From Agarophyton chilense (taxonomy: Eukaryota; Rhodophyta; Florideophyceae; Gracilariales; Gracilariaceae), in assembly GCA_030374765.1 (NCBI GenBank), contig JARGXX010000097.1:744001-808000 (forward strand): a stretch of 64,000 nucleotides of DNA, given 5' to 3'. Below, piece by piece: positions 1 to 64,000 of this stretch. The position numbers and the translations under genes were made by a program. Each line of letters starts with the position of its first letter. The stretch's first letter is position 1. The notes under the pieces were generated by a model, which was not told the DNA's origin, ran no database searches, and worked only from the letters and a program-made list of their open reading frames with translations.

Positions 1-1477
1 TTGAGTTATGCATCATTAATGAAAATATCCACTATTGGGCTTGACTTCTACAGTTGCATTAGCGTTATGGATTACGTTCAAGTATTAACATTCCATAGAG
101 CAACACTCAGCACCATATGTTAGACTTTCACTTCTCAATAATTGTAGGAAAGATCGTTGGTCTATCTAGAATTTTCGTCATGGGTTGTGGCAAAAGCTGA
201 GAAATAGATGAAAAAGAAGAACTTATCAAAACCTGGATATCTAAATCTGAATATCCCATTTAAGACTTCCAAGATGAGCAATAATTACTAGACACTCCAA
301 GAAACGCGTGATAGAGTATGTATGAAAGGCTACCGTAACGAAACGCTTAAAAACATAACAGTGATCCAATGATAGACATACATGTGTGCAATCAAATAGT
401 AGTAGAGGAAAAACCGGTAGAGATTGCCGTAACATCTACACTAATACTGTAAACTACGTAGTGCTTGTTTAGGCGTTTTTATGGCGGGTGGTCGGACAAA
501 CTTTCAGTCTCGCCGGTAGTTTTACTTTTTTTACTGCGATTACCGAACAATTAAATTCAGTTACAGTTTATTTTTACATCTCGTTTGTCATCTCGATATG
601 ATTCCGGGTACTGACGTTTGCTAAATCAATAAAAAAGCATTCGTAATGCACAGTTATTTATTGAAATCTCATCGACCACCTCAAAACTTGAAGGTTTTTA
701 TAACGCTTTAAAGTTATATCGCCAAAGAGCAACAGACAGTTTATTCAACTGCACGAATTATATCCTTCCAGTTACCTTGCAGACACGACTCTTGGATACA
801 ACAAAAACAGGGTGGCTTCGTGATGAAACGGAGGCAGTATGTGTTGAATTGGAGTAATTGATAGTTGATGAGTATTCGAAGGTCAAGAAGAAAGAAAAAC
901 TTATAGTGGTTTAAACTTTGTATCCTGAACAGAACTCTAGTTGTTTTCAGTTTTATCTAATCTGTATTGCATGCGAAAAAATACTAAAGTTTAATTATCA
1001 AGTATCTTTTTTGGTTCGATGTTTTGTGTCAATACTCAACCTTTAAATTTTGTTTTTGATACTTCATTTTTAAGAACACTTGCTGTTGGGTATTTTCTGT
1101 ACGTTTTATATCTAAATATTTTAGATAAGCTCTGCTAAATTGTATTTGTGATGGATTTGATATATGCAGGAGAATGATGTGTATCCAAACTGTTCTTTTT
1201 GTGTGGTTCTTGGTGATGGTACTTAAATCTTATGAGTTTTGGTTCTGATAAATGGCAATATATTGGATTCTGTTCTGTCTGGTATTATTCTAGGCCATGG
1301 AGTTCTAAGAAAATTTGAATTGTGAGTTTCATTTATTATTTCACGGAGGAATTATTTCTATAGTTTTGGTTTAGAAACGCTATTTCCCGCAGCTCCCCGG
1401 TCCAAACAACGATTTTATGAAAACTGACAACACTTAATCTCACACGATCATATCCATCGTCTCGTCACACCGAACGC
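1..1477. other. AT-rich stretch, no gene seen
   Basis: Only short chance ORFs are present, the longest 64 codons. No domain, repeat or RNA signature was recognised. It lies downstream of the 3' end of the minus-strand gene at 1478-2035, so it may include that gene's 3' UTR. Confidence 0.5.
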
Positions 1478-2035
1478 TCAGGCCGGAATCTTGCATGCCT
1501 CTTGCTCAAATGCATAACCATTCAGACAAGAGCAAATACAGGGGTTTTTCGTAAGCACCAACCCCCAGTGCATAGCTTCGCAACACGATGTTTGTAATTT
1601 CTCATCACATTTACAATATGGGTTCGGCTCATCACAGACGTGCACATTCGTTATTATACCATCGCAAAGGCACGCGTTTCCAGCGAGATATTTACCCCCC
1701 CCCGCATGTCGGCAACATACGGGAAAGTAGTCCCGTGTGCACGCTTTCTGTCTGTAGATAGAAGAGAAACCTGCGAATGGATCACGGGGCGAAACGGGAC
1801 GTACTTCATTCTCCCAAGCGACAGGATTGATGGACTTGGGAGCTCGCCATATGACCGGAAACTTGCTCGAGAAAGGCCTCGAATGAGCAGAAAACGCGAG
1901 AGCGCCCACGACGAACGCTGCCACTAAAGCCCAAACAATATTGCGCCCGCCCACATCGTTCCAGAGCGAACCAAGCGAGCTACGGTGAACTTCATTTGTA
2001 CAATTTCGATTGGATGGGCAAATCGGAGTGTCCAT
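1478..2035 (-). CDS. Membrane-anchored cysteine-rich protein
   Basis: This 185-codon ORF starts at a true ATG and has no recognised family. It has a short N-terminal tail, then one hydrophobic segment at about residues 33-49 (IVWALVAAFVVGALAFS) that could act as a signal anchor. A Pro-rich linker follows, then a C-terminal domain from residue 99 with 14 cysteines in about 83 residues, including CC, CxC and CxCxC clusters. Two parts of this domain look like a loose internal duplication (VCC...NACLC and SCC...NPCIC). A type II membrane or secreted disulphide-rich protein is inferred. A run of nine C (1695-1703) encodes a Gly tract in the Cys-rich domain. Upstream introns cannot be excluded. No function is assigned. 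Confidence 0.6.
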   Translation of the reverse strand: MDTPICPSNRNCTNEVHRSSLGSLWNDVGGRNIVWALVAAFVVGALAFSAHSRPFSSKFPVIWRAPKSINPVAWENEVRPVSPRDPFAGFSSIYRQKACTRDYFPVCCRHAGGGKYLAGNACLCDGIITNVHVCDEPNPYCKCDEKLQTSCCEAMHWGLVLTKNPCICSCLNGYAFEQEACKIPA

Positions 2036-3460
2036 TGTGGCTGCACTATAGATGAATTGCTTTGGGTTAGGATTGTGTTCACCGAGCGATCTTACTTAAT
2101 TTGCTACGCGGGTCGATCTAGATTATTTTATGTATCCGAGTATTGCACGATCGCAGTGATGTGGAGAGCACGTCATCTGCTTACCGCCAGCACGTGCTCC
2201 CTTCTGCATGTGAGCGATTGTTCGTTCTCCGGGCCCAACGTGCTGGGTTGTCTGCTTGACTTTCGGCTCTGGGTTTTTTAAATGGGAGCAAGTGCTTCCA
2301 ACAACGGGGCGAATCAATGGTCAGGATCCGGTCCTAATGGAAGCAGTACGACATTGGCAATGTCATACCACGTGCAAGCACGTAACGCATATGGCGCTGA
2401 TCTCATGCCCGTGTCATCTGGATATGTGCACGCTTCCGTACCTGCCCCGAATAAAACCACCATGGTTGCCCCTGGAATTCAAGAGCATCAGCGTAGTATG
2501 AACAAGTTGTTTTCCAAGTGCTTCGTATATATGAGTTATATCGAAAACCGAGTGCTGATAACGGGACAAGAGACAGTATCAAATTGGTCCCGAGCCGTAG
2601 GCGACGGGCCAATTTTGCGGTCGAGTGACCCTTTCTCGCACAAGGTTTTGGATGTAACGTGCGTATCCTACTTGATGAGTGCCGATATCTCCAACCAGAG
2701 TGATATCTTAATAGTTGGCCACCAGCAGACTTAATATTTTAAATATTAATACTTAATACTTAACAATAGCGAAATATCACAGACGAGGCTTGATATGTTA
2801 GCGAGCATCGCCAAGAAGAAAAAAACTCTCAGTATAGCGAAATTTGCTAATGGTAATGATATTCAATCCTCGTGAGTTCTCGTGTCACTCAACGGCAAAA
2901 TAAGTCTCTCGCCTTCGGCTCGGCTTCATATTTTGCAGTCTCGTGCCCCGATACTAGCACTCGGATGGGGACATAACTCATCCGTATCGATCATGAGTTT
3001 GCAAGCTATAGACGCCTTCTTATTGATTGGAAATATAAGAGTTCTTTGAAACATCCAAAGTGCTGGTGCCCTAGAAAGAACTCGGAGCTGCCGAAGACAC
3101 TCTGGAGTCGCCTACGCGCATTTTGGAGGATGAACCAGTTGCGTTAAGGCGCGCAAAAAAACTAATACCGAGCTGGCAGATGCCGCTCGCACTTATCTCT
3201 CTCCCTCTAAAAGAGCACAATGGGGCTGATTTGGGCTTCGTCTGGTTGGACGGAACCCAGAACGGAGACATTGGGTTCTGTCACCTAAAACTCTTTTGTA
3301 GGTAGCACTAGTGAAAGTATCGGTCTACAGGGTGCCCTCTCCCAGTTGAGAAGCACTGTGGTGGTGCTTGAACCACTATAGAACAGCTGGGCTATCTGTA
3401 AACTGGGGCTCATCGAACCTCACCATTTTCTCGACCAACGACTGGCGTAGCTCTCCACAT
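2036..3460. other. Intergenic, no supported gene
   Basis: A 150-codon ATG ORF (2282-2734, plus) exists, but it has no domain, no TATA-like element at a useful distance and overlaps other open frames. I see nothing else supportable here. Confidence 0.4.
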
Positions 3461-4645
3461 TTACAGAGATTCTGAAACTCGGAAATTTCCAGTAGCATAT
3501 CTTCCTATCTGTGCGCCGCCTTCTCCAATCGAAAGCGCAACAACTAACAAAAAGTCGCAAGCAGCCCCGAGTCCCTGCGTAGAAAGCCAGTCGGCAATGA
3601 ATGCAAGCACAAAAGAGAATGAAAAAGGGCTACTATCCTTGATCACGCTGACGCTGGTCAACTCCATTCTTTCTCCGTCAGCAAACTTACTCTGAACAAT
3701 GCTCCAATCGAAAGAGTTTCTCAATCGCGAAACGGGAACAAAGTCAGTTGTACAATCTTTCCTTTCTGCACAGATGTCTGCGTATGTTCTGAGTCGACAG
3801 GACGTGCTATGGAATGACGTGCAATAGCGAAGCATGTGACCTGCGGTGGCGCATGGAAGCTCGGGGATGCACAACACATTAGAAGCGCTTCGCTTTCGAA
3901 GGATGCCCTTTTCGAGACCATGTTGTTGAATCCATGATGTTTCTACGCAATCAGCCACTACATCTTCATTTGGATCCGAGGTCTGCACTACTACCCAAGG
4001 CTTTTCTAGCCTTTGGCAAAGGCAGCCAGTTTTTACTGTTTCCCCTTGATGGGTGAACAGACACATGGGTTTCTTCTGTATTTAGGATATCAGAGAACAG
4101 CAATTCGGTTAGACGAAATTCAAATATTTGCGCAGCCGTGGAGCAAATATATGGCTGAGAACTTACCCCAACACAGCATTGACATCGACATTGTGTATCT
4201 ATCTGATTTTCTGGGACCATAGGCTCTCCTCTTTTGCTTTCCTTAAAAACTGTGCAGGGAACAGAAAGACACTGCTCTACGTCTTTTGCTGCGCTGTATA
4301 CAGAGCCAGGGCACAGATGCTCCTCCCATCCTGTTTGCGCATGTGGTGCACGATCTGTGCGAAGAAGGAGAGTTAGAGAGAGAACCTCGAAGATGTTCTT
4401 GCGATCAAAAGTTTGAACGTACTGGATTTCGTTCCCTGAGGACGTGGTGCAGTGAAAATCTGTGGCGGACGAGAGCTTCCCAGTGGGCGACGTATTTGGC
4501 TGGATCGAGTCGGTCGTGGTGGTCTAGAAGGTTTTGTGCGACTGGCTTGTGCACAAAAAGCTAGAATCAGCACCCCAACAAAAAGTACAAATGGTTTGAA
4601 GTTTAACAAACACGAACGCGGCCCGAGCTTAGAAGTGAACAACAT
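3461..4645 (-). CDS. Secreted Cys-rich protein, three exons
   Basis: I read this as a spliced gene of about 341 residues: exon 1 4645-4423, intron 4422-4355 (68 bp), exon 2 4354-4167, intron 4166-4076 (91 bp), exon 3 4075-3461. Donors are GTACGT and GTAAGT, acceptors CACAG and TACAG. A CTAAC branch site sits before a pyrimidine tract in intron 1. The phases match at both junctions (1 then 0), and each exon is the coding-like frame of its interval. The protein starts with a signal peptide (hydrophobic core about residues 18-32, AQA cleavage site near 35), then a Pro/Arg/Ser-rich linker, then Cys-rich sequence with CRCQCC at the end of exon 2. The last part of exon 3 carries hydrophobic stretches that could be one or two membrane segments. 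Function unknown. The start is an ATG about 50 bp below a TATA-like box. Confidence 0.62.
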
Positions 4646-4657
4646 GATATCGGCTTT

Positions 4658-4861
4658 ATGCCCGACATTTTTCAGACCCCTCAGCAGAGAGGTCTTTTAA
4701 ATATTCTCCTTGGGCACTTGGGGCTGTATACCTGTCCTCGGACGTGCATCAACAATGACATGCCCGACATATTTCAGACCCCTCAGCAGAGAGGTCTTTT
4801 AAATATGCTCCTTCTGCGCTTGGGGCTGTATACCTGCCCTCGGACGTGCATCAACAATGAC
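4658..4861. repeat. 102-bp direct tandem duplication in promoter
   Basis: Two units, 4658-4759 and 4760-4861, are about 92-95% identical by eye. Each begins ATGCCCGACAT and ends GCATCAACAATGAC. The array starts 13 bp upstream of the ATG of the secreted-protein gene and includes its TATA-like box. Confidence 0.9.
4694..4703 (-). promoter_or_regulatory. TATA-like box of the 3461-4645 gene
   Basis: On the minus strand the sequence is TATTTAAAAG, 49-58 bp upstream of the ATG at 4645. The same box recurs at 4796-4805 in the second copy of a 102-bp tandem repeat, so the gene has two core-promoter-like units in a row. Confidence 0.5.
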
Positions 4862-5167
4862 GGGTTACACTAGACTGCTTCGAGGAGTAGACGGTACAAG
4901 TGCAGCAGGTACACTGCCGCAAGGTTAGTTCCCCCTTCATCGTAACCTTTGCCCATTTCATCACAAAAAGCTGGCAAGCATTTCGAGGTGTTTCGGGGGA
5001 CCTATAATTTCAAAAAATAAAATTTCGAGATGTAAGCTTCATTTCTCTATACACAAAAACTATTTACACAAAGAAAAGGTTTTTTGTAGCATGATGAGGT
5101 TGATAATCAATGTGCATTTTTACAATACTAACGGACATTCACCCACACGAGCAGTTCTTTATCATCA
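4862..5167. other. Intergenic between the secreted gene and USP
   Basis: No gene was seen. It holds the remaining upstream region of the secreted-protein gene and the probable 3' flank of the USP gene, both on the minus strand. Confidence 0.5.
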
Positions 5168-6625
5168 TCAAGAAACGTCACAACAAGCTTTCTTGTCCTT
5201 TCCATGCAATTGAGGTTTTGCAACGGTGCCCTCGTACCCACCCACTCTGGTCTCACCCCCTCCTTCATCGCTGCTCGTGCTGCCCACATGAATGCTCTCC
5301 ACTCTTTCCATCCAGCTACTTCCTACACTGCTTCCATCTGTTCCTATTCTTCCCCTTTCTTCTCCGTTGGCGTTATTCCTAACAAAACCAGAGAGCTCTA
5401 GGGCCTCTTCAAACTCTTCGCACTCCCAAAGCGGTGTTCTCTTTTGGTAGAACAGCATGTAGGCCTTGTTTCCATATGCCATGGATGGCGTTATTTTTGA
5501 GCGATTATCATCGTCCGTGCGGCACCAATGTCCATCGAAACACTTGACATCAGCGGTGTAGTGGCCAAAGCCCATGGAAGGACCGTGGTGCGTAAGAGAT
5601 GACACCAACTCATACTTTTCGGCTACAATGTCGTCGCTGCTGTACGGATGTAGATTAAGCACTCGCGGGTATTCAACAAAGTCATCATTCTTCCCGTTTC
5701 CACCAAATCTATTCAACTGTATGATAAGAACGTTGGGGGTGTCATCAATTTGTTTCTTGATAACAGCAGCAGAGAGGGTATTACAGTTGTTGCACATGTA
5801 CGCGTTTTGCCCTTCCAATATCTCCTCCTTCATGAGACCACCCAGTGAATCCTCCAACGTCTTGAATTCTTCTGTTCCTATTGAAAGCTTGGTAAATGGC
5901 GCACGAGTGGTAGAGGAAAACTGACAAGAACTGCATGTAATGGTGGTCTTCATGTAACCAATGGCGGAATCTCTTAGAATGAGACCGATTTCATCAGGAT
6001 ATTTCTGTTCTTTGAAAGGAGCGTCTGGGCATCCGTTGCATTCGATGTTATCGATCGCTTGGAACAAAAGCTGAATGAATTCGTCGGCATCTTGTTGCTG
6101 CTTAGGAACAAAGAGCGGACACATCCGTCTGATATTTTGAACGAAAACCGCGGGGTTCATGGTTTCGGGAGATTTATCATCGAAGTACTGGTCTACCAGC
6201 TTGTGGAGCTGGTCGAGCACACAGAACTGCTTGTGCCCCGTGCCGTTCAGATGTGCGCCGTGGTCCTTGATCTGCCGAACGAAACTATCACAGTGAAGCA
6301 AGCATTGGAGAGCTGCGTTAAGGTAGCAGGTGTTTCCCAGGTTAAAAAATCCTGGTTCACATCGATGGATGACATTATTGATGTCCTCAACTACCTTCTT
6401 TTCTCGGCCTGTCACAGGGAGCGTCACAAAAATTTTCGGCAAAATAGTTGGTTTCAACCTTTTTTCAGAACGAGTTCCAAGGTCGGAGGCCGTCCGCTTT
6501 TTGAATGGGAGAAGCTTAGAAAGTAAGGCACTAGTGGGTCTCAAGCTTTCTGAAGATGAGTTGCTTCGAATATCATCGTCAGAGTCTGATAGGTAGTCCA
6601 CGTCATTGGACTGATTCGCTGCCAT
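5168..6625 (-). CDS. Ubiquitin-specific protease (USP/UBP, C19)
   Basis: The gene is a single exon of 485 residues with an ATG start. The product is a cysteine deubiquitinase that removes ubiquitin from proteins. After a Ser/Asp-rich N-terminus and a basic patch, the catalytic domain covers about residues 90-396. The Cys box is GFFNLGNTCYLNAALQ (nucleophile Cys100) and the QQDADEF box lies near 177-183. A zinc-ribbon has Cys pairs at 231/234 (CSSC) and 278/281 (CNNC). The His box is GFGHYTADV (His355), with the third catalytic residue in the DDDN stretch near 371-374 and the terminal motif AYMLFY. All catalytic residues are intact and the domain is of compact size, similar to the USP36/42 and plant UBP15-19 group. 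The tail from 397 is acidic and Gly-rich and probably disordered. Which USP subfamily is uncertain. Confidence 0.93.
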   Translation of the reverse strand: MAANQSNDVDYLSDSDDDIRSNSSSESLRPTSALLSKLLPFKKRTASDLGTRSEKRLKPTILPKIFVTLPVTGREKKVVEDINNVIHRCEPGFFNLGNTCYLNAALQCLLHCDSFVRQIKDHGAHLNGTGHKQFCVLDQLHKLVDQYFDDKSPETMNPAVFVQNIRRMCPLFVPKQQQDADEFIQLLFQAIDNIECNGCPDAPFKEQKYPDEIGLILRDSAIGYMKTTITCSSCQFSSTTRAPFTKLSIGTEEFKTLEDSLGGLMKEEILEGQNAYMCNNCNTLSAAVIKKQIDDTPNVLIIQLNRFGGNGKNDDFVEYPRVLNLHPYSSDDIVAEKYELVSSLTHHGPSMGFGHYTADVKCFDGHWCRTDDDNRSKITPSMAYGNKAYMLFYQKRTPLWECEEFEEALELSGFVRNNANGEERGRIGTDGSSVGSSWMERVESIHVGSTSSDEGGGETRVGGYEGTVAKPQLHGKDKKACCDVS

Positions 6626-8767
6626 TTTTATGAGATTTGTGATTTCGAAAAAGGTTTTTGCTTTCGAATGTGAACTTCTCGAAGTAGAATTTGATGGCAG
6701 TTAAGGTGCGAACGGCGTTGGTTCTGATATATGCTTTTATGTAGTACTTCACCATGGTATGGCTCTGTATTAATTCTGTTTTTATCAGCTATTGTCAGCA
6801 CTTTTGATCGAAGTTCCTTACTTCAGAAACAAAGAAGCTTAATTATCATAAAAGAATAAATAAATGAATTGAATTATAGAAACCTACTTTTAAAAGACGA
6901 TCATTTCAAAGTAAGAATACTCATAGAATGTTTTATATGTTCAAGATTTAATTGTATGACTAGAGTTCTGCACAGGAATCTACATTCGCCAATTGGTCGT
7001 CTTCGCACAAAAACATGTCGGAAACTACAATCATATTTCGAACACCCTAAAAAATTTTCAAGCTTTTCTACAACACAGATTTCAAAAATCTTAAACCCTT
7101 TCTAAGAGCTTTAGTATTTGTCCGCTATTGACTCTAGTATGGTTCAGGGAAGAAGTTTTAAAGAAAAACGTCTAGTTATTCTTGTACAAAGAAATCTAAA
7201 ACGAATTGCGGAATATGAACAAAACAATGTTGTTGATATTCAATTCAAGTTAAAAGGTATTGTGAAAGCCCATGACCATACAAAAAAAATTTGAAACGGC
7301 TTTCTGTCGAAAATATGTCTAATCAAGGGCTAGTTATGCAAATTTGGTGTTCGAATTATTTTCAACAAATATATTTCTTTTCAGTGTCTTCGATCTGTTT
7401 ACTTCTATCTTTCAACATGTACAGTTATTTGGAGGTTATTATGGTTTCTCTTAAACTCAAAATGCGCAACACAGTTTTGATACCAATACATTTTTGTTTC
7501 GCAGTCGTGGATGAATGAGCCGGCTGGTATTATATGGTTGTTTAGACAATCAGTAAACTCTGGGTTGTCAAAAAACAAAACCGAACAATTAAGACACAAG
7601 AGCCGAAAACAGAGTTATCCCTTATGTTTCAAATAACAGAATAACATAGACCATGGAGGCGCTGTCAACAACATCACAGACTGAGTACCTTAAAATAGAT
7701 TCCATTACATGAAAGACTAGATGTGTATCCAAGTCGAGATCTTGGTGCAGTGCTGCTAGGTAAAACAATCCCGAAGACGTTTGGATCTTCCCCTCAAAGA
7801 CGTTAATCAGCGCATGGAGCCTCTTCAGCTAAACACTATAAAGTCGGAGTATAATTCCAAGGTTCAACTTCACAACAAGCGATGAGAGCAGAAAAGAAGC
7901 GATAGAATCTACCAAACGTTTGTAGGGAACCTTCTGATGAGTTCACAAGTCGACTGTAGTAATGACGGCAACGATTTGGTATCGGAAGTGCAGTGCCACG
8001 AGAGCCAATAAATAACCACCAACAAAAGTCGGAAAGAAATCATAAAAGTGGCGTTAGAATAAAGATAAGGAATAGGTAATAAAAAAGAAAGAAGGAGCCA
8101 ATACTAGAAGTAGAACCTACAGAATGGGTTAGCTACGTGGACTACCCTCTAAAAGGTGTGAGTACTCGAAAAGGCGAACGAGTCTAAAGCCAAGAACCCT
8201 CGTTTGAAAAGTATACTTAGTGTCTCAGTGGAGTCGCTGAGAAACTTCATAGTATTGGGAACTGTGTTAAATCTCTCTATATACGTGAAAAATACCAGGG
8301 TAAGTTTCTTAATTATCCAGTAGTACTAGAAACCACCTTAAAACTATACGTGCAACACGTGTTCGAGTCGTCTCTATCTGATGTGTCCACGGGGCATGCA
8401 AACGTGTACAGCGCATGCGCAGGCCACGTAAATGGGCAAGAATACTCCCCCTAGCTTTCTACACCAGGTTGTGGACAGCTTCTTAAGAAACAAGAAAAAG
8501 GTTTCTGATGTCTGGAGGACAATTTTTGTTTGCGGGACAGGACCGTTGATGGTGGGCATTCTGAGTAGATGTACATAGTAAACACGACATCAGGAAACTT
8601 TCCCACCATCCCGAAACCGAAACAACACTGTTCTTGAGACCATAACCTATCACTTCTCTCCCTGCCTCACGCGCAGTTGTAACAGGTCAAAAACCAGTTA
8701 TGTAGATCATTATTTGTCCCTTCCACCACCGCAGCCGGTATACTTGAATAGTTTCACAACTCCCAAC
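6626..8767. other. AT-rich stretch, no gene seen
   Basis: It contains the upstream region of the USP gene. Only ORFs below 80 codons with no coding character occur. No repeat or RNA gene was recognised. Confidence 0.45.
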
Positions 8768-9411
8768 ATGTCTGACGGTGAACAACCAAATAAGATCACA
8801 GACCCAACCTCCAGCGTCGTTAACAAAAGTGACACTCACAGTACCCCAGTTCAGAACGCCGCTGTGTCATTTTAGGCTGCAACCACCTGTGTTCTAGAGC
8901 TAAATCCATGATAAAAAATAAACCTGAAGCTGACACACAGAAATACAACACGGACACGGTCAATATTCTGTTCGACATGGTGGTTGAAGCAGGATACAAA
9001 GACCGTCAACAAGAAAAGTCTCTGAAGGAGGTATTCGCAAAAGCGACAAAGCTTGCTACTGCAGAGCACAGAATGATAAGAACTGCCAAACGCTTGCAGA
9101 AGAAGTTCACATAGATGAAACAACAGTTCACTGCATTCACATCGAAGCTGTCCCAATTCGGTGGCGACGGAGATACTGAAGGACTTTTTGACACACCAGA
9201 GTTCTCCGCTCGTAGATATGAAACAGAAAAAGGAAAGGGACGCCAACACCCATCAGCTACCATTTTGACGGACAATTCCACGCTACTGAGCGAGGCTTTA
9301 CTGTGTAGCTCTCGCAAACTAATGAAGCGAACACAAAGCGCCATGATGGAGACATTTTTTTTACTCAAGAGCAGCAACATGCTGAAGTCATGGATCACAT
9401 CCAGAAAGTAG
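8768..9411 (+). pseudogene. Broken gene of unknown family
   Basis: An ATG at 8768 opens 35 codons of coding-like sequence (MSDGEQPNKI...) ending in TAG. A second frame then reads 8908-9411 with one in-frame TAG at 9112-9114, and coding-like sequence continues on both sides of it. The second part is rich in Lys, Glu, Ala and Ser, with helical stretches such as EKSLKEVFAKATKLA. I recognise no domain. One frameshift and one nonsense codon suggest a dead gene, possibly the N-terminal part of a mobile element. The upstream Met and the flanking composition are the only support for the 5' limit. Confidence 0.35.
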
Positions 9412-11309
9412 CTTAGGAAAAGAAAAAATGCGCAATGTGCTTGTGAGTTTGAATGAAAAACTCTAGCTTTGACGCGTGTTTTTTGCAAGTTGATTCATGA
9501 TATTACAAAGGGGAGAATCTTCTCTTCGTTACCCTACTGACTTCTTTGTAGTGATTAAATCATCACTATCTTTTTTGTTCTGCTGTAGCAAAAACTTTTA
9601 TTCGTCTCCATGGTCGATACTCATATTGTTCAGCATCATGGAAGCAAAAACACCTTGCAAGCATCATCACCGTAATGTAAACGTAGTCCAATATACAGTG
9701 CAAGAAACTTTTCCTTAAGCATATAGAACCCGCATTCGAATGGTTTATTTTTCTAATTTGCCACACTATCTCATGTTTCTAAAACAAATCAGTCGCTGTT
9801 CACGTTTGGTTTTAGGTTTCATCATATTAGAGATCGTACGCCCCCCAAAAATGCGCCAAATTGGGCAGTAGTTGGGAGGTCTGCTAATGCAAAATTTTCA
9901 CAGGATATTTCATCTACGCACAACTCTTCAGACTCGTACGCCTGCGATAATTGGTGTGGACTCGAGAGTATTACTCTCACAAGAGTCACGGTACGACTCT
10001 CAGCGACCACCATGGCGTCACAGTCGGAATTTACGCGCACGGCCTGCCGCGGTCGCGCGTACTCACTTGGAGTAAATGCAGGGGCCCTTTGGAAACGGCG
10101 TCGCAACGAACACAAGTCCGGGTCGTTTTCGGCTGCAAGCGTCTTGCTGTTTCTCGCTGAACGTGTTTAATGCAATTTAAACGAGCACGATCGCGTCCTT
10201 GCCCGCAGTAGCCGCATTTCAAACAGCTATTTTACGTTTAACTTCAATAGGTATGAAAACCAAAACTGTTTCTACAACTTCCGCTCCACGCGTCGCGCCT
10301 CGTGTTTCACCGCATGTCCTCCGGGGAAGATGGGCGGACCTGAAGCTTAGTTCGACAGGAAAAGGTTTCATGTATCGGAGTGTACTAAGGGGAGCTGTAG
10401 TTGATGTGGGAAGCTAATAAAGCTGTTACTTGCAGTATATCGATGCACTTTATGCAATAAAATGCGGCTAAGTACGAGCGTGCAATCTACAACAAGGCTC
10501 GTGCACTTTGTAACTGCGTTTCATTCATAGGCGGGACGGTGATTGGTATTGCTCGTCCGAAACGACATACGCGATAGAGTGCTATGTACAATGGGCATAA
10601 ACTAAAACATTTTTTCATGTCCCAGGCGGTAAATACCGCTGACAGGTTGATTTTACATGCTTACAGCCTAATAAAAGGACGATGGCACGACTGGACGTTG
10701 TACTCTAGTTGTGACGTACAAGATGACCTTTCTTCTATTTTTCAGGTGAAGTAAACAAGGAATTGCATATATGGAGATTCAGAGTACACCCGCTGTTGGT
10801 ATTTAGAGGTTCCTTTCCAAAGAGCGTCGATAAACGCAGATCAGAAACCGTTCAACAAGGCCATGTCGTCGCAAAAACTAACGGTGGAGTAGATATGTAA
10901 AGAGATGAAAATGCATTTTACTATCGTGGATTTCAAGCGCAAGATGAAAGTATCGGAAAGGCCGATCGGATTGATTTTTCTATGCTGCATGTTCTTGAGA
11001 AACTGCCGCAATTGCATTTATCCCAACCAGATATCGCAATACTTTGCGTGCCCCCCTCCTGCACTCGAGGAATACTTGTTCATGCACACAGAACATTAAG
11101 ATAGCCGAGCGGGGGTTGCGAGGAGCAAGTCCGAAAATGCGAGCTTGCGAGCTTTAACGCGGTCCGCAGCAACGCTCTCCGAGGAGAAAATTGCGCTACT
11201 CTGCAGCGATTCTGCAAACTCCAAGCGTCAAAAACCACCAAAATGCATGAAAATCTTACTTCTGCTGAGACTGGAAAGAGCGTAGTAAAGCCTGTAGTTT
11301 CTATAACTC
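9412..11309. other. No supported gene
   Basis: Scattered short ORFs only. A slightly GC-richer part near 9850-10420 has several overlapping short ORFs on both strands, none convincing. Confidence 0.4.
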
Positions 11310-12257
11310 TAGCTCGCTATTCTTTTTACGCTCCAACTTGGTCTTACGTCGCTCTTCTTTCTCCATATCAAACTTATGACGTTCGAAATCCAGCTGATCA
11401 CGCTCCAAGTCAATGTTGGCCAAATCCGACTGTCTAAGCGAGCCACCAAACGCTGCAAGCTCTCCTTCGATACCACCCTTTCGTACCTTCCTGCGCTTCT
11501 GGCGGTTCTTAGCACTACCGCCCGAGTCACATCGTTAACCTTCATGGTTGCTCTTATAATCGGGTGAGAGCTTATTGTCGCGGGACATGGAAGCGTTGAC
11601 AATTTCCATCTCTATACGCTCCTTCGATTTCTCTGTTTCGGCGAAATTATTCTTTTTTATTGCTATTCTCTCGCTCGAGATCCTCCTAAGCTTCATGCAT
11701 TTAGAAAAGGAGCTTGTTGAGCTCGCTTATTTCACCCCCTCTATTCCAGAATGCAAATGTGGGAGCCCATTTTCTTTCGCCACAGCTTCTTGTAGAAGAT
11801 TGCATTGATCTTGGCACTGTTTCCAAATGACTTTGCAGGTCATGCTGGTGGTAGACTTGCAGCGTGTAGCTACTGCTTCATAGCGAGGGTGTGTTTGCCC
11901 ATAAGCTATGTGCGCCTTAGCAGCCGCCACTTCCCGTACAATCACAAGGTCGTCCAGAAGCGTATACTTCGAGAGACGGTGACTTTTGTTTCTGCATTCA
12001 TCATCATGAGTAGAAGATGTCGCAACGGAGGTTGCATTACATGGCGTTATATCTGGCACAGCTTGAACAGTTTTCTGATTAAGAACTGTCTGGACGGGCG
12101 CGATGGACGCAGGGGCATTAGAGGCCGGGCAGCCGTTGTATGTTGCGTAGAAGAGGACGTGGCAGCGTCGCTGGCCATAGCGGGGGATAGGGGTCTTGGT
12201 TTGGTTTGTGAAGGATGCACGGCATAGGATACACAAAGGCTGCAAGTGCTTTCTCAA
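11310..12257 (-). pseudogene. Myb/SANT-like DNA-binding protein, coiled coil, broken
   Basis: On the minus strand, 11727-12257 reads an N-terminal Ser/Thr/Ala-rich part, then a Myb/SANT-like block (LLDDLVIVREVAAAKAHIAY...GQTHPRYEAVA...VIWKQCQDQCNLLQE). This block is typical of the DNA-binding accessory protein of Harbinger-type transposons and of related algal and oomycete repeats. Downstream the frame shifts repeatedly and stops appear (EISELNKLLF, stop, MHEA, stop, EDLERE). It ends in a charged coiled coil (DLERDQLDFERHKFDMEKEE, then RRKTKLERKK) near 11310-11430. In a working homolog the accessory protein would bind the transposon ends and help import the transposase. Here several frameshifts and stops make it a pseudogene. 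No transposase lies next to it; the only one in the window is 49 kb away. Confidence 0.6.
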
Positions 12258-14299
12258 GGTTGTATCTACATTCCCGCCATATTAAATTCTCACGGCTGTG
12301 CAACCTCCTCACAGACTCGCGACAAAACGGGCACAATTCAGCCCGGTTTGTCACGAACCGGAGGGAGAATTCTGCAAGGGTGCTGCCACTGCCAAATTTT
12401 ATTCTTCACATGCTGCAGTTATGTGCTCACACCTGCAGGCGTACGGTCACTATTCTAGTCTTTTTTAAATGCGCAATCGCCAATTACATATGGTCTTACC
12501 GTAACTGTAACATTTTCAATGACAAGATCTGAAAATTTGATCCAAGCCATACTGTAATATCCCCTGGTTTGGTAAAGAAGACACCAGCGACAGAGTTCGG
12601 ACTGTTAATATGGTGCTTTTCGCGAAGGAAAAATAGATGGTACAGCTACAACACCAGCGAGCTGGAAATGGGTTGTAAAGTCATTACGCGCCAGCGAGAG
12701 CGAACAGTACACTGTATAATGAGGATAAGACATGGTAAATGAGGCAGCTTGAGAAGAACTTATGAGCTGACTCTATATTATAGCTCGCCTGGATCTCCGG
12801 CTAGAAAGTCCTAAGAGAGGAACAGAAGAGTCATGATACCCATGTTGTCTCCTTTTCTTGGAGTCGGAGCTTACCTCCGGTCCCTTATATACTGTGTAGC
12901 AGGGTGAGGTCCCGAGAAAATCGTTAACAAGTTTTTGTGGTAACCCACTTAGCCCAACCACTGTATAAGTATGGTCTCTAATGGAATTTCAACGATAAAG
13001 GGTAGTAACGCCCGACACGAGTATCGCCACAACATATGCCTTTTTGAATATGTAACTTCTCTAAGAAGGGTCGCAAATTCACTCGCGCGGTGGCAAGCCA
13101 CACAACCAGTGCCAACACGTGTTCCACTCATACATCCTGCCTCTTGGCATCATATGCGGACGCCTCTTTATTCCACAGTACCGAATGTACCGCTCACTAA
13201 TGAGTGACACACGCAACTTTGCGGTAAAGAAACCGTCAGAATGCTTACGTGTAGAATACTACATACTCACTTCGCTAAGCGCAAACTATATGGAGCTCAT
13301 GTCACGTGCACTATATATGCGATAACCGGCGTTCCGGATATTCATCTTTTTCTGGAATCCTCTTATTATATCCAGTTTTTTGGGGCGCCAGTTGATTGCC
13401 TCCCAGAAAGCTAACTTTGTTTGGAAAAGCCAGCGATTCACGTCACCGAACCAGCTCACTGGGCACGTGTACGATGCCACTCCATACGAGAGCGAGAGGA
13501 ACCCGACGAGGACGCGTAGAGAGCGGAGGCTGAACTTGGATACGAGAACGAGCCCGATTTGAAAGGCAAGCCGACTTCTTACGATCAGTTCTCAGCGGTG
13601 GGAGTCTCTCAGAAGTCCTTTGTGGGTTTTCTCAACCACCAAGTGCAGTGCCGGTCGAAGATCTCAGTTCGAATTCGCTGAGGCATTTCCCAAGAGACGC
13701 CGGCTTTCCCCGTGGACAAAGTTGACGGTGATCGTGCACAACTTCTTTCGAATATACGTAACTGTACGTCTCCTTGACGATCTTAGAGACAGCTCATCGT
13801 CAAGACTTTGCAGTGACCCCCTTATGCAAAAACAATCTCATTGAATTTGTGCCTTCACGTTGCCTTCTTTTGTTCTAGGTTTTTTTCATTCTCGGTTTGG
13901 AGTTTTTACTACCTTCGTAGCCCGTACTTAGAATTTAGATTTACCAATGAGTACTACTAGAAAGAAGTCTATTTCCCTGGGGAGTGGTAATTGGACGCAA
14001 CGAATATATCGCATGAGCTGCGAATGAATGATGTGCCTAATAGCTTCCCATTCATCCGCGTACGGAGGAAACCCATACCAACGGAGTCGATGCAGCAATT
14101 TTCTGATGTCTCAATGCTCACCATGTTCAAATATGCGATCCATATCATACACCTGGGCATTTCAAAATGCTTCCAATGGTGGTGCGAGACTCCTATTAAC
14201 AGGTTTGAAACTTCATGGAGTTGACCTAAGCGTCTCTGTGCTAGCAATCTTAGCGCCAAAAAGCGTTCTCTCATCGACAGTCGTTCTGCTTGCGGGGGC
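12258..14299. other. No supported gene
   Basis: Short overlapping ORFs on both strands, the longest 119 codons (13969-14328, minus), with no recognised domain. It flanks the decayed Ty3/gypsy element and may include its 3' end or LTR, which I could not delimit. Confidence 0.35.
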
Positions 14300-15424
14300 A
14301 GTGTTAACACTTCTTGTAAACCCTTCATACTAAAGAGCTGCGCATTTTTCCAGGTTTTATAGAAGTATGCTTCTTTTTAATTCTTCATTCCCTTCGTGGA
14401 TGCCATTTCTTCGGTTTATTCGATTTTGATCCGTGTTCGGTTGAACCACTGTCGCTGCGTAGTTGGGTTTGGGTACCTGTATATGTTTTAGCACGACGCT
14501 GACCAGAACTCGGTTCGCCAGAAAATAGCAGTGTATCATTTTGAATGGCTACATTCGGGTCGGTCTCGACTTCTGTTGCCTGTGGCATCGGTTTAATAGT
14601 CCTTTGTTTCTCACCAGCGGGTTCATTTCGTCCGCTCTTGGGTGTCATATCTCAGGTTCATTTGACTGCCGACGATTCTTACAAAGGTGCTTGCACCAAG
14701 ACGGGAGGAGAATTCTCTTCTTCTTTTTCTTGCTCGCGAGGGATGGGAGCCAAATTCTGCAAAATAGCGAATGGATTTTCACCTGACTGTTCAGCCCAAA
14801 GCAGCAACGGCCCATTTTTGTGTGCAATCATCTCCCACTTCTTTGGACCGTATTCTAAAAGAGCTTTCCTGCTTTCAGGTTACATTTTGGTTCTTACGGG
14901 TGTATAGATGCCACTTCATATACCCCAGTACTTCGGGGGCTGTACTTGATTAACATTCAAAACCGCTGGTGGTGGTAGATCAAAATCTTTTTCCTCCACT
15001 CGAGCCACAGGTGGCGATTCAATATCTTCAGGGTAATTTAGGGTGTTGCCTTGCTAGTCCGCCTCTTTTGCGTCATGAGCCGCACCAGATACCTGTAATT
15101 ACTTATGCAGGTCAGGCGCAACTTCAACGGCGATGGAACGATACACGTTCTCCGTTCTCACTGCTCTTGATGACTACGGTGTCATCATTAAAGTTCCCCA
15201 CCTCGAATGGGGCTGCCGCTATCGACAATACCTTATGACGAGATTCTTCTTGCCTGTAACATCTTTCGAAGCGCACAAAAACGAGAATTCTCACTAGAAT
15301 GGCTGAGTTTCCTTTTCGTAGTATAGCGTCATAATTTCGCTTCTAGCCAGTCTACGTTTCAGATAACTCCTTAGCGGCTTCTTTTAATCTGCCCATAAAG
15401 TCATTCCTCTATTTCAAATGGTGC

Positions 15425-16140
15425 TTAGCTAGCGTTGGAAAGTTCATTCTTGTCTGTTCGTTCAGCACAATCTGTAAAGCCGATGTACGTGTAGCACAAA
15501 GTATCTGTAAACAAGTCCCATTCTTTCGGGTGATCTGGGATTTGGTGTTCTAGGGCTTCTATCAGCATGCGGTTGAAACGCTGCACCTGACCGTTGGGTT
15601 GTGGATAGCAAGTCGAGGTAAACGCGTGTCGAATACTTATAACGCGGCAAACATTCGAAAAGAACTTCGACACGAATTGCTTACCCCTATCTGTAAACAA
15701 TACTTTTAGTGGTCCATGTACGAACACCCAGCTTTTCATAAACGCCTGTGCGATTATGAGTGTGGGTATTCCCTTCAGCGGTATAGTCTGCTCTAGTTTC
15801 GAGAAGCGGTTAGTGAATACCAAGAGTTAGAGATATTCTCGACTTTAGCTAATCTATTCTGCTAGGATGTCAATATTTACGTATTGTAGAGGAGCTTTCG
15901 CCTAAAATAACCTCATCTTTTTTTTCTTCTCGTAAAGCTTCACCCGATTCTTTGCACATATTGTACCCAACTTCACTGTAGCATGGGAGTTCCTTGCCAA
16001 GATAGAGCAATAATAATCTTTCCTTAGAGTCATAAACAACATCGTTTCCCTTGAATGACCAGAAAGTTTACGGTAATACGCCAGATGCAGTACTCGACTC
16101 TTCAAGACGTTGGGAACCATGATTTGATCATGCTTTTCGA
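15425..16140 (-). pseudogene. Ty3/gypsy integrase remnant
   Basis: The zinc-binding N-terminal domain lies at 15902-16140 (SRVLHLAYYRKLSGH, then NSHATVKLGTICAKNR, with the first Cys of the usual CxxC replaced). The catalytic core at 15425-15823 keeps FTDRGKQFVSKFF with its Asp and YPQPNGQVQRFNRM. The last catalytic position, normally Glu in NGQVERFN, is Gln here. Several stops and frameshifts lie between the parts. The protein would have joined element cDNA to the genome; this copy cannot. Confidence 0.8.
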
Positions 16141-16439
16141 CTTGCCTTAACAGTATTTCTCGCGACTCGAGTGAAAGAAGGAGATATACCTCCTCATAAA
16201 CACGAGAGCGTATCGACGCACATTAAGTATCGGTGTGCTGCTCATTGAGCAGCTCAGTGCACCATATTTGCTCGACCTGATCTGGAGGGTCAGTATCTGG
16301 CAATGCAAAAAACGCTTCTGCAACCAAACAATCACGAAGTGTTTGTTTTGCTTTATTTTCCCTTGATTTTCAAAGTGCAACCCTGAAAAAGGAAGGTATC
16401 TCTTCATCGATTTCTTCTCCTGTTTTTCAAATGCTTTAG

Positions 16440-17120
16440 TGGCGATAGAGCGTACGCTCTAAAAATGGCCAATCCGTTCTCTTACTACACTTCTAAAGCG
16501 AATCGAGGAAGGTGTACACTTCATCGTGTCAGGCGTATGAATGGGTCTTTTATTGACAGTAATAATCCTAAAGAAGAATTGTTCGTGTTAACGGTAAAAC
16601 GTTATCTTTGTAGATAAGGTCTCAGAGTAATTAGAGCCAAGATGACTGCAAAGCTTTTCTTTTCTGAAACTGAATACTTCTTCTCAGCTGTGTTCATGAT
16701 CCTGGCCTGTAACCAATGGGTTTGCTTTCAACACTAGGGTGTTTCTGGAAACGGAAACAACCTCCTTGGTACTCGCTGGACTCGATATCAACTGAATATG
16801 GTAATTTGGAGACGGCACGTGCCAGGATTTGGGCTAAAGTAATGCTTATCTTCCGCTTGTAAAAAACTTTCCATTCAGCCGGTCCGAATTGTCAATTGTA
16901 CTGGCTGTCCCTTACGCAACAATGCTTTGAGCGGTGTCCCCGTATGTAATTATCGCGGTATAAAAAGTCGGTAGACATTTTATAAGCCTAGGAAAGAGCA
17001 TAATTGCGTCTGTGAAAAAGGAGTTCGAGCTTCGCGGAGAGACCCTCTTTGTGCTTTCTGGAGACCAAGCTTCCCCCTTTTGATCCCATGTTCCAATTAC
17101 TTCCCAGTGCCAGCGAACCA
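16440..17120 (-). pseudogene. RT connection/RNase H region, heavily decayed
   Basis: Fragments in shifting frames match the thumb/connection part of the other gypsy elements of this window, e.g. a KWFAGTGK-like motif and a block corresponding to the LRSFLGLFNVYRRF motif of the element at 25850. No continuous frame survives. Confidence 0.45.
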
Positions 17121-17750
17121 TTTTCAATTATTCAACTTAAAGGTGATACCTGTGGTTTGCAGTGCTTTGAGAATCTCCCCGCCATGCCATAAATAGATTT
17201 CCACATGTTCGTAGAAGATGATCCCATTTTTTAAATAGAGTAATCAATTCTTCTATTTTTAGCTTGGCAGTATGATGTCTAGAGTACGCTGGAATGTAGA
17301 TGGTGCGCTATTTAGGAGAATTTGCATCCTCTTCAAAAAGTAGAGACTGGCAGGACATGATAATGCGGTTTTGCTCTGGTCTTCTTCCGCTACGGGCATC
17401 ATCCAAAAGCCAGAGATGGCGCCCAAAATTGTGAACACGTTTGTTTCTCCTAAACTGTCAATAAATTTGTCCAATCGGCGAAACAATAATGTGCCCCAAA
17501 CAGTAACTGCGTTCAGTTTTCGATAATCGATACAGAATCTTAAAGAACCATCGGGTTTTGGAACTAAAACTACTTGTGCGGCCCAAGAAGATTGAGCTGC
17601 TTTTATGACTCGTTCGTCCCGCATCATTCTGGCATATTCCTCCACAATCTGACGAGTTCGAGGTTCCACTCTGTAGGGTGGTTGGGAGATAGGTCGAGAC
17701 CCTGGAATCAATTTATATGATGTTCCGTAGTAGAGATCTCTCCTAACTTT
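17121..17750 (-). pseudogene. Ty3/gypsy reverse transcriptase fragment
   Basis: The longest open part (17259-17711) starts with the RT entry motif (ISQPPYRVEPRTRQIVEEY). It continues through VLVPKPDGSLRFCIDYRKLN and a decayed palm segment. The catalytic YxDD block falls after the frame breaks. The fragment covers the fingers and part of the palm only. Confidence 0.85.
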
Positions 17751-17951
17751 TTATTCCAAATAGAGGCAGACATTGAAAGCATTGACGTGATCTTTGCTCT
17801 GCAGAGTTAGGATATATGTTCTACATCTATTTTATCAACCAGTATCTCTGGATCCTTTGCGGCTGGCAGTTGATCTCAAGATGAAGTTTGAGATTCTTCG
17901 TCTGTGTCACCGACATTAGTCGATCCTAATGCTTTTGCAGTAGAAAGATGA

Positions 17952-18640
17952 CTAGGGACCACCATTTTGGGGGTGCGGCAAAGCTCTCGCAACATGCTCA
18001 TTCTTCGGTATCTGACAATCTTTAACGGTATAGGCACTGAAAACTATTAAAAAGGTTTTCACATGTACACCGTGAACAATACCGATAGCAACCAGCAATC
18101 CACGAGATTTGTACATTCGCGTATTCGGCTGAATTACCATAAGTCCGTTTCGCTCCGTTCTAACTTGAGCCCACGTTTGGGTTTCATCCTTAAGAATTAA
18201 AGTCTTCTCATTCCGAATCTTCGGTGAGATACGTCTTCGGGAATCATCGTACTCCATAGGTGGTGGGAGTGGGGTGATTTAGGGCATCATCGCGGCCGCT
18301 TGTGTACAATTCAGACCGTGTATCCACCATTTAGCTCCTCTAGTTTGTTTCGAGTGTTAATTACCTAAATAATCCTGTCACATCAATCACATTCTGGTAC
18401 AACTGCTCTAGCTAACATCTTATAGACGACTAAGTCGAGTATGACTACAAAGCGTCCTAATCGCACTACGAGTCGAACTGTTCCCAGTGTCTTCCCATTA
18501 TTTTTGTTGGCATCCCGGATATCCGTTAACGGACCATATCTAACATGCTCTATTTCACTAGCGGTAGGCTCCCATTCCCTTTTCAAAGTTCCAACTAGCA
18601 TCTGTATCCCGAATTTCCAAGCGACGAGTCAACGTATGTT
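17952..18640 (-). pseudogene. Ty3/gypsy aspartic protease region remnant
   Basis: 18383-18601 contains the segment IRDANKNNGKTLGTVRLVVR, and 17952-18257 the following SPKIRNEKTLILKDETQTWA block. Both line up with the protease ORF of the element at 25850 (IRDANNRPIKSIGTIRLVVR and SPKIRVCKPTVIPPKSQTWV). Frameshifts and stops separate the pieces, and the DTG active-site segment is not readable. Confidence 0.7.
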
Positions 18641-19389
18641 TTGTGAGAGCCGATGTCGACAAAGAACTTATCATTTCGTTTCTACATTGCCATGAGGTAA
18701 TCTAACCGTTTTGATAGACCACTGTAACATCTCTAAGGATGGTATAACTCCCCTTCAAACTGTTTTCCCTTTCCGACCGGCGGATTACTTCCGTTCGGCG
18801 GACATTTAGAAGGCCTCAAGAGAATCCTGGGCTTCGAAATATGGGAATAGAGATATGAAGGAGCAACGATTAAGGTTGAGTCCCGTAAGCCGTACGGGGT
18901 CTGAGGGATCTTACAGATGCCACGTGAACTGGCTAATCTCAGCTGGACATATTTAGATATTTATTTTATTTTATTTAGTGTGATAGAATAGCCTTAGAGT
19001 GCAAGGGAGATCTCAGCCCTTCGCCGTTGATATTTACTTGGCTTGAGGGACGCTTCTCTCTTTGAATTGGGTAGGCATCGTTCAGATACTAAATTACCCC
19101 CTTTGCTACACTAGTTCCACCAATTGGTGTTCAAGCAATCGTTTCCGTAGCTCCCACCTGTAGGACTACGCAGTATACAACCGCCCATTGCACGAAGTTC
19201 TATGGGAGTGCCACCGTTAATAATACAAACCTTAGGACCCGCTCTACCACGCTACCTCAGGTTGAGACCAGTACGTTGACCCACTGGTCATTGTGTTACA
19301 AGGGAGGCAAGCTCTCCCTGGTCAGCACTACGGGATCGACTGCTGTCAACCCCTTAGAGGCTTCCTCACTCAGTTTAACGTCTGCACTG

Positions 19390-20110
19390 GCTGATTCGCC
19401 TCCATCGCGACCCTTTCTACAGGGTTTCCAGGTTGCATCACTTCAGCACTCTGGCAAACAGGCTAGTCTATCCATTTATTTGTATCTGAAAAGACCAACT
19501 TTTTACTCTCCAATACATGCCGGCCAGTACGTGTCGCTTTTCTTCTTCCGAAAGTGTTTCATAATTCGGTGTGATACGATTCAGATTCGTTGCAGGAAGT
19601 GTTCATTCTGCACTCCAGTGGTGTTTTCCATAATATAAATAGCATATCAAACCGTCTAGACGGTTGGCTATTATAAGTTGTGAGTAGTGGACCCTATGAT
19701 TATCCCTCCATCCGGTATTACCATACTTTTATCATCTTTGTGGGGGTACTGAAAATGGATTGCACATGAAGTGACGGTATCTCTTACAATAAAGGCTTTT
19801 CCGTCTTGATATCTTGAGTGTGGTAGGTTCACTGTGGTTACAGATGAGTCCCAGTATTACATTAAATGGGCCACCGCTTCATGCCAATTGCTTCCTCCTT
19901 GGGCCGATGACGAATCTCGAAAATCCACTAGAGATTCCAGATGTCTCATTTTTCTAGATAGATTGATTCTAACGCAGTTTTCTCGTTTCTTTATGAGATA
20001 TTACACTAAAAACTGTATCGTACTCGATATCATGTGGATTTTCACCGAAAACATCGCAAAAAGTGGATGTCCTTTTGCAAACGACTGTCCTTGAAAGAAT
20101 GTATGCATTA
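19390..20110 (-). pseudogene. Ty3/gypsy gag fragment with dead zinc knuckle
   Basis: Around 19600-19653 the minus strand reads GLICYLYYGKHHWSAE, stop, TLPATNLNRI. This aligns with the intact CCHC knuckle of the element at 25850 (GLICYGCYGRHHLSSECTLP). The second Cys is Tyr and the last Cys codon is TGA. Following residues (NYETLSEEEKRHV) match the post-knuckle helix of the younger gag (NYEALSPQEKGSV). Upstream sequence to about 20110 is gag-like with stops. Confidence 0.65.
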
Positions 20111-20747
20111 GGAGAAGATCAGTGGAGCCCCATTAGCGGAACTGTTCGTTGAAACAAGAAAAAGTACCCCAGATACGGCGGCCCGTAAGAAACTCGAGAT
20201 CAGCTCGACAAACTTTGTCAACTCTTGAAATGACAACAAAACAACAACAACAAACACAGAACAAACAATAAAGATGCTATAATCAACGCAAGAGAACATA
20301 TCTTCGTAATAAGAGCTAGAGCACAGATGAGATTAGAAAAGAGGCTATATGTGCCCTTTAGTCGAGAGCGACTTTAAGAATCCTAGAAAACACCAAGATG
20401 GTTACAAGGTTGTTGGTTTGTTCTGGATTTTTCACCCGGAGCCAAGAGGCCTTTATTGCGCGTAGAAGCAGAGGAGCTACTGTACTGGTGTAACATTGGT
20501 CATATTGACATTAGACATATCAAACGGGGGGGAACGATATCATACGAATGCTCAAGTCAGGTCTCTTCTCTCGAAGTCCCCGCCCCTCTTCTCTTTACTG
20601 CGCGCTTTGTCTGCGCTCTTTTCTACGACCGGGATGCATCCCTTCTGTTGCTATGGTCACGTCTTTAGGCATTCTACGTTTTTTTGCCATCTCGGTGCTC
20701 TCGTTCGTTGCAATTGGATTGATCTTCTCTTGCAACCGGGGTGCGGG

Positions 20748-20818
20748 GATTGTAATTCTCGGGCTATATAACCGATTCAGTGTCAAAAGGATTTGCCCCT
20801 CATCTTCCGGGTCCTACA
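20748..20818. repeat. 71-bp segment shared with 44370-44440
   Basis: The segment runs from GATTGTAATTC to GTCCTACA, contains GGGCTATATAACCGATTCAG, and is about 86% identical in the two places. At 44370-44440 it follows directly on copia gag sequence in the minus strand, so it is probably part of a copia gag/zinc-knuckle region. The downstream reading here (20595-20786, minus) is Lys/Arg-rich and resembles a gag-PR linker. An LTR end cannot be excluded. Confidence 0.5.
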
Positions 20819-21049
20819 ATGTGCATCGTACGATTTCAATATGCAATTGGCATTGCTTATAACTATTTTAATTGATATCCAACTATAGCCATAATCTCAC
20901 ACACCCCATATCGCCATAGCATGGGGACTCATATCCAAGTACTGCTATTCAGACAAAAAGACCCATGGTTCGGGAGAGTTTAATTTCCTGTAATAACGAT
21001 GCAGTTCAACATGCGGTGCATAGAAAGGTTCCGTTTTGTTAAGTCGTCA

Positions 21050-22318
21050 GAAATGTTTACCTTTCTTTGAATCCATCGAAGTGTGTCAAGGTCACCTGAT
21101 TCAAACGAATCTCTAATACGCTGAACTGTTTGACGCACCAATACTCATTGCCTTCGTGGAGTGTTGTTATCTTGTGAAACAGTTCTATAGAATTGACGTT
21201 GACTATATGTGTAAATTCATCATCCGGCGATAAAGACTTCAAGGCGCTTTTGATACTGTAGCCATGGTCATCTACATCTGTGCAGGCAAGAATCTCTGCA
21301 CCATACGAGGAGTGGCATACACGTTTCTGTCTGTTACTGGACCAGTTTATGACATGGGAGGTTGTTGAATCTCCGTTTGCAGTTCGATAACGAATTCCAT
21401 TGATAAGTCCAGTCTGCCCATAACTTTAACTTGTGTGAATATTGAACGACGCGCCAGAAAACGTCACGATCTCCGCGCATTCGATGTGTTCCGGTGATGC
21501 AAGAAATGTTACAACAGACAGCAGTTGTTGTAGTTCTTTTAGAGTTTGACGGGCCTCCAACAAATACTCGACTCTTAAGGATGGTATGCGTTGTGGCATC
21601 AAAAAGCCGATGTAGGAGGCTTGGGGCATTGCTCCGCATCCAAGCCAAATAAGCTCGCCTGCCATTCTTCTGTAGTCAGAGAGTTCGGATGGTACTGCAG
21701 GCGCTTTCCATACGGACCTTCGAGTATTGCTTATATTGACTAGGCGAATCGAATTCATATAGTCCGACATTGACAACTTGATATCTCTGGTTTCCGATTG
21801 AGTGATAAAACATCCATTAAATCTTATCTCCATTTTTATGATGGTTTTGCTACTTGTAAATGGTTTTACAATATCATTTGCAAAATCCTTGTTGGCTTCA
21901 ATCGAACCAGTCAACAACAAATCGTCCGTGAGCTTCCCCAGCATCAGCTTGATACTGCCATTTTTGAGCCGTTTTATGTACAGCTGAATTACTTTATAGA
22001 TCCGGTCGAAGAATGCTTCTTGAACTAGCTAAAGTTAAATTGTATTCACTCATTGGCGTCCTGCCTCGCTTACCCCATATGGAAGTTTTAACAGTTTCCA
22101 CAAAATCCCCCGGGGGCCCTTCCATTCCATGGGGGGACGTACGTATAGTTTATTTGAGATCGGATCACTCTGTATGTAAGCACATTTGATGTCGATGCAG
22201 CCAAGAAAAAAGTTCAAAATGGTTGCTACACTAAGTTGCATCCGAATGACGTCAAATTGTGCATTTGACGAGTGGTTGCGTATGTTCCCACGTTCTTTGT
22301 CTCTGTTTCCGTGTGGAC
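21050..22318 (-). pseudogene. Copia reverse transcriptase and RNase H remnant
   Basis: 22050-22241 holds the RT palm segment LGCIDIKCAYIQSDPISNKL followed by YVRPPMEW. 21426-21944 opens with the catalytic block KLTDDLLLTGS (the DD pair kept) and continues through the thumb/connection (ELSDYRRMAGELIWLGCGA). 21057-21242 is the RNase H end (LHEGNEYWCVKQFSVLEIRL...LTHFDGFKE). The frames do not join without indels, so the copy is dead. Confidence 0.8.
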
Positions 22319-22323
22319 ATATC
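22319..22323. repeat. Target site duplication, left copy (ATATC)
   Basis: ATATC directly precedes the solo LTR and is repeated at 23189-23193 directly after it. Confidence 0.9.
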
Positions 22324-23188
22324 TGAAGAGCAACGTCCTCCAGGGAGGTTTTTGGGGACTTTAGTTTTTTCCGGAGACTCCGGCGTGCAACCTCGTTATG
22401 AGTAGGAGTAATCCGTTTTCACGGCGATGGCCGGAACGCCGGTGACGCACCGGCGGGATCGGGTGCCTTACACGTGGCCGCAGCGCCCACGCGACACGTG
22501 GCCGCCAGATTGGCACCTTTTGTCAGACGGACATTTAGCTATTTAAGATAGACTTTATTTATTCTATTCTACGGTGACTACAGTACTTAGGTCGCCGGAC
22601 TCGCGGCCGCCGGTCCAGTAAAGTGCGCCCAACAAGGGTGATCTTGGTCTTCTAGATCTTGGCTCTGGGTCGAACCGCCTGCGCGGATATACAACTCCTT
22701 ACGGAGGGATTTCCCGTGGTGCACGGCTTCCCAACCCCCTTGGACGTTCAAGCAGCCTTCGTGTGTTGGGTATCTATTCCCACTTTCGTGGTTCCGCCCG
22801 TGTATACGGTTTGCTACACCCGGCAGTGCCGGCTATTCCCGAGTCCCCTCTTAAGACTCGTGGTCAACCTCGCCCTCTTGCCTCCGTTCCCATTTTCCTT
22901 CCCTTTTCCTCCCCTTCATTTGGCAATTCCCGCTTTTGCGGCTCGCACTGACACCTGTGGTGCTCGCCACTCTCGTGGGTTTTGCCTCCTCAGAGGATAC
23001 GCAAGCACCGCTTCGGCGGATATTCTCGGCTTCTTTCAGCCTCCCTGCGCCCGTCGCGACGGTTCGGCTCCGGCTTACACCCGGCATTGCGCGCCGATCC
23101 CTGGGAGGGCTCTACCGCTCCGGTTACCTCGTGAGAGGAAGATCCGGACGTCTTCGTAGGTTTTCCCCCTTGGGGGCATTGTCCTACA
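22324..23188 (+). mobile_element. Solo LTR of the GC-rich Ty3/gypsy family
   Basis: This 865-bp sequence starts TGAAGAGCAACGTCC and ends GGGCATTGTCCTACA. It is nearly identical to the reverse complement of the two LTRs of the young element (34256-35119 and 42176-43039). It is flanked by a perfect ATATC duplication. A likely core promoter, CTATTTAAGATAG, lies at about 22541-22553. LTR-LTR recombination after insertion is the usual origin. It splits the copia RT and is therefore younger than the copia element. Confidence 0.95.
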
Positions 23189-24030
23189 ATATCCTTGCTT
23201 TTGTACGTTTTGTGTCTTTCTCTTCTTTCTTTACCTGGTATACGTCATGGGAACCGAAAAAGCTCGCAGTACTGGGTACAGATGCTCCCGGTACTTTCGT
23301 AAATGCGCCTTTCCATGCTGTGCCAATCTCTTCCCTTACTGCTTTGTCGATGATCCATTGTAGAGAACAGTCTAGTGTACGGCGAAAGACCTGTACCCCC
23401 CTAATATTGTTGTTAACATCAGTCAACACTTTATGCTCATCAGAGGCGAGTTCAATCGGGTCTCCACTTTGAGGTTCTTTAACTTCTTGTATACTAATGT
23501 CAAGTGTGGGGTCGCCTTCGAATGTAGTTGCGAAGAAAGATCCTCGAATGGTATCCTGATCGTCATTGTTCGATGATTCGTCCTCTGGTCCAAATATGTC
23601 GAGCATGATATGTTCGGGATCATCAGTATCTGGACTTTCTGTTGGTTCCTTGTCTTCTGCTTCTTCTTCTGCTAAAACGTCCTCTAATATGCCCTCTTGG
23701 AGATCACGTGCTAGCTGGCTAGTTGGTACGAGTCGAATGTTTTCATGTGCTACGGTTATAAGGGGTCCACTTTCAGTTCGGCGGCACTTTATATAGAATG
23801 TTGTGGCTTCCAGATCCATTGCTCGAACCCATCTCACTCGTTCATTCTGCTTCGATCTGTTATAAGAGACCCAGACTTCTGTGTCCTTCGATAGCGATGT
23901 CTGTGGCATAAGGTGATTGTCGGGGGACTTCCATAACTTTTGTAACGCCCGAGTTCCCATGATTTCTTTGTAAGCTTCAAGGATCTCTTGTGAAACCTCA
24001 GTAGCCGGGATGCGCAATAAAGATGGGGAG
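23189..24030 (-). pseudogene. Copia integrase C-terminus to RT start
   Basis: A continuous frame of about 277 codons covers the integrase C-terminal region (VSYNRSKQNERVRWVRAM...TFYIKCRRTESGPLITVAHENIRL). A long acidic linker (EEEAEDKEPTESPDTDD) follows, then the approach to RT (WKGAFTKV, DTKRTKARI). The frame runs into the solo LTR. Beyond it (22319 downward) the RT resumes, so the insertion cut the reading frame. Confidence 0.75.
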
Positions 24031-24068
24031 AATCCACGAGAGAGTTGAAAGCTGCTAAGAATGTAATT

Positions 24069-24640
24069 TCAATGGAAAACGTTTGTCAAGAACGACGCCC
24101 GGGATGCCAATGTCCGCGGACTTGCTGTGATTTTTTCACGAGATATCTTGTTAAGGATTTTATTGTAAATGCCGTTGTTTAGTTCAACCTTTCCGTTTTT
24201 AATGGAACTTCTGGGTGGACGTGGTTGCATCTCAATGTTGTGGGCGTTCGTAAATGTCTTCATCACGGTTCGACAAAAATCTGGATCTGCACTGAAGTAG
24301 CGATGTGCACCGTGGTGGTATAGCCAATCAGACTTAAAGAAATTTTTCATCTCGTTCTCATCCTTCTTCCGCACAATACATAGTTCCCCATAGTTTGTAC
24401 CTAAGTCGATGATATTGAGAACCTCTCATTTCTCGTCATTGATTTATATAGTTATAAAATCGGTTTGAATAGAGTTTTTAAAGGCTTCGTTAACGTGGCT
24501 TAACGATATCTTCTTCCGATGGGCCGGGGTCCCACTTAAACTGCATATGTCGCATGCTCTCACTAACCTATCACATTCACGTCCCAATTGAGTCGTTAAT
24601 ATTTTCGAGTCCGAAAGAATTGTCTTCATTTCTTCTCATG
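24069..24640 (-). pseudogene. Copia integrase zinc and core domains, broken
   Basis: 24444-24629 carries the end of the zinc-binding domain (RLVRACDICSLSGTPAHRKK). 24069-24374 carries part of the catalytic core (WLYHHGAHRYFSADPDF, then RPPRSSIKNGKVELNNGIYN, where E follows the K-N-G-x-V motif as in copia cores). The two pieces are in different frames. Confidence 0.75.
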
Positions 24641-25170
24641 TGGCATGTGTGAATCGATGTAATTTCTTTATAGCATTAACATCCATTCCGTTTCCCTGGC
24701 GTCCAAGCAGGCTTTGCATCTTGGATCAGAAATGGGGTATAAACTCTATACGCAATCGGTCATTGCCAGTCTCGTCTTGGTCGATGTACGTGTAGAATTG
24801 TCGCTCGTCGGTGTCCATTGGTCGTTAGAATCTTATCATCTGAGGCTAAGTTCCATTGAAGGTGTCTGAGTATCGTTTGACATCCAAATCAACGATGAGC
24901 GGTGGCTAGCCCTCAACCAAGTCAAATTAAAGCATTGTCGGCATTCCATTGATTTCATTAACCATTAAATTCCAATTAAAATAAAATGGGTTTGGGTTTT
25001 TCGCCAGTATGACCCCATCCGTGATGGTAAAATTCTGTCGGTGTGTCCACCGAGAAACGTATACCCAGTGCATCACAATACATAGTCGCGCCAGAATTTC
25101 CACAGGTGGAAGTTGGTGCTCCTTCGTCAAGCATCGGGTTGAGATCAGGACGGAGCTTTGTCGATCTCAC
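24641..25170 (-). pseudogene. Copia aspartic protease, broken
   Basis: 24976-25170 reads the active-site block NPMLDEGAPTSTCG, then YCDALGIRFSVDTPTEFYHH. The adjoining frame reads a decayed second lobe (FDLVEG, PPLIVDLDVKRYSDTFNG) with several stops. The active-site triplet is D-E-G rather than D-S/T-G. I recall a similar LDEGAP form from algal copia elements, but cannot verify that here. Confidence 0.65.
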
Positions 25171-25249
25171 TGCAGAAAAAGCGACTTCCTGGGTGGTGTG
25201 GCTTCAGTTATGTTGTCTAATTGAGTCTCATCGCTAGCAGGTGTTTTGT

Positions 25250-25849
25250 TTTGTTTTGAGAGTTTACGTCTTTCCTTCATCTTCTCCGGACATTTTTTGC
25301 TGTCTTCTTACCAATTTCCAACGATACCACACACACCAGAAGAACTCTTCTGCTTCATTTCCTTGATAAAATTGACCCTCTCAACGCGTTGTGTATTATC
25401 TCGCTTGCCAAGCAAGGTGTGAACATTTGCCAGTTACTCTTTCGTAACAACCTGTGAGAGTGATTCAGCTGCTTCTTCGACCGTGAAGCACGGATTCAAA
25501 TCATCCCCGAATTCTTTGAGTCGAAGAAGGGCATCATCCATCTTTGAGTTGATCTTCACTACATTTTCCTCGACGTTGTTTCTGGAGCTATTGATGGTAG
25601 AATGTAATACTTCCAGGTCTTTGGCAGTCATCGCATCATGTATTATGGACTCTTTTTCCAGGCATTGTCTTGTTGTCAGTTAAAAGATTAAGGCGTTTAT
25701 TGTGTCTGGAGATAACTGGGCGTTTCGCAACATGAGCTCAGCCAATTGGCGACTGGAGCTCTCTGACGTAGTCTCCGTTTGATTGATGTATCTTGCTACC
25801 ATTCCAATAAATCTATTCGCAAACTGTGGTACCTTTTTCATCCTTCGTC
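25250..25849 (-). pseudogene. Gag-like or linker sequence upstream of copia protease
   Basis: Two coding-like frames are seen: one near 25680-25849 (FANRFIGMVARYINQ, SSSRQLAELMLRNAQ) and one at 25434-25631 (a helical, coiled-coil-like stretch). No zinc knuckle is seen. Position before the protease suggests gag or a gag-PR linker. Confidence 0.4.
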
Positions 25850-26629
25850 TGTCGCATTCTGGATGCACCCGAATTCAACCGTTCGAAATACTACGAAGTC
25901 CCGATACGGCATTCATAAGCTATTGCATGGGCTATACTCGATTACGAGAAGTTATGAGAAAAATTAATTCATGGAAAGGTTTGGACAGGAGAAATTTAAT
26001 TAAGAAGTACTGTATTTAGTGTACACTGTAAGGTGCCATCACCAAATACTTTATTTGGTATTATTTAGATAATTCTGTAGTGGCACGCCACGTGTATGCA
26101 CTACTGTACCGTACTTGCTTTGCCTCTTGGGACCTTAAAGGGCACAAGGCCCAGGTGAAGACGGCGAAAGGCCAACCAACAATCAAAGAAAACATCATCT
26201 TGGTGAGTCCTAGAAATCCTAATGTGGTTCACCACCAATGGGCACCTATAGTATCAGTTCTTAACCGTTCTGATCTATAGCTCTTGTTCCGAGGATACCC
26301 TCTACTGTTGCACATTTACCGCCCTTTTTCTACAGCTTTCTATGTGTGCGTGTGGTTATTTCTTTGTTGTTTTCTCTACTGTTACCTGGATATTTCTTTT
26401 ATCAAAAGGATTGTAGAACCGATCTCTTGTGCATTATGTACCGCCGTATCTGGACATCCGCCTCGTGAATACACGTATTACACCCAATGTTCAAGCACAC
26501 CTGGTTGCTTCCCGCACACGCTCTTCTTATCTAAGAACCGTCGCTCGCAAGGCGACACCCGCTCTTCGCGGTTATTTCTGTGCATATCCACTGCACCGAG
26601 ACCTCTACAGTCTTCAGTAGAATACCACA
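25850..26629 (+). repeat. 5' LTR of the older Ty3/gypsy element
   Basis: It starts TGTCGCATTCTGGATGC and ends GAATACCACA (TG...CA). It aligns along its length with 43576-44364, with many substitutions and small indels. The PBS follows 5 bp after its end. Confidence 0.85.
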
Positions 26630-26634
26630 TAAAC

Positions 26635-26653
26635 TGGTCTCCCGACATAGAAA
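26635..26653 (+). promoter_or_regulatory. Primer binding site of the older element
   Basis: TGGTCTCCCGACATAGAAA begins 6 bp after the LTR end. Its first 12 bases are identical to the PBS of the young element (TGGTCTCCCGAC). TGG is the complement of a tRNA CCA end, but I could not name the tRNA. Confidence 0.7.
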
Positions 26654-26935
26654 GAAGTACATCTGTTTGTGGAGTATTGGTCGCTTGGACTGGAAATATC
26701 GTGTTTCACACATTCGAATGATCCTCGTTGGATTCCCATGCGTTGTACTGTGATCAGAGAACTGAAGCTAGAACCGTCATCACAAAATGTACATTGTCAG
26801 AAGACATTTGGAACCGGATCTAACCATTCGCCACATTCGTCGGTCAACCCGAATTTTAGTTGTGAATCTTCACTGTTTGTTTGTTCTATTTGCTAGAAGT
26901 TTCTATCGTTGTCGATATTGGTTGTATCGATCTCG

Positions 26936-26952
26936 ATATATATATATATATA
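26936..26952. repeat. Short (AT)n tract
   Basis: About eight AT units lie in the leader between PBS and gag of the older element. Confidence 0.9.
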
Positions 26953-27039
26953 TTGTTTTCATTGAGAAATTGTGTTTGCGTCGTTTGAATTTTTTATCTG
27001 AATTGCCAGTGATAATTTGCCGCCATGCAGACAGGAAGC

Positions 27040-28734
27040 TGACTGGATTCGGATAGAATTGAATCCAGGGCACCCCGCTTAATCACCTCTACAGAGGCCG
27101 GCGACCGCCTTTTTCGTCAGGCGAAGAAGAAGTCGAAATCCACAGAAGGCGCAGCTTCCGAGGTTTCGATGACGATCGCTCTTGAGGCTACTACCTCATC
27201 TAAACGTGATATCGCGGAAGGTGCACCCTTGCTAGCTGAAGTACAGCAACTCCGGGCGGAATCTGCGACGCAGAAGTTCCGTCTGGAGGAGAATGGAAAG
27301 TCAACTTAACTTGTTAAAATCGTCATTAGAGACGTTAAGAAGAGAGCAAACGGCTTTGGAAAATAGAAATCTAGACAAGAATCGGATGGCCGAGACTGTT
27401 CGGACGATCCAAGAAGATCTAAACCAATTGCTAGAAGAGCAAGGAAATGCCACAGGGGCCTTACCACCTATATCGGTTACTGTTGATGATGTCCTCTCAC
27501 GTGTACACCCTCGCTTAGAGCGATTGGAGACTGTGGTGAATGCCCCGTTGCAAATTCTGCACCCGGAAGTACGGGAGGTGGACACAACGTTGCTGATGCG
27601 CGGTCGCGCAAGAAAGATTCGAAAAGGTCGAAGGTACAAAAGTTATCTTCAAGACGCTGTAAATCGAGAAAATTCGCAAAAATACATGACACCGAGGGAG
27701 ACGGAGATGATTCCGATTAGACGGATTCCGATGGTTCGGATACGGACGATCCCGAGAATGGACGTTCATCTCCTGATGATACCTCGAGCGAGGAGGACAC
27801 TAACCGTTCGAGAAAGAAAAGAATGGGTAGCTCACTATTGCCCCGCAAGAATGGACCACCCTACAAGAATCTGAAACCGCTTTCGTGTACGAACCCGCTT
27901 TACAGGAAGATAACTAATTATTTTTTATATCGGCTCAAAGTCCGAAAGGGGAAGCGAACAGATCGGGAGACAGCCAGAGTGAGAGATCATATTAAGCGTT
28001 TGAACATTGGCCTCGATGGTCTTACCTTTTCTGGGAAGGATCCTATTCTTATATTTGAATTTCTCAACCGCTATGTAGTCGAAGCCGACACGCTGGGGAT
28101 AAGTGAAGCTCAAGCAATAGTGGCAATTACACACTTATTGGCTGGATTTGCCTCGGAGCAATACAGTGCCGTGAGTGATTCACTTACTGTCGATGAAGGT
28201 GGAGTCACCAGTTGGGCCGAAACCGTGCAGCACTTTCTTCTTAGTTAAGCAAAGTCTAATGCGATTCGTGAAGCTATTCTGAATATCAGAGATATTACCC
28301 AGAAGCCTGGAGAAAAGAAGGTTGAGTACAGTTCAAGACTGAGTAATGCAGCTACACGCTGTGGAAATGTCCATTCTACGGACGAGAAGATGACACTTTT
28401 AGTAGATGGACTCGATCCAACTATCAAGTCATTGGTAGCCCGTCATCGGGAGAAGCACTCGAGAATCAGTTTTCTGGAATTAGTGCAGTATGCACAGGCT
28501 GAAGGTAAAGCCGTTTGCGCTCGTCGCGGAGGTGGAACACGTCGTCTAGGAACATACCCCGTTGCTAACAGGGATATAAAACGCCCTATCAAGCGAGGCA
28601 ACGTTTTGCATCTGGAGTCGCCAGAAGAATCACACGTTTCGACGTTATCGCCTCATGATGCCCGTAATCCTGGGGAAGACGCATTTTATTGTCTGGATGA
28701 TGCAGAGGGGTCAATGCCTACTACGGATTAGCCG
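27040..28734 (+). pseudogene. gag capsid region of the older element
   Basis: The reading passes through several frames: an N-terminal coiled-coil part (LLAEVQQLRAESATQKFRLE), an acidic Ser/Asp stretch near 27700-27810, then the capsid-like domain. That domain (27823-28248 and 28390-28731) carries NPLYRKITNYFLYRLK, FSGKDPILIFEFLNRYVVEA, LVDGLDPTIKSLVARHREKH and LELVQYAQAEG. The same blocks occur in the young gag (FTGDDPILVLDFLHRFVAEA, FIDGLDPAIKTLVARYREQE). Stops and frameshifts include a TAA near 28246. Confidence 0.85.
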
Positions 28735-29289
28735 TCAACTTACTCCCATGTAGAAGATGATATATTGCCTATGAAGACACGCCGTTATCCTTACAGAAGG
28801 AGTCCAATGGTCCCGCCAGCATGGGGATTTACTTCTCAGAAGCCTGATTGGGTGGATACTAGTGGTACAGAACAGCCACAGCTGAGGTTGAACAGGGACG
28901 GCCTGATATGTTATGGGTGCTATGGAAGACATCATTTGTCATCAGAGTGCACTCTGCCCTTAACACAGGTACATCGAGTTGTCTCGAACTCTACAGCTCT
29001 CCGAGAGCAAGAACGAACCCGTGTACCGGGACAATCATATTGGAAGGCCAAAGCTCAGGGACTTGCAAATATGGTACGCAGAACTCATGCAAGAGCTCAG
29101 AACTCTGAAAAATCACAGGGTTCAGCCCCAAAAGTACAGAGGAACGCCGATGTGGCGAGGGAGAAACACGCGTCATCGGAAAATGGAGTGAGAGAGCCCT
29201 CAGGGGGTTGGGTGGATTCAAACCCACTGTACCGATCGGGGTATCGACACTGCCCTGCTCCTGGGAATTTAATCCGAAGGTCCTACTGA
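28735..29289 (+). pseudogene. gag zinc-knuckle segment of the older element
   Basis: This segment is separated from the capsid part by a TAG at 28729-28731. It contains an intact CCHC knuckle (CYGCYGRHHLSSEC, about 28909-28950), which in a live gag binds the genomic RNA. A helix similar to the other copies follows (VVSNSTALREQERTRV). Confidence 0.8.
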
Positions 29290-29363
29290 GCCCAGAAGGA
29301 TCTTGGAATGTCGGAGACTATGTACAATTTGACAGTATGTTGAAAAGTTCTTGGAAATAATAT

Positions 29364-30467
29364 TTGTGCTTAATTAAGTGGACGAATCACGTTATGATTA
29401 TGGCCCGAAGGAACTACAACGTCTATGCCGACGTCGGCTCTTCTCAAGCGCTGTTGTCGCGAAGACTCGCTGCACTGGATAGGGGTACAGGCCCAAAAAT
29501 TATCAGATTGTCTGAATTGCGCGAAGACCAGCGAGCTCGAATAAAACAAACACAGATACCGGATATCCGGGATGCGAACAACAGACCAATAAAGTCTATT
29601 GGAACAATACGCCTTGTCGTTCGCTTGGGAAATCATGTTCTCATGTTAACGTTTATTGTGTGTATCATATTGGCTGCACCAGTTGTGCTGGATTGTGACT
29701 ACTGTGACAAGTTTGTCGAATCGATTCGTCTGAAGAATCGGGAAGTGGAGCTTGGAGATGGCTCTACAGTGCCAATTGTGCGCAGACCTCTGCGGCGATC
29801 TGCTTCATTTGCACAATTACCACCGTCATTGGAATACAAAGCCCCACTGGGCAGAACATCTCCGAAGATTCGGGTGTGTAAACCAACGGTGATACCACCA
29901 AAAAGTCAAACATGGGTATCAGTCGTTACTGAGAAGCACGGACTTATCGTTACTCAGCAGAACGCGACACTGTATCACACTTGTGAATTGCTAGTCGCCA
30001 ACAGCATTGCACAGATGAGCCCGAAGATCCCTTTCAGGATATTGGTGAGCAACTTTGGCTCTGAAGAGCGTCGTTCACACAAGCATCAGCTCTTGGGCAT
30101 GGCGCTGCCACACCCTTCAGTTGTGATACCGACACAAATAATGACGGCAGACGTCTTAGGAGTAACGCCCATAGGCGAGCAATGGTCGAAAGCGATAGAA
30201 GCGGTCGAGAACATGAAGAAAATGAAGGAAGAGAATGTTTCTGAAGAAGAGATGGAAGCAGCCCCCGAGGGCGTGAAGATGGAACACGTTCCTGAGGATT
30301 ATAAAGGAAGATTGCGCAGATTGCTGCTGAAGTTTTCACATATGTGGAGTGGACACATTGGCCAGATCGCGGCTACAGAACATCATATTGACGTTGCACC
30401 GGGTAGACGACCCATCGCTCAGTTACCGTATCGGGCAGGCCCGCGAACTCGTCAGATCGAGCAATAA
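29364..30467 (+). pseudogene. Protease and RT start, older element
   Basis: The open frame covers the region from MARRNYNVYADVGSSQ to the RT entry segment AQLPYRAGPRTRQIEQ. The protease active-site motif reads ALDRGTGP, where the young element has VLDTGTEP, so Thr is Arg. The flap/second-lobe motif is VLDCDYCDKF instead of ILGCDFCDRF. Both changes predict an inactive protease. The frame ends at TAA 30465-30467, directly continued in the same frame by RT. Confidence 0.85.
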
Positions 30468-31229
30468 CACGTGGCATCCATGTTCGAGAAGGGAATCACT
30501 GAGCCAGCTCAATCGGCTTGGGCATTCCCAGTGGTCCTTGTTCTCAAAGGAGATAGTTCTTTACGATTTTGCGTTGACTACAGAAAACTGAATGCAGTAA
30601 CTGTGAGGGATACGTACCCATTACCGCGTATGGATGAATGCATCGATAGTCTTAGAAAACCCAATTTTTTTACTACGCTTGACGCAAATTGGGGATACTG
30701 GAAGATACCAGTCGCCCCAGAAGGCCAATATAAGACTACATTTTCGTGTCTCTCAGGACTGTATCGCTTTAAGCGAAGGGCATTTGGTTTGACCAACGCC
30801 TCTGCGAATTTTCAGCGTGCTATCGACATAATATTATCACAGAATAAGTGGAAAACATGTCTCGTTTACTTGGCTGACATCATCATTTTCAGGAAGAATA
30901 TGGAGGACCATTTCGGGAATGTTGAGGGCATCCTCAAGAAGTTACAGCAAGCTGGAATTACCTTGAAGATCAAGATGTTTGAATGTTTCACGAACCAAGT
31001 GAAATACCTGGGACGCAGGATAAAGCCAGGGAAACTAAAAACGTAAGAAGTTCAGACCGCTGCGATTCATGAGTTCAAACCTCCGCGAACGCAGACGCAA
31101 TTGAGATCTTTTCTCGGACTTTTTAATGTCTACAGACGATTTGTGCCGCGCTATTCGCATATCGCTGCACCCCTTACTGCGTTATTGAAGAAGGGACAAC
31201 CCGTTAAATTGAAGGAATTCGGAGAAGCA
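30468..31229 (+). pseudogene. Reverse transcriptase, older element
   Basis: In the same frame as the protease after one stop it reads VLVLKGDSSLRFCVDYRKLN, YPLPRMDECIDSL, the palm segment and RAFGLTNASANFQRAIDIIL. The catalytic box reads LVYLADIIIF where LVYLDDIIIF is expected, so one metal-binding Asp is lost. Another in-frame TAA occurs at 31044-31046. Then EFKPPRTQTQLRSFLGLFNV continues to a TGA near 31227. Confidence 0.9.
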
Positions 31230-31234
31230 AAGCT

Positions 31235-31681
31235 ATGGCAAAGCTGAAACACGTGCTGACCACAGCTCCTGTGTTATCTCTTCCGAAAACGGATCTTCCT
31301 TACACTGTAGATAGGGACGGTAGAGATTATCAGATAGGGTGTGCCTTTTTTCAAACGCACGAAGACGCCATACGATATCCTATTGGATACTGGTCGAGAA
31401 CACTGCACCAGGCAGAAAAGAACTACTCTGTCTCAGAAAAGGAATTCCTTGCTATGGTTTGGGCTCTCACGACCGTCAGACCTTACCTACAGGGTGCTCA
31501 CTTTACGGTCAATACCGATCATTCATGCCTCAGATGGCTTATGTCGATTACCGACCCGTCGGGACGCTTAATGCGATGGCGTCACCGCCCTCCAGAATTT
31601 TATTTCACAATCAACTACAAGAAGGGAACTTCAAACTTAGCGACCCGAAACCTTGGGAGAAACTCAATTGGAAATCGATGA
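31235..31681 (+). pseudogene. RNase H domain, older element
   Basis: The frame reads PVLSLPKTDLPYTVDRDGRD, YPIGYWSRTLHQAEKNYSVS, EKEFLAMVWALTTVRPYLQG and HFTVNTDHSCLRWLM. These are the usual Ty3/gypsy RNase H blocks, including the E of EKE and the D of NTDH. The expected first Asp (VDRDGRD) is in a plausible position. It follows the RT by a short out-of-frame gap. Confidence 0.9.
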
Positions 31682-31760
31682 TGAGATACCATGTTTGGTA
31701 ACCGAACATTAGAGAACGAAAGAAGAAAAACTAGAAGAACTAGAAGAAGAGGATTATCAA

Positions 31761-32520
31761 ATGAAAGTACGGGTAGACAGGACTAAGGACATGGATTCAG
31801 AAGTTCAACTCGAACGAATCTCTCTTGAAGAGCTATTACGTGAACAAAACACAGATGCCTTACGCGCGGCCATCCGCTCTCGTCTTAACGGGGGGGGGAC
31901 GTGTTGCCTTTTCGTCTCGACGATCGAGGAATCTTTTTTCGAACTGTTGAATCGTATGAGAAAGTCGTAAAACCACACGCTCTCAAGAGCAGAGTATTGC
32001 ATTTGGCACATTATTCGCAAATTTCTGGTCATCCAGGAAATACGAAGCTGTATCTAACCCTCAGAAGGGACTTTTGTTGGCCAACTTTGGCAATGGATTG
32101 TCATGCGACAGCTAAGATGTGCATAACGTGCGCGAGGAATAGAGTGAGGCTCTGGAAAAAGAAGAAGCCACTGAAGCTGTTCCCAGCAATCGCACCTCTA
32201 CAATATGTCAGAATTGACATACTTGGGGAATTGATCCGCTCGAAGAGGGGAAAGAGAAACCTTTTGGTAATTACTGATCGCTTCTCTAAGCTGGTTAAGA
32301 CAGTTCTGCTGAAACGGATTACTGCTTCCGTGATAGCACGAGCGTTCATCCACCATTGGGTTAATTACTACGGACCAACGGATACTCTGCTCTCAGATAA
32401 TGGCATGCAATTCGTTGCACGCTTTCTTCAAGATTTATGCAGGATACTTGGAGTTAAGAACGTGTTCACCACGACCAATACGACGCGTCAATGCGACGGG
32501 CACTCCCAGATATCTGAGTC
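31761..32520 (+). pseudogene. Integrase, older element, internally deleted
   Basis: The zinc domain (LHLAHYSQISGHPG...CHATAKMCITCARNR) and the first part of the core (YVRIDILGELIRSK, ITDRFSKLVKTVLLKRI, DTLLSDNGMQFVARF) are present. Just after KNVFTTTNTTRQCDG the sequence jumps to chromodomain, so the segment with the catalytic Glu and the C-terminal domain is gone. A run of nine G at 31890-31898 marks a frame change upstream of the zinc domain. Confidence 0.85.
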
Positions 32521-32678
32521 GGAGGACACGTTTTCGTGAACGCATTCGAGGTCATGGATGGCATGCAAAGGACGACAGTTTACTGTTTAAAGTGCGTTGG
32601 TATGGGGGTCAACCCGAAGACGATTCGTGGGAGCCCACACGCAGTATACCACGATCACTCGTGCTCGCGTACTTCTGA
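32521..32678 (+). pseudogene. Chromodomain at the end of pol, older element
   Basis: FRERIRGHGWHAKDDSLLFK followed by VRWYGGQPEDDSWEP and SIPRSLVLAY is a chromodomain. It is the hallmark of chromoviruses, where it guides integration to particular chromatin. It is fused to truncated integrase after the deletion. Confidence 0.8.
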
Positions 32679-32958
32679 CGTTCTAAACTGGATGTCCCAG
32701 ACAATATTTATGACGCTCTCGTCGGTTTGCTTGTGTCAGGAGAGCCTGATCGAGTCTGATCCGTACAGAAGTATGAAGTAACTCCAGGAGGAGGAAGAAT
32801 GAAGTGGAGGCCCACAAGAAGTTAGAAGTGAAACAAAAAGAGGAAAGGCCTCGCAGAAAGAAGAAAAAGCAAGGAAGTGGCAGAAGATCAAAACGTTTTA
32901 TTTTGCTACCTCAAGACTACCGCTAGTGGGTTTGTTATTGTCTCCTCAGGCAAGAAAG

Positions 32959-34250
32959 TTAGGGATTCGGGTTATCCGCGTTCATACCCATCGAGGAGCG
33001 CAAGGAATTCAGCATTTGCTGTCGATTTCCTTGAACAAGGTGGGGAGGAATCCCAGCGTCTTCGAGGAACTGCCTAAGATTGCCAAGCTCGGCATCGTGG
33101 GAAGCCACTGTGGGTCGAACAGGCTCAGGCACAGCGCTCTGCATCGCTGCAGGAACCACTGGCTCTATGCCTTCGTTCTCACCCAAAGCGGGATCCTCGA
33201 GGATGATCTCTTCTGGCTCTTCGTCGTAATCGATTTCGTGCATCTCGTCAACTAGTGCGTCTGAATTTTGAGCAGTTGGATCGTGTATGAAACCAGTCGG
33301 CTGGGTTAGAGGCATTTCTCGCGGAGGTTCCCGTAGAACTTTGGCGTGATCACCTTCGATATGCTGGTTAGTCCAGGGGTCGTACCAGACGAAGTCAACG
33401 CCGGGACCGGTTCTTCCTGGTGAATAGTCGCGACGAGGACGTCCTCTAGCCTGCTGTTCAGAAGGAACAAGGGTCCAGTCAATCTGGTCAATGACATCCA
33501 TTAGGCGCAGAAAATCTTCGTGATTGGCACGTGAGCCCAGGACGAGCGACAGATCGAGTTCTCTGGAAAGTTGTCGAGCAATCGGGCTCATATATCACAA
33601 ACGATATTTGTCGTACACATCCCAAAGAATGAACACGACCATCTTCGCGATGAATTAATTGTAGACGACTACCCAATAACCGGAAAACGGATCATTCGCG
33701 AGTAAAGAACCTACGTAGGTGATCGAAGGAGGTAGCTTCACAAGACAGCCACTAGGACTCTCGATCTCAAGCCAGTATTCAAGAATCGGCACGTAGCGCC
33801 CAACCCGCGAGTTATACCGAATTCGGTCTATTTCGAGCATCTGGTATGGAACTAAGTATCCCAGTCGAAATCTGGTAGGTAGTGCCAACCGGGAGGATTC
33901 CCAATACGGACTATACCGTTTGCGGAGATATCGGAATTCCGCGCGTAATTGAGAACGGTCGGAACAGAGGGCCACGTTGGATACTCCACGAACACCGCGC
34001 CACCTTTGGACATCCAAACCCGCTAGGTTCTCTGCATATGAGTTAACCTCGCCATTTGCTCTGGCACACCAGGTATCGAATTGCCAATCCACATTGAGAG
34101 GCACCGAGCCGATAATGCGGCGTAATCGATGGTACACCAGACGGGTTAACCGTTCGCGCGCATCGAGCAATCTCTCGTTTCCAAAGCGACTGATCGCACT
34201 GTTTGGAAGGGCGCAATGGCTCAGCCAATCTGATGTGAACAACGAATGCC
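32959..34250 (-). pseudogene. Antisense ORF of the older element, main part
   Basis: On the strand opposite to gag-pol, 34250-33655 and 33591-32959 are in one frame. They are separated only by TAA (33655-33657) and TGA (33595-33597). The product aligns along its length with the antisense ORF of the young element. Shared blocks include LRAEFRY versus LRAEFCY, GYLVPYQMLEIDRI versus GYILPYQNTEIERI, and LPPSITYVGSLLANDP versus LPPVFTYVGSSFLNDP. Others are REPPREMP versus RHAPREVP, and a similar C-terminal helix after an acidic stretch. The 5' part was displaced to 43045 and beyond by the young insertion. No known domain. Confidence 0.8.
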
Positions 34251-34255
34251 ATGGG
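34251..34255. repeat. Target site duplication, left copy (ATGGG)
   Basis: ATGGG directly precedes the young element and is repeated at 43040-43044 directly after it. Confidence 0.95.
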
Positions 34256-35119
34256 TGTAGGACAATGCCCCTAAGGGGGAAAACCTACGAAGACGTCCGG
34301 ATCTTCCTCTCACGAGGTAACCGGCTCGGTAGAGCCCTCCCAGGGATCGGCGCGCAATGCCGGGTGTAAGCCGGAGCCGAACCGTCGCGACGGGCGCAGG
34401 GAGGCTGAAAGAAGCCGAGAATATCCGCCGAAGCGGTGCTTGCGTATCCTCTGAGGAGGCAAAACCCACGAGAGTGGCGAGCACCACAGGCGTCAGTGCG
34501 AGCCGCAAGAGCGGGAATTGCCCAATGAAGGGGAGGAAAAGGGAAGGAAAATGGGAACGGAGGCAAGAGGGCGAGGTTGACCACGAGTCGCAAGAGGGGA
34601 CTCGGGAATAGCCGGCACTGCAAGGTGTAGCAAACCGTATACACGGGCGGAACCACGAAAGTGGGAATAGATACCCAACACACGAAGGCTGCTTGAACGT
34701 CCAAGGGGGTTGGGAAGCCGTGCACCACGGGAAATCCCTCCGTAAGGAGTTGTATATCCGCGCAGGCGGTTCGACCCAGAGCCAAGATCTGGAAGACCAA
34801 GATCACCCTTGTTGGGGAGACTTTACTGGACCGGCGGCCGCGAGGCCGGCGGCCTAAGTACTGTAGTCACCGTAGAATAGAATAAGTAAAGTCTATCCTA
34901 AATAGCTAAATGTCCGTCTAACAAAGGGGCCAATCTGGCGGCCACGTGTCGCGCGGGCGCTTCGGCCACGTGTATGGCACCCGGTCCCGCCGGTGCATCA
35001 CCGGCGTTCCGGCCATCGCCATGAAAACGGATTACTCCTACTCATAACGCGGTTGCACGCCGGAGGCTCCGGAAAATACTTAAGTCCCCAGAAACCTCCC
35101 TGGAGGACGTTGCTCTTCA
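34256..35119 (-). repeat. 3' LTR of the young element
   Basis: On the plus strand it runs TGTAGGACAATG...GTTGCTCTTCA. It differs from the other LTR at about two dozen positions by hand count (roughly 97% identity). Confidence 0.95.
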
Positions 35120-35132
35120 TATACCCCCCCTT
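35120..35132 (-). promoter_or_regulatory. Polypurine tract of the young element
   Basis: On the minus strand AAGGGGGGGTATA abuts the 3' LTR (TGAAG...). It serves as plus-strand DNA primer during reverse transcription. The older element has the analogous GGGAGGGATA directly before its 3' LTR. Confidence 0.85.
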
Positions 35133-35166
35133 AAGACAGGGCGAACACCTCGAAGAGGAAGTCGGC

Positions 35167-36942
35167 ATGGCAGCTCTTCATGATAAGAGCGCGTCCGACA
35201 CCGGGTCTCGGGAAACCAACACACCTTCACCAAGGATCCCACGCACGCTCTCCGCATCCGATTCCATCCACAGCACACCAACACGCACCATGTTCAACCC
35301 CGACCGTCATAACACATCCGCGACTCCCGCCCTTGGCGGTTCCACCGGCTTCCGGTCCGCGCCCCACCCTGGGGATGTTACCAACCTCGCGTACGAAGAC
35401 CGCCGTATTGGCGCCCGCTTTCGCGGACAGGCGGACCCACCGCAGTGGCCGACCTACGACGCCCTTGTGGGTGCAAATCTGAGAACTCGGCATGGCTCCG
35501 CAATGTTGCCGTATGCGCCTTGGTTTCACCCATTGGCTGTCCGCGACGAGCATTTGATCCAATCCTACACCGATAATTCGGAGATGCTCCCGGGCGACCT
35601 GCCCGGCGTGGTGACCATGTCCTGGGATTGGCGTAATCGCATCGCCATCGCGGTACACCACATACTCCGCCGACGCGGTGAATCCTCTGCGGAGGCTCAG
35701 GCCGCGCTTGTGCGGATCGCTTATCTCAGGCACCAGCGGGCGCCTTTCGAGTTCCCGATACCGCCAAAGGTCGAATTCGACGTCCACCTTTACCGCACTC
35801 GCGGGGAAATGTCGTACTGTGACCGTCTTAACGGATTGGAAACCCTCGCTTGGAGGGGCACACCGATCGCTCGGCAAGAAGCCCTTTGCTGGGGACGACC
35901 GATTCTTCGGGCAGAGTTCTGCTACCAACCGCGGCAGTCGCGCTCGAACTTCCTTCAGAACTTCATCCGCGATGAGCGGCGTTGGCGGGCCCGGACCGGG
36001 TATATCTTACCGTACCAGAACACGGAGATTGAGCGCATCGCGCCTGCGTACCGACGTGGTCGGTACGTCAGTCTTCCAGACTGGTGGTCCTCCTTGGAGG
36101 CGTGCTGGGGTTGCTTCATTGAGCTGCCCCCAGTCTTCACCTATGTAGGGTCGTCGTTCTTGAACGATCCCCAGTCGGAGTGGTAATCCGTCGAGGTAAG
36201 CGAATGGGCCGTCCGCACTGCGGCTTTTATCCTCGCTGAGGCGGACGACCAATACCGATTGTGGTACGTGCCACCGCGTGTGCAGGCTGCGATCCGCCGT
36301 TTGGACATGTGCATCCCCCTCGGGGGCGAGGCGAACGAAGAAGAGATGCTGGGCCTTCTCGACTTTGTGGAGGGGGTCCAGTGGGATGAGGTCCCGCTGG
36401 AGAACTCCCAACGCATTCAACCGCGTCGCGGGTCTGGCCCCGGATTCGGGAGGAATACAGCGCTAGCGGGGGATTTCATCTACTTCGACCCCTGGGAGTA
36501 CCACAAGATCAGCGGCGAGGAAGTGGAAGCCAACCGGCATGCGCCGCGTGAAGTCCCGGCCGACCACCCGCGAGGGTATGTCGACTCGAGCGACTATTAC
36601 TGCGGCTATGCGGATGGTGACCTGATGGTCGACAACGAACCGGGGGATTCGGGTTACGCTCCGATGGAGGATGACAAGTCCGGCGAGGCCGCTGAGGGGT
36701 CCGTTGAATATGGTGGGGCGGCTCCATCTGGGGCTGCTGATGCCGTGCGAACGGATTCCTATCCGACTCCATCGGTGGCGGGCCCGCCCGCAACTGCCGC
36801 TGGCGCGGAGCGGGGCGAGGTCATCGCGCCCTTCCTTCGGGAGGTGGGGCTTCGCCCTTCCGAGATCTCGGGTGATGTGGCCGCCATGCGGGATGCCTTA
36901 GTCAACCGCCTGGGCGGGGGTCCACCTCGTTCGGAGGAATGA
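35167..36942 (+). CDS. Antisense ORF of the young element, one internal stop
   Basis: From ATG 35167 (48 bp inside the LTR edge) to TGA 36940-36942 the frame is open for 591 codons except for one TAA at 36184-36186. It splits into a 339-codon part and about 251 codons that continue in the same frame. The N-terminus is Ser/Thr/Pro-rich and probably disordered. Then comes a conserved block (YAPWFHPLAVRDEHLIQSY), a helical part (IAIAVHHILRRRG), a Trp/Tyr/Arg-rich core and the conserved ending VFTYVGSSFLNDPQ. After the stop come FILAEADDQYRLWYVPP, FIYFDPWEY, a long acidic/Ala-rich linker and a final helix (FLREVGLRPSEISG). No membrane segment, nuclease, protease or envelope-like signature is visible. 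Homology to the older element's antisense ORF shows it is a shared element gene. The stop may be a mutation or a two-protein arrangement. Confidence 0.78.
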
Positions 36943-37274
36943 CCGGAGCTTCCGGTAGAATGTAGGGCGGCGCCACTATGGAGCCCTTCCCAGTAGTGAA
37001 AAATAAAAGAAGAGGGTCGCCTTTCCGACGCCCTTACCCAAGTCCACTTCTTTCTTTCCGGGGTACCGGCCTTCAACCGGGGCTCCGGCGTTGCAGGGAA
37101 CCAGCCTAGCTGGGAGTTCCGTGTTTAACGGTGGGCGTTTCGCGCGCGGGCCAGGTAACTGGCACGATTACCAACGACGTTGGGATAGCGCGAGCGGTTG
37201 CTTCCTTCCCCGCGTTGGGGCATGGACGGGGATGGCGCGTGGCGCCATCAGCCATTCCATTTCGTGTTCACGGT

Positions 37275-38018
37275 TTATCCCTCTTGGGCGTTTACCAGCG
37301 TGGCTGGGAGTGCGGTCCCCGCAAGGCGGTGGTATCGCATTACCGCGGAGTGCAGGAGGTGCTCGATGGGCTCCGGGGTGTCCCACTCCGGCCCGTATCC
37401 GTACCAGCGGGTTCGGTACTGGAGTACCCCGTGCTCATCGTAGCTATGTCCGACGATTCGGTCGAGGACGTACTCCTGCACGTAAACTTGCCGGCCTTGC
37501 CGGGTGGTGGTGACCCGAGCCTCAGCGCCGCGTGGTTCTGGGCTCTTCGTCGCCTGTTCCGGGTCACCCGGTTTTTCATTCCGCTCTGCGGTTGTTGCCG
37601 GGTGCCCGGGGCTGCCGTACCGCTTCGCGGAAGTTGCCGGCGCGGCCGGGTTGTGTTTCCGCTGGGCGGTAGGGGCTTCCCTGAAGTCCGCTCTTACCGC
37701 GAGTTTGCGGGGGTCCTTCCGTCTTGGTGACGGTTCGCCGGAGGCCTCCGCTTGATTTGCGGCATGCGGCGTTCCCATTGGTGGGCAGTTTCCGCCGTGC
37801 GGTGCGCCGCGGGCGGTGAGTGGTTCACCTTCCCGGCGATCCACCTCCGTGGGGTGGCTGTCAGCCAACGACCGGGATGCCGGGTGCCCATTGGTCCGAT
37901 CTCCCGCCCGGGTCACGTGACCTTGAGGACGGGTGGTCGGGCCGTCGCGGACGGTTGGCTCCGATTGTTCGGCAAAGGAGGCGGTTTTCGACTTGTCGTC
38001 GCGCCCCTTTTCCCCCAT
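37275..38018 (-). CDS. Chromodomain ORF, remnant of pol end
   Basis: This 247-codon ORF has a true ATG. Residues 1-170 are charged and Pro/Ala-rich. Residues about 178-231 form a chromodomain: VYVQEYVLDRIVGHSYDEHG, then YRTRWYGYGPEWDTPEP and a final helix. In chromoviruses this domain ends the integrase; here no integrase precedes it. A 700-bp open frame upstream (38051-38779, minus, other frame) has no recognised domain and may be linker. Confidence 0.75.
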   Translation of the reverse strand: MGEKGRDDKSKTASFAEQSEPTVRDGPTTRPQGHVTRAGDRTNGHPASRSLADSHPTEVDRREGEPLTARGAPHGGNCPPMGTPHAANQAEASGEPSPRRKDPRKLAVRADFREAPTAQRKHNPAAPATSAKRYGSPGHPATTAERNEKPGDPEQATKSPEPRGAEARVTTTRQGRQVYVQEYVLDRIVGHSYDEHGVLQYRTRWYGYGPEWDTPEPIEHLLHSAVMRYHRLAGTALPATLVNAQEG

Positions 38019-38744
38019 GGGGTTCGTACCGTTCTCAACGGAGTGGCTCGCTAGACCTGCTTGTGCAGCGCCCGCCGGAGTACCGGTATCAACCGAAACG
38101 CTCGGTGTGCGACCGCGAATGTGCGGGGAGCCCCTTCCACGCGAGACGGAGCGTCCGTAGGGTTTCGCTTCCCGGCTTCGGATCTTCGAGCGCCTTGGTC
38201 CCCCTTGCGGGGTTGCGTGGCGGTCGGGTTGACTGCCGCGTCCCGCGGGAGCGGATTGGCGTCCGGCGACGATGCCGGTTGCCCGCTCGGGGGCCTTGCC
38301 CGGGGTCTCCGGTTAAACTTCCGTTGCGACGGCGATGCTTCCGCGATTGAGTGGTTCCCCTCCTCCTCCTTAGACGGAGCGGCATAGAGAGTGGTAGAAA
38401 CGCCCAACTGGCGGGGATAGCCACCGTGCAGTGGCGTGAGAGAAGAAAGGCCATTCAGGCCAGCGTCCGATTGAATCGGTATATCAGAGAGTCCCACGGG
38501 TGGGTTGTAGAGCGGGAATCGCTTATTGGCGGGTAAAGCAACCATCTGGATGGGATAGATTGGCCCTACCGTAGAAACGGGAACTTCTGCAATATGCGAG
38601 GGATTCTGGGAACCATCCTCGTTGCGAGGGGCTGAAGCATCCAGAGTTCTTTTAAATGGCCCTCCTCTGCGCCTTGGGCGTATGCAGGCCATCGAACGCT
38701 GAACAGCGGAAGGCATTACTGAAAGCCACGAGTTCCAGCAACTC

Positions 38745-40013
38745 TCATGACCCGAACAATTCGGTAGCCCATCCAGCAATGGCTGGGCTTTTGAAATTCA
38801 CCAACTCAGGTGGTATCTTTCCGACGTCAGTCGTGCAGAACCGACGGTAGTCGATGACAACAATCCAAGAACCATTGGATAACTTAACCAGTACTGCTGG
38901 TGGCGACACACACGGCAGTGTGGATAAGTTCAGCGTAGACCGGGGACCTCCAACGAGATTATCCCCCTCCTCAGAGTGACTCATTCCGGTTGAACCGGTA
39001 CGATCCCCTTGAAGGGTAAAGATAGACATGGGGTGAGGAGCAACTCTTCCAATGACTTGGTTCCTAACCAGATACTGGTGTTTCTGTCCAAAGTTGGAAA
39101 CACATACACAAAACGACTTGTCGGGCTCAATGTGAACCATTCCATCCGCGAAAGCGAGTTGATGCCTGTTCGACAGTGATGGTATCGGTTGAACGATTCG
39201 AGTACCGTGCTGACTAGAACTGACACGCACCCAAGAGTGGGACTTTGGCGGAATGCAAATCGACTCGTCGACACGAAGCTTTGTAGACTCGCAAAAAGCG
39301 GCGGGGAACTCCTGTGCAGCAGGAAGAGGAACATGCTTCTTCGATGCACGCTTCGGCGAACGGCGGACGATGGGAATAGAGGAACCATCGTCCAATTCCA
39401 CCCGCTTTAAGCGGGGTACCATCGCCTCGACGAAACGGTCGCAAAAATCACAACCCAAGATGAGAGGGGCGGGGAGTGACCGACAGACAATAAAGTGCAG
39501 CTTCACGACGCAGGGTCCTAAGCGTACCACCAAATCGATCACTCCAACCGTTTCTAACGGGTTGATACCAGCGTCAGCGGCGTCTAATGCTACGCCACGG
39601 CGGATTTGCGACTGCAAAGCAGGTGGTAGGATAGATTCCACGACGAAGTTCGGTTCTGTACCTGTATCCAACACAGTGAGAAAACGCACCATGAACTTGG
39701 TAGTAAGGCCTAGGTCAGCGTAAACTTTAAAGTTTCGCTTCGCCATGACCATGACTCTTTCCGGGAGCCGGTTGTGATGTACCCGTTTCCACGGTCGACG
39801 TAAAACACCAAAGTGTTCCGAGTCCACGTCTGAGACGGCCTGTTTCCTTGAGAAGATTTTGACCGGGGAGCGAGGCGGGGACGCCTCGGGCGTCGTCAGC
39901 CTCAACTCTGAGGACGCCTCTCCCGAAGGGGAGACTCCCTCTATTCTTTTCCCTGTACAGGGTGCTGGTCGGGCGAAGGCCCGACTTCCTCGGCAACGAG
40001 TGCATGATTCCAT
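38745..40013 (-). CDS. Retroviral-type aspartic protease with RT stub
   Basis: This 422-codon ORF is in the -1 frame relative to gag. It carries the protease active site VLDTGTEP (Asp116-Thr-Gly), the second-lobe motif LILGCDFCDRF (about 184-194), the conserved SIPIVRR segment and the pre-RT region (IPPKSHSWVRV). It ends in RT motif 1 (NGSWIVVIDYRRF) followed by about 30 unrelated residues and a stop. The protease would cut Gag and Gag-Pol. It overlaps the zinc-knuckle frame by 73 bp and is probably made as a gag fusion by frameshifting rather than from its own ATG. Confidence 0.88.
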   Translation of the reverse strand: MESCTRCRGSRAFARPAPCTGKRIEGVSPSGEASSELRLTTPEASPPRSPVKIFSRKQAVSDVDSEHFGVLRRPWKRVHHNRLPERVMVMAKRNFKVYADLGLTTKFMVRFLTVLDTGTEPNFVVESILPPALQSQIRRGVALDAADAGINPLETVGVIDLVVRLGPCVVKLHFIVCRSLPAPLILGCDFCDRFVEAMVPRLKRVELDDGSSIPIVRRSPKRASKKHVPLPAAQEFPAAFCESTKLRVDESICIPPKSHSWVRVSSSQHGTRIVQPIPSLSNRHQLAFADGMVHIEPDKSFCVCVSNFGQKHQYLVRNQVIGRVAPHPMSIFTLQGDRTGSTGMSHSEEGDNLVGGPRSTLNLSTLPCVSPPAVLVKLSNGSWIVVIDYRRFCTTDVGKIPPELVNFKSPAIAGWATELFGS

Positions 40014-40354
40014 TGCACGGTAGCTACCGCAGGAGCGGGTTGAGATCCACCAGCGTGGTTTGGCGCTGGTGCGGCGCGTGCCGGCTGAGCCGGTTTGTAC
40101 CGAGAATTCGGAGTGTGAGCCAATGCGTTGGGGAAGTCCGTCTTCGCGCGGAGATATGACGTGAGTGGCACGGAGCCCTTCTCCTGCGGGGAGAGGGCTT
40201 CGTAATTATCCACCACTCGCGCCATATCGCGTAGCGATAAAAGGCATTGCGGGGAGGTGTGCCCGCGCTCGTAGCACAAGTGGCACACCAACGTCACTCC
40301 CGCGTTTCGCGTTACGGCATTCCGAGCATCGGTGTATCTTCTGGGTTCCCGGTT
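39941..40354 (-). CDS. gag zinc-knuckle segment of the young element
   Basis: It is in the same frame as the gag capsid ORF, after a TGA at 40355-40357. It holds an intact CCHC knuckle (CHLCYERGHTSPQC), then the helix NYEALSPQEKGSVPLT and a Pro/Ala-rich tail up to TAG at 39941. It would bind element RNA in the particle. Its expression needs readthrough or repair of the TGA. Confidence 0.75.
   Translation of the reverse strand, partial: NREPRRYTDARNAVTRNAGVTLVCHLCYERGHTSPQCLLSLRDMARVVDNYEALSPQEKGSVPLTSYLRAKTDFPNALAHTPNSRYKPAQPARAAPAPNHAGGSQPAPAVATVQWNHALVAEEVGPSPDQHPVQGKE
39947..39953 (-). promoter_or_regulatory. Candidate -1 ribosomal frameshift heptamer
   Basis: On the minus strand the gag frame reads CAG GGA AAA GAA TAG. 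This contains G GGA AAA (X XXY YYZ) three bases before the gag stop TAG (39943-39941). A -1 slip leads exactly into the protease frame. Twelve bases further a GC-rich hairpin (TCTCCC, loop CTTC, GGGAGA; 39934-39919) follows. Confidence 0.7.
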
Positions 40355-42052
40355 TCAAACCCATCCAGGGCGCTGACTTCGTGTCATTCCTTTCGAGTAC
40401 GGCATACGGGGGGCCGGAGTGCGGCGGTCATTACGATAAAAGACCTGCCCGTTCTCCGTGTCCCTTGCGGTTGAGTCAACCGAGCCATCCGTCGTAGACG
40501 GTAATTCCGTTGTCGGAATAGATAAACCATCGTGATGGATGACATTCGTATTGTCATAACCCTGTTTGGGGATGCCATCCGTCGCAAATGACGGTGAAGA
40601 AGAGTCCGACTCAAGCAACAATGCTTTAGCGGCCTTCGACCGGGTTCCCGGATTGCGTGCACGTAGTGCATCTCCATCTGCGCGGGCAAACTGTACGAGT
40701 TCAAGGTAGGTCACCTTCGGCTCTTGTTCCCTGTAACGGGCCACAAGAGTCTTGATGGCTGGATCCAAGCCATCAATGAACATCGTACAGCGTTCCCCAG
40801 CGGGGTATACATTACCACAACTGTGGAAAGCCTTATTCAGGCGTACCGTGTAATCGGTTTCGAGCTCGCTGGAGCGTTGTCGAGTGTCTCGCAAAGCGAG
40901 TATCGCCGCTTGTATCGCGGATTTGGTTGCGTAGGAACGCAGGATGTACTGCACGGCCTCGGGCCAGCAGGTCACACCTCCTTCGGAGGCTCGCGACGAG
41001 CCCCGAACAGACAAAAACTGATCCTCAGCGACACCCCGTAGAAAGTAGGGTAGCGCCACGTAGGCTTGTCCTTCGTTCATTCCGAGTATATCGGCTTCCG
41101 CTACAAAGCGGTGTAGGAAATCCAAGACCAGAATTGGATCATCCCCAGTAAACGACTGGTTACGAAGTGAAAGCTGCATCCGCTTGATGCAGTCTTTCAC
41201 TTTACCCGTGTCACGCGGTGTCCGACCTAAAGAGGAATCTTCTAGCCGGTAATACCGGTAGAACAGGAGTGTCCTGTACAGAGGGTTGGTGGGCTTCAAG
41301 GATTTGAGGCCCGGATGTCGCCGACCCTTGGGGCGCGACCGGATGGCCCCGTAGGTGGCAGAGGACCGCTTTGAGCGGGAAGAGCGCCCATAACGATCCT
41401 GTGGGTCATTGCTCACCGACGAATCGGAACTCTCCGAGTCACTCGGTTTACCGTCCGACTCAGATGATGAGTCGGACGGGTGTCCGTGCTTACGGTTAGA
41501 ATCCCGGTTCTTCCGGCTCTTCCAGTTCCGCGACTGGGTCTCTCGATGAGAGACAACCGGTCTAGCCGCGTTCGCGGGCGAGGTTAACGTCCTCTCGACC
41601 GACTCAAGTCGGCTTCGGAGACGCTCGAAGCGATTCTCCAGACCTTCTGCGAAGGAAGACGGAGCGCCACAACACTCGAGTAGTGTATTGACGTCCGACC
41701 GCAATACGCGGATATCCTCGGCTAACTCACTCGTAGGGGGGTTAGCGAGGCTTCCTCGTAAAGAGGTGAATTCCCTCGAGAGGGTATTGTGAGCAGCCCG
41801 CAGGGAGCGGAGCTGCTCTTCCAAGCGTACAACTCGCGCTTGGTCGACCAACCGCGGAGGCGGAGAAACCACCGTTGCGACGGTCGTTAACCCGGAATCG
41901 GGCTGCGGGTCTTCAGTGCCGGTGACCGGTATCTCCCGGGAAGCCGGTGTTGGAGCCAGGGCCTGTGGAACATCAGTGCCCCTGGCATCACCGCTTTGGC
42001 GGGAACGGCTGCGTGTTGCAGGAGGCTCCATGCTAGGCGGTTTCCTTGGCAT
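40355..42052 (-). CDS. gag (capsid) of the young element
   Basis: This 565-codon ORF starts from the first ATG after the LTR (42052-42050); the frame is open further up into the LTR but without ATG. The N-terminal part is Pro/Ser/Arg-rich, with a heptad-like segment (RVVRLEEQLRSLRAAHNTLS). Then comes a Ser/Asp-rich linker (SDSSSESDGKPSDSESSDSS), and then the capsid-like domain with FTGDDPILVLDFLHRFVAEA, YILRSYATKSAIQAAILALR, FIDGLDPAIKTLVARYREQE and LELVQFARADG. It forms the virus-like particle. Apart from the terminal TGA it is intact over more than 1.6 kb, which argues for recent activity. Confidence 0.88.
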   Translation of the reverse strand: MPRKPPSMEPPATRSRSRQSGDARGTDVPQALAPTPASREIPVTGTEDPQPDSGLTTVATVVSPPPRLVDQARVVRLEEQLRSLRAAHNTLSREFTSLRGSLANPPTSELAEDIRVLRSDVNTLLECCGAPSSFAEGLENRFERLRSRLESVERTLTSPANAARPVVSHRETQSRNWKSRKNRDSNRKHGHPSDSSSESDGKPSDSESSDSSVSNDPQDRYGRSSRSKRSSATYGAIRSRPKGRRHPGLKSLKPTNPLYRTLLFYRYYRLEDSSLGRTPRDTGKVKDCIKRMQLSLRNQSFTGDDPILVLDFLHRFVAEADILGMNEGQAYVALPYFLRGVAEDQFLSVRGSSRASEGGVTCWPEAVQYILRSYATKSAIQAAILALRDTRQRSSELETDYTVRLNKAFHSCGNVYPAGERCTMFIDGLDPAIKTLVARYREQEPKVTYLELVQFARADGDALRARNPGTRSKAAKALLLESDSSSPSFATDGIPKQGYDNTNVIHHDGLSIPTTELPSTTDGSVDSTARDTENGQVFYRNDRRTPAPRMPYSKGMTRSQRPGWV

Positions 42053-42153
42053 TGGCCACACCGTCTCGACGGAAGAATAGAAAGCAAACCGGTGAGACCG
42101 GAGAAAACCTGTTAAACGGAAAACAACCTCAGAGAGGACACAAGCGGTCTTGA

Positions 42154-42172
42154 CTTCTAAGTCGGGAGACCA
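42154..42172 (-). promoter_or_regulatory. Primer binding site of the young element
   Basis: On the minus strand TGGTCTCCCGACTTAGAAG starts 3 bases after the 5' LTR. It matches the older element's PBS in 12 leading bases and most of the rest. Confidence 0.75.
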
Positions 42173-42175
42173 ATT

Positions 42176-43039
42176 TGTAGGACAATGCCTCCAAGGGGGA
42201 AAACCCACGAAGACGTCCGGATCTTCCTCTCACGAGGTAACCGGCGCGGTAGAGCCCTCCCAGGGATCGGCGCGCAATGCCGGGTGTAAGCCGGAGCCGA
42301 ACCGTCGCGACGGGCGCAGGGAGGCTGAAAGAAGCCGAGGATATCCGCCGAAGCGGTGCTTGCGTATCCTCTGAGGAGGCAAACCCCACGAGGGTGGCGA
42401 GCAAGACAGGCGTCAGTGCGAGCCACAAGAGCGGGAATTGCCCAATGAAGGGGAGGAAAAGGGAAGGAAAATGGGAACGGAGGCAAGAGGGCGAGGTTGA
42501 CCACGAGTCGCAAGAGGGGACTCGGGAATAGCTATTACTGCCGGGTGTAGCAAACCGTATACACGGGCGGAACCACGAAAGTGGGAATAGATACCCAACA
42601 CACGAAGGCTGCTTGAACGTCCAAGGGGGTTGGGAAGCCGTGCACCACGGGAAATCCCTCCGTAAGGAGTTGTATATCCGCGCAGGCGGTTCGACCCAGA
42701 GCCAAGATCTGGAAGACCAAGATCACCCTTGTTGGGGAGACTTTACTGGACCGGCGGCCGCGAGGCCGGCGGCCTAAGTACTGTAGTCACCGTAGAATAG
42801 AATAAATAAAATCTATCCTCAATAGCTAAATGTCCGTCTAACAAAGGGGCCAATCTGGCGGCCACGTGTCGCGCGGGCGCTTCGGCCACGTGTATGGCAC
42901 CCGGTCCCGCCGGTGCATCACCGGCGTTCCGGCCATCGCCGTGAAAACGGATTACTCCTACTCATAACGAGGTTGCACGCCGGAGGCTCCGGAAAAAGCT
43001 TAAGTCCCCAAAAACCTCCCTGGAGGACGTTGCTCTTCA
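42176..43039 (-). repeat. 5' LTR of the young element
   Basis: 864 bp, same ends as the other LTR. In element orientation a TATA-like CTATT(G/T)A stretch and an A/T-rich block precede the GC-rich R/U5 part. Confidence 0.95.
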
Positions 43040-43044
43040 ATGGG
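43040..43044. repeat. Target site duplication, right copy (ATGGG)
   Basis: Identical to 34251-34255. It marks resumption of the older element's antisense ORF. Confidence 0.95.
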
Positions 43045-43260
43045 ATACCACCTGGTAGGCGACCGGCGACCACATATTGATTTATCAGAGCTTCGTCGCG
43101 GACCGCTGCAGGGAAAACCCAAGGCGATCGCGCGTATAATGCAGAGTGTTGCAAGGGGTTTCAGCCGATGAAGTCCGCGTAGTGTGGGAACCTCTGTACG
43201 GAGGAGGACGCATGTTGCAGAACAGCTGCTGTGGAAAAAAATTACGCAGGACCAAAACTG
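43045..43260 (-). pseudogene. Antisense ORF of the older element, N-terminal part
   Basis: The minus strand reads HYADFIG, stop, NPLQHSALYARSPW, then VFPAAVRDEALINQYV. This aligns with TYDALVGANLRTRHGSAM and FHPLAVRDEHLIQSYT of the young element's antisense ORF. It joins the part at 34250 once the young element and one ATGGG copy are removed. A TGA lies near 43161. Confidence 0.75.
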
Positions 43261-43563
43261 GAAGCCGATTGCGGCAAAAGGGCAGTTCGAGATGTTGGAG
43301 CGAAACCTCGAGGCGTTGCAGAAGTGTGCTGAATATGAGGGTTGTCGAAACCTTCATAGGACCTAGGTGGATTGACCACGTAAGACGGAAGTTTGCTCAT
43401 CGCAAGATCTCAGATACAAGAAAAGCTTGAAGAATGGAATAGCGAGATAATCGCAAGGTGGATTGGAAAAACACAAGGTTGTGATACGAAAAGAAGAATC
43501 GGAATATCCGATAAGTGCGGTGCGATTTCTTTTGCACAATGCGTTGCGGGTGCTCCGCTCCTA

Positions 43564-43575
43564 ACGGGAGGGATA
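43564..43575 (+). promoter_or_regulatory. Polypurine tract of the older element
   Basis: ACGGGAGGGATA directly precedes the 3' LTR (TGTATCATTC), as in the young element. Confidence 0.7.
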
Positions 43576-44364
43576 TGTATCATTCTGGATGCACCTGAGT
43601 TCTACCGTTCGAAATACTACGTAGTCGTGATACGGCCTTCATAAGCTATTGCATTGGCGATAATCGATTACGAGAAGCTATAAGAAGAATTACTTCATGG
43701 AAAGGTTTGGACAGGATACATTTAATTAAAGAATACTGTATATAGTGCACACTTTCAGGTGCCATCACCAAATGTTCTATTTGGTATTATTAAGATAATT
43801 GTGTAGTGGCACGCTAAGTGTATGCATTACTATACAGTGCTTGCGTTGCCTCTTGGCACATGAAAGGGCACAAAACCCAGGTGAGCACGACAAAAGACCA
43901 ACTAACAAGCAATCTAAACACCATCTTAGTGAGTCCTAGAAATCTTAAAGTAATGAACAAGAAAAGAGCACCTATAGTATCAGTTGTTAACCATTATGAG
44001 CTATAGCTCTTGTTCCGAAAATACCCTCTACTGTTGCTCTTTTACTGCCCTTTTTATACAGGTTTCTTTGTGTGTGTTTGTGTGGGTATGTTTTTGTTTT
44101 GTTTTTATCTCTACTGTTACCTGGGTATTTGTGTTGGCGCAAGGAGTTTTGAGCCGATATCGTTTGCTTAACGTACTGCCGTACCTGGAAATCCGCCTCG
44201 TGAATACACGTATTATCCCCATTGTTCATGCACACCTGGTTCCCTTTCGCACACTCCCTTCTTATCTAAGAACAGTGTCTCGCAAGGCGACACCCGCTCT
44301 TCGCGGTTAGTTCTGTTGATACCCACTGCACCTAGACCCCTACAGTTTTCAGTGGAATACCACA
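43576..44364 (+). repeat. 3' LTR of the older Ty3/gypsy element
   Basis: 789 bp, TGTATCATTC...GGAATACCACA. Aligned with the 5' LTR it shows many more differences than the young pair, so the insertion is much older. Confidence 0.85.
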
Positions 44365-44369
44365 GTGGT

Positions 44370-45129
44370 GATTGTAATTCTTGGGCTATATAACCGATTC
44401 AGTGTCAAAAGGCCTTGCCACTCTTCTTTCAGGTCCTACATGCCTTTACTTGCCTTGCATTGATAGCGTTTACGCTCAAAGACGAATTAGCCTCAGATTT
44501 GAACTTGATCTCCTTGCCTGAAAACCGAGGCTACTTGTTCAAAGGATACAGTAGCCAAGTACTCGTCAGTAGTAGTAAATACAGGGCTAGAGGTTGTATT
44601 GGACGCGGTGGCAAAAAGAGATAACGGCTGGCCATTTTGAATGGCAGAATTAGCGAGCAATAATAAATGCTATCTTTGCTTTTAGTAGCCTTGAGGAGAC
44701 GGGGTTAGATTTGAGCTTGGAAACATGTGGAACAAAGCGAGACTCAACGTTTTTGAATGTGTCTGTACATTTTCTTTTCATAGATAGAAAGATAATGAAG
44801 GTTTGATAGACTTTACCATCGACAGACAAAGCGTCACGTTTGTAAATAGCTTCAATGATCTTATTCCATCCGTTCTCTGCTTTTATATCTGTGTCTGGCG
44901 TATCACAGCACATGACTCAAGCTCGAATGTTGAGCTGAGACTGTAACGTGATTCCACGAAACTCAATGAGCATCTTATTCGAGCTCAAATCGGTTAGCCT
45001 GTTATGGAATGATTTACAAATCTTGACTGACTTCGCGTAATTTTCTTGTTTTCCCTTTCCATCGGCCCACAAAACATTTTTAGTCCCACGAGAAACATGG
45101 CTTTGTCGAAAAAGGCTGGTATCTAGCAA
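44370..45129 (-). pseudogene. Copia gag remnant
   Basis: Two frames, 44917-45129 (WADGKGKQENYAKSV, then SNKMLIEFRGITLQSQL) and 44650-44913 (IIEAIYKRDALSVDGKVYQT, TFKNVESRFVPHVSK), match the gag that begins at 63607 (WTDGKGNQEEYAKSV, AIYKRDSLSVVSEVY). Reading on to 44440 gives NTTSSPVFTTTDEYLATVSF and LSVNAI, then a degraded knuckle-like end that meets the older gypsy LTR at 44364. It could be the upstream half of the copia element at 21-25.8 kb. Confidence 0.7.
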
Positions 45130-46627
45130 ATCAGCAACGTTCGCGGCATCTAAGGAAATCCATGCGGCGACGGAACTTGGCCTCTTTTAAAAACAGATAA
45201 CTGCGAGGCTTGTGTACAATAGTACATAGTTAATAACCGTTTTAACAGTTCCCTTAAACACAAACAATCAGTAAAGCGAACATTAAACAGACTACATAAT
45301 CTTAGGCATGAGTCAAGATGCATTATTATTCATAGATGGGGCGTTCTGATCGCTGATAGGGGTTTGCGCCCCGGATCTAATGCTCTGACGGAGCCCAGCC
45401 ATAACCACTTTGCCCAAATTGATTTCACTCAAATTCAGTGATTCAGACTAGTTGAGTGTTCTCAATTTGCGAATTGGAATTTAAGGAGGGAACCATTATA
45501 CAAACCTAACTTGGCAGTAATAATTTTTGTTTTTTCTTGTGATATTACATGTGCCCCAGAAGCTGATATCAGTGATATTGAGTAGATTATGCGCGATATC
45601 AATGATACTGAGCAGACCCTTCATGATAAGACAGTATATGATCCAAATCAGAACGAAAGTAGACACTGCATTTCCAGTCTCAGGAAAGCTAATTGGGTTA
45701 CTTTTCAAAAGATTCTTTGGTTTTTTTGTATTTCCATTTTCAACGAAAACTGGGAAAAGATGAATTCCAGAAAAAAAGTCTAGTTTTTGCGAAAACTGCG
45801 GTTGGACAAAGGCGTGTTCTCTTCTCACGAGTTTGAAATGCAAGTTACTCGAAACATGCTTGATAGGACAGTAGGAATCTGGTCGGAGTGGAGCTACCAG
45901 GGTCTGGTTTGTTGGCACTGTTAACGTTTGTAGAAAAAAAGAATCTGTTGATGCTCCCGTTTTTATGTATTAGCTCCTGCAACGATCAATTTGTGACTCA
46001 TGGGCAACAATCCTTTAGGCGAGTCCCAAAAGACAACTTGCATGGGAGTGTCTGCTGAGAACAAAACCATTTCGAATGCCATTGACCTAGATTTGTGTAT
46101 ATAAGTTAGATTGATTGACTCCATCTGAACTGATTCGATTGTGATCCTGGGCGCTCGCGGAAACTCGAGTTTCTGGATGCCTTCAACGGATGCCTTTATT
46201 CGCCATTGTTTCGGCGTTTTCTTTCCAGCTGTCGGTTTTTTCCGAGATTTTTACTACTATTTGTAGCGCAGGAGGATCCAACAAACCATCGCGATTCCGT
46301 TTGATGAAGCAGCCAAAATCGACAGCAACACTCAGCTTGTAAGAAGATCTTTTCTTTGTCTTAGACTTGTCCCGCTCCGCCCTGCAACAGCAACGTATGT
46401 TTTTCTAGGAGGAGCCTTTGCTCATCAATTGCATGTGAACATCAGCGATCAGGTAAAGCCCTTTTTTCTTGCGCCGTGGCATGAGCCACTAGAAACGCTC
46501 CGTTTTGGCAGGATGCCGTTCTTATCGCTTTTGATGTATCATAAGTTTACGTGATATGGAATACTCCGCGTGCACAACCATGTTGTTGTATGACAATCAT
46601 CGTTCGTTCCGCATGCGAAATGATCGC
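45130..46627. other. No supported gene
   Basis: ORFs at 45496-45918 (minus, 140 codons) and overlapping plus-strand frames have no recognised domain. The stretch ends in the promoter of the gene at 46702. Confidence 0.4.
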
Positions 46628-46636
46628 CTATAAAAG
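46628..46636 (+). promoter_or_regulatory. TATA box of the 46702 gene
   Basis: CTATAAAAG lies about 70 bp upstream of the ATG at 46702. Its position argues against translation starting further upstream. Confidence 0.65.
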
Positions 46637-46701
46637 AGTTTTGTTTGCTTGTATTTTATCCGTCTTCAATCATCACCAACCGAGTCGCTGGTTTTGAAAC
46701 C

Positions 46702-47319
46702 ATGAAGCTTGCTTTTTCTCTTATACTCACTGTCGCGTTCATTGCGACGAGTCCAACTTTGGCTGATGAGGTTCCATCATGGGCAACCAATAAGTATTTG
46801 ACTTATCAATGGTGCGAGGTTGACAGCGAGAATCTCTGTGATTTCGTCCTGGAAGGTGTATATCCACGTTACGATCATGTTCAGTGGGGAACTGGAAACT
46901 TTTCATTGAATGGATGGATTTCAGGAGCATTCACTCCGAAAATCGTCAAGAAGCACGACGATTATCAAACAACTATCGGATACGTCAACTCCATGGATAA
47001 TCTTCGTGATGTGTTCTACTGCAAAGGTGTGGACTTGGGATACACCTGGGACACCCAATGTGACTACAAGACCATTCCGGGCCGTTTGTTCAGAACTGTA
47101 CCTCTCCCCGGTGTTCGAGGGTCGGGCATTACGCGTGAAAAAGGCTCAATAATGGGAACTCACGTACCAAATGGTGCTTGCATCCCGATTTACATAACTT
47201 CGTATCAAGTTCTTGATACCACTGTCTCACCTCCGAGAGTGAAAGAAAATGTTCATATGTCCGCAAGACAAGCGCGTATCCTCCATCAATGTGTGTTGAT
47301 GTACACAGAATTCTACTAA
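46702..47319 (+). CDS. Small secreted protein, unknown family
   Basis: This 205-codon ORF has ATG at 46702; the frame is open further up but without ATG. Signal peptide MKLAFSLILTVAFIATSPTL with likely cleavage after ALA-type residues near 21. The mature part is about 184 residues with six Cys (TYQWCEVDSENLCDF, VFYCKGVD, DTQCDYK, GACIPIY, LHQCVL), consistent with disulphides. It is Tyr/Trp-rich and looks globular, without membrane segments. Extracellular location is inferred. No domain recognised. It is convergent with the secreted-protein gene at 48208-48747. Confidence 0.7.
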   Translation: MKLAFSLILTVAFIATSPTLADEVPSWATNKYLTYQWCEVDSENLCDFVLEGVYPRYDHVQWGTGNFSLNGWISGAFTPKIVKKHDDYQTTIGYVNSMDNLRDVFYCKGVDLGYTWDTQCDYKTIPGRLFRTVPLPGVRGSGITREKGSIMGTHVPNGACIPIYITSYQVLDTTVSPPRVKENVHMSARQARILHQCVLMYTEFY

Positions 47320-48207
47320 TGAATGGTGCTTGTTCTAAACATTCGTTCCCAAAGAAAAACACTTCCTCATCAATTGAGAATGGATATTTTCATAGATAAT
47401 TATATTTCAAAATTGTGCAGTAAAGAATTTTAAATTGTAAAGGCCAAAAAGAGTTACTGAAATACTGTCCCCGTTCTCCCCCTTTGTGGCAGACTATGAG
47501 TGGCGCGCGTGTAGCCAGTCACTGCTACTCTCTAGAAGGTTGTTGCATTTGTCACACTAAAAGGAAGTTGCGAGGGAAAATATCAATACAAAGAGAGCTC
47601 GCTTCTTGTTTCTGAAACTAGATGTTGACGTGTCGCGATTCGCGCTCGTCGCACGTGAAGCAAAAAGGTTGGGCACCAAGAGAAGTTTCGCGCTGTGTCG
47701 GATGCCCCCAGACTCTTTGACAGAGTCTGGTATTCTTTATTATGTAGTAGTCTGTGGTGCTCCAGGACCAGCTCGTGGGTTGCGCTTCTAGGTTTTCTAT
47801 GATGCGTGCGCTGCGTAGGTGTCGCTGTCGTCCAGCAGCTGTCTACTTCGAAGTCCTACGCAGTCCAAACGCCCGCATCTCAATCCAGACTACAGTCCAC
47901 TCTGGGCTGCAGTTGCGCTATTTCATCCCAGTTCCGCAGCTCTTTGTACTGATTTCGAAAATGCGTCTAGAGAGAATCGATGAGGTGATCATAAATGAAA
48001 CATACTATAACGATGAATTAACAACTCAGTTGTTGTGTTTATTCTGAACTTCTAAAGATTCTCGAAATGCAGATGCACAGACCGATCCCAGTCAACGTGA
48101 CTTAACTCCTCAACTCCCTTAAGCAGTAAATTCTGAAAGCTGTGCTAAATGAATATACTATCCTCCGCTGATTGTCAAATTCGGTCATTCAAGAACTGCG
48201 AAAATGA
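47320..48207. other. Intergenic between convergent genes
   Basis: No gene recognised. Contains the 3' flanks of both neighbouring genes. Confidence 0.5.
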
Positions 48208-48747
48208 TTAAAGCCCAGCCCGACGGAATTGAGCCTCCAGGCAATAGTCAATTCCAAACGCAGCCGCCAAAGTCTGGAGCGATATGCGGACGGAAGAAAG
48301 CTGAGGAAATACCTGACCCTTTGAATCAACCGGGCAGTTGCCATTTTCCTGCGCCCACACAAGCGCTTGAAAAACGTTAAACTGCTTTTTGAATGCTCTT
48401 CGTTCTTCAACATTACCTCCAAACCTGTACTTGCGTCCATCTGCCACAATGTAACTGGCGCCTTTGTTGATTGCCCCCCATCTCTTTCGAACGATTTCCA
48501 AACGCATGTGACTCGGTATCAACTCCGGAGGAAGTCCCTCCACTCTATCTGGAGAGTTGGTGCCCAGCGTCACATGGATAAGGTTGTTTGTGCCGACTAT
48601 GAACTCGCTTCCGCCGCCATCGCCGTCACAGAGTAGATTTCCAGGCGCAAGTTCTTCCCATATTTCGAAGACTGGTTGTTGCCTGATGCATGTAGCATAC
48701 GACCAAGCACAAAGCGCGGCCAAGGTAGTGGATAAAAGAAACTTCAT
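48208..48747 (-). CDS. Small secreted protein, unknown family
   Basis: 179 codons from the ATG at 48747. Signal peptide MKFLLSTTLAALCAWSYATC with a hydrophobic core. The mature part is mostly hydrophilic with four or five Cys (TCIRQQP, NLLCDGDGGG, NGNCPVDS, IDYCLEA). No domain recognised and no further membrane segment. Similar size and architecture to the gene at 46702, but I see no sequence similarity between them. Confidence 0.68.
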   Translation of the reverse strand: MKFLLSTTLAALCAWSYATCIRQQPVFEIWEELAPGNLLCDGDGGGSEFIVGTNNLIHVTLGTNSPDRVEGLPPELIPSHMRLEIVRKRWGAINKGASYIVADGRKYRFGGNVEERRAFKKQFNVFQALVWAQENGNCPVDSKGQVFPQLSSVRISLQTLAAAFGIDYCLEAQFRRAGL

Positions 48748-48831
48748 ATCTTCAACGTGTCTCACAGGGATAGTACGCTTCCCGTTGGATTCGAGATGAT
48801 CGAAATCGGAATGGGTGCTTCTTAATGCGCA

Positions 48832-48840
48832 CTTGATATA
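48832..48840 (-). promoter_or_regulatory. TATA-like box of the 48208-48747 gene
   Basis: On the minus strand TATATCAAG lies about 85 bp upstream of the ATG at 48747. Confidence 0.45.
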
Positions 48841-51800
48841 CTTTTTGTTCCCCTCTCATGTTTCGCTAAAGAAGCACCTCCTGAGCTACAACAAATCATA
48901 CGCGAGAACAAAAAGCCTCGAATCATTTGTTCCTCGCATGCCTTCCGCTTGCCAACAACGTTGAAGATTCCATTTGGAATGCGTTTGAGAAGAAACTGTC
49001 ATTGGGGTCCTGGGTCGTACCGTTTCCTTACACAGCTTCCACCAATTTTTTTTTAAATTCAGGTAGCGCTGATCTGGTTGTTAAAAGAGAGGGGGGCTTC
49101 AGTTGGACATACTGGGTGGATCCGCAATTTTTTAACGTTCCAAAAATCCAAATTGTGGAACCAACCGAAAGTACACACGTTTTCTTTTATTGTTGCCCGT
49201 AGTAGGATTCTCGTCGAAGTCAGCTTGACTCCGACCACAATCCTATGCAGCCTTTTCCAATAACTTTTGTGTAAGTCCGGAGAAGCAACACCTCGACGAT
49301 GAAAACTTTTCTGCCATTTGGACCTTCTTCTCAAAACATAGATCTCGGCAAACAATAGTACATCATGGTGTCATGTTTTCCGTGCTTCACCGCTGTTTCG
49401 TGTTTATGGATGGTAGTTGTAAGGATCCGTAAAGGACGTAACGCAAATGCCGCCAAATGCTCCGATTCTTGAAGAAAGTGGCTTCCTTTATTCTTCAGGT
49501 CCTCCGGGCTGTGCTTGCCATCTAGGATGGAGGGCAAGGCGAGTCGGGATCTTTGCGTGTAGTCTACTTCCTAATCTAACTTTTTATCCGTTGGGGCCGA
49601 TTGCAAAGCTGTCACGTAGCTTGCAATCCTTAAACCCTGGCGTAGAACTTAGCGGGAACTAAGTAGGGCTGCTTCACGCCTTTGACTAGATATGCTATCT
49701 TGAAATGTTTAAATTTACCACGCTCTGCTTTCTACGAACTAGTTCTACGTTACAGTTGTTCTCAGTACCTTTGTGGTTACCAAAAAGCACATACCATTCA
49801 AAAAATTGACCGCAACACAATCGAAGCCACCACATGCCAAATTGTAACGATCAGGATTCCTGAAACCTTGGGGAATGCGGGAATATTGTGAAATATGAAG
49901 CAAACAGCAGTTCTTCTTACATATAGCCCGCAAATTTTATCACGGTCAAGTCGAGTACCAAAAACCCCATCCGTTATCAGTCTTCACAAAATCAGGTAAG
50001 CACAAAGCATAGACTTCATGAAAGTATGAAATGTAGGTTTGTGCCCGAGAGAAAATGAAAAAGTCATATAAGCTGGATGGGACCTCCAAAGAGTCCACCA
50101 TAGGTAGCAATAAAAAAAATCACAACCCACAAAAGAAACATCTATCATATACAATTCAAATAGCAAGACATGGTTTCACTTTCATAAATACTATCAAGTA
50201 AAACATTTTTCTAAAGCCGGAGAGTAATTATGGCTTCCCTAACTTTGAATACTTTGTTGCTTCATCTTTGTCAACTATAAAAAAAACATAACAATTAATA
50301 TAAAACAAACTTTTCATTTATCTTCAATTCCGTGACATACCTCAAGATCGCGTATAATTCAAACTAGAGTGTTTTTGATTAAAAGAATTCGACCAAAATA
50401 CTTCTTTTTATATGTCAAAATATCAAATTAAACTCCTTCAAAGAACATTTATGAAAAAAGCATACGCAATAGAATCAAAGCATTACGTAAACATTTTACA
50501 ATTCTTTGAGAAATTCAACATAGCACGCATCTTGGAGAGTGTGATAAAGTTTTGCTTCCATATTCATTGTACAGACTTAGTAAATCAGATTATACAACAA
50601 CATTTGTCATTTTGAACAAAAAGTTTGTAGTGTAAAGTACATCAAAGAACAAAGATCATTTACAAAAAAAACAAGTCTCTTTGTCTTGAAGTTTTGAATA
50701 GGTATCAATATGGGCTTCAAGAAGATTTACATAAACCATTCGAACATTGTATTCAGGCCAGATCAAATTGGATGTGCTCGAAATATGACCTTGAGCTCTG
50801 AATGGAAACAGAATCTCGTCGTAGACTCGACATTCTCCGAACTTTGTTGCAATGGTCTTTCAAGGCTGCTTGAAACCCTTCATTTTTGGATGATAATCTT
50901 TCATAGCATCTGACCCATTTTCCTACCATCTACAATGCATAAGTGGCATATTTACTAATGGAACAAGCCATAGCACTGACAATTCGAGATAATAACTATC
51001 ATCAATAATACGCACAGAAAGAACACCTTCTCCAACGCCTGATGATAGAGCATGGCGGCCGTTACGCTTTTAATAATAGTTTCTGGATCCGTCTATGTAG
51101 ACAACAATTAAAGTGGCCTGAAATAACGAGGACCAAAACTAAGCTCGAGTTTATGAGCTCTTTTACCGGTCTCCGAACTTTCGGCAAGATCGACTTCCCC
51201 CGATTCCGAAAGACGCGTCTTCTTCGAACTATATAACGTACACCTTCTGTCTAGGCTTCATCTTTCTCATCTTTTTGTAGACGTGTAAAATGGTTGTAAG
51301 ATGTTAACGATGAGTTTGAGTAGAATAATTGTGGATGGTCTTATCCTTTTCCTGTGAGTATTCGTTTTGTAAATCAGAATACTTTTTACGAATGTTGTCA
51401 GGCTCATGCTTCTGAAAAACTGGTTTGCATTCCCATCTTTTTCTAGGTTATTCATTTCCATCTGTATCTCCCTTTTTTAATTTTGCCCGTAAAAGTATCA
51501 CGGCTACCGAGTTCTTGGTAAGCTTCGGCATGTTTGACGTGTTGAAAGATTCTGTGACTACACACTCTGGCCAGACCCAGATCTAATCTGATCGCCAGGT
51601 ATGACTGCTTAAGTACAAGTTGCGTTCACCCTCCAGCATTGCGGGCGAACAGATCTATCAAGTTTCTAAAACATAAAGCAGTCTGTAGTGGTGCTCACAG
51701 AACAATAAAATGCTGTTCTCACAGAACAACATTTCTTGTGCTGCACCATTTCTACATCAACACAATATGTTTTTGTGAAGCGCACGCTGTTTTCTCTGCA

Positions 51801-54453
51801 ATGAAGGCAGAGCACTGCCATACTACGACCTAGAAGACTGAAATTCCTTCACAGATTAAAAAGTCGTAGCGAATAAAAAAGCGCAAAATTGGACAGAAAT
51901 TGTATACTATGCCTTTTGTTGAATGTGCTAGTATATGTCGGTTCTTAGGTAGTTGATACTACGACCATTCTGGCGTCTATTGAACCCATCGCACCTGCAT
52001 CAGGAACCCAGCGTTGCTCAAAAAGGAACTACCTATTCAGGGTAGAGAGGAAATCGCGCTCGCAACGCACGCAGTCGTGGGTGGCCTACAAAAGAGTAAT
52101 AGCGCAACCCAGAAACATAATAAATAAGCCAACCTCGAGACAGAGCTGTCTGGAGAAAGGGGGCAACCTCAGAGTGAGAGACATCTGTGAGAACTTGGTG
52201 CCTTCTCTTTCCTTGCCTTTTGCGCAGACCGCCGGCGGCCGGTCGTCCGACCCCGCCTACGCATCGTACTCGATCAACAGTTTCATAAACCCCTCTTTTC
52301 ATTTTCTTTCGATTGTTGCTACTGAACACTTTTTTAAGAATATGCTTAAATTAGGACATGAATGATGCGAATTACTTTTAGCTGTATTGCATTATATACC
52401 TGAAAAAGCAAAGAATATAACGTAATGATAATATAAGCAAGCGAAAGAAAACAGTGTGATGTCATGCTAAAAAAATTAATATCGTTGGTTTAAGTTTTAT
52501 TCACGTCACTCTGACTATGTAAGCTTTTGGAAATTAGGGTTCACATTGAGTTCGGAAGATACCATTCGTTTTAAATTCAAAGAAATTTTTCTTACGTTTT
52601 GAAGAAAAAGCTTCAAATATAAGTAGAATCCAAATCTGTTTTGTTCTACAATCGAACAAACAAAAGTCATCATCAAAAACTGCCTGCTGAATAAAATGAT
52701 CAACTCAATGAGCTCCGAAAATTTCTATATGGCTGCAGCAAAGTTACTGCAAAAAGTACCCGTTATCTGCTTTGGAATTCAGCCTAGAAGATTTTGTGCT
52801 AGCTTTGGCGTATCACCGTGTGTATGGGTAGAAATTTGGAAGCACGTATGATAACAATTTCCAAGGTCTGCTCAGCCCAAACAAATTTTATGGACTTCAA
52901 TGTTTTTGAAAGTATATGCAACGGAGCATGTAGGTTGTTCAATCGCCGAGGTGGATGAGAAAACCTTCAGAAAATGAGTAATATTCTTTTTATATCTCGT
53001 ATTCGATTTAAAAGTAATAGATTTTCAAAACTTACGTAGCTTAAATGGAAACTAACACACTACAGATTCATTGGTCAAGTAGAAAAGACGTAGCATGTGA
53101 TGCTGCTCATGTATGGTGTTGATTTCTCGATCCAAGAACCATATCCTTTCAGTTCAAAATGGCTTAGTCGCAAGTGTCATCTAGCCGGTCTTCGATATGA
53201 AGTTGGTGTTTCGATTCGATCCCAAATATTGTTTGGGGGTTTGGTTTATCCCCATGCGGATCCTATTCAGATCTGAACTTTTTTAAGGATCGATTGGAAA
53301 ATGAGCGCTCTGAAACAGAAAAGGTAGTTGCTAATGACACATATGAGAGCTGGAAATGAGTAGTTGGACAAAATACGAAATCCCTGAAGACCAGAATTTG
53401 GTGAAAAGAATTCGAGCACAGCATGAACCACTTCATCGTCTTTTGAAACATTTTTCTGGGTTAGGTTACAAATTTAGACATCCATTAAATGTGCATGCTC
53501 CTCGTTTTTTTTTCTGTTTTTAACAGCACAATTTGAGATACCAGATGATGGGCCTCTCTTTTCAGTTCTTTGAATAGGTTCAGAAAGCCATAGGAAGATT
53601 TTCGATTTTTTATGCTATTCGTCATTCTTTTAAAAAAAAATTTGTGTACCGTAATTGTAATCAGTTTTTGATTCTTCTTTTTTACGCATGATCTTGGACA
53701 TGAAATAAAATTAAACAGTAATATACTTGTGCATATTTTTAAAAGACATTCTTGTTCTTGGGTTATCAAGAACACTACGAGTAAATAAGTAAAAGGAAAT
53801 AAAGATTAAAATCTTACGAGCAATTGTGGTGGTCTGAAAGCATTGATGAAAAAAACAAATTAATGTGCTTCAGATGGTTCTGTAATATGAATGTCAGATT
53901 CAATCATTTGCCTTCACGCTGGATCTTAGAACAACAGTATGCTTCTAAATTTTGATTCTGACTGGCATAAATACAATAGTGAAGATAATTGTTCCCTTAT
54001 GACATCTTCAACGTTTAAAAACCAGTCTTTTCTAAAAACCAGAGACAACTATGAGTATATAAAGTCTGTAATATTTTTCATTCAATATAATGATCGTTTA
54101 TGAAACAAATACATTCAAACGATAACGGTCGTAATATCATAATCAAGAGACCACTCAGCATCTTTGTATAATAATAATTGTCTTTGCACTATATTTTCTA
54201 TTTATTTGAGGTTTTAGATGCTCATTATTAGTATGTTTAAGATTAAATAATATCCTTAAAGTCGCATAATAAAGAATATATATTTTTATTGATTGATTAC
54301 ATTATATTTCCGAACCCTGGATTGGAATCAGTGAAGTGCAATGCCTAAAGATGGAATCCACAGCTAAAATGTTCGGGATCTTTTCCTCAAAAAGAGACCC
54401 TAGCCAAAGTCACCTTCTAGAGATTAAAAGACAAAGTCAAGTCGTTCCAAACT
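48841..54453. other. Long AT-rich stretch, no gene seen
   Basis: Over 5 kb with only short ORFs and many poly-A/T tracts. No domain, RNA gene, tandem array or LTR ends were recognised. A slightly GC-richer part at about 52030-52280 has overlapping short ORFs but nothing convincing. Confidence 0.5.
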
Positions 54454-54940
54454 TCAAATCTTTACTCCAATAATTTCACAAAACCGTTTATACTTTTTGC
54501 TCTGCAACGATTTCTTGAACAAGTCGGCAGCTATTATATTAGTGGGGATGTGCTCCATTGACACCACTTTCTTCTCGACAGCGTTTTTCACTAGGTGAAA
54601 CTTGAATTCAGTGAGTTTGGTTCGTTTATTGACAACACCATTCTTGCTCAAAGATATTGAGCCTTCAATATCTTAATAAATGATCATCGTCTCACTCATG
54701 GTTTCTATGGCTTTCTTAATCAAGCCTTCAAACAAAATAAGATCTTTCACGGCATAGTCAAAAGACCCACACTCCGCTTCTACATTTGATTGCGCAAACG
54801 TTTGCTTTTTACTGCGCTATGAAACCGCACTTCCATTCTTGATAAAAACGGAGCCACTTGTAGACTTTTTGTTTTTTTAATCACTCGCAAAATACTAGTC
54901 CAAATAGCTAACAGTGTAGTCAATCTGTGCAGACCCTCAA
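54454..54940 (-). pseudogene. Ty1/copia RNase H end fragment
   Basis: The minus strand reads GSAVS, stop, RSKKQTFAQSNVEAECGSFD, then IEGSISLSKNGVVNKRTKLT, KFHLVKNAVEKKVVSMEHIP and TNIIAADLFKKSLQSKKYKR. These are the classical copia RNase H/C-terminal blocks of the plant type (RSKKQ.T.AQSS.EAEY, HIPT...AD..TK.L). It differs from the copia at 21-25.8 kb and no other part of that element is nearby. Stops occur near 54672 and upstream. Confidence 0.8.
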
Positions 54941-55106
54941 AGAAATGTTAAATTTCTGGGGTGTTGGCGCTCAGTACAAAGTATCTGGAACATCTCGAGC
55001 AGTAGTTATAGCTCAAATGGTAACGTTTACTTACAAAACCTGCATTTAGGATAAGTTTTCGACCGTTGAAGATATCAAGAGAGGAAGAAATTGGGAGTAT
55101 CCTCTG

Positions 55107-56283
55107 TTGTTGAAGCGATGGCTGCTTGTGTTCACTCATCAGCCCATTCCGTTCATGCAGGGGATGCGTAGTATTGCGCATGTAACCAATTTAGATGCAG
55201 CAGAGAAAGCGAGACTATATCCGGAACTTCGTGGACGAGGGAAGAGTATACTCCGTCAAAGATCCAAGCGAAAGCTCAGCCCTTCCGAATATCTTGCTGT
55301 AAAGCGGAGCAAAGAGACAAAGTCAACCACTGTTGATCTCACGTCTAACGAAGAAATGCAAAACTCTGCTCCGCCTAGCAAGCCAAAACAGAAGCCGTTT
55401 ACGCTGTCTGAGTTTTCACGTTTGGTGCTTGTCATACGCGACGATCCCGATTGCAAGTCTGCATTTCTGAAGGCATCCCAGACTCTCATTTAGCGCTCCG
55501 AAATGGATATGAAGTTGAAACCTTCTGACGCTTGGGTGAACGTCATTGAAGGGAGATACAATGATGAATCCCGACGACCCCATCAGGCTTTGGAATGGTT
55601 ATTCGACGATCTCATTCCTCCGGAAGAGCCTCAGATTGGCTTTCGTCCCAGAGTCTACTTGCGAGCAGTCTGGAATGGCTTCCGAAGTACGTTTTCATTG
55701 CCAATATCGAATTACAAAAGGAGCGGCCAGAACAATCCAAATTTTGAAGAGTTCATGGACAGTGAAGATGGGAAGCGGTGCTACAGGTACGGCGAGAGAG
55801 ATAAAAAGAGAATTATAATCGGGGCTTTTATTCTGGGTGTCGGGACGGCCAATAAAGACGAGGCTATTTTGCGCTCCTCCTCAAGGTCTATAGATTACGC
55901 TTGTGGCATTGGTCACGAATGTGGAACAGGTCAGTTTAATTCAGTTGGGAACGGGTCCCGCGCTGGCAATTAAGGTACAAGATCTCAGTCACGAAGACGA
56001 TTGTCAGGGAAGTTCGATGATGCTGGATTTAAATTCTTTAAATCAGTTAGCAGCTACTTCAAGGCCGACGAAAAGGAAAACGACTTAAGGAAGGCGGACA
56101 AAACAGAGCTGCTGCTGAGAGATCCACTTTTTCAGTGACTTACTTCCTGAATCGAAGGAGACTGTAGGACGAGATCGGTGTGGTGGAGGATAGACTGAAG
56201 GAAGGAAAGCACACGAAAAGTTGGGAGAAGCAAATTGAAATGCTTACAAGAGCTCTTGGTGAACTAGATGAGGAAGCTCCTTG
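55107..56283 (+). pseudogene. Broken gene of unknown family
   Basis: Frame 55107-55973 is coding-like throughout, with one in-frame TAG at 55491-55493. Before it lies a basic, Ser-rich part with a helix (FTLSEFSRLVLVIRDDPDCK). After it comes DAWVNVIEGRYNDESRR, a Pro/Arg-rich segment, and SGQNNPNFEEFMDSEDGKRC. From about 55900 another frame looks coding, then short pieces with stops reach 56283 (MLTRALGELDEEAP). The overall pattern (W-x-x-x-I-x-x-R-Y-N-D, then SGQN..F..F) resembles proteins I associate with algal repeats, but I cannot name the family. Confidence 0.45.
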
Positions 56284-56534
56284 ATTAGCGGATATTAGGT
56301 TGCCTGTTGGTTTTCGCTTAACTTCTGATTGTTGCTTCTTCTGCTTGTCAAAGGTTTCAGTTACCTTTCTAGGATCCCGCCCATGGGCATGTGTAATAAT
56401 GACTTGAATTACAGTACCATTCGAGCTACATACGCAGGCAGCAGTAGAAGAATGATCTCCGGAGCATTTACATAACTAAATGCTAAACAAGGGCCATTCC
56501 AAATTCTTTCCACAGGGCTATAGTTTGATTCACT

Positions 56535-57487
56535 TCAACTTCGCCAGAATGCGTCAACAATCCTGAGCTCAGAGTTAACCCGGGAGGTTAGGAAGGATTC
56601 ATTCATACTGAGCACATGCAGTAACGACAAAAGAGCCGAGGAAGAGGAAGAGGTCGACGGCTGCGCATGAATACGAATGATGCTTGAGCGCAGCTTGGCT
56701 TCAAACTGTCTGGCAGTCTCCAAAGCACGAGGGATGAGCATGTCCGCTTCAGCATCGTTAGTAGAGGTTCTCGACGCCAGCTCACAGTCAAAAACTATCT
56801 TCTCAGCAAAGACACGACAAAAGCCTTCCAAAAACTGGACATCGGCGCCCTGTGTGCCGTCGATGTCGACCTGGCTGAAGAAAGGGGTAGCCTCTCGAAT
56901 GCGACCAAGCTCAAAGTCGGCATTCCACTCTGGGCGATCGAAACGAGACGTGGCTCTTTTGTGATTATGATAGAAATTGAAGAGGGTTCGGTATCAAGGC
57001 TCTCCAGGAAATGGTATCGGAAGCGGGCGAGCGGGGAACGCACCCAGAAGAGCAGTACGGCCAGCATGTGCCACACATAAGCGTCCAGTACACACGACGA
57101 TCGCGGGGCGGCCACAGCGTCGGGAGCGTCACGCGTGGGGCGCTGGTAGCACACGCGGCAGAAGGAAGAGAGAGCATCAGAACGAACGATGACGGCCTCC
57201 GGGCGCATGAGACGACGCAGCGCGTTGCGCGCGGGCGCGGACAACAGCGGAGACAGGTCGAGCCAACGGTGAAACGCGGCCAGACGCGCCTCGGCGTGCA
57301 CGTCGTTCACTGGCGAGCGTGGCGGCGATGGCGGACGCGGCCGGGATGGCGCCAGCGTGACGAACAGCTGGCGGGGCGCGGAGCGCAGGCGGGAGAGGTG
57401 CGAAAGCGCGCGCTGGCGCGACGACGGCGTGAGGCTAGGCGTGGACCATGAGTGCACTGTTGTGTTGTGCGGCGCGTAGCGCTTCAT
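56535..57487 (-). pseudogene. RINT-1/TIP20-like fragment, frameshifted and truncated
   Basis: Frame 1 from ATG 57487 reads an Arg/Pro/Ser-rich start, then PLARFRYHFLES near 56985-57020. Frame 2 continues with HNHKRATSRFDRPEWNADFE (about 56960-56900), then QFLEGFCRVFAEKIVFDCEL and MLIPRALETARQFEAKLRSS, ending at 56535. The pair RFRYHF plus T-x-R-x-D-x-PEW and the later x-x-ETxxFxxxL segment are what I expect of RINT-1/TIP20, a subunit of the ER-Golgi Dsl1/NRZ tethering complex. A frame change lies between 56985 and 56960 with no GT-AG intron visible. The C-terminal several hundred residues of the family are missing. It is head-to-head with the sphingosine kinase-like gene. Confidence 0.45.
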
Positions 57488-57527
57488 CGAACGGGGGAGC
57501 AGATGGTAGACAAAGCAGGACGTGGGC

Positions 57528-57634
57528 GCGGACGGGAAAGGGGAATGGGACCAGGATGGAGACGGGGTAGAGGATGGGGATGAGAGCAGGGATGAGGATG
57601 AGAATTGGGATGGGGATGGGATGGGAGCAGGGAA
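57528..57634. repeat. G-rich GGGATG-like low-complexity tract
   Basis: Irregular repeats of GGGATG, GGGATGG and GGATGA on the plus strand lie in the space between the divergent genes. Several GGG runs occur close together. The tract could be a promoter element or a slippage product. Confidence 0.7.
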
Positions 57635-57861
57635 GCGAGCGTAGTTGGGCTATGCGCGCAGGTGGGGAGCGAATGTGCAAGCGGGGCACTGGCTGCTGGC
57701 TGTTGAGGTGTACACGAATTGGCGCTGTACGAAGGTCGATACTGTAGATAGGCACAACGAGGACAATCGCTTAACCTATGGTTCACGCTGTAGATAGCAG
57801 AGGTCAAGTTATCAACGGCGTAAGAGCTGGACGATATTGATACCACCGCGTTCTCTCCGCG

Positions 57862-58656
57862 ATGGTGCAAACGGAGCGCCCTCGCCGCCGCGATGCAGAC
57901 GACCATGAAACATCCGTCTCCTCCGTCGCGCCGCCAGTGACGCCGCACTTGGTCTCCGGCGTGGAGGACGGCCAGTTGGTGTACTACCGCGCGCCGCGCT
58001 GCCACCTCTGTCGCCCGTCCGACCCGCGTCACCTGCAGAGCTATCTCTCCCGAGCGCTGGCAACCGCCACCGTCGCCGAGCCGCCTGTTCCCGCGCTCGC
58101 GCCGCATATACTACTCATCGTCAACCCGCGCGCCAGCACCTGCTCCGCGTTGGCGCTGTCGCCACTGTTGCGCACGGTGACGAGCGTGTTAGTAAAGGGC
58201 TGTGTACAAGCGACGTTACGTCAAACAAGCCATCGCGGCCACGTGCGCAACATTCTCGCCCAACTCGGCGCGCCTGCGCTGCAGCGCTTCGCCGCACTTG
58301 TCGCAGTAGGTGGCGATGGCACGCTACAGGAGCTCGTGGTCGCGCTGCTGCACATTTGTGCTACTGCGGCGCTGTCGTTGCCGTGGTCCTCTGTGCAGCC
58401 CGTCGCCGTCGTGCCTAACGGTACGGGAAATTCCATCGCGGAGAGCATGGGAATCTCGTCGCCCGTTCATTCTGCGCTGAATGCGGTGCACTCGCTGCGG
58501 CAGCTTAATGCAGCCCCGCTCGCGCTCTTGCAGTTCAGTTGCATGCGTGACCACCGCCCGCCGCTGCTTAGTTTTTGCGGCGTGCAGTGGGGCTTTTCCG
58601 CCGAGGTGGACCAGCGCACCGAGTCTCTCCGCTGGCTGGGTGAGATTGAGTCTTAA
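57862..58656 (+). CDS. Sphingosine/diacylglycerol kinase-like, N-terminal part
   Basis: 264 codons from ATG. Lipid kinase catalytic domain starts at about residue 82: HILLIVNPRAST (the usual GGKG after NP is replaced), then SVLVKGCVQATLRQTSHRGH. The nucleotide-binding motif AALVAVGGDGTLQELV has GGDG at 150-153. Next come VVPNGTGNSIAESMG and FCGVQWGFSAEVDQRTESLR, WLGE, the sphingosine-kinase C4 block. Such enzymes phosphorylate sphingoid bases using ATP. The frame stops right after WLGEIES, well short of the family's second half with the C5 motif. A consensus donor (CTGG|GTGAGA at 58640) lies just before the stop, so the gene may continue after an intron, but no matching exon was found downstream. 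Truncation is the alternative. Confidence 0.8.
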   Translation: MVQTERPRRRDADDHETSVSSVAPPVTPHLVSGVEDGQLVYYRAPRCHLCRPSDPRHLQSYLSRALATATVAEPPVPALAPHILLIVNPRASTCSALALSPLLRTVTSVLVKGCVQATLRQTSHRGHVRNILAQLGAPALQRFAALVAVGGDGTLQELVVALLHICATAALSLPWSSVQPVAVVPNGTGNSIAESMGISSPVHSALNAVHSLRQLNAAPLALLQFSCMRDHRPPLLSFCGVQWGFSAEVDQRTESLRWLGEIES

Positions 58657-59408
58657 ATTGTGAACTGCTCGTTCCCTTGCGGCATCGGGCATAATTTGGC
58701 AGGACGACTCGTATCCGAAGGGCCCTCAGATCGAATCGAAGGAAGCAGGATTCCATATGACGTAGGTTGGCGGGCATGAAAACCAAATTCATGGCAAGAG
58801 GCAAGGGGTGTGTGATTTGAACTTTGCACACAAGCTCGATTGGAACGCGCGTGGAAAGATTTGACAGCGACAGCGTGCATGACATGTTCCGCCACACCGG
58901 CAACTGGCTCGATGTTGATATACACACACTCCGAGTGTGGCGGCGATGCGTTGGTGTTGTGGATGTGCGCCATATGGTCTCGGGAGCGTGTATGCATTCG
59001 TTTCAAGATAAAGATGCTGTAGCTTGTTAAAAATGCGGTTGAGCGTGCTCATGAGATCGGCAGGCTCATCAGCAGTGCGATTGGAGATGAATTGGAGTTG
59101 CTGGCCAGCGCGGGTACGATAGCTATGAAAAGCATCGCTCTGGATTCATAGGAGAATGCATGGCTGAATGCATGGTTGAATGTATTGGTTCGCGCGAAAA
59201 AGCACGCTACCAGCTCGCGTACTGGCGGCGACAAGAAGATGTGCCACACGAAGGGGTGTGTTGTGATCACGTATGGGGAGGTAAGTAAAAGAAGTGGAGG
59301 AAAGTGAGAGATGGGACACGGGCATTGTTTGCGGTTTTGTCGGGTAATGCAATGGGGTAAGCGGCATTGGTTTCCTCAAGAAGATGTGTGTGTGTGTCTG
59401 AAAGAACG
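58657..59408. other. GC-rich stretch, coding-like in pieces
   Basis: Several minus-strand frames look weakly coding (e.g. SECVYINIEPVAGVAEH, MSTLNRIFNKLQHLYLE, QQLQFISNRTADEPADL), but they do not join in one frame and match no family I know. It could be more exons of the gene at 59409 or a degraded gene. Confidence 0.3.
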
Positions 59409-59904
59409 TCAGTGCAACCTGGGCGTAGCGTTTTTCCTAACGCTTTGCTGGCGGTCGCTGGGGAGGAAGGAGTCGGGACGCAAGGCGAGCTCGTTGACCA
59501 GGCGTATGTAAGCCTCTGATTTGGGGCGGAGCAAGTACTGCATTAGGCGAAGGCGCTTGGTGTCCATGATAATGTGTAAGGGGCGCCTCTTCTTGTTCTG
59601 TTTATGCTTCACGACGTCCTGCGTACAGTCGCGAATTAGGTCGGTAAGAAAGGGGATCTGCACCTGTGAGCTGCCCTTTTCATTGTCACATTGCACAAAG
59701 CGAATGAATAATGTATGTCTTCCGCGCGCAACGGGCCTTGGAGCGTGGCGTGTTGTATTTTACAACAGTGTTTTGATCACCTGCGTGTGTGCGTCGGAGA
59801 ACGTGACGCGCACCCCCATTCGATAGCACGGTCGCCGCGTCGCATTTCTGCACCACGTCGCTTGTGAGGGACGAGTTCGCAGCGCGTTGCGCCACTCTAA
59901 CCAT
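59409..59904 (-). CDS. Possible gene of unknown function, two parts
   Basis: From ATG 59904 a frame reads MVRVAQRAANSSLTSDVVQK. 59696-59409 reads, in another frame, SSQVQIPFLTDLIRDCTQDV, a basic patch (KHKQNKKRRP) and HIIMDTKRLRLMQYLLRPKS followed by EAYIRLVNELALRPDSFLPS. The second part has convincing coding character. A short intron or a frameshift must separate them (a possible GTGATC donor near 59785). No family recognised. Confidence 0.35.
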
Positions 59905-60200
59905 CTCAGCCGCATTACCGCTAGCAGCTGTCGACGCCTAGAGTCTACTGGACCGATGGCCTCTTATGCTTTCGTCACGGCACCGGGTACCGATTTACCC
60001 AAAACAAGGACGCACAAACTTAAGCTTCCCAATAATTCGACAGAGCCTGGCTCGCGTGTTCGAGTAGTTGTCAGCAAAGCTCACACTAACTGCAGAAAGG
60101 CAACTGTCGCTAGTGAAGTTGTCGTCTTCCAAAGGATCGAAAAAAAAAAGTCATATCCATTGATTGACCATGCAAGCCATCTCTCCAAACATTCATGGGC

Positions 60201-61283
60201 TTAAGAATCAAACACACTACCAGCAGAGGACAAAAACTCACCAAAATCACCAGAATTGATGCAGTAGTTATGGAATCTCATCGCAGTGTTCACAATTACT
60301 AAAGCTTTTTGCAGATCGTACTGAAAAGGTCGCCACTGAATACCCCATCGTCCTTTAAGCCTTCGAAAAGCCTGTTTGACATGAATGCAATGAGAGGGAA
60401 GGCAAAAGTTGAAACCATCCTGATATCTGCTAGCCATAGAGCGCGAAATTGGATTAACTATGTAATTCGTACACTCATACGCATCATCTCCAGCTATCCA
60501 GAAGCCCTCAGGAAGACCTTCTTGTTCTATAAATCTGCCAATTTTCGAGTGAGCGAGAGCCATGCGGTCAACCGTAGATCCCACACAAACTACGGATGAC
60601 GCAATGAAGCGATACATTGCGTCAACAAGTGCCTGGACGGGAACTCCAAACCCGCCTTTCCAGGTGTTAAATTGTAGATTGTTAAGTTCCTTCGTCGACT
60701 TCTGCACAAAAATTAGAGTTCCATCTAAGGCTCCGACGCAACCGGGAAGAGGATTCATAGCCTCGCGGGATATGGAAAAATCCAAGGCTCTTCTCCGATA
60801 AGTTTTGATGTAAGCTTTCGATGAAAGCACTACAAACTCTAAGACCTCATCACAAGCACTTACAACGTTGTTGAAAATGTTATAGACGGCGGATCATGCT
60901 AATCCATAAGTGAACATAGCATCCCAGTAACTAGCTCCAGAAATTATGCAAAGAAAGGTCTGAAGTTTTGTAGCAGCTTCTATGGCTCCACTGTTGAAAT
61001 GCTATTCCAATTCATCTTGATATTCTTCTTCGTTTTATTGGGATAAGAATGGACGGAGGGTTGTTAAAAGTCGTTGAAAAGACGTTCTGGAAACCCTATA
61101 GCATGATTTGAATTCGACATCAGAGAGATTGTAGTTGTTTTCCCAAAGTGAACGTCTTTTGCGGAGCGTTCTGCGCGCGATCCTGAAACGAGGGCTAGTG
61201 AAGTAGTATAATGCCAGAGAGGCTCCTGCGATGGCAAGTGTGCGATGTTTAGTTTCCTTTGTTTTTCTCTGGATTGCTTTCAT
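60201..61283 (-). pseudogene. Harbinger-type DDE transposase (HARBI1-like), inactivated
   Basis: One frame runs from ATG 61283 to 60201, about 360 codons, with three in-frame stops (TAA 61035-61037, TAG and TGA before 60830). Domains: N-terminal helical part (KRRSLWENNYNLSDVEFKSC), then the DDE_Tnp_4 nuclease. The nuclease has PLPGCVGALDGTLIFV (first Asp), the VGSTVDRMALAHS block (second Asp in a degraded motif), GDDAYECTNYIV (third) and HVKQAFRRLKGRWGI. In active homologs that last motif has Glu at the position here Lys (VERAFGRLKGRW), so the catalytic Glu is lost. The enzyme would have cut and pasted a small DNA transposon. TIRs were not found by eye. Confidence 0.9.
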
Positions 61284-63606
61284 GACACTGCAGGCAGTTT
61301 CGGGTATTAAGTGTCTTGAAACCCGAGGCGACAGTCACATCATGATTTCAGAGTATCTCGGTTGTTCACTGTGGGATCAGCTCTTAAAGAGCTGGTTTGC
61401 TCTGAAAATTTGTGGGGCCATTTTGGAAAGTTTTCCCTAAAGGTCTCTCAGTTTGGCAGTCAGTGTTTTATCGCATTCTGTCACTATGGACAGCCCCTTA
61501 TGCTGCCGACAGATCTTGTCTGTCGCGCTTTCCTGCATGAAACCTTTAGTTTCTATCATGTAGATGTCTCCCTCCAGATTTCGGTAGAGAAACACAGTTT
61601 GTACATCGAACTGTATTATCACCGTCGCACGGTCTATCACTTTACTGAGCATCCATCGCACGGTACTGTACTTTTAAAATGAAGAAAATGGTTTCGAGTG
61701 TAGTTTTCTGAACTGTCAGAATGCCGATGGAAGATTTTTTAGCTAAGTATAATGATACTCATAAGTGAGTGCAACGGCTAGGATGAAGTTATGAAGCGGC
61801 ACCCCGCAGATAGTCCGTGAGATTGTATGTTACGCGCTGGATCTCGGTCTGCCACGGCCCATCCGATTCGTCCCCTTGAATGGAAACACCGGATTGGCAA
61901 CGGCGCATATACTGTAGTGAGTAACCACGTGTCCACCATTATCCCGTACTGTAGAGGGGTTAATCGGCTAACCAATTTTATATCTAGATATTATTATGTG
62001 CGGGGCTCACCTCTGTGCACTGTATTTCAGGCACAGAGGGAAGCGCCGACTCCAAAGTAAAGGAGACAACAAACAGGTTCACAACTCACTTTTTTCTTGT
62101 TCAGGATTCGTTAACCGGAGATCCAGAAAAGCAACAACAAGTAGTTGTCCGTTCCATAGTACCAACCACCCTCACTGGCGAGTGGGGCCTTACAACCCCC
62201 ATTCTAGCTAGCTAGTGTTGTGCTCTTCAATACCTTACCCTTAGCCGCAAGCACCAATTTGCCAGTCCCGAACACTGTTGCAAGGGTCTGCTCTCTCCGT
62301 AGAGCGGATACTACATCGAGTAGTCAATTACCGCATTTTGACGAAAGCCACGATCTACAAACCTTTCCTTGTACATAGTCACCATGCCAAGTGTATCAGG
62401 CTTCTTGAAGTAGATCCACATATTGTCGATCACTGTACTCCCTTCCGGTCAATCTATCAAAGTCCAGACTCTGCAACTCTCGCTGTGATCCACTTTTCTC
62501 TTCATGTTATTTCCGCACTATGTTGCATCAATTCCTGTCACTGTCTTGTCATATAAAGTTAGCGTGGATTGATCAGCTACACTGAATACATTCTGAGCCC
62601 TAAGCACAAACAATGTGTCTGGTGAAAACCTCGATGTAGTCTTCTTGATGCGAACGGATATGTGACGCGCTCGGACACACGCGTAATCCCAAAGGGGATC
62701 CAAGTCCGCTTTGAGTCAACAGCAGGCCACGCAACAAGTAGACCAGGTAGTATGAAACCAATGGCTGGGTAGAAGTAGCGAGTCAAGTCCTTTTCCATTA
62801 GAGAGTCGGATTCAGTACTTAAGGCGAAACAAACGGGCCTGCTTTTGTAAATCGAGTTATCTAGCTTTTCTCTACTAGTCCTCCGGTCATCACAGTACTA
62901 TTGGGGCTTAGAAAAATAGTGGGTCACCAGTTCTGGGTCATAAGTGAACTTCCCGTTCTTGTCCTCCAATCCTGCATCTTCTGAACTCTGCTCAAGATTT
63001 TGGTCCGCCTCGGCACTTTCCTTTATCAGTTGGCGAATCACTTAGTCGTGCTTGACCTTATTTCCACCTACGTTCTCTTTAATGGATGCATAGGCTGCAG
63101 AGGAATATCCTCTACGACTAAAGGGATCGTCTTTAATCCAAGTATGTCCTTGTCGAATGCAAAATCCTTGCTAACGATGACTTTACCTGTTTCGGGCCAC
63201 TACAATCTGTAGCAACTGCCTCTCTCAAAGCCTGCTAGATTTGATTTTTGTGTGCCGGATGAATACTTCCTATCACCCAACCCATCTCGCTTTTGGAACA
63301 TGAAAATTAGAAACGGACCCGAATATCTTCATATGTGAGATATCCGGCTTCTTGGTCGTAAAACCCTCATAGTATGAATGTCATGGACTACAAGTAATAT
63401 GCAAGAGAGAATAGATATTACATTACAATCGCTTAGGTATATGGAGATGTATCTCAAAGCACTAGTCTGTAGACTGAACACTGAACTCTATATGCACACA
63501 GCCTCTTCTGCCGGAGGTCACCTGAATACGACAAAACACGAGACAAAACTTCGATTAGCTTGACCCAGGACATTCATAGTACCCGAATAATGTTCAATAC
63601 GTAGTA
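61284..63606. other. No supported gene; probable 5' flank or LTR of the copia at 63607
   Basis: Short ORFs only. Position upstream of a copia gag suggests the element's LTR and leader lie here, but only one copy is in the window, so its ends cannot be set. Confidence 0.35.
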
Positions 63607-64000
63607 ATGGGCCTAGCACCGTGTTTTTTAACTACCCCTAGCCGTCCAAGTCTCTCCTGGGACCTCAAGAACGTTCCCTGGACTGATGGGAAAGGAAACC
63701 AAGAAGAGTATGCTAAATCTGTCTCGCTCTGGACTGCCTTGCAGGACAGGCTGCCTGACTCCAACTCGAATAAGATCCCTGTAGCCTTTCAAGGGTTTAT
63801 GTTGAAGTCTCAACTGTATGGCAAGGCGAGAAACTTATGCTCCGCATTTCCAGACATCGACTTTGCCTCGGTTACTGGTGCAGAATCGATAGTTAAGGCA
63901 ATATACAAACGAGATTCTCTCTCGGTTGTTAGTGAAGTCTATGCTAACTTTACTAGTCTGCTTCAAGTTAAGCGTGCCACCAAGGAATCATTCAGGAATT
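63607..64000 (+). CDS. Copia gag, N-terminal part, runs off the window
   Basis: ATG 63607 opens a frame without stops to the window end (131 codons). Blocks: SWDLKNVPWTDGKGNQEEYA, KSVSLWTALQDRLPDSNSNK, AFQGFMLKSQLYGKARNLCS, ESIVKAIYKRDSLSVVSEVY and TSLLQVKRATKESFRN. It matches the broken gag at 44370-45129 block for block and is itself unbroken so far, so it may belong to a younger copia copy. Confidence 0.8.
   Translation, partial: MGLAPCFLTTPSRPSLSWDLKNVPWTDGKGNQEEYAKSVSLWTALQDRLPDSNSNKIPVAFQGFMLKSQLYGKARNLCSAFPDIDFASVTGAESIVKAIYKRDSLSVVSEVYANFTSLLQVKRATKESFRN

What the first reader, a model, noticed from the sequence alone, without database searches (positions are those of the whole stretch)
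32959..36942. Conserved ~590-codon antisense ORF in two Ty3/gypsy elements
Between the chromodomain and the 3' LTR, on the strand opposite to gag-pol, both the older (32959-34250 plus 43045-43260, minus) and the young element (35167-36942, plus) encode homologous long proteins. Similarity runs from the N-terminal third (WFHPLAVRDEHLIQSY versus VFPAAVRDEALINQY) through the core (LPPVFTYVGSSFLNDP versus LPPSITYVGSLLANDP) to the last helix. The two copies are well diverged yet share amino-acid motifs and indel-free blocks, which suggests protein-level selection. Antisense ORFs near the 3' end are known in some plant Ty3/gypsy elements, but this family has no domain I recognise. It may control the element (for example by antisense or protein-mediated copy control) or help it spread.
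Basis: partly seen in the sequence, partly recalled or inferred. Interest (0 to 1): 0.88.

Follow-up and report, generated by a model that had tools for sequence, protein, structure and literature searches.

The report
Antisense accessory gene of red-algal retrotransposons
Jumping genes in a red seaweed carry an extra protein gene, written backwards next to their end, that is conserved as a protein and present in hundreds of copies; it probably helps or controls the element, as unrelated backward genes are thought to do in some plant and fungal elements.

Summary
The host is a red alga (Gracilariales by named relatives), not a plant. Two nested Ty3/gypsy elements each carry a homologous ORF antisense between the chromodomain ORF and the 3' LTR. 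Both window copies are dead, but the genome holds hundreds of related copies. Four element families (A, old O, B, C) carry it in the same layout; a remote fifth (D) has unseen context. Between families third codon positions are near chance while positions 1 and 2 stay 50-72% identical, so the antisense frame is under protein-level selection; every sense frame is interrupted. In 19 of 20 C integrase copies examined the ORF lies antisense at the expected place. Its ATG lies 45-176 bp from the inner edge of the 3' LTR, which suggests an LTR antisense promoter (inferred). The protein has a confidently modelled helical core; no Pfam, PHROG, NCBIfam, PDB-sequence or fold match was found. It resembles the antisense accessory ORFs of Retand, Grande and Boty in layout, but has no TRP28 (Retand) match. 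Function is inferred: a regulatory or helper protein. Against: within-family selection is weak and no transcript was seen.

The parts
34256..35119 (-). 3' LTR of the young (family A) element, 864 bp; inferred seat of the antisense promoter
   Evidence: 97.2% identical to 42176-43039; TG...CA ends; ATGGG at 34251-34255 and 43040-43044
35167..36942 (+). Family A antisense ORF (aORF), dead copy with one in-frame stop at 36184-36186; ATG 47 bp from the inner LTR edge
   Evidence: 91.5% identical in protein to the open copy L061:1682-3457
37275..38018 (-). Chromodomain ORF of the young element; its end faces the aORF end across about 330 bp
   Evidence: Pfam Chromo E 1.9e-5, 24.9 bits, just under the 25.1 cut-off
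38745..42208 (-). Young element gag (40355-42208) and protease-like pol remnant (38745-40013)
   Evidence: ORFs; names by resemblance to the L061 ORFs, read by eye; no Pfam match above cut-off
42176..43039 (-). 5' LTR of the young element; primer-binding-site-like TGGTCTCCCGAC beside it (tRNA not matched)
32959..34254 (-). Old element (family O) aORF, main piece, with two in-frame stops
   Evidence: tblastn with B aORF 50% over 431 aa, E 7e-128; translation
43041..43298 (-). Old element aORF, N-terminal piece cut off by the nested young element, with two in-frame stops
   Evidence: tblastn with B aORF, 44% over 88 aa; frame read
32400..32678 (+). Chromodomain remnant of the old element
   Evidence: Pfam Chromo E 3.5e-4, 20.9 bits, below the 25.1 cut-off
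30471..31046 (+). Old element reverse transcriptase piece
   Evidence: Pfam RVT_1 E 3e-20
31901..32539 (+). Old element integrase piece
   Evidence: Pfam Integrase_H2C2 E 5e-13, rve E 2e-10
25855..26629 (+). 5' LTR of the old element, approximate bounds
   Evidence: 83.5% identical to 43581-44364
43581..44364 (+). 3' LTR of the old element, approximate bounds
13386..13771 (+). Separate fragment of a family B-like aORF
   Evidence: tblastn with B aORF, 48% in two pieces

Best explanation
The ORF is a protein-coding accessory gene of a red-algal lineage of chromodomain Ty3/gypsy retrotransposons (shown by sequence). It sits antisense between the chromodomain ORF and the 3' LTR in four element families (shown) and was probably in their common ancestor (inferred from agreeing similarities; no tree was built). 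It is most likely transcribed from an antisense promoter in the 3' LTR (inferred from the ATG lying 45-176 bp from the inner LTR edge). Its product, 557-618 residues in the four copies read, has a disordered N-terminus, a mainly helical core of about 330 residues, an acidic linker and C-terminal helices of low model confidence. It most likely acts in the nucleus on the element's own transcription, chromatin state or pre-integration complex (inferred by analogy with other antisense accessory proteins).
For: Copies: 104 scored A matches of 1903 candidates; 169 places with the A core pattern at up to 3 mismatches; 150 scored matches to the O piece and 107 to P0006, assigned to O, B and C by identity bands; lists overlap and are capped. 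Codon positions, six family pairs: identity 50-66% (pos 1), 55-72% (pos 2), 28-38% (pos 3), chance 25-28%. Every sense frame of the six copies examined has 2-27 stops. Position: aORF antisense near integrase in 19 of 20 C copies chosen by integrase, and facing a chromodomain ORF in A, B, C and O across about 280-400 bp. Pol and aORF similarities agree domain by domain (figures in the full report). ATG 45-176 bp from the LTR edge in A, B, C, O (edge by LTR alignment in the window A copy, by CA plus polypurine motif in the others). Core model pLDDT 86.6, pTM 0.86. Homologues at 61% in Gracilariopsis chorda and 46% in Gracilaria domingensis.
Against: No transcript or protein was seen. Both window copies are dead. 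Family A variants are close to neutral against a context-matched expectation. Many sampled copies have in-frame stops: 9 of 18 C, 11 of 31 A. Some A copies lack integrase but keep the ORF, so the gene is not tied to autonomy. No domain or fold match supports any particular function. Presence per element was sampled only for family C.
Confidence: 0.72

Rival explanations
1. The antisense transcript, not the protein, is the working part: convergent transcription from the two LTRs makes double-stranded RNA that limits copy number, and the ORF is a by-product.
For: Tail-to-tail layout with the ATG close to the LTR; dsRNA is discussed as a possible role in plant elements (PMC7264820, text read).
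Against: An RNA role does not explain conserved amino acids with third codon positions near chance across four families.
Confidence: 0.12
2. Captured host gene carried as a passenger, without a role in the element's cycle.
For: No known domain; the weak within-family constraint in A.
Against: Present in 19 of 20 C copies sampled and retained through the divergence of four families. No single-copy host homologue was noticed in the capped match lists, but none was specifically sought.
Confidence: 0.08
3. Apparent similarity is only the shadow of a conserved sense-strand coding region or of general nucleotide conservation.
For: One sense frame is nearly open in family A (2-3 stops, longest stretch 411 codons), and sense-frame translations do match each other between families, as a shadow would from either side.
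Against: The near-open frame has 7-10 stops in B, C and O; third positions of the antisense frame are near chance, which nucleotide-level conservation cannot give.
Confidence: 0.02
4. Envelope-like or particle protein rather than a nuclear regulator.
For: Position between pol and 3' LTR is where env lies in retroviruses.
Against: Antisense orientation; hydrophilic overall (GRAVY -0.38 to -0.62 in A, B, C, O); no Pfam match. No transmembrane predictor was run.
Confidence: 0.06

Closest known systems
Retand-lineage antisense ORFs with the TRP28 domain (PF04195), flowering plants
   Same: Antisense ORF between pol and 3' LTR; TRP28-encoding antisense ORFs in 97% of clusters; regulatory role proposed (PMC11963269, abstract and passages)
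   Different: Retand is a non-chromovirus plant lineage; here the elements have chromodomain matches and PF04195 is not among matches at E up to 1 in 10 members
Grande GENE23 (maize); RIRE2; PvRetro13 ORF2
   Same: Antisense accessory ORF before the 3' LTR; GENE23 reported nuclear and transcribed antisense from a promoter upstream of it (PMC7264820, text read)
   Different: Plant elements; their proteins were not compared directly here
Boty brtn (Botrytis cinerea)
   Same: Additional antisense gene in a non-plant Ty3/gypsy element (PMC7264820; title of Zhao et al. 2011 in the reference list of PMC8365987)
   Different: Fungal; its protein was not compared here
Antisense genes of HTLV-type retroviruses
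   Same: Antisense gene with a promoter in the 3' LTR (as stated in PMC7264820; antisense genes also in PMC11963269)
   Different: Analogy of layout only; no homology tested

Membership tests
Antisense additional ORF between pol and 3' LTR (aORF-3R) | ORF antisense to gag-pol, between pol and 3' LTR | tested here: met
   Families A, B, C, O; 3' LTR shown by a repeat pair only in the window A and O copies
Antisense additional ORF between pol and 3' LTR (aORF-3R) | Present in most copies of the family | tested here: met
   19 of 20 C integrase copies; not sampled this way for A, B, O
Antisense additional ORF between pol and 3' LTR (aORF-3R) | Conserved as a protein | tested here: met
   Between families; within family A inconclusive
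Antisense additional ORF between pol and 3' LTR (aORF-3R) | Antisense transcription, nuclear product | not testable with these tools
   No RNA or protein data held
Retand lineage | TRP28 domain PF04195 in the antisense ORF | tested here: not met
   Not among Pfam matches at E up to 1 in 10 members, nor for D and P0008 at E up to 0.5
Retand lineage | Non-chromovirus element | tested here: not met
   Chromodomain matches in A (24.9 bits), B (28.5), C (27.2), O (20.9); cut-off 25.1, so A and O fall below it
Chromovirus (Ty3/gypsy with chromodomain) | RT-RNase H-integrase order with a chromodomain after integrase | tested here: met
   B and C, with the chromodomain in a separate ORF from integrase in these copies; A copy L061 has no integrase match

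The most novel reading that the evidence does not exclude
Red-algal chromoviruses acquired their own antisense accessory protein, independently of plants and fungi, with a core fold not yet in the PDB. It has diversified into at least five families (591, 557, 560, 618 and 821 residues in the copies read) and acts in trans on element chromatin or transcription, serving also integrase-less derivatives. Antisense accessory genes before the 3' LTR would then be a convergent solution that LTR elements reach repeatedly.
Probability: 0.35. Interest if true: 0.78.

Novelty: new variant of a known kind. Interest (0 to 1): 0.62.

Why it matters
The role of antisense accessory ORFs in LTR elements is an open question in plants and fungi (PMC7264820). 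A protein family without their known domain, in a distant lineage of eukaryotes and conserved through deep divergence, makes convergence testable and offers a compact, confidently modelled domain to assay. It also gives a context for unnamed proteins of red-algal genomes that are its homologues, such as Gracilariopsis chorda BWQ96_03215 (whose own genomic context was not seen here).

Full report
Where it is. The window is G000:C97:744001-808000 of a 79.8 Mb, 135-contig genome. Named relatives of the ORF are from Gracilariopsis chorda and Gracilaria domingensis, and of the remote D ORF from Agarophyton chilense, so the host is taken to be a gracilarialean red alga. The published Gracilaria chilensis assembly is 76.07 Mb in 138 contigs (PMC10388701, passages), similar but not the same; the species is left open.

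Anatomy. The young element (family A) lies on the minus strand, LTRs 34256-35119 and 42176-43039, 864 bp, 97.2% identical, with target duplication ATGGG. It is inserted in the antisense ORF of an older element (family O) on the plus strand (LTRs 83.5% identical). The A ORF (35167-36942) has one in-frame stop at 36184-36186; the two O pieces have four. Open copies of 591 codons exist elsewhere (L002, L061).

Families. Genome searches list 104 scored matches of 1903 candidates for the A query, 150 of 1361 for the O piece, 68 of 1833 for P0005, 107 of 1485 for P0006 and 115 of 1677 for the remote D; rows of different searches overlap, only the best candidates are scored, and families were assigned by identity bands. 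The A core pattern occurs at 169 places. D has an 821-residue ORF; it matches A at 23% over 274 columns, E 5e-12, and the A2 profile at 97.7% probability over 284 columns.

Same layout. B (L064 and L062) has gag, RT, RNase H, integrase and chromodomain in sense, then the aORF antisense. C (L063) has RT, RNase H, integrase and chromodomain in the same order. Of 20 integrase matches picked by hand about every seventh row from the 150, 19 have the C aORF in the 1.2 kb examined, always antisense to integrase (two of the 19, L069 and L076, interrupted); in the twentieth (L078) only a 33% relative was found, on the other strand. The ATG lies 45-176 bp from the inner LTR edge, just past the polypurine tract; the edge is set by LTR alignment in the window A copy and by the CA-polypurine motif in L061, L062, L063 and L035. 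The aORF end faces the chromodomain ORF end across about 280-400 bp.

Selection. For all six pairs among open A, B, C and O copies, codon position 3 identity is 28-38% against 26-28% for shuffled codons (the 38% is the closest pair, B-O), while positions 1 and 2 keep 50-72%. dS is saturated; dN is 0.40-0.77. Each sense-strand frame of six copies contains 2-27 stops. Within families, unweighted pooled pN/pS is 0.63 for A (31 copies, chosen by similarity to the window protein, hence biased towards conservation) and 0.51 for C (17 loci sampled through integrase plus L063; L069, L076 and L078 dropped as rearranged), lowest of six frames in each, though one sense frame reaches 0.63 in C and 0.72 in A. 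Copies with in-frame stops: 11 of 31 A, 9 of 18 C. Against a context-matched expectation, family A gives 0.84 for singletons, 0.74 for variants in two copies, 0.93 for three or more and 0.62 for six or more (27 variants); 14 nonsense singletons against 17.8 expected. So within A there is no clear constraint signal.

Inheritance. Pol identities by stretch: protease-RT, A-C 62, B-O 53, A-B 53 (with RNase H), B-C 51, A-O 49, C-O 46; RNase H, A-C 68 and B-O 63 against A-O 60, C-O 56-57, B-C 55 (longer stretch); integrase, B-O 66 against C-O 58 and B-C 54; a linker stretch of C-O is 35. aORF identities: A-C 42, B-O 51, others 35-37. Both give the grouping A with C and B with O; the B-O lead is narrow in protease-RT, O is a decayed copy, and no tree was built.

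Protein. No Pfam, NCBIfam or PDB sequence match, and no PHROG match under E 0.05. Two searches of a database of 5.8 billion proteins gave nine relatives, fragments included, and one search with D gave one; in each only the roughly 8000 candidates sharing most words were scored. Conserved blocks are LRAEFRY, ERR-R-R-G and VPYQ. The modelled core of 336 residues has pLDDT 86.6 and pTM 0.86 and is mainly helical; the full-length model (mean pLDDT 64.6) has disordered N-terminal and linker regions. No structural match was found for the full model or, by VIA-align on 107 Foldseek candidates, for the core. The segment before the C-terminus is acidic (pI 4.1-4.5 in A, B, C, O).

Integrase-less A copies. 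In L061 the RT matches only profile positions 80-205 of 205 and no integrase matches. Its deletion junction occurs at 34 places with up to 3 mismatches. Matching coordinates by hand, 26 of the 34 lie beside an aORF row; 15 of those 26 rows have no stop within the matched part, which covers only the first 340 or so codons. So derivatives probably mobilised in trans kept the aORF; recency alone could also explain this. The other 135 A places were not examined for integrase.

Mechanism. Shown: a protein-coding frame, selected between families, antisense, in four families. Inferred: presence in their ancestor, transcription from the 3' LTR, nuclear regulatory or helper action. By analogy, Grande GENE23 is reported nuclear with its own antisense transcription (PMC7264820, text read) and Retand's TRP28 is predicted to bind DNA (PMC11963269, abstract and passages). 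No paper on an antisense ORF in red-algal elements appeared among the rows listed; these show the top rows of an open-licence library only.

Noticed in passing
G000:C68:3138133, 3147330, 3156527: Three A aORFs spaced exactly 9197 bp: tandem elements that may share LTRs, or an assembly artefact.
   Followed up: no
L061:4073-7699: Family A copy with an incomplete RT match and no integrase; its deletion junction occurs at 34 genome places, an integrase-less subfamily.
   Followed up: partly
L085:210-2675; L062:3580-6381: Remote D family with an 821-residue ORF and at least 115 matches; type of element carrying it not determined.
   Followed up: partly
window 13386-13771: Fragment of a B-like antisense ORF from another element.
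   Followed up: no
window 46645-47319 and 48208-48765: Two ORFs with starts that look like signal peptides by eye and no Pfam match above cut-off; possibly host genes.
   Followed up: no
G000:C34:486755, C114:3559, C115:3293, C115:49873: aORF rows with identical scores, suggesting a recent duplication or overlapping contigs.
   Followed up: no
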